This document shows, piece by piece, positions 1 to 14,428 of a DNA stretch of 14,428 nucleotides. Numbering within the stretch: position 1 is the first letter of the stretch; each line of letters starts with the position of its first letter. Source of the DNA: an uncultured Flavobacteriales bacterium (GTDB lineage Bacteria; Bacteroidota; Bacteroidia; Flavobacteriales; Crocinitomicaceae); the NCBI GenBank assembly GCA_946479985.1, contig CAMLIF010000104.1:1-14428 (forward strand). Reading direction: 5' to 3'. Made by a program: the position numbers and the translations under genes. The notes under the pieces are model-generated. The model did no database searches and was not told the DNA's origin. It was given only the letters and a program-made list of their open reading frames with translations.

Positions 1-2783
1 GCAAATTCGTAGGAATAACGTTTGATATCACGCCCGCGTAAAATCGGTCGTATAATTTCGGCAGATTTTGGATCTTCCGCAATTAGTTCATCTTTCTTCT
101 TTCCGTCAATAATAAAAGCCTCATTGTATCCGGTAAGAATACCGCGATTGATCTTGATATCCCAATCCTTCAATGGAGTTCCTACCGCTTCAATTTTGGC
201 TTTGATGCGTTGTTCGATTTCACTCAAAATAATCCAGCTTTCGGAGGTAGCGTAGTTCATTTCGTTCCCCTGTTCCTTCACGTAATCACTCAGTTTGCTC
301 AGTACATTTTCTCTGACAATACAAGCCCTCGTTGTTTGTGTGTTTTTCTGCTTTGAGAACAACAAAATGTTTGTGTCTACGGTTGCCGATTCGAAGATTT
401 TCTGTCCGGCAAAATCAATCAACAAAAGCGGATTTGTGTTTTCAGCAAAGAACTTTCGTGTGTTTTCACCATAGCCAGCCCGCATCCATTTGTTAGAAGT
501 TATGAAGCATAAATGTCCGTTCTCTTTGAGGATTTGCCAGCTTCGTTCGTAGAATAAAGAATAAATATCTCCACTTCTGGCGAAGGTGTTATACCCTTGG
601 GTTTGATACATTTTTGCCAGTTTTCCGCCGTCATTTTGCAACTGAACATAAGGAGGGTTCCCAATCACAATATCAAAGCCATCTTCCAGGCCAAACATCC
701 ATTCCAGGTCAAAACAAGATGCAGTTTCGTTTTGGTCGTAGGGATTCCATTTCGAAAGATTTATAGCATCCTCTGCTGCAAATTCACTGTTTTCCTGCAA
801 TTGTTGTGATAGTTTTTCTCGTAATTTATTATCGCTATCTCGCAACAGTTTTTTTTCTGCAGCATTCCTGACATAAAAGTGTTTTTTTCTGATATCCAAT
901 AGTTCTTTTTTCGTTTCAGATATCTGTAAGTTCTCTAAATAGTATTGTCCGTTCTTAGGTTTTCTCTTCGGTGCAATCAATGTATTCGCCGCCACAAACT
1001 TCGTTTCCAAATTGGGAAGTGAACGCACTCCATAGTTTTCTTTTTCAAAATCAATTCTTTTCTCCTCAACGATCAATGAAATGAAAAAACGAAGTTTGCT
1101 GATTTGTGTAGCAATGGGTTGAATATCTATTCCGTAAATGCACTCTTCGATGAGGTGAAGTTTTTGTTGATAGATCCGCTCCCTCTCTTTTTTCTTCTCT
1201 TCTTCGGTTTCCTTTTCTTTTAAATCGAAATTTAGTTTTTCTAGTATGAGAATCATTTTATTTAGAATTCCCATTGGGAAGGCACCGGAACCACAAGCCG
1301 GATCGAGGATTTTCACAGCACGCAATTCGGTTGCAATGCGCTTCCGGAGAATTGGATCGTTCTCCAGGTCTTCCGATAGCTGTTCTTGTTCAAAGAGGTT
1401 CCGGAGCACTTCTGAACCAACCTCCGGCAGTTTGTTGTTCAGGTGGGCAATCAGGCTTTCGTCCACCATATAGCTTACAATTTCCCTGGGAGTATAGAAT
1501 GAACCCGATTGTTTCCGTGCGCTGTCGCGGGTTTCTTTGTTGAAAGCCCCAAGTAAGTTTTCGAAAACATTTCCCAGCAATTCAGGATCAAGTGCTACCT
1601 GAACTTCGCTGGGGTCGTTTTCTTCCACCGTGAAATTATATTGTTCAAGTATGGGAATAATTCCCTTTTTTTCATCAAAGAAAACACAGTTGGGAATAAA
1701 CGCCCGGTGTTTGAAGTTTCCGTTGGCCGCTCTTTTGTCGTTACGACTGAAACCATCGAGGTAAATTTTCTTCCCATCCGGATTTTCCTTGTCGAGGCAT
1801 TCAAACAATCCTCCATTCAGGAAAGGAACTTTTTCAAAAAGCTTCAGAACATCTTCTTCCGGAATACTAAACAACTCCGCGTAACGGTAGAGTGTTTTAA
1901 GATCACGGGTATTCATGAGTTTTGCGAATGCACGCTCATCAATGGATTTGTTTAATGTTGCAAAAAACAGGTTTTGCAAAATGGCATTATAGAAAGAGCC
2001 GTCGGTTGTACTGGTTGGGTCAAAATCTTTCAGAACGGTTGAAAGGTATTCTTTATTGAACAGGGAATTGGGAACCAACTCTTTTTGTTTAATGAACCAG
2101 CAAAAAAGCAAACGGGTAGTCAAACGAATTAGCTGTACTTCTAATTTTTCCCGGTCGTCTTCCGCAATCGTGGTATCATTAGGATATGTAACTCCAATTT
2201 CCTCGGTAAGTGTCCACTGAAACCATTCAAATAATCGGTTGTAAAAATCCTTGGTAAGCTTTTCAACGGAGAAGGCCTGCTGGATGGTTTCCAGATCGGA
2301 GAATTTACAATTCCCGATGCGGTCTTTGAATGTTTTATTGGTTTCTACCGGATCTACGAAATAGGTATACCGTTTCCACGAAGAATAGCGGTTTTCACCC
2401 TTTTCCCCATAGTTCTTTCGGATAAACGAGAACCGGAAGTTTTTGTATTGGTCGTGATAAACAAAGATGGCACCGTCTTTAAAATCTTCGCGCAGGACTT
2501 TTTTCGCGATATCAAACTGTTTTCTGCGCGAAGAACGCGAAGTAAGCGGCCCATCATACTTACAGGAAAACACTATGAGATCTTCGGAGTTCTCAAAAGA
2601 TGCTTCACCGATTTTGGTAAGCTCAGAGAACTTGTCAAATTTCGTTTCGGTAGTGATGTAGTTATTAATATTCTCATGTTGTGGAACAAACCGCGAGATA
2701 CTTTGAGAAAAAAAATCGGAAAGTGAATGCGTGGAGAAGTTGTGAGTGAATTGAGCTACTGGTGCTGTGTTTAATGCTGCCAT
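1..2783 (-). CDS. Type IIG-like (Eco57I family) restriction-modification methyltransferase, C-terminus cut by window edge
   Basis: About 927 residues are visible. The ATG at 2783 is the first in frame after the upstream gene's terminator, and the frame is open to the left edge. Motif I of N6-adenine methyltransferases (SAM binding) reads DPACGSGAF at residues 494-502. Catalytic motif IV, NPPY, is at residues 709-712 and preceded by GFDIVIG. Before motif I lies the stretch GNVFENLLG, then SGSFYTPREIV, which is typical of this family. After NPPY come INRGILTGYNEAF and ILRGRDIKRY, which fit the start of the TaqI-C-like target-recognition part. Type IIG enzymes join nuclease, methyltransferase and specificity functions in one chain of roughly 1000-1250 residues, so 100-300 residues are probably missing. 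The N-terminal ~200 residues would hold the nuclease, but I could not place a PD-(D/E)XK motif with certainty. A BREX PglX-like or methyl-only enzyme is the alternative. It probably modifies adenine and restricts unmodified foreign DNA. Confidence 0.88.
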   Translation of the reverse strand, partial: MAALNTAPVAQFTHNFSTHSLSDFFSQSISRFVPQHENINNYITTETKFDKFSELTKIGEASFENSEDLIVFSCKYDGPLTSRSSRRKQFDIAKKVLREDFKDGAIFVYHDQYKNFRFSFIRKNYGEKGENRYSSWKRYTYFVDPVETNKTFKDRIGNCKFSDLETIQQAFSVEKLTKDFYNRLFEWFQWTLTEEIGVTYPNDTTIAEDDREKLEVQLIRLTTRLLFCWFIKQKELVPNSLFNKEYLSTVLKDFDPTSTTDGSFYNAILQNLFFATLNKSIDERAFAKLMNTRDLKTLYRYAELFSIPEEDVLKLFEKVPFLNGGLFECLDKENPDGKKIYLDGFSRNDKRAANGNFKHRAFIPNCVFFDEKKGIIPILEQYNFTVEENDPSEVQVALDPELLGNVFENLLGAFNKETRDSARKQSGSFYTPREIVSYMVDESLIAHLNNKLPEVGSEVLRNLFEQEQLSEDLENDPILRKRIATELRAVKILDPACGSGAFPMGILNKMILILEKLNFDLKEKETEEEKKKERERIYQQKLHLIEECIYGIDIQPIATQISKLRFFISLIVEEKRIDFEKENYGVRSLPNLETKFVAANTLIAPKRKPKNGQYYLENLQISETKKELLDIRKKHFYVRNAAEKKLLRDSDNKLREKLSQQLQENSEFAAEDAINLSKWNPYDQNETASCFDLEWMFGLEDGFDIVIGNPPYVQLQNDGGKLAKMYQTQGYNTFARSGDIYSLFYERSWQILKENGHLCFITSNKWMRAGYGENTRKFFAENTNPLLLIDFAGQKIFESATVDTNILLFSKQKNTQTTRACIVRENVLSKLSDYVKEQGNEMNYATSESWIILSEIEQRIKAKIEAVGTPLKDWDIKINRGILTGYNEAFIIDGKKKDELIAEDPKSAEIIRPILRGRDIKRYSYEF

Positions 2784-2799
2784 AGTGTTTTAGTTTTGG

Positions 2800-2830
2800 C
2801 AAACATTCCTTTCTATTTCCTAATAGCAAA
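2800..2830 (-). promoter_or_regulatory. Putative Bacteroidota-type promoter of the methyltransferase gene
   Basis: On the minus strand TTTG (2827-2830) is followed after exactly 19 bases by AATGTTTG (2800-2807). The second element matches the Bacteroidota -7 consensus TAnnTTTG in all but its first base. Transcription would start around 2793-2796, giving a leader of only about ten bases before the ATG at 2783. The placement, downstream of a terminator and directly before the gene, supports it. Confidence 0.45.
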
Positions 2831-2968
2831 TTCTCTTTTCCCAAAGCTGCTTTTTGAGCTCCCGGTTCTGATAAGTTTTTTCCATAAACGATTAAAAATT
2901 GTCGGTTTCTGACTAAAGAAAGTGTTTATGATTAAATGTTTTTCACAAGTTTAGTTTGGATAGAAACC

Positions 2969-2998
2969 AAAAAAAGCGGGGGAACCCGCTTTTTTTTT
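2969..2998 (-). terminator. Rho-independent terminator of the secreted-protein gene
   Basis: A perfect 12-bp stem, with arms AAAAAAAGCGGG and CCCGCTTTTTTT, closes a GGAA tetraloop. A-tract and T-tract flank it on both sides, so it could work in either direction. It lies 17 bases past the stop of the minus-strand gene ending at 3016 and isolates that gene from the methyltransferase. Confidence 0.85.
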
Positions 2999-3015
2999 AA
3001 CCTCGAATTAATAAT

Positions 3016-3561
3016 TTATGGTGTTAATTTCGCTTTCGCTTGTTCAACCAGTGCTAGTAATGTCGGGAAATCATCTTTATCTAAGAATACGAAGGAGTCC
3101 TGATCATATTTTTCCAGTTTCAAATAAGTTGACCAACTCCCTTTACTCCAAAAACAACCGGCTTCAAAACCATCGCGGCTTTTAAATGAAACCTCAGTAT
3201 AATTTGTGACTGTTGATGGAAAAATGTTCTCCTGGATGATTTTAATTGATTTCAGTAATCCTTCAACCTCATCAGCGTCCAATACTGCTGTTTTTGTGTC
3301 ATTGGAGTATTTTCCGATTTTTTCATATTCAAATCTCAGTGCGCTTTGTTTTGTGTTCGAGATTAAGTCCGTGTAATAGATCACTGAAATTTCAACATCG
3401 TTAATAGAGCCGATCTCTACGTACTCTTTTTGAATTAAAGCACCTGCTTTGGCAGAAAACTTTTCCGCATTACTCAATTCTTGTTCTTTGGTCTGAGCCA
3501 AGGTTACATTCGTTACCATTAAGAATATCCCTAAGGCCATAAACACTTTTGAAGTCTTCAT
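3016..3561 (-). CDS. Small secreted protein of unknown function
   Basis: The product is a 181-residue protein starting MKTSKVFMALG. I chose the ATG at 3561 over an in-frame ATG at 3585 because it places a classical signal peptide at the N-terminus: a basic start, then a hydrophobic run, with probable cleavage after TLAQ near residue 22. The mature part is soluble, charged and mixed alpha/beta in look, with one cysteine and several aromatic residues. No catalytic motif or known domain is recognised. It should be periplasmic or exported. It forms its own transcription unit between two strong terminators (2969-2998 and 3671-3692), so it is probably not part of the defence-like operon. The function is unknown. 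Confidence 0.75.
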   Translation of the reverse strand: MKTSKVFMALGIFLMVTNVTLAQTKEQELSNAEKFSAKAGALIQKEYVEIGSINDVEISVIYYTDLISNTKQSALRFEYEKIGKYSNDTKTAVLDADEVEGLLKSIKIIQENIFPSTVTNYTEVSFKSRDGFEAGCFWSKGSWSTYLKLEKYDQDSFVFLDKDDFPTLLALVEQAKAKLTP

Positions 3562-3670
3562 TTTATTTGTTTTTATCCTACTCATATGGCTTTTCAGGTA
3601 CGCCCCGTTTAATTATGGTTTCTGGACTCCATTAACTGTTGTGTTATGTTTTGATACTTGAATAGAAAAT

Positions 3671-3692
3671 AAAAGCGGGGAATCCCGCTTTT
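3671..3692 (-). terminator. Rho-independent terminator of the 84-residue protein gene
   Basis: Arms AAAAGCGGG and CCCGCTTTT form a perfect 9-bp stem around GAAT. It begins four bases past the stop of the minus-strand gene ending at 3696. Its core is almost identical to the terminator at 2969-2998. Confidence 0.8.
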
Positions 3693-3695
3693 CAA

Positions 3696-3950
3696 TTAAC
3701 CTTTTAGTACAGTTAGCACACATTCTACGAACATTCTTCTTGGCCTGGGCCCGGAGCTGCTTTTGCAGCACAACTCAATTGCTGCTTCAATTTGTGGTAT
3801 TTTGAATCGGGGATAATTCCGGTGGATTTTGTGCTTGAGGAAATCTCTTTCCCATTTTTCCTCACAAGAGAAAAAACGAGCATCCCGGTTGTCGCGGATT
3901 TTACGATTGTCATAGTTACTCCAATCTTCGGCTAATATGTCGTTTGCCAT
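3696..3950 (-). CDS. Small hypothetical protein (84 aa)
   Basis: An 84-residue soluble protein starting MANDILAEDWSNYDN. It contains the stretch IRDNRDARFFSCEEKWE around residues 18-32 and a CC pair at 61-62. The second half is basic and probably helical, and ends in VECVLTVLKG. I recognise no named domain. Its length, the clear start, and a strong terminator four bases past the stop argue that it is real rather than chance. An overlapping 62-codon frame on the same strand (3725-3913) is judged a shadow. No signal peptide or membrane segment is visible, so it is probably cytoplasmic. The function is unknown. Confidence 0.65.
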   Translation of the reverse strand: MANDILAEDWSNYDNRKIRDNRDARFFSCEEKWERDFLKHKIHRNYPRFKIPQIEAAIELCCKSSSGPRPRRMFVECVLTVLKG

Positions 3951-4045
3951 GTTCTGGTTATTTAATTGAACAAATGAAAGGTGGTTAGGCTAGGGTGATT
4001 TAGGGTGATAGAATCAAATCATTTAGTGAATGAAAACATTCTCGA

Positions 4046-4252
4046 TTAACTCGAGTGACAATTTCTACAACAGTAATAGCACCCATTTGATTTTGGATAG
4101 GTTTTTTTTGATTCCTTGACTGCTGGTTCACAAGAGTCAAAATTCCCAAGATACATTCGGTTTTCTTCCGATGGCATAAAAGAACATTCCAATTTATGGA
4201 CCTCATGATCTCCGTTTGCCTGTGCTTTTTTGTTTACATAATAGTAAGCCAT
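4046..4252 (-). CDS. Small Cys/His-rich protein, possibly metal-binding (68 aa)
   Basis: A 68-residue protein starting MAYYYVNKKAQANGD. It has GDHEVHKLEC (His16, His19, Cys23), a central LGNFDSC (Cys41), and a C-terminal GCYYCCRNCH with Cys58, Cys61, Cys62, Cys65 and His66. The spacing of these residues suggests a zinc-ribbon or knuckle. The pattern resembles a small Bacteroidota protein family that I remember only as uncharacterised, and the Cys cluster is loosely like short metal-binding DNA-repair modules. The ATG at 4252 is the only sensible start. The overlapping 68-codon frame at 4000-4206 is rejected because it lacks this pattern. The gene follows the HerA gene on the same strand with about 146 bases between them, so it may be co-transcribed or separate. 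Confidence 0.72.
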   Translation of the reverse strand: MAYYYVNKKAQANGDHEVHKLECSFMPSEENRMYLGNFDSCEPAVKESKKTYPKSNGCYYCCRNCHSS

Positions 4253-4261
4253 AACGTTGTT

Positions 4262-4390
4262 TTAATAATTAATATTCCGGCGTTCTGCCAGTTTGACCTG
4301 CAAATATTCAGTTCCTATTTCGGACAAAAGAAATTCACTTTCCCAATCACCTGATTCAACCTTCCAAATGTGGTTTTCACCTTCCCGAAT
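4262..4390 (-). pseudogene. Start-less ORF remnant just downstream of the HerA gene
   Basis: This frame opens after a TGA at 4391-4393 and ends in TAA at 4262-4264. It gives about 42 residues with protein-like composition, such as GENHIWKVESGDWESEFLL then SEIGTEYLQVKLAERRNINY. It has no ATG, GTG or TTG start. It is not in the HerA frame, and the TGA prevents simple read-through from HerA. The likeliest reading is the C-terminal end of a gene whose 5' part was lost, perhaps when the HerA operon was inserted or rearranged. It could also be chance coding potential. Confidence 0.35.
4334..4386. repeat. Three 11-bp direct repeats at 21-bp spacing
   Basis: TTCACTTTCCC (4334-4344), TTCAACCTTCC (4355-4365) and TTCACCTTCCC (4376-4386) start exactly 21 bases apart. 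That is two helical turns, which puts them on one face of the DNA. They sit between the HerA stop and the 68-residue gene. A related set lies upstream of the operon at 9361-9392. They may be protein-binding sites or the echo of a decayed coding repeat. Confidence 0.45.
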
Positions 4391-4398
4391 TCACGAAC

Positions 4399-6222
4399 TC
4401 AATCCACCATCAGCAACTTACAAGGCGACGGATCAATTGCCACTAACATGGATCTTGACAAGCTTGGTGTAGAAACAATTGCCTGACCGGGTGCCAGGTT
4501 CGGAAGCCGGCTCCAGAGATTGTTGTCGACTCCGCCAATGGAGCGTTTCAGGCGACTGACTACGTTTGAATCGCTGATCTTGTGCAGGATGAAACTGTTT
4601 ATGAGGCCCAGAACTTCGTCCGGTAAGTGTTGCGGTAACTGGGTTACGAAAACAAGTCCTAACCAGCGCTTTCTTCCTCTGCGGGCAATGCGCGCAACTT
4701 GCTGGAAGAGGTTAGACATCTTTGCGATTTTATCGCTCGACAGGAATTCGTGTGCTTCCTCAATAATAATGGAAACCGGGGTAGGGGATTTCTCCTGGCT
4801 CATAGCCAATTCGTAAGCAACTTCCTGAGCTTCCTGAATTCCTTTCAACAGATCGGTGATGACCAGGTTATTGATGATGGTGGAATCCGAATCGCTTAAG
4901 TCAACGATGGTCATGTTTCCCGGTTGTATCAGTTCTGAATACGGAATGGTTTGCGCATTGCGGTTGTCGAACAGATTGGTTCTGTGTAACTGCCAAAGCT
5001 TGGAGAGTAAAGCATTCCAGCTGATCTCGTTATTTGTCTCGACAGAATTTATGCGGGCTTTTACCTTGCCAATATTCTCTTTTAATATGGGATTATAAAG
5101 AGTACCCGACTCTTTGGATCCAACTTTGTCCCGAATGAAACCGGCAATGTCTATCAGCATAGAGAGCGTTAATTTCGGCCAACCTGTTTCAAACTCGTCA
5201 ATTTCAATAGCTTCTGATTCCTGCTCTTTAGTGGGGTAAATTCCAACGTCACGAAGGATGAGTTTTGCTGTATCATAGGCTTTAAAAAAGCGGCCCAGCT
5301 GAGCTTCTGTTAAACCAAGAATGTCGGCAACGGCATAGGGTGATAAAGAAGAAAACTTCAGTGTAAACGGGAGAATGTTTGTTCCTTTTTTTGCACGTGT
5401 ATCTTTTCCGTGAAGGTGCAGCACGCGAATATTACTGATTCCTTTTGCCTGGATTCCGCGGTTGCTCAAAAGTTTCTGCATTGTTGCGTCAGTAGTTGGT
5501 TCACCAACATGCGTGTATTCTCCTTCCGTATCGATCACGATAGTTGCAATTCCTTTTTCCTGAAACTGGCACATTAAGCCGGAGATAGTTGTAGACTTAC
5601 CGCCGCCGGTTGTTCCAAGAATTCCAATGTGCCGGGGCAAAACGGTTTTGGTGTTTGAAGGAATTCCAACTTCAATATCTTCATGACCGATTGCCATTCC
5701 CAGCGTGATTCCCGGTTGCTGTTTCACCTTCAGCACATCTGCTGTTTCTTCTTTGCTTAACACAAATACGGGACTGTTCGGAAGCGGGCGGAATCGAGGC
5801 GGCATAATAATATCCTCTTTCAATTCACCGATCAGCTCGATCTGCACTTTTCCATGAAAATTGGGCATGAACAATGCGCCGTTAATGGAAGTAGTAACAA
5901 TCATCGGCGAATCTCCGCGAATGCCATCGGGTTCATGAAATGGTCCGGCAACAACAATTCCGCGATAGACTCTGCCGTCGCCACCATTTTCTGCTGTACG
6001 ACTGCGAATTTCGATGATCGAATGCGCTCCTATTTCCCGGATATGTTTTTTGGGAATTAAAACGGTGATCAGGTTGTCTTCACTGTTTGGCAGGTCAAAC
6101 ATGGTCATTCCGGTTGCACCTATGCAATTTGCATCTTCTTCCCATTCACCGCCATTTGCGTTTATTTCCTCCATAATATGTGCTGGAAATATTATTTCTC
6201 CTTTATTATCGTGTGTTTCCAT
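4399..6222 (-). CDS. HerA/FtsK-type DNA-translocating ATPase (DUF87)
   Basis: A 607-residue ATP-binding protein. Walker A is GTTGGGKS (residues 203-210), preceded by LPRHIGILG. A conserved VIDTEGEYTH follows at 229-238. Walker B is SIIIEEAHEF (484-493). The arginine-rich VARIARRGRKRW (509-520), likely the arginine-finger region, and FVTQLPQHLP (525-534) match the bacterial HerA-like helicase family. Residues 1-170 form a beta-rich HAS-barrel-like N-terminal part. Such proteins assemble as hexameric rings that pump double-stranded DNA and work with a partner nuclease. Here the partner is the NurA-like gene just upstream, separated by one base, so the two should be translated together. The role is inferred to be DNA processing, probably of invading DNA, because of the surrounding protease, regulator and restriction genes. 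A housekeeping repair role is possible. Confidence 0.9.
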   Translation of the reverse strand: METHDNKGEIIFPAHIMEEINANGGEWEEDANCIGATGMTMFDLPNSEDNLITVLIPKKHIREIGAHSIIEIRSRTAENGGDGRVYRGIVVAGPFHEPDGIRGDSPMIVTTSINGALFMPNFHGKVQIELIGELKEDIIMPPRFRPLPNSPVFVLSKEETADVLKVKQQPGITLGMAIGHEDIEVGIPSNTKTVLPRHIGILGTTGGGKSTTISGLMCQFQEKGIATIVIDTEGEYTHVGEPTTDATMQKLLSNRGIQAKGISNIRVLHLHGKDTRAKKGTNILPFTLKFSSLSPYAVADILGLTEAQLGRFFKAYDTAKLILRDVGIYPTKEQESEAIEIDEFETGWPKLTLSMLIDIAGFIRDKVGSKESGTLYNPILKENIGKVKARINSVETNNEISWNALLSKLWQLHRTNLFDNRNAQTIPYSELIQPGNMTIVDLSDSDSTIINNLVITDLLKGIQEAQEVAYELAMSQEKSPTPVSIIIEEAHEFLSSDKIAKMSNLFQQVARIARRGRKRWLGLVFVTQLPQHLPDEVLGLINSFILHKISDSNVVSRLKRSIGGVDNNLWSRLPNLAPGQAIVSTPSLSRSMLVAIDPSPCKLLMVD

Positions 6223-6223
6223 A

Positions 6224-7390
6224 CTATGATTTTAGTTTTGATAATACATCTGCCCGTGTGTGCGCCTGATCAATGGACGCCATGAAATCATTTTTCCCGA
6301 AGGCGTTTTTACAAAGATTTTCTGCCAGATCAAGCAGCATTGGCGTCCCCGAATGCAATTGCAGTGCGCTATCCGCCATGGCAATTAAAGCTGCCGTTTG
6401 AATGTGATCAACATGGCAATAAAATATTTGCGGCGGTGAGAGTTTGGAGACTTTGTAAACTCCAACGGCAATTTGATCACCGGCTATTTTTGCGAACTGT
6501 TCGTATTCGTTTTTGATATCCAGCCGGGTATTGCCCGAATTAACCATTTGTACCATCTTATCTTTCATTGTTTCGACGATCAGGTATTCGAACGGATGAA
6601 GTGCATTGCCAAGTACCCAAAGTTCGGGCTGTGCGCACGCCTGAACATACACAAAACGTTCGTGATTGATCAGCCTGGTCATCAGATCAATGGATTTGTC
6701 TTTTACCTCCTCTCGGTTGGCCCAAAAACCCATCATGAGTTCATAAGGTGCCGGAAATCCATAGCCTAACAGCCATTTGGAGTTAGCTTTTTCAAGCAGA
6801 ATAGCACGTTCTGCGTATGCTCTGATACTGCGCATTGCCAGACTGTTGAGTTTGGTTTTGTCGTCATGTTGTCTTCGCTCAATTAATGCCACAGCTTCCT
6901 CTAAAGAGCTGCAGTTGTTGAATCGCAAATCACGCCGGAACAACTGGTGAGAATAACTTCCGTGCTGCCCCTGATAGTTAACCAGGCAAATCCCCATTTG
7001 GGTAATGGAAATTGGCAGTGAATCGTAGGTTATACTGAAACTTCCGCATGCCGTAACAGCACCATTGAAGAGAAAACCTTTGTGAATTTTCTCTATGAGC
7101 TCAATGGTCGTATCGGAATGTAAGCCGGCATGAGGTACAAGCGCGCTTTTCTCAACCAATGGAAACAATTCTTTTCGTATAACCTCCTGTGATTCCAATT
7201 CGCCCTTCTTTGCTGCGAATAGTTCTTTTTCAATCTCGGAATAAAGTCTTGCAAGATTCCTGTCTACCTCCCAGGTTTTAATATTGATCGCGTCCGTATA
7301 GTCTTCCCCATATAGTTTTTTGAAGTAGTCAATGGACTGACGCCCATCGTTATTTTGGGGATTTCCGGTTTCGGGAGTAATGTTTTTCAT
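6224..7390 (-). CDS. Divergent NurA-like protein, HerA partner
   Basis: A 388-residue protein. NurA nucleases pair with HerA for DNA end resection in archaea and some bacteria. The similarity is in overall plan. A hydrophobic strand ends in ACGSF (114-118), where NurA normally has DGS. Then come RRDLRF, the helix MRSIRAYAERAILLE (186-200) and GYGFPAPYELM (209-219), in the place of the usual DG-L segment. The C-terminal SGTPMLLDLAENLC (347-360) resembles the NurA end motif with GxP and AH/AD. Two acidic positions normally used for metal binding appear replaced by Cys115 and Tyr210, so it may be inactive or use other residues, for example Asp339 in AMADSA or Asp354. The gene lies 50 bases after the protease gene and one base before HerA. 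Assignment rests on the HerA adjacency plus partial motifs; an unrelated fold is possible. Confidence 0.55.
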   Translation of the reverse strand: MKNITPETGNPQNNDGRQSIDYFKKLYGEDYTDAINIKTWEVDRNLARLYSEIEKELFAAKKGELESQEVIRKELFPLVEKSALVPHAGLHSDTTIELIEKIHKGFLFNGAVTACGSFSITYDSLPISITQMGICLVNYQGQHGSYSHQLFRRDLRFNNCSSLEEAVALIERRQHDDKTKLNSLAMRSIRAYAERAILLEKANSKWLLGYGFPAPYELMMGFWANREEVKDKSIDLMTRLINHERFVYVQACAQPELWVLGNALHPFEYLIVETMKDKMVQMVNSGNTRLDIKNEYEQFAKIAGDQIAVGVYKVSKLSPPQIFYCHVDHIQTAALIAMADSALQLHSGTPMLLDLAENLCKNAFGKNDFMASIDQAHTRADVLSKLKS

Positions 7391-7440
7391 AACAGCATAT
7401 AGTTTCTATTTAATTCCGGAAATAATTCAGAAGTTCGACA

Positions 7441-8193
7441 TCAGAGTCCGAGTTTATCCAGGAATGAAGGCCCATTGGTTACAGAATAGGCAAGTTCTGA
7501 TGCATACTGACGAGCTACTTCAGAGGGAATCCCGTATTTACCGATTAATATTTCCTGGCTTTTCCGTGTAAACTGTGAATAGGTGAGTCGTTTGGTCGAT
7601 GAAACGGTTTCATTAATGACTTTTGCTCTGGGAGCCAGCAGTTCCAGTGCCAAATAATCGGCTTCGTTTTCTGAGTTGAAATTAGACCAGCTCAGGAAAG
7701 AACCATTGCCGTTGTTTTCGATTAAAAAAGTATATGGATCAATGGTTATCCCTTTAATAACAGAAAGCGCCAATTGTGGATTGCTTGCCGCTAAATTGCC
7801 GTTCAGCACATCCTCAATCTCTTTCCCCAATGCCAAAATGGCTTTTTCTTTCGGGACATGGTAATCAAGCAGGAAATGGCTCACTTCATGTGCAACCGTG
7901 AACCGCTGCTGGATCTCGTTTTGCGAATCCTCAACAAACATAAATACTGACCCGGTTTTGATCATCAATGCCCCGTGAAGGCCCCGGTCATTCACGTCGA
8001 ATTCAATAGAGATAGTTCTTTCCGCTAACCATGTTTCTATTTTTTGCAGACTCAGTTCTTTGATCATAACCAGATCAATGATAAGTGATGCATCAACCGC
8101 ACTTACAATATCGAAGCTGTCGCGGTACACCTGATCTACAGTTGACCAGAATTCACGCGCTATTCTCTCAATTTGCGGTTTGCTGAATCTCAT
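7441..8193 (-). CDS. ImmA/IrrE family zinc metallopeptidase
   Basis: A 250-residue protein with the zinc-protease signature FTVAHEVSHFLLDYH (98-112; His102, Glu103, His106). ENEADYLALELLAP (175-188) follows and supplies the third zinc ligand, as in ImmA and IrrE/PprI. A strand before the motif (GALMIKTGSVFMFV, 74-87) fits the fold. About 60 N-terminal and 60 C-terminal residues fall outside the core. Family members cleave a specific transcriptional repressor on a stress or DNA signal: ImmA on the ImmR repressor of ICEBs1, IrrE on DdrO in Deinococcus. The gene overlaps the upstream 120-residue regulator by four bases (ATGA at 8190-8193), so that protein is the obvious candidate substrate. It is cytoplasmic, with no signal peptide. 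Confidence 0.9.
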   Translation of the reverse strand: MRFSKPQIERIAREFWSTVDQVYRDSFDIVSAVDASLIIDLVMIKELSLQKIETWLAERTISIEFDVNDRGLHGALMIKTGSVFMFVEDSQNEIQQRFTVAHEVSHFLLDYHVPKEKAILALGKEIEDVLNGNLAASNPQLALSVIKGITIDPYTFLIENNGNGSFLSWSNFNSENEADYLALELLAPRAKVINETVSSTKRLTYSQFTRKSQEILIGKYGIPSEVARQYASELAYSVTNGPSFLDKLGL

Positions 8194-8552
8194 TTCCCGT
8201 TTTTCTTGCCTTCTTCCTTATCTCTGGCAGCCATCAGAATACTTCCCGTAGGTACGGTGAACTTCATTATAGTATTAACATGCTTGATCACTTTAGTCAA
8301 TTTGCTCATATCAATATTGACATATTCACTAATGATTGCCAGACGTGGTTTAAAATCAGATTCAGTGACGTCAGGAGATTTGCATAATGCCAGTTTGTAA
8401 TATCGATCAAGGGAGCAGTCAAGAACTTTGAGCAATTCCTGTTCTGATATTTTTTCGAATTCACGGTACATTTTTAGAGTATAGGCCATGAACTCATGGT
8501 TATCCTCAACGCGTGCAATGGCGCTTTTCAAGAAATTCAGTTTAGTGATCAT
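8190..8552 (-). CDS. Small helical protein, probable HTH regulator and candidate protease substrate
   Basis: A 120-residue, mostly helical, basic protein. Residues 34-95 contain the stretch KISEQELLKVLDCSLDRYYK, then the segment FKPRLAIISEYVNIDMSKL. This resembles a pair of helix-turn-helix-like units of the XRE type, although no textbook signature is complete. The C-terminal tail (ARDKEEGKKNGK) is charged and disordered. It overlaps the sigma-like gene upstream and the ImmA/IrrE gene downstream by ATGA at both ends. ImmA/IrrE proteases are normally encoded beside the repressor they cut, so it is inferred to be that partner. Its DNA target may be the 16-base palindrome at 9223-9238. It could instead be an anti-sigma-like or adaptor protein. 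Confidence 0.6.
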   Translation of the reverse strand: MITKLNFLKSAIARVEDNHEFMAYTLKMYREFEKISEQELLKVLDCSLDRYYKLALCKSPDVTESDFKPRLAIISEYVNIDMSKLTKVIKHVNTIMKFTVPTGSILMAARDKEEGKKNGK

Positions 8553-9187
8553 TTTAATAAGTTTTTAATCTTGTTTTTGATGTCATTTCTTTCAATCACT
8601 TTCTTAATGCGGTCTTTATGCTTCTTTACTACATTACTCTGTTCAGAAACCGTCAAACTTGCAATTTGCAATTCATCACTGTAGTCATCCGTTTCTCTTA
8701 TATTGGAAAGAACCATAATCGCCAGGGAAATATCCTTCTCGGTATGGAAATGATCTTCAAGTACTTTTCGAATTATTGTCATAGTCTCATCAGATAGAAT
8801 AGTGGAATCTGCAGAACTGTGTGATTTCAATATACTATTCCCGTTTTGTGTCCATTGTTCGACATCTTCGAGCAAATTTTTACCTAAAGAATGTTTTTCT
8901 TCCTTTTTTAGGATGTTTTGGAGATCACGCAGTGCAGCTAATTTTAAAAAACCATATAATGCATATCGTTCCGGGTTATAGGAATTCGGATTAAAATAAT
9001 AGCTCAGAAAGGCGTCATTTACTGCTCTGGAAATAAAGTCGTTATCTTTTTTGGCGATCGTTTGATATCTGAATTCTAGATTTCCAGTTATCCTGATTCC
9101 ATAGTTCTCATATAACCTTGACAAAGCTGTATCCTCTCCATTCTTTACCGCAAGATGAAGTTCCAATTCTTCGGGAGTAGCTTTCAT
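8549..9187 (-). CDS. Sigma-70-like (ECF-like) transcription factor
   Basis: A 212-residue protein with the layout of a small sigma factor. Residues 12-30 (VKNGEDTALSRLYENYG) resemble the start of region 2. NDFISRAVNDAFLSYYFNP (49-67), then the segment YALYGFLKLAALRDLQNILKKE (75-96), match the core of region 2, where the usual sequence is DxxQExFLxxW with a WLxxIAxNxAxDxxR helix. After a linker, residues 172-201 (LQIASLTVSEQSNVVKKHKDRIKKV) resemble the region 4.2 helix-turn-helix. Similarity is weak enough that it may be a degenerate sigma, or only a sigma-related regulator. It starts the clear operon and overlaps the next gene by ATGA (8549-8552). I infer that it directs RNA polymerase to the operon or to defence genes. 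Confidence 0.65.
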   Translation of the reverse strand: MKATPEELELHLAVKNGEDTALSRLYENYGIRITGNLEFRYQTIAKKDNDFISRAVNDAFLSYYFNPNSYNPERYALYGFLKLAALRDLQNILKKEEKHSLGKNLLEDVEQWTQNGNSILKSHSSADSTILSDETMTIIRKVLEDHFHTEKDISLAIMVLSNIRETDDYSDELQIASLTVSEQSNVVKKHKDRIKKVIERNDIKNKIKNLLK

Positions 9188-9291
9188 AAGGCCAGTAAAT
9201 AGTTAAGAGGAATATAATCCTTACAGAAAATTTTCTGTGTAATTGCTCCGGCATCATTACGTACCGCAGAGTTGTGTATTATAGTATTCAT
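9184..9291 (-). CDS. Possible 35-codon leader ORF overlapping the sigma-like gene
   Basis: ATG at 9289-9291 begins MNTIIHNSAVRNDAGAITQ, and the frame ends TGA at 9184-9186 inside an ATGA overlap with the sigma-like gene start. The next two junctions of the operon use the same ATGA overlap, which favours translation of this ORF. The frame is open further upstream to a TAG at 9349-9351, so the ATG may be internal to a decayed gene. No domain is recognised. It could be a leader peptide that couples translation, an antitoxin-like peptide, or a remnant. Confidence 0.35.
   Translation of the reverse strand: MNTIIHNSAVRNDAGAITQKIFCKDYIPLNYLLAL
9223..9238. promoter_or_regulatory. 16-bp perfect palindrome, candidate operator of the defence-like operon
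   Basis: ACAGAAAATTTTCTGT is a perfect dyad centred 43 bases before the sigma-like gene start. Its size and AT-rich centre fit the binding site of an XRE-type dimer. The operon encodes a probable HTH protein and an ImmA/IrrE protease that would cut it, so autoregulation from this site is plausible. It also lies within the possible 35-codon ORF. Confidence 0.4.
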
Positions 9292-9360
9292 TTCAAAGTA
9301 TTTGGAGGAAAGGTTTAGCTTCTGTTTCAGTTGCCCAATTTTGTTTTCCTAAAGTGCTGT

Positions 9361-9392
9361 TTAACTTTCCCAGCCTTCATTTTCGCCTTCCA
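9361..9392. repeat. Copy of the 21-bp-spaced repeat found downstream of the HerA gene
   Basis: TTAACTTTCCC (9361-9371) and TTCGCCTTCCA (9382-9392) are again 21 bases apart. They align with the sites at 4334-4386, and most of the bases between the sites align as well. A weaker third unit sits at 9340-9350. The two sets bracket the operon in the same orientation. Confidence 0.35.
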
Positions 9393-9537
9393 AAAATTTC
9401 AGATCCTTGAAATCAATCAGCACAGAAACCTTCCAAAAGGCAGTTGAGGCAAGATTGCGAACCTGTTCGTTTATTTTTTTGAAGGAATAGTTTTCCCAGT
9501 ATTCATGCGTGATTCCGAAGATTTGTTCGTGGAAGAA
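9361..9537 (-). pseudogene. Start-less ORF remnant upstream of the sigma-like operon
   Basis: The frame opens after a TAG at 9538-9540 and ends TAA at 9361-9363. It gives about 58 residues with convincing protein composition, including GITHEYWENYSFKKINEQV, then NLASTAFWKVSVLIDFKDLK, then GENEGWES. There is no start codon. The same frame continues downstream, through a second stop at 9349-9351, into the 35-codon ORF at 9184-9291. This may be a decayed gene interrupted by two stops. The family is not recognised. Confidence 0.35.
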
Positions 9538-9666
9538 CTAACTCTTTCTTTCTAACTATTGTCGAGCTATTATACTTACTGTTGGATATACTAATTGTGG
9601 ATGACAGGTGCACCCCGGATGCTAGCTCCGGACTGATTCACAAACGTTTGCAACGCTTGCTCTGAT

Positions 9667-9705
9667 CGGGAGAACAGAAAGGGCGGTGCGAAAAGATTTC
9701 TCCCG
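9667..9705. repeat. Inverted repeat in the leader region of the lipoprotein gene
   Basis: CGGGAGA (9667-9673) pairs with TCTCCCG (9699-9705) across 25 bases. A 10-bp palindrome, CAAACGTTTG, lies nearby at 9641-9650. Both are between the minus-strand operon and the plus-strand lipoprotein gene. They may be leader structure or operator sites. Otherwise 9541-9782 shows no gene and no clear promoter. Confidence 0.25.
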
Positions 9706-9782
9706 AAGTCGAAGCCGAAATGGCCCGCATAAGATGCGTGGATACATACGGCAAGTATTCAAATTCCAAAAATTACGAAACG

Positions 9783-10190
9783 ATGAAAAGAGGAATTATT
9801 TCCGCCTTGGGGATTTTTATTGCCCTGGGAACAATAGCAGTTACTGCTTCATGTGAAAAAGAACAACTGAAACCTGCGAAGGAAAGTAAGGAAAATACAA
9901 CCCCTGATAATACCAAAGATGGTGGAGACGATGATGACGACCCTGTAATCAGAGGGAAGGTGAAAAAGAGTACCGGACTTGCCGTTAACAACGCCTCCGT
10001 TGAGACCTTCACATACAGCACCAATGTTAGTGTAGGGACAACTTATACCAATACCACGGGAGACTATAGTCAAAAAGTTCCTGTGGGAATTTATTACCTG
10101 AAGGTTGTCAATCCGAGCTCTGGTATTCCGGTTTATACAGATACCGTTCACGTAAATCACGACGTGACTGTAAACGTGACTGCTGACTAA
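9783..10190 (+). CDS. Small lipoprotein with carboxypeptidase-regulatory-like (Ig-fold) domain
   Basis: A 135-residue protein. I chose the ATG at 9783 over the in-frame ATG at 9720 because it puts a lipoprotein signal at the N-terminus: MKRGIISALG, a hydrophobic run, then the lipobox TASC with Cys24 as the lipidated residue. The mature start CEKEQ has charged residues after Cys, which in Bacteroidota can favour surface export. Residues 25-56 are a low-complexity acidic linker containing GGDDDDD. From about residue 57 the sequence IRGKVKKSTGLAVNNASVET, then TTGDYSQKVPVGIYYLKVV, has the beta-sandwich pattern of CarboxypepD-reg-like/CNA-B-like domains (GxV...G.A...V...T...G.Y...V..G.Y.L.V). Such domains bind partners or carbohydrate rather than catalyse. 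It is probably anchored in the outer membrane. It is a single-gene unit closed by a terminator, and the function is unknown. Confidence 0.8.
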   Translation: MKRGIISALGIFIALGTIAVTASCEKEQLKPAKESKENTTPDNTKDGGDDDDDPVIRGKVKKSTGLAVNNASVETFTYSTNVSVGTTYTNTTGDYSQKVPVGIYYLKVVNPSSGIPVYTDTVHVNHDVTVNVTAD

Positions 10191-10209
10191 TAAACGAACA
10201 TTTCTGAAG

Positions 10210-10240
10210 CCCGGGCAATTTTGATTGTCCGGGTTTTTTT
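10210..10240 (+). terminator. Rho-independent terminator of the lipoprotein gene
   Basis: CCCGGGCAA (10210-10218) pairs with TTGTCCGGG (10225-10233), with one G-U pair, around a six-base loop and followed by seven T. It lies 19 bases after the lipoprotein stop and reaches the end of the convergent kinase gene. It lacks a T-tract in the minus direction, so it mainly serves the plus strand. Confidence 0.85.
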
Positions 10241-12116
10241 ATATCCGGACGTTAACCGTAGCAATACATCCCTGGTCATTGCGGTACTGAATTGTGCCGT
10301 TCATCTTATGAAGCAATTTCAGGATCAAACCCTGACCTTTGATAGATTCGGACTCTAATTGCTGGTCGGTGATTCCGGGACCATTATCTTTTACCACTAA
10401 CTCCAATTCTCTTTCGTACTGTTTTACGGTTATTGACAACTCCGGAGTTACTGACTGTGTCAGTCCATGCTCAATCGAATTACAGATCAATTCGTTCAGC
10501 ACAATTGCCAGCCGCATGGCAATGTCATAGTCCAGATAAATAGAGTCAACCTCACTGATAACCTTTAAATTGTTCCCTGTGGGAAAAAGATTTAAGATCA
10601 CTAAATCGATTACGTTATTCAGATATGTATCCAGTCTAACCTTTTTATTTTGCTGTGTAGATTCATCAAGGAGATATTTCTGTACCAATGACATTGCCTC
10701 CAGTCTTCGAATATTTTCTTCTAACACTCTTGTGGCTTCCGGGTGCTTTACCTGTGATTTATCTGATTTCAGAATACCACTCAGCAGCCCGAAGTAATTC
10801 TTGGTACGGTGACTTAATTCCTGGTGGAGATGCGTAATCTCATCACGCTGCTCCTGCAATTCCTGGTTTTGTACTTCAATATATCGTTTTCGGCGACGGA
10901 TTTGATAAAACATCATGAAAATGGCAATCACAACTAAAGAAAGTCCGATGATCCAGGCAATAAGTTGTTGATTGCGCAATTGGTTATTCTCGATCCGTAT
11001 TTTGTCCATCTTCGCCTGATTACGCCTCATCTCAATCTCCCGTTCTTTGCGCTCAACATCATATTCGATTTCCAGGCGCGCCATTTCTTTGCGGTTTTCA
11101 TCAATTGCTCCAAGGCGGCGTGTTTCAACCAGCTCCTGGTATTTTCCGAGCAGCGGATCATTTTCTTTTGATTTCTTCAACAGGTTAATTTCACTCATCA
11201 ATGCATCTGCAAGTAATGAATGATCGTGGGCAGACCGGGCCATCTCCTGCGCCTGCTGAAATAATTCCAGGGCTTTCAGCTGATCACCGATTGATGCGTA
11301 ATATGTGCCGAGGAAGTAGAGACTGGAAGCAGCTTTGGAAGAGTTTCCGGCTTCTTTACGCATTCCATATGCGGCATTGAGATAGAAAAGTGCTTTCTCA
11401 GACTGGTGTTTTACGACATAGAGGCGGCCGAGGGAGGATAATGTGTTGACAATATTGGACTGATTGTTTAGGATCTTCTTCTGTTTCAATGCCTCAAGCA
11501 AATACTTTTCTGCCAGTGCATAACGTTTCCATTCCAGGTAAACAGTTCCAATGTTGTGGTAAGAATCAGCAATTCCTTTGTCATACGCAATTGACTTTCG
11601 AACATATAAAGCTCTTTGATGGTATTCAAGTGCTTTTTCATAATTCTCTGTTTCGCGTTGAATACTCCCAATAGCGCTCCAGGCAGCAGACAATTCCTGT
11701 TTATTTCCATAGTGTTCTGAAAGTCGCGCGGCCTTAGTTAAGACGGAATTAGCTCTTTTAAAAGCGTTGATGTCTTTGTAAGCAATTCCCAGGTTGAGCA
11801 ATGCGCCTGCAATGAGACTATCGTTTTTCAGCTGTTTATATGATTCAAGGGAAACTTCGTAGGCATCAATCCCTTTTTTATAATCACCGGTTTGAAAATA
11901 TGCCACACCGAGGTTGTTGTAAAAGTCAGCTTTCACTTCCAGGTCCAAATTCTTTGGAAGTACTTTTAATGCGCATTGCAGTGTTTGCTTTGAAGCAGAT
12001 GAATTTCCATCAACAAGTTCCTGATAACCTTTATCCGTTAGCTGGTTAAATGTTGTTTGTGTATACCCTGTCATGCAGGTTAAAAAACTCAGTGAGAATA
12101 GTGCAAAATAGTTCAT
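10239..12116 (-). CDS. TPR-containing membrane sensor histidine kinase
   Basis: The product has 625 residues from the ATG at 12116. An ATG 36 bases upstream (12152) would give 637 residues. The shorter start is preferred because MNYFALFSLSFLTCMTGYTQ is then a clean signal peptide and a promoter-like TACTTTTG at 12141-12148 lies between the two starts. Residues about 25-320 hold six to seven TPR-like units (for example NNLGVAYFQTGDYKKGIDAYE and HNIGTVYLEWKRYALAEKYL). A charged coiled coil, a membrane helix (about 384-404) and a second coiled coil follow. The phosphoacceptor region ELSHRTKNYFGLLSG has His436, of HisKA_2 type. The ATPase has N-box NELICNSIEHG (541-551), G1 DNGPG (577-581) and G2 GQGL (594-597). 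The TPR part is probably periplasmic and the kinase cytoplasmic. The divergent LytTR regulator next door is its likely partner. Confidence 0.88.
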   Translation of the reverse strand: MNYFALFSLSFLTCMTGYTQTTFNQLTDKGYQELVDGNSSASKQTLQCALKVLPKNLDLEVKADFYNNLGVAYFQTGDYKKGIDAYEVSLESYKQLKNDSLIAGALLNLGIAYKDINAFKRANSVLTKAARLSEHYGNKQELSAAWSAIGSIQRETENYEKALEYHQRALYVRKSIAYDKGIADSYHNIGTVYLEWKRYALAEKYLLEALKQKKILNNQSNIVNTLSSLGRLYVVKHQSEKALFYLNAAYGMRKEAGNSSKAASSLYFLGTYYASIGDQLKALELFQQAQEMARSAHDHSLLADALMSEINLLKKSKENDPLLGKYQELVETRRLGAIDENRKEMARLEIEYDVERKEREIEMRRNQAKMDKIRIENNQLRNQQLIAWIIGLSLVVIAIFMMFYQIRRRKRYIEVQNQELQEQRDEITHLHQELSHRTKNYFGLLSGILKSDKSQVKHPEATRVLEENIRRLEAMSLVQKYLLDESTQQNKKVRLDTYLNNVIDLVILNLFPTGNNLKVISEVDSIYLDYDIAMRLAIVLNELICNSIEHGLTQSVTPELSITVKQYERELELVVKDNGPGITDQQLESESIKGQGLILKLLHKMNGTIQYRNDQGCIATVNVRI

Positions 12117-12140
12117 TACCTGTTTTTCGTTACCTTCGGT

Positions 12141-12148
12141 CAAAAGTA
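12141..12148 (-). promoter_or_regulatory. Putative -7 element for the histidine kinase gene
   Basis: TACTTTTG on the minus strand matches the Bacteroidota -7 consensus TAnnTTTG fully. It lies 25 bases before the ATG at 12116. A good -33 element is not evident. If used, transcription starts after the ATG at 12152, which rules out the longer kinase. Confidence 0.35.
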
Positions 12149-12161
12149 TCAAACTTTCTCC

Positions 12162-12854
12162 ATGAAAATTCTTATTGTTGAAGACGATCCATTTGTAGCA
12201 GATGATCTAAAAGATAAATTAGAAACACTTCAATACCGGATCACCGGAATTGCAGAAAGTTTTGAGGTCGCTTTAAAATCAATTGATCAGGATAAACCGG
12301 ATTTAGTTTTGCTTGATATAGAATTGAAAGGTAATCTAACAGGTATAGACTTATCGGAAGAACTCAAAAAACAGGAAATCTCTTTTATTTACCTTTCGAG
12401 TATCCAGGATTTGAATACTTATTTCAAAGCTAAGGATACCGGGCCTCTTAAAAACCTGGCAAAACCTATTGACCTTGTTAATCTCCGAAATGCACTTCTG
12501 GATATTGAACTATTAACCGCAACTCCTAAACAGGAAGTCATCCATTTCTTTACGGATAAAGACGGTATACGGAAGCGTGTAGAGCCAGATCAGATTATCT
12601 ATCTTGAGGCAGCACGAAGCTACTGCGATGTTTATTTTGGTGATGAAAGCAGGATAACACTTTCTTCAGCCATGGGGAATGTGGTCAAAAAACTTAGCCA
12701 CCCAGACCTGATTCAGATAAGCAGGTTTTACTTCATCAATCGAAAACATATTAAAATGACACGAGGAAACGAGGTAAAACTCACAGTTGGGCCTTTTATT
12801 AGAATATCGGATTCGTTCAGGGATGAATTCAATAGAATGGTGAATGTTTTGTGA
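12162..12854 (+). CDS. LytTR family response regulator
   Basis: A 230-residue two-domain protein. The receiver domain (1-120) has the acidic pair Glu7-Asp8-Asp9 in ILIVEDDPF, phosphoacceptor Asp52 in DLVLLDIEL, Ser79/Ser80 in YLSS, and Lys101 in LAKPID. A LytTR DNA-binding domain (about 128-230) follows, with IIYLEAARSYCDVYF, then the core LIQISRFYFINRKHIK, typical of this beta-type DNA-binding fold. The gene is divergent from the histidine kinase, with 45 bases between the two ATGs. This fits a two-component pair in which the regulator may control its own and the kinase promoter, as is common for LytTR systems in Bacteroidota. No clear plus-strand promoter was found, and any such promoter must overlap the kinase 5' end. 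Confidence 0.92.
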   Translation: MKILIVEDDPFVADDLKDKLETLQYRITGIAESFEVALKSIDQDKPDLVLLDIELKGNLTGIDLSEELKKQEISFIYLSSIQDLNTYFKAKDTGPLKNLAKPIDLVNLRNALLDIELLTATPKQEVIHFFTDKDGIRKRVEPDQIIYLEAARSYCDVYFGDESRITLSSAMGNVVKKLSHPDLIQISRFYFINRKHIKMTRGNEVKLTVGPFIRISDSFRDEFNRMVNVL

Positions 12855-12917
12855 TTAGAAGATTAATCTTATCATCTATTTCTCAATTACATCTTCGGAA
12901 TTATTCTCAGACTGATT

Positions 12918-13157
12918 AATGAACTCGTAAGCGAGGGCAATGTACTCGAGTACAACCTCAATGAACTTGCAGACAAGGGCAATGAACTCCCAGACAATGG
13001 CAATGTGCTCGCATGCGAACCCACTGAACTCTCAGACGAGCCCAATGAACTCCCAGACTAGGGCAATGTACTCCGCGGCGTGACCAATGTACTTCCCGAT
13101 GAGCCCAATGAACTCCCGGACGTGACCAATGAGCTCGCAGACGAGGCCGCTGAACTA
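12918..13157. repeat. 21-bp tandem repeat array (about 11 units)
   Basis: Eleven consecutive 21-base units, with consensus close to AATGAACTCCCAGACGAGGGC, run from 12918 to 13148, followed by a partial unit. Units are degenerate but keep AATG(A/T)ACTC at exact 21-base steps with no spacers. Because 21 is a multiple of three, each frame is a seven-residue repeat. On plus it is NELPDEG, broken by TAG in unit 7. On minus it is EFIGLVW, broken by one TGA and ending at a stop at 12876-12878. On minus in another frame (12958-13203) it is a His/Trp/Arg-rich run with no stop and an ATG. None has a convincing start plus an intact frame, so I treat the array as a minisatellite or decayed repeat gene. 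Apart from a palindrome, AAGATTAATCTT (12859-12870), nothing else is seen between 12855 and 12917. Confidence 0.85.
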
Positions 13158-13167
13158 ATAAATCTGT

Positions 13168-13199
13168 ACCAAATGACAAGAAAATGTCTTTTTTTTGGT
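13168..13199 (+). terminator. Possible hairpin terminator after the tandem repeat
   Basis: ACCAAA (13168-13173) pairs with TTTGGT (13194-13199), and inside it GACA (13175-13178) pairs with TGTC (13185-13188), followed by eight T. The stem is interrupted and AT-rich, so this is a weak call. It would end transcripts coming from the response regulator or the repeat. Nothing further is seen up to the gene start at 13343. Confidence 0.3.
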
Positions 13200-13342
13200 T
13201 CATCCAAAACGTGATTTTGAAAATTTACTAGCAGGGTTCATTCAACAAAACACCGAATTTAACGCTCGTTAACAATTGGACAACAGCACGTTGACACAAT
13301 TTTCGGATGCTGTCTTGCGTTAGTCTCAGAAATAAAAGTATT

Positions 13343-14026
13343 ATGAAAAAATCCACACTTAACCACATCGCGATGTACCAGAATGTACTCGCAGTGGTAA
13401 ACGACCATCAGACGGTTTGGAACAGCGTTCCGGGAATCGTAACAGCAGTTAATGAGTTTCAGGACCTGCTCAGTAACCTAAGTCAAAAACTCAACCTGCA
13501 AACCACCATCACCCAGGGAATCAGGCTTGGAAAGGAAACCTATCTGAAAGATTTGATTGCAGATATGGGAACTCTGAAAAAAGGATTATTACTGTACGGG
13601 AGAGAGACAAACAACCTGGTATTACGCGAACGAAACCGCGACACAAAAGCTACGCTAACCAATCTCTCTGCCGACCGCCTTCAGGTAATTAGTGTTGCTC
13701 TGCTGGAAGACCTGGAAACACACGGCGCTCAGCTGGGAACTGTTGGAATCAGCGCGGAACAAGTGCAGCAGTTCCAGTTGAAAGTAGCAGAACTGGAAAA
13801 CCGCAAGAACAGCGTTCGGCAGGCCATTATTGAACGTTCGCTCGAAACGAAGGACATCAACAAGCTGGAAAAACAGATCAACCGGCTGCTGATCGATCGC
13901 CTCGACCTCTTTATCAGCCTCCTCAACACTACCGACTCCCATTTCGTTGCAGCATATCGATCGGCACGAAAAGTCATTGAAACCGGAGGGCATGGCCAAC
14001 GCCCGAATGAAGAAAGTGCTGCGTGA
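13343..14026 (+). CDS. Hypothetical all-helical protein (227 aa)
   Basis: A 227-residue soluble protein starting MKKSTLNHIAMYQNVLAVV. The ATG at 13343 is preferred over one at 13307, because the extra twelve residues look like leader DNA and the shorter form begins with a typical MKK start. The sequence is helical throughout, with coiled-coil-like stretches (for example VQQFQLKVAELENRKNSVRQ and INKLEKQINRLLIDRLDLF, about 140-205). It contains no Cys, no signal peptide and no membrane helix. The C-terminus (GGHGQRPNEESAA) is flexible. The layout, an N-terminal helix pair and a C-terminal four-helix-like section, suggests an oligomeric or scaffold protein, but no family is recognised. Base composition is richer in G+C than the neighbours, with many CTG/GAA codons, which may reflect strong expression or a different origin. 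Confidence 0.7.
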   Translation: MKKSTLNHIAMYQNVLAVVNDHQTVWNSVPGIVTAVNEFQDLLSNLSQKLNLQTTITQGIRLGKETYLKDLIADMGTLKKGLLLYGRETNNLVLRERNRDTKATLTNLSADRLQVISVALLEDLETHGAQLGTVGISAEQVQQFQLKVAELENRKNSVRQAIIERSLETKDINKLEKQINRLLIDRLDLFISLLNTTDSHFVAAYRSARKVIETGGHGQRPNEESAA

Positions 14027-14047
14027 CATGCAAAGAATTCATAAAAT

Positions 14048-14147
14048 TAACCGCAAAGAAAGACTTAAAGCAGATTTTCAATCGCTTTAAGTTTCAAGAG
14101 CGCGGAGTTTTTTATATTCTCTGCGGACTTTGCTTCTTTGCGGTTTA
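14048..14147. repeat. Structured intergenic repeat with 12-bp terminal inverted repeats
   Basis: AACCGCAAAGAA (14049-14060) is perfectly complementary to TTCTTTGCGGTT (14134-14145). Inside, CTTAAAGC (14064-14071) pairs with GCTTTAAG (14084-14091), and CGCGGAG (14101-14107) pairs with CTCTGCG (14120-14126) with one wobble. Together they fold as an outer stem with two inner hairpins, a three-way junction. It looks like a miniature repeat element of the kind scattered in bacterial intergenic DNA. It also sits where a terminator of the 13343-14026 gene would be. Confidence 0.6.
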
Positions 14148-14239
14148 TTTATAAGTCTCGCTGGTGCAGCAAAGTATCTCTGAAAACCAATTTGTTTCAA
14201 TAAAAACGCCTGTTTAAGCGAAAAAAATATTCAAAACGC

Positions 14240-14269
14240 TTGCAAATTGAAAACAGATGTCTATTTTTG
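14240..14269 (+). promoter_or_regulatory. Bacteroidota-type promoter upstream of tRNA-Gly
   Basis: TTG (14240-14242), 19 bases, then TATTTTTG (14262-14269), a full match to TAnnTTTG with consensus spacing. The start would be near 14275, giving a 5' leader of about 100 bases before the tRNA. Confidence 0.6.
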
Positions 14270-14296
14270 TCCTCCCGTAGCAATCGAGTTGCGGTT

Positions 14297-14310
14297 CCGA
14301 TAGTTATCGG
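14297..14310. repeat. Short palindromic hairpin in the tRNA leader
   Basis: CCGATA and TATCGG flank a GT. This compact inverted repeat lies between the promoter and the tRNA and is likely a structured part of the leader or an intergenic repeat unit. Confidence 0.4.
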
Positions 14311-14313
14311 GAA

Positions 14314-14356
14314 AAATTGCGAGAGTGCTTCCGCCGCGGCGGAGTGAGCACAACCT
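14314..14356 (+). repeat. Partial, rearranged copy of the tRNA-Gly 5' half
   Basis: The 13 bases AAATTGCGAGAGT (14314-14326) and the 11 bases GAGCACAACCT (14346-14356) are identical to 14370-14382 and 14396-14406 of the tRNA and its upstream edge. Between them the D-arm is replaced by a GC-rich palindrome, CCGCCGCGGCGG (14331-14342). No complete cloverleaf is possible, so it is not a second tRNA gene. Confidence 0.6.
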
Positions 14357-14374
14357 CAATTGAAAAATTAAATT

Positions 14375-14428
14375 GCGAGAGTAGCTCAGTTGGTAGAGCA
14401 CAACCTTGCCAAGGTTGGGGTCGCGAGT
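14375..14428 (+). tRNA. tRNA-Gly (anticodon GCC), 3' end cut by window edge
   Basis: Acceptor strand GCGAGAG (14375-14381), D-arm GCTC-AGTTGGTA-GAGC, and anticodon stem CAACC/GGTTG around loop TTGCCAA give anticodon GCC at 14408-14410. A five-base variable loop GGGTC is followed by the T-stem GCGAG and the first T of the T-loop. The rest lies beyond the window. The GCC anticodon reads GGC/GGU glycine codons. tRNA genes are common integration sites, which fits the repeat debris just upstream. Confidence 0.93.

Follow-up and report, generated by a model that had tools for sequence, protein, structure and literature searches.

In the Sir2-HerA defense system, the HerA ATPase is encoded beside a dedicated partner gene. 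The same arrangement is described for DUF4297-HerA, whose authors left open how the toxic HerA complex stays off until it is needed (PMC11291478). Together with NurA, HerA is also linked to CRISPR: both have been included among the putative auxiliary genes of CRISPR (PMC10910872), they are co-activated by Csa3a (PMC10013973), and Pyrobaculum has a CRISPR-linked nurA-csm6-herA trio (PMC3396285). In Thermus thermophilus, the tdtA operon of ICETh1 encodes a type IIG enzyme, a NurA-like protein, an FtsK/HerA ATPase, and an N4/N6 methylase, and transjugation is lowered in mutants of the NurA-like and type IIG genes (PMC5365140). Finally, the proteases of the PprI(IrrE)-DdrO and CapH-CapP pairs are activated by ssDNA (PMC10904395, PMC13373217), and Arg118 of DdrO sits in the cleavage-site loop (PMC10904395).

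Here we describe a five-gene cassette with parts of these kinds, from a stretch of 14,428 nucleotides (the window) of an uncultured Flavobacteriales bacterium. Our literature search found no published description of the cassette, and the best reading is that it is a variant of already known kinds of system, in a combination for which we found no description. It is widespread and is apparently a stress-switched DNA-handling machine.

Gene order, distribution, and neighbors of the cassette

All five open reading frames of the proposed one-strand unit were confirmed (Table 1). From the first gene to the fifth, the junctions are ATGA overlaps of 4 bases (the first two) and then gaps of 50 bases and 1 base. 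It is doubtful that the small Cys-rich ORF downstream of the HerA gene, which matches no Pfam family, belongs to the cassette. A promoter scan gave 6 sites, which is fewer than in shuffled sequences (mean 12.0), so we do not claim a promoter.

Table 1. Genes of the cassette and its downstream neighbors in the window
Feature	Positions	Strand	Remarks
Sigma-70-like factor	8549..9187	-	212 aa; cassette gene 1; from the ORF listing
Small regulator	8190..8552	-	120 aa; weakly HTH-like; C-terminal motif LMAARD
M78 (ImmA/IrrE/CapP-like) metalloprotease	7441..8193	-	250 aa; HExxH
NurA-like protein	6224..7390	-	388 aa; motif I is ACGS
HerA/FtsK-superfamily ATPase	4399..6222	-	607 aa; Walker A GTTGGGKST, Walker B IIIEEAH
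Cys-rich small ORF	4046..4252	-	68 aa; between the HerA and type IIG genes
Type IIG restriction-methyltransferase	3..2783	-	927 aa up to the window edge; downstream, same strand as the cassette

We found 38 loci in a scan that used the NurA-like protein as its key. Culturable carriers among them are, for example, Hufsiella ginkgonis (L004), Daejeonella sp. (L002), and Fibrella rubiginis (L012); the last of these has the Asp of motif I in its NurA-like protein. The ORFs of the fetched loci were chosen mechanically, longest first, and in GC-rich loci some of these were spurious antisense frames, so we sought the cassette genes again in all six frames. The cassette genes found are in the same order and on one strand at 38/38 loci (all five were detected at 36), so the arrangement is not due to chance. 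Even the very divergent locus L082 keeps the gene order, with a methyltransferase in front. The original prediction suggested comparing neighborhoods across Bacteroidota; the unit itself is conserved, but that setting was too narrow, as the loci span about ten phyla, with defense genes among some of their neighbors. Also, the cassette is sporadic rather than core: within Bacteroidota, it is present in only 2 of 395 genomes. A further concern was that the HerA/NurA pair might normally occur without the other three genes. For this family we did not see that: all 16 strong matches in a scan keyed on HerA across 301 Chloroflexota genomes adjoin a NurA-like gene. At L076-L079, HerA is paired with PF09376 NurA and the other three genes are lacking, but these pairs belong to other families. 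One viral contig (L075) bears the cassette. The plasmid collection gave no match to the NurA-like protein of the window or of L013, and the phage collection gave none to that of L013.

The usual sixth partner of the cassette, which the original prediction missed, is a DNA methyltransferase. It is present at 29 of 38 loci and lies upstream of the sigma factor gene, on the same strand, at 25. The window and its sister locus L001 are without it (tblastn found no remnant in either); instead, both carry the type IIG enzyme downstream. That enzyme was identified correctly (PADLOC REase_MTase_IIG, 1.3e-112; Eco57I, 6.3e-41), and a close relative was seen only at L001 (L001:8933-12337, 74% identity). 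The proposed defense-island setting has some support, in that some neighbors are CRISPR, type IIG, or other defense genes. For comparison with restriction-modification systems, most relatives encode a methyltransferase, whereas the window cassette has none and is flanked by the type IIG enzyme; a restriction role is putative. The methyltransferase subfamily also occurs on an Allorhizobium plasmid that does not carry the cassette, so it is no marker by itself.

The commonest families among the neighbors are Cas1 and helicases, and the 25 families listed, of 104 in all, include no integrases. Of 68 near neighbors, only 5 are Cas1, although this makes it the most frequent Pfam family; the other 63 include some metabolic genes. 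At L024, Cas1 begins 2 bases after HerA, and a simple script for CRISPR arrays (exact 18-base repeats) gave one candidate, also at L024.

Motor, partner, and proposed switch

On the evidence of its domain (DUF87, E = 5.9e-20; PADLOC HerA, 2.7e-29) and its Walker A and B motifs, the ATPase is a HerA protein, as proposed. Its partner is harder to place. The NurA-like protein has 506 homologs at E ≤ 0.001, and in contrast to the NurA of the end-resection pair, 0 of 39 family members match the Pfam NurA model PF09376 at E ≤ 0.1 (nor does the divergent L082 copy at 0.05). In profile comparisons with canonical NurA, E values were 0.029, 0.083, and 0.2, as against 0.17-0.65, 0.31, and 0.35 for unrelated controls; the alignment, though weak, is long, colinear, and full-length, and motif I and a C-terminal motif coincide. 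Searching solved structures with the family's profile returned nothing meaningful. Thus, we call the protein NurA-like for its colinear, if weak, similarity and for the place of its gene beside (and, as in the end-resection pair, upstream of) herA. Motif I is CDGT or similar at most loci and ACGS in the window. Its Asp, which we take to be the catalytic residue of NurA nuclease, is found in 32 of 39 members, and the remaining 7, which are those of the window's clade, have lost it; among the homologs in the matches listed, 121 of 236 have it. Nuclease activity is therefore doubtful in the window's clade. The pair is conserved, but a simple HerA-NurA nuclease effector is doubtful in this clade. 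The cassette also differs from the end-resection pair in coming with a sigma factor, a regulator, and a protease. Like Sir2-HerA and DUF4297-HerA, it joins HerA to a dedicated adjoining partner; unlike them, it brings a switch of its own and in most cases a methyltransferase, and the partner has no DUF4297 or Sir2 match in Pfam, PADLOC, or NCBIfam.

Among the switch genes, the protease bears out its labeling as ImmA/IrrE-like: it matches Peptidase_M78 (Pfam, E = 1e-5, above the model cutoff) and PADLOC capP (E = 5.8e-12), and HExxH is present in 41/41 matches to its family. The regulator has no credible family of its own. In a check for an XRE-type HTH repressor, HTH families match 1 to 4 of 27 relatives (best 2.8e-4) and do not match the window protein. 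A C-terminal AAR motif is present in 40/40 regulator matches and is absent from the regulator of L082. At L029 and L031, regulator and protease are fused into one protein. The predicted switch, in which the protease acts on the regulator, is thus plausible from the conserved motifs and the fusions, and the regulator gene is there, but its HTH is weakly supported. In CapH-CapP and PprI-DdrO, as here, a small regulator gene (HTH-like on weak evidence in the cassette) adjoins an M78 protease gene, and the conserved Arg-containing motif recalls Arg118 of DdrO (PMC10904395). In contrast to those pairs, the cassette has a dedicated sigma factor ahead of the pair, and its regulator is short, with a short tail after AAR. 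The sigma factor itself is recognizable at the family level only. Of 32 family members that were aligned, 12 match Sigma70_r2 at E ≤ 0.1 (best 1.9e-7). The protein of the window is not one of these; it has no Pfam sigma match and reaches NCBIfam PRK12519 (sigma) at 4.8e-4, far below the model cutoff.

Possible functions of the cassette

We propose, at about even odds (a probability of roughly 0.5), that the cassette is an inducible, methylation-linked HerA DNA-translocase system against invading DNA, with a CapP/PprI-like switch. In the off state, the HTH-like regulator would silence the operon or hold the sigma factor. By analogy with PprI-DdrO and CapP-CapH, ssDNA from infection or damage would activate the M78 protease, which would cut the regulator near the AAR motif; the dedicated sigma factor could then drive the operon and perhaps genes after it. 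HerA, which has the motor motifs and is presumably a hexamer, would pump DNA with its NurA-like partner, while the methyltransferase, or in the window the type IIG enzyme, may mark self or recognize sites. In relatives that have the motif-I Asp, the NurA-like protein may cut DNA. As the window's clade has lost it, cutting there would depend on other residues, the type IIG enzyme, or host nucleases.

We count for this reading the constant gene order (38/38, and L082 as well), the HerA/NurA-like adjacency (16/16), the methyltransferase (29/38), HExxH (41/41) and AAR (40/40), the capP match, the sporadic distribution, Cas1/Cas3 downstream at 9/38 loci, including L024, the frequency of Cas1 among the near neighbors (though only 5 of 68), and the activation of PprI and CapP by ssDNA (PMC10904395, PMC13373217). 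Against it, we count the absence of the methyltransferase from the window, the doubtful nuclease activity in its clade, the negative plasmid and phage collections, the 63 of 68 neighbors that are not Cas1, the weak regulator HTH, the L082 regulator without AAR, and the fact that Thermus donates DNA with parts of these kinds (PMC5365140).

DNA donation is the main rival, although we consider it unlikely. As in tdtA, the HerA-type ATPase would export genomic DNA that the NurA-like and type IIG or methyltransferase proteins prepare, and stress would turn export on through the protease-sigma switch. By published description, the gene content of tdtA (type IIG, NurA-like, FtsK/HerA, and PF01555 methylase genes in one operon) resembles the cassette's parts, and its mutant phenotypes fit donation; in that account tdtA is a four-gene operon on an integrative element, with no regulator, sigma factor, or M78 protease gene named (PMC5365140). 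The type IIG enzyme beside the cassette in the window and L001 fits donation, as does L076, where PF09376 NurA and HerA occur with a related methyltransferase but no switch genes. However, the switch is like the ones found in immune operons, the commonest neighbor families are Cas1 and helicases, and integrases do not appear in the 25 families listed of 104, which does not exclude them. Less likely still is a role as a CRISPR helper, with HerA and the NurA-like protein processing DNA for spacer acquisition or clean-up under the timing of the regulators. Cas1 and/or Cas3 genes lie downstream on the same strand at 9 of 38 loci (7 of the 9 named), with at least 7 changes of state on the tree (32 rows). 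Cas1 is within 12 kb of the cassette in 6 of 14 genomes, a non-random draw that amounts to about 78 Mb and has 21 rows of Cas1 matches in all. The literature on Csa3a (PMC10013973), on auxiliary genes (PMC10910872), and on the Pyrobaculum trio (PMC3396285) agrees with this role, although that trio is archaeal, includes csm6, and is described with no protease switch or methyltransferase. However, neither cluster, Cas1 or Cas3, is represented at 29 of 38 loci (some of these end soon after HerA), in four (G004, G006, G007, and G014) of the ten genomes that match Cas1 all matches lie on other contigs, and there are no CRISPR genes among the window ORFs scanned.

Methyltransferase and CRISPR partners are unusual for DNA repair. 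This is one reason that we rate lowest of all a damage-induced end-resection operon, like HerA-NurA elsewhere, with an IrrE/DdrO-like switch, despite the HerA family, NurA-like partner, and IrrE-like protease that fit it. Also, a separate PF09376 NurA is on another contig in all five cassette genomes searched for it (G006, G429, G445, G457, and G466), and a core repair operon is unlikely because the cassette is so rare.

A broader proposal, to which we give a low probability, is that this is a widespread cassette for immunity or gene transfer, whose dedicated sigma factor is freed when the small regulator is proteolyzed and then turns on the DNA pump. The partner would be a NurA-fold protein that, in one whole Bacteroidota clade without the catalytic Asp, would be a non-cutting adaptor, and the address or the cut would be given by an interchangeable module (a methyltransferase, a type IIG enzyme, or CRISPR), so that one switchable motor would be common to several defense systems. 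If the cassette works as proposed, a HerA motor would be linked to a protease switch of the DNA-damage type and to a sigma factor of its own, which would be one way to keep a toxic HerA complex off until needed. Across about ten phyla, a single motor module would combine with CRISPR, methyltransferases, and a type IIG enzyme, and whether operons of HerA, NurA-like, and methylase genes serve DNA defense or DNA donation would become directly testable.

Conservation and distribution of the gene set

The original prediction placed five adjacent genes on one strand, and their positions proved exact; all are on the minus strand, where neighbours overlap twice by ATGA and are otherwise separated by gaps of 50 bases and 1 base. 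Its assignments of the HerA ATPase (DUF87, 5.9e-20, with Walker motifs present) and of the ImmA/IrrE protease (M78, 1e-5; PADLOC defence-gene model capP, 5.8e-12) are firm. The sigma-like factor holds as a family, as Sigma70_r2 is found in 12 of 32 members, but the window protein on its own points to it weakly. The evidence that the proposed small regulator is HTH-like is also weak. The remaining 388-aa protein matched no Pfam family.

A scan keyed on the 388-aa family, with one genome per species, gave 38 loci, many of them from MAGs, in Bacteroidota, Chloroflexota, Planctomycetota, Acidobacteriota, Actinomycetota, Thermodesulfobacteriota, Nitrospirota, Pseudomonadota, Thermomicrobiota, Lindowiibacteriota, and KSB1. 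In six-frame searches, the gene order was identical and on a single strand in 38/38 loci, which confirms that this is one conserved unit, and all five genes were detected in 36. (The contig of L026 ends before HerA, and the six-frame search did not detect a sigma gene in L031.) Because these loci had been fetched by the NurA-like protein, we performed a second search, keyed on HerA. Among 301 Chloroflexota genomes, 16 had the cassette HerA at E ≤ 1e-100, and the NurA-like gene adjoins HerA in all 16; in a 17th genome with the NurA-like family (G648), the gene is incomplete and lies at the end of a contig. The set, preceded by a methyltransferase, is retained even in L082, a very divergent copy, where the regulator is a weak match (E = 3e-4) that the six-frame searches missed. 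The five genes are also present on a contig from a viral collection (L075), with a methyltransferase downstream on the opposite strand and an HsdR-like gene upstream.

Counting the seed genome each time, the NurA-like family is present in 17/301 Chloroflexota, 4/246 Actinomycetota, 2/199 Acidobacteriota, 2/395 Bacteroidota (both already known from the 38-locus scan), and 1/246 Planctomycetota genomes (the seed alone). It is single-copy in 14/14 chosen carrier genomes. On a quick tree of NurA-like and HerA proteins, Bacteroidota form one group, and Chloroflexota require four changes, Planctomycetota two, and Actinomycetota two. This tree is compatible with some transfer but does not prove it.

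Features with coordinates
Locus	Positions	Strand	Observation
Window	9187-4399	-	Five-gene cassette
Window	4046-4252	-	Cys-rich 68-aa ORF between HerA and the type IIG gene; no Pfam family
Window	12958-13203	-	81-aa ORF with VHWxRLxVHW-like units in series; apparently a short tandem repeat read as a coding frame
L001 (sister locus of the window)	6413-8240		HerA as two ORFs; assembly error or decay
L012	11152-12993		HerA as two ORFs; assembly error or decay
L036	8084-13022		Several frame breaks in sigma and HerA; assembly error or decay
L076 (Chloroflexota)	4862-9393		PF09376 NurA (just above cutoff), HerA, and related methyltransferase; sigma, regulator, and protease not detected; layout like that described for Thermus tdtA
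L083 (Allorhizobium pseudoryzae plasmid, typed as conjugative)	10545-13191		Two back-to-back methyltransferases matching the cassette methyltransferase profile; other cassette genes absent

The NurA-like protein and the methyltransferase

The 388-aa protein had been called NurA-like. Its profile gives a long, colinear alignment with canonical Chloroflexota NurA, in which motif I and the C-terminal G-x-P motif align. However, Pfam NurA matches 0/39 of the proteins, and the profile-comparison E-values (0.029, 0.083, and 0.2) are not significant, with the last overlapping the controls (0.17-0.65). The motif-I aspartate is kept in 32/39 loci and, among the matches listed, in 121/236 homologues (5/120 of the best window-keyed matches versus 116/116 further profile-search matches). 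The tree shows a single loss of this residue, in the clade that comprises the window and L001-L006. Proteins of this clade otherwise remain strongly conserved, so they are not simply decaying. At most, the 388-aa protein can be called NurA-like and, in the window, possibly non-cutting.

A DNA methyltransferase accompanies the cassette in 29/38 loci: upstream of sigma on the same strand in 25, upstream and divergent in two (L028 and L034), and downstream on the opposite strand in two (L029 and L031). The one in L002 matches PF01555 and UPF0020, and DP[MF]xGSGT and TSPPY are each present in 26/28 aligned methyltransferases. No methyltransferase was within reach in the other nine loci, among which L033 and L035 have under 300 bases upstream, too little for a verdict on absence. 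None was found in the window or in L001. These two have flanking genes in common, and their downstream type IIG enzymes are 74% identical, so the window cassette occupies a locus that a relative also has. Across 29 loci, pairwise distances of the NurA-like protein, HerA, and the protease correlate with each other (r = 0.72-0.75), while those of the methyltransferase track the other cassette proteins less closely (r = 0.34-0.50). By this measure the methyltransferase looks more exchangeable than those three.

The protease and its candidate target

HExxH is present in 41/41 protease matches and a C-terminal AAR in 40/40 regulator matches. The residue after AAR is D or E in 37 of these; in L022, L023, and L024 it is A or P. 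(AAR is absent from the divergent L082 regulator.) In 27 separate, aligned regulators, 6-35 residues lie beyond AAR. In two Actinomycetota, the regulator and protease form a single protein, with AARD between the parts. Passages in PMC10904395 and PMC13373217 describe activation of PprI and CapP by ssDNA and the importance of an arginine in the cleavage-site loop of DdrO. By inference, the cassette regulator would be cut at AAR.

Possible roles: defence or DNA donation

In 9/38 loci, members of a Cas1 or a Cas3 cluster follow the cassette on its own strand; of the 29 loci with at least 3 kb beyond HerA, 8 have such genes. Pfam or PADLOC names a Cas protein in seven of the nine (L013, L015, L024, L025, L030, L035, and L037); the assignment in L028 and L032 is by clustering alone, and cas genes unlike both clusters could escape this count. 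Cas1 is the commonest Pfam family, yet it accounts for just 5 of the 68 near neighbours that are 230 aa or longer. Other neighbours include E1-E2-like, PsyrA, NOV_C, UvrD, SF2, and SNF2 proteins and a weak LmuB match, as well as metabolic genes. In 14 chosen genomes (~78 Mb; 21 rows of Cas1 matches, with one gene sometimes split over several rows), Cas1 is within 12 kb of the cassette in six, and 4 of the 10 Cas1-bearing genomes have it on other contigs only; these figures are illustrative because the genomes were picked after the first Cas1 hits. In Pyrobaculum a NurA-HerA pair lies beside CRISPR (PMC3396285), and one figure legend lists NurA and HerA as putative CRISPR auxiliary genes (PMC10910872).

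The main rival is that the cassette is a DNA-donation machine, because one operon of Thermus ICETh1, needed for transjugation, joins a NurA-like protein and a HerA-type ATPase to a type IIG enzyme and an N4/N6 methylase (PMC5365140). A literature search, which covered few subscription papers and no preprints, found no published description of this gene set, and the part lists in the available portions of recent surveys of HerA-centred systems differ from the cassette's (PMC10853773, PMC12839542). We put the probability that the cassette is an inducible, modification-linked HerA system against invaders at about one half.
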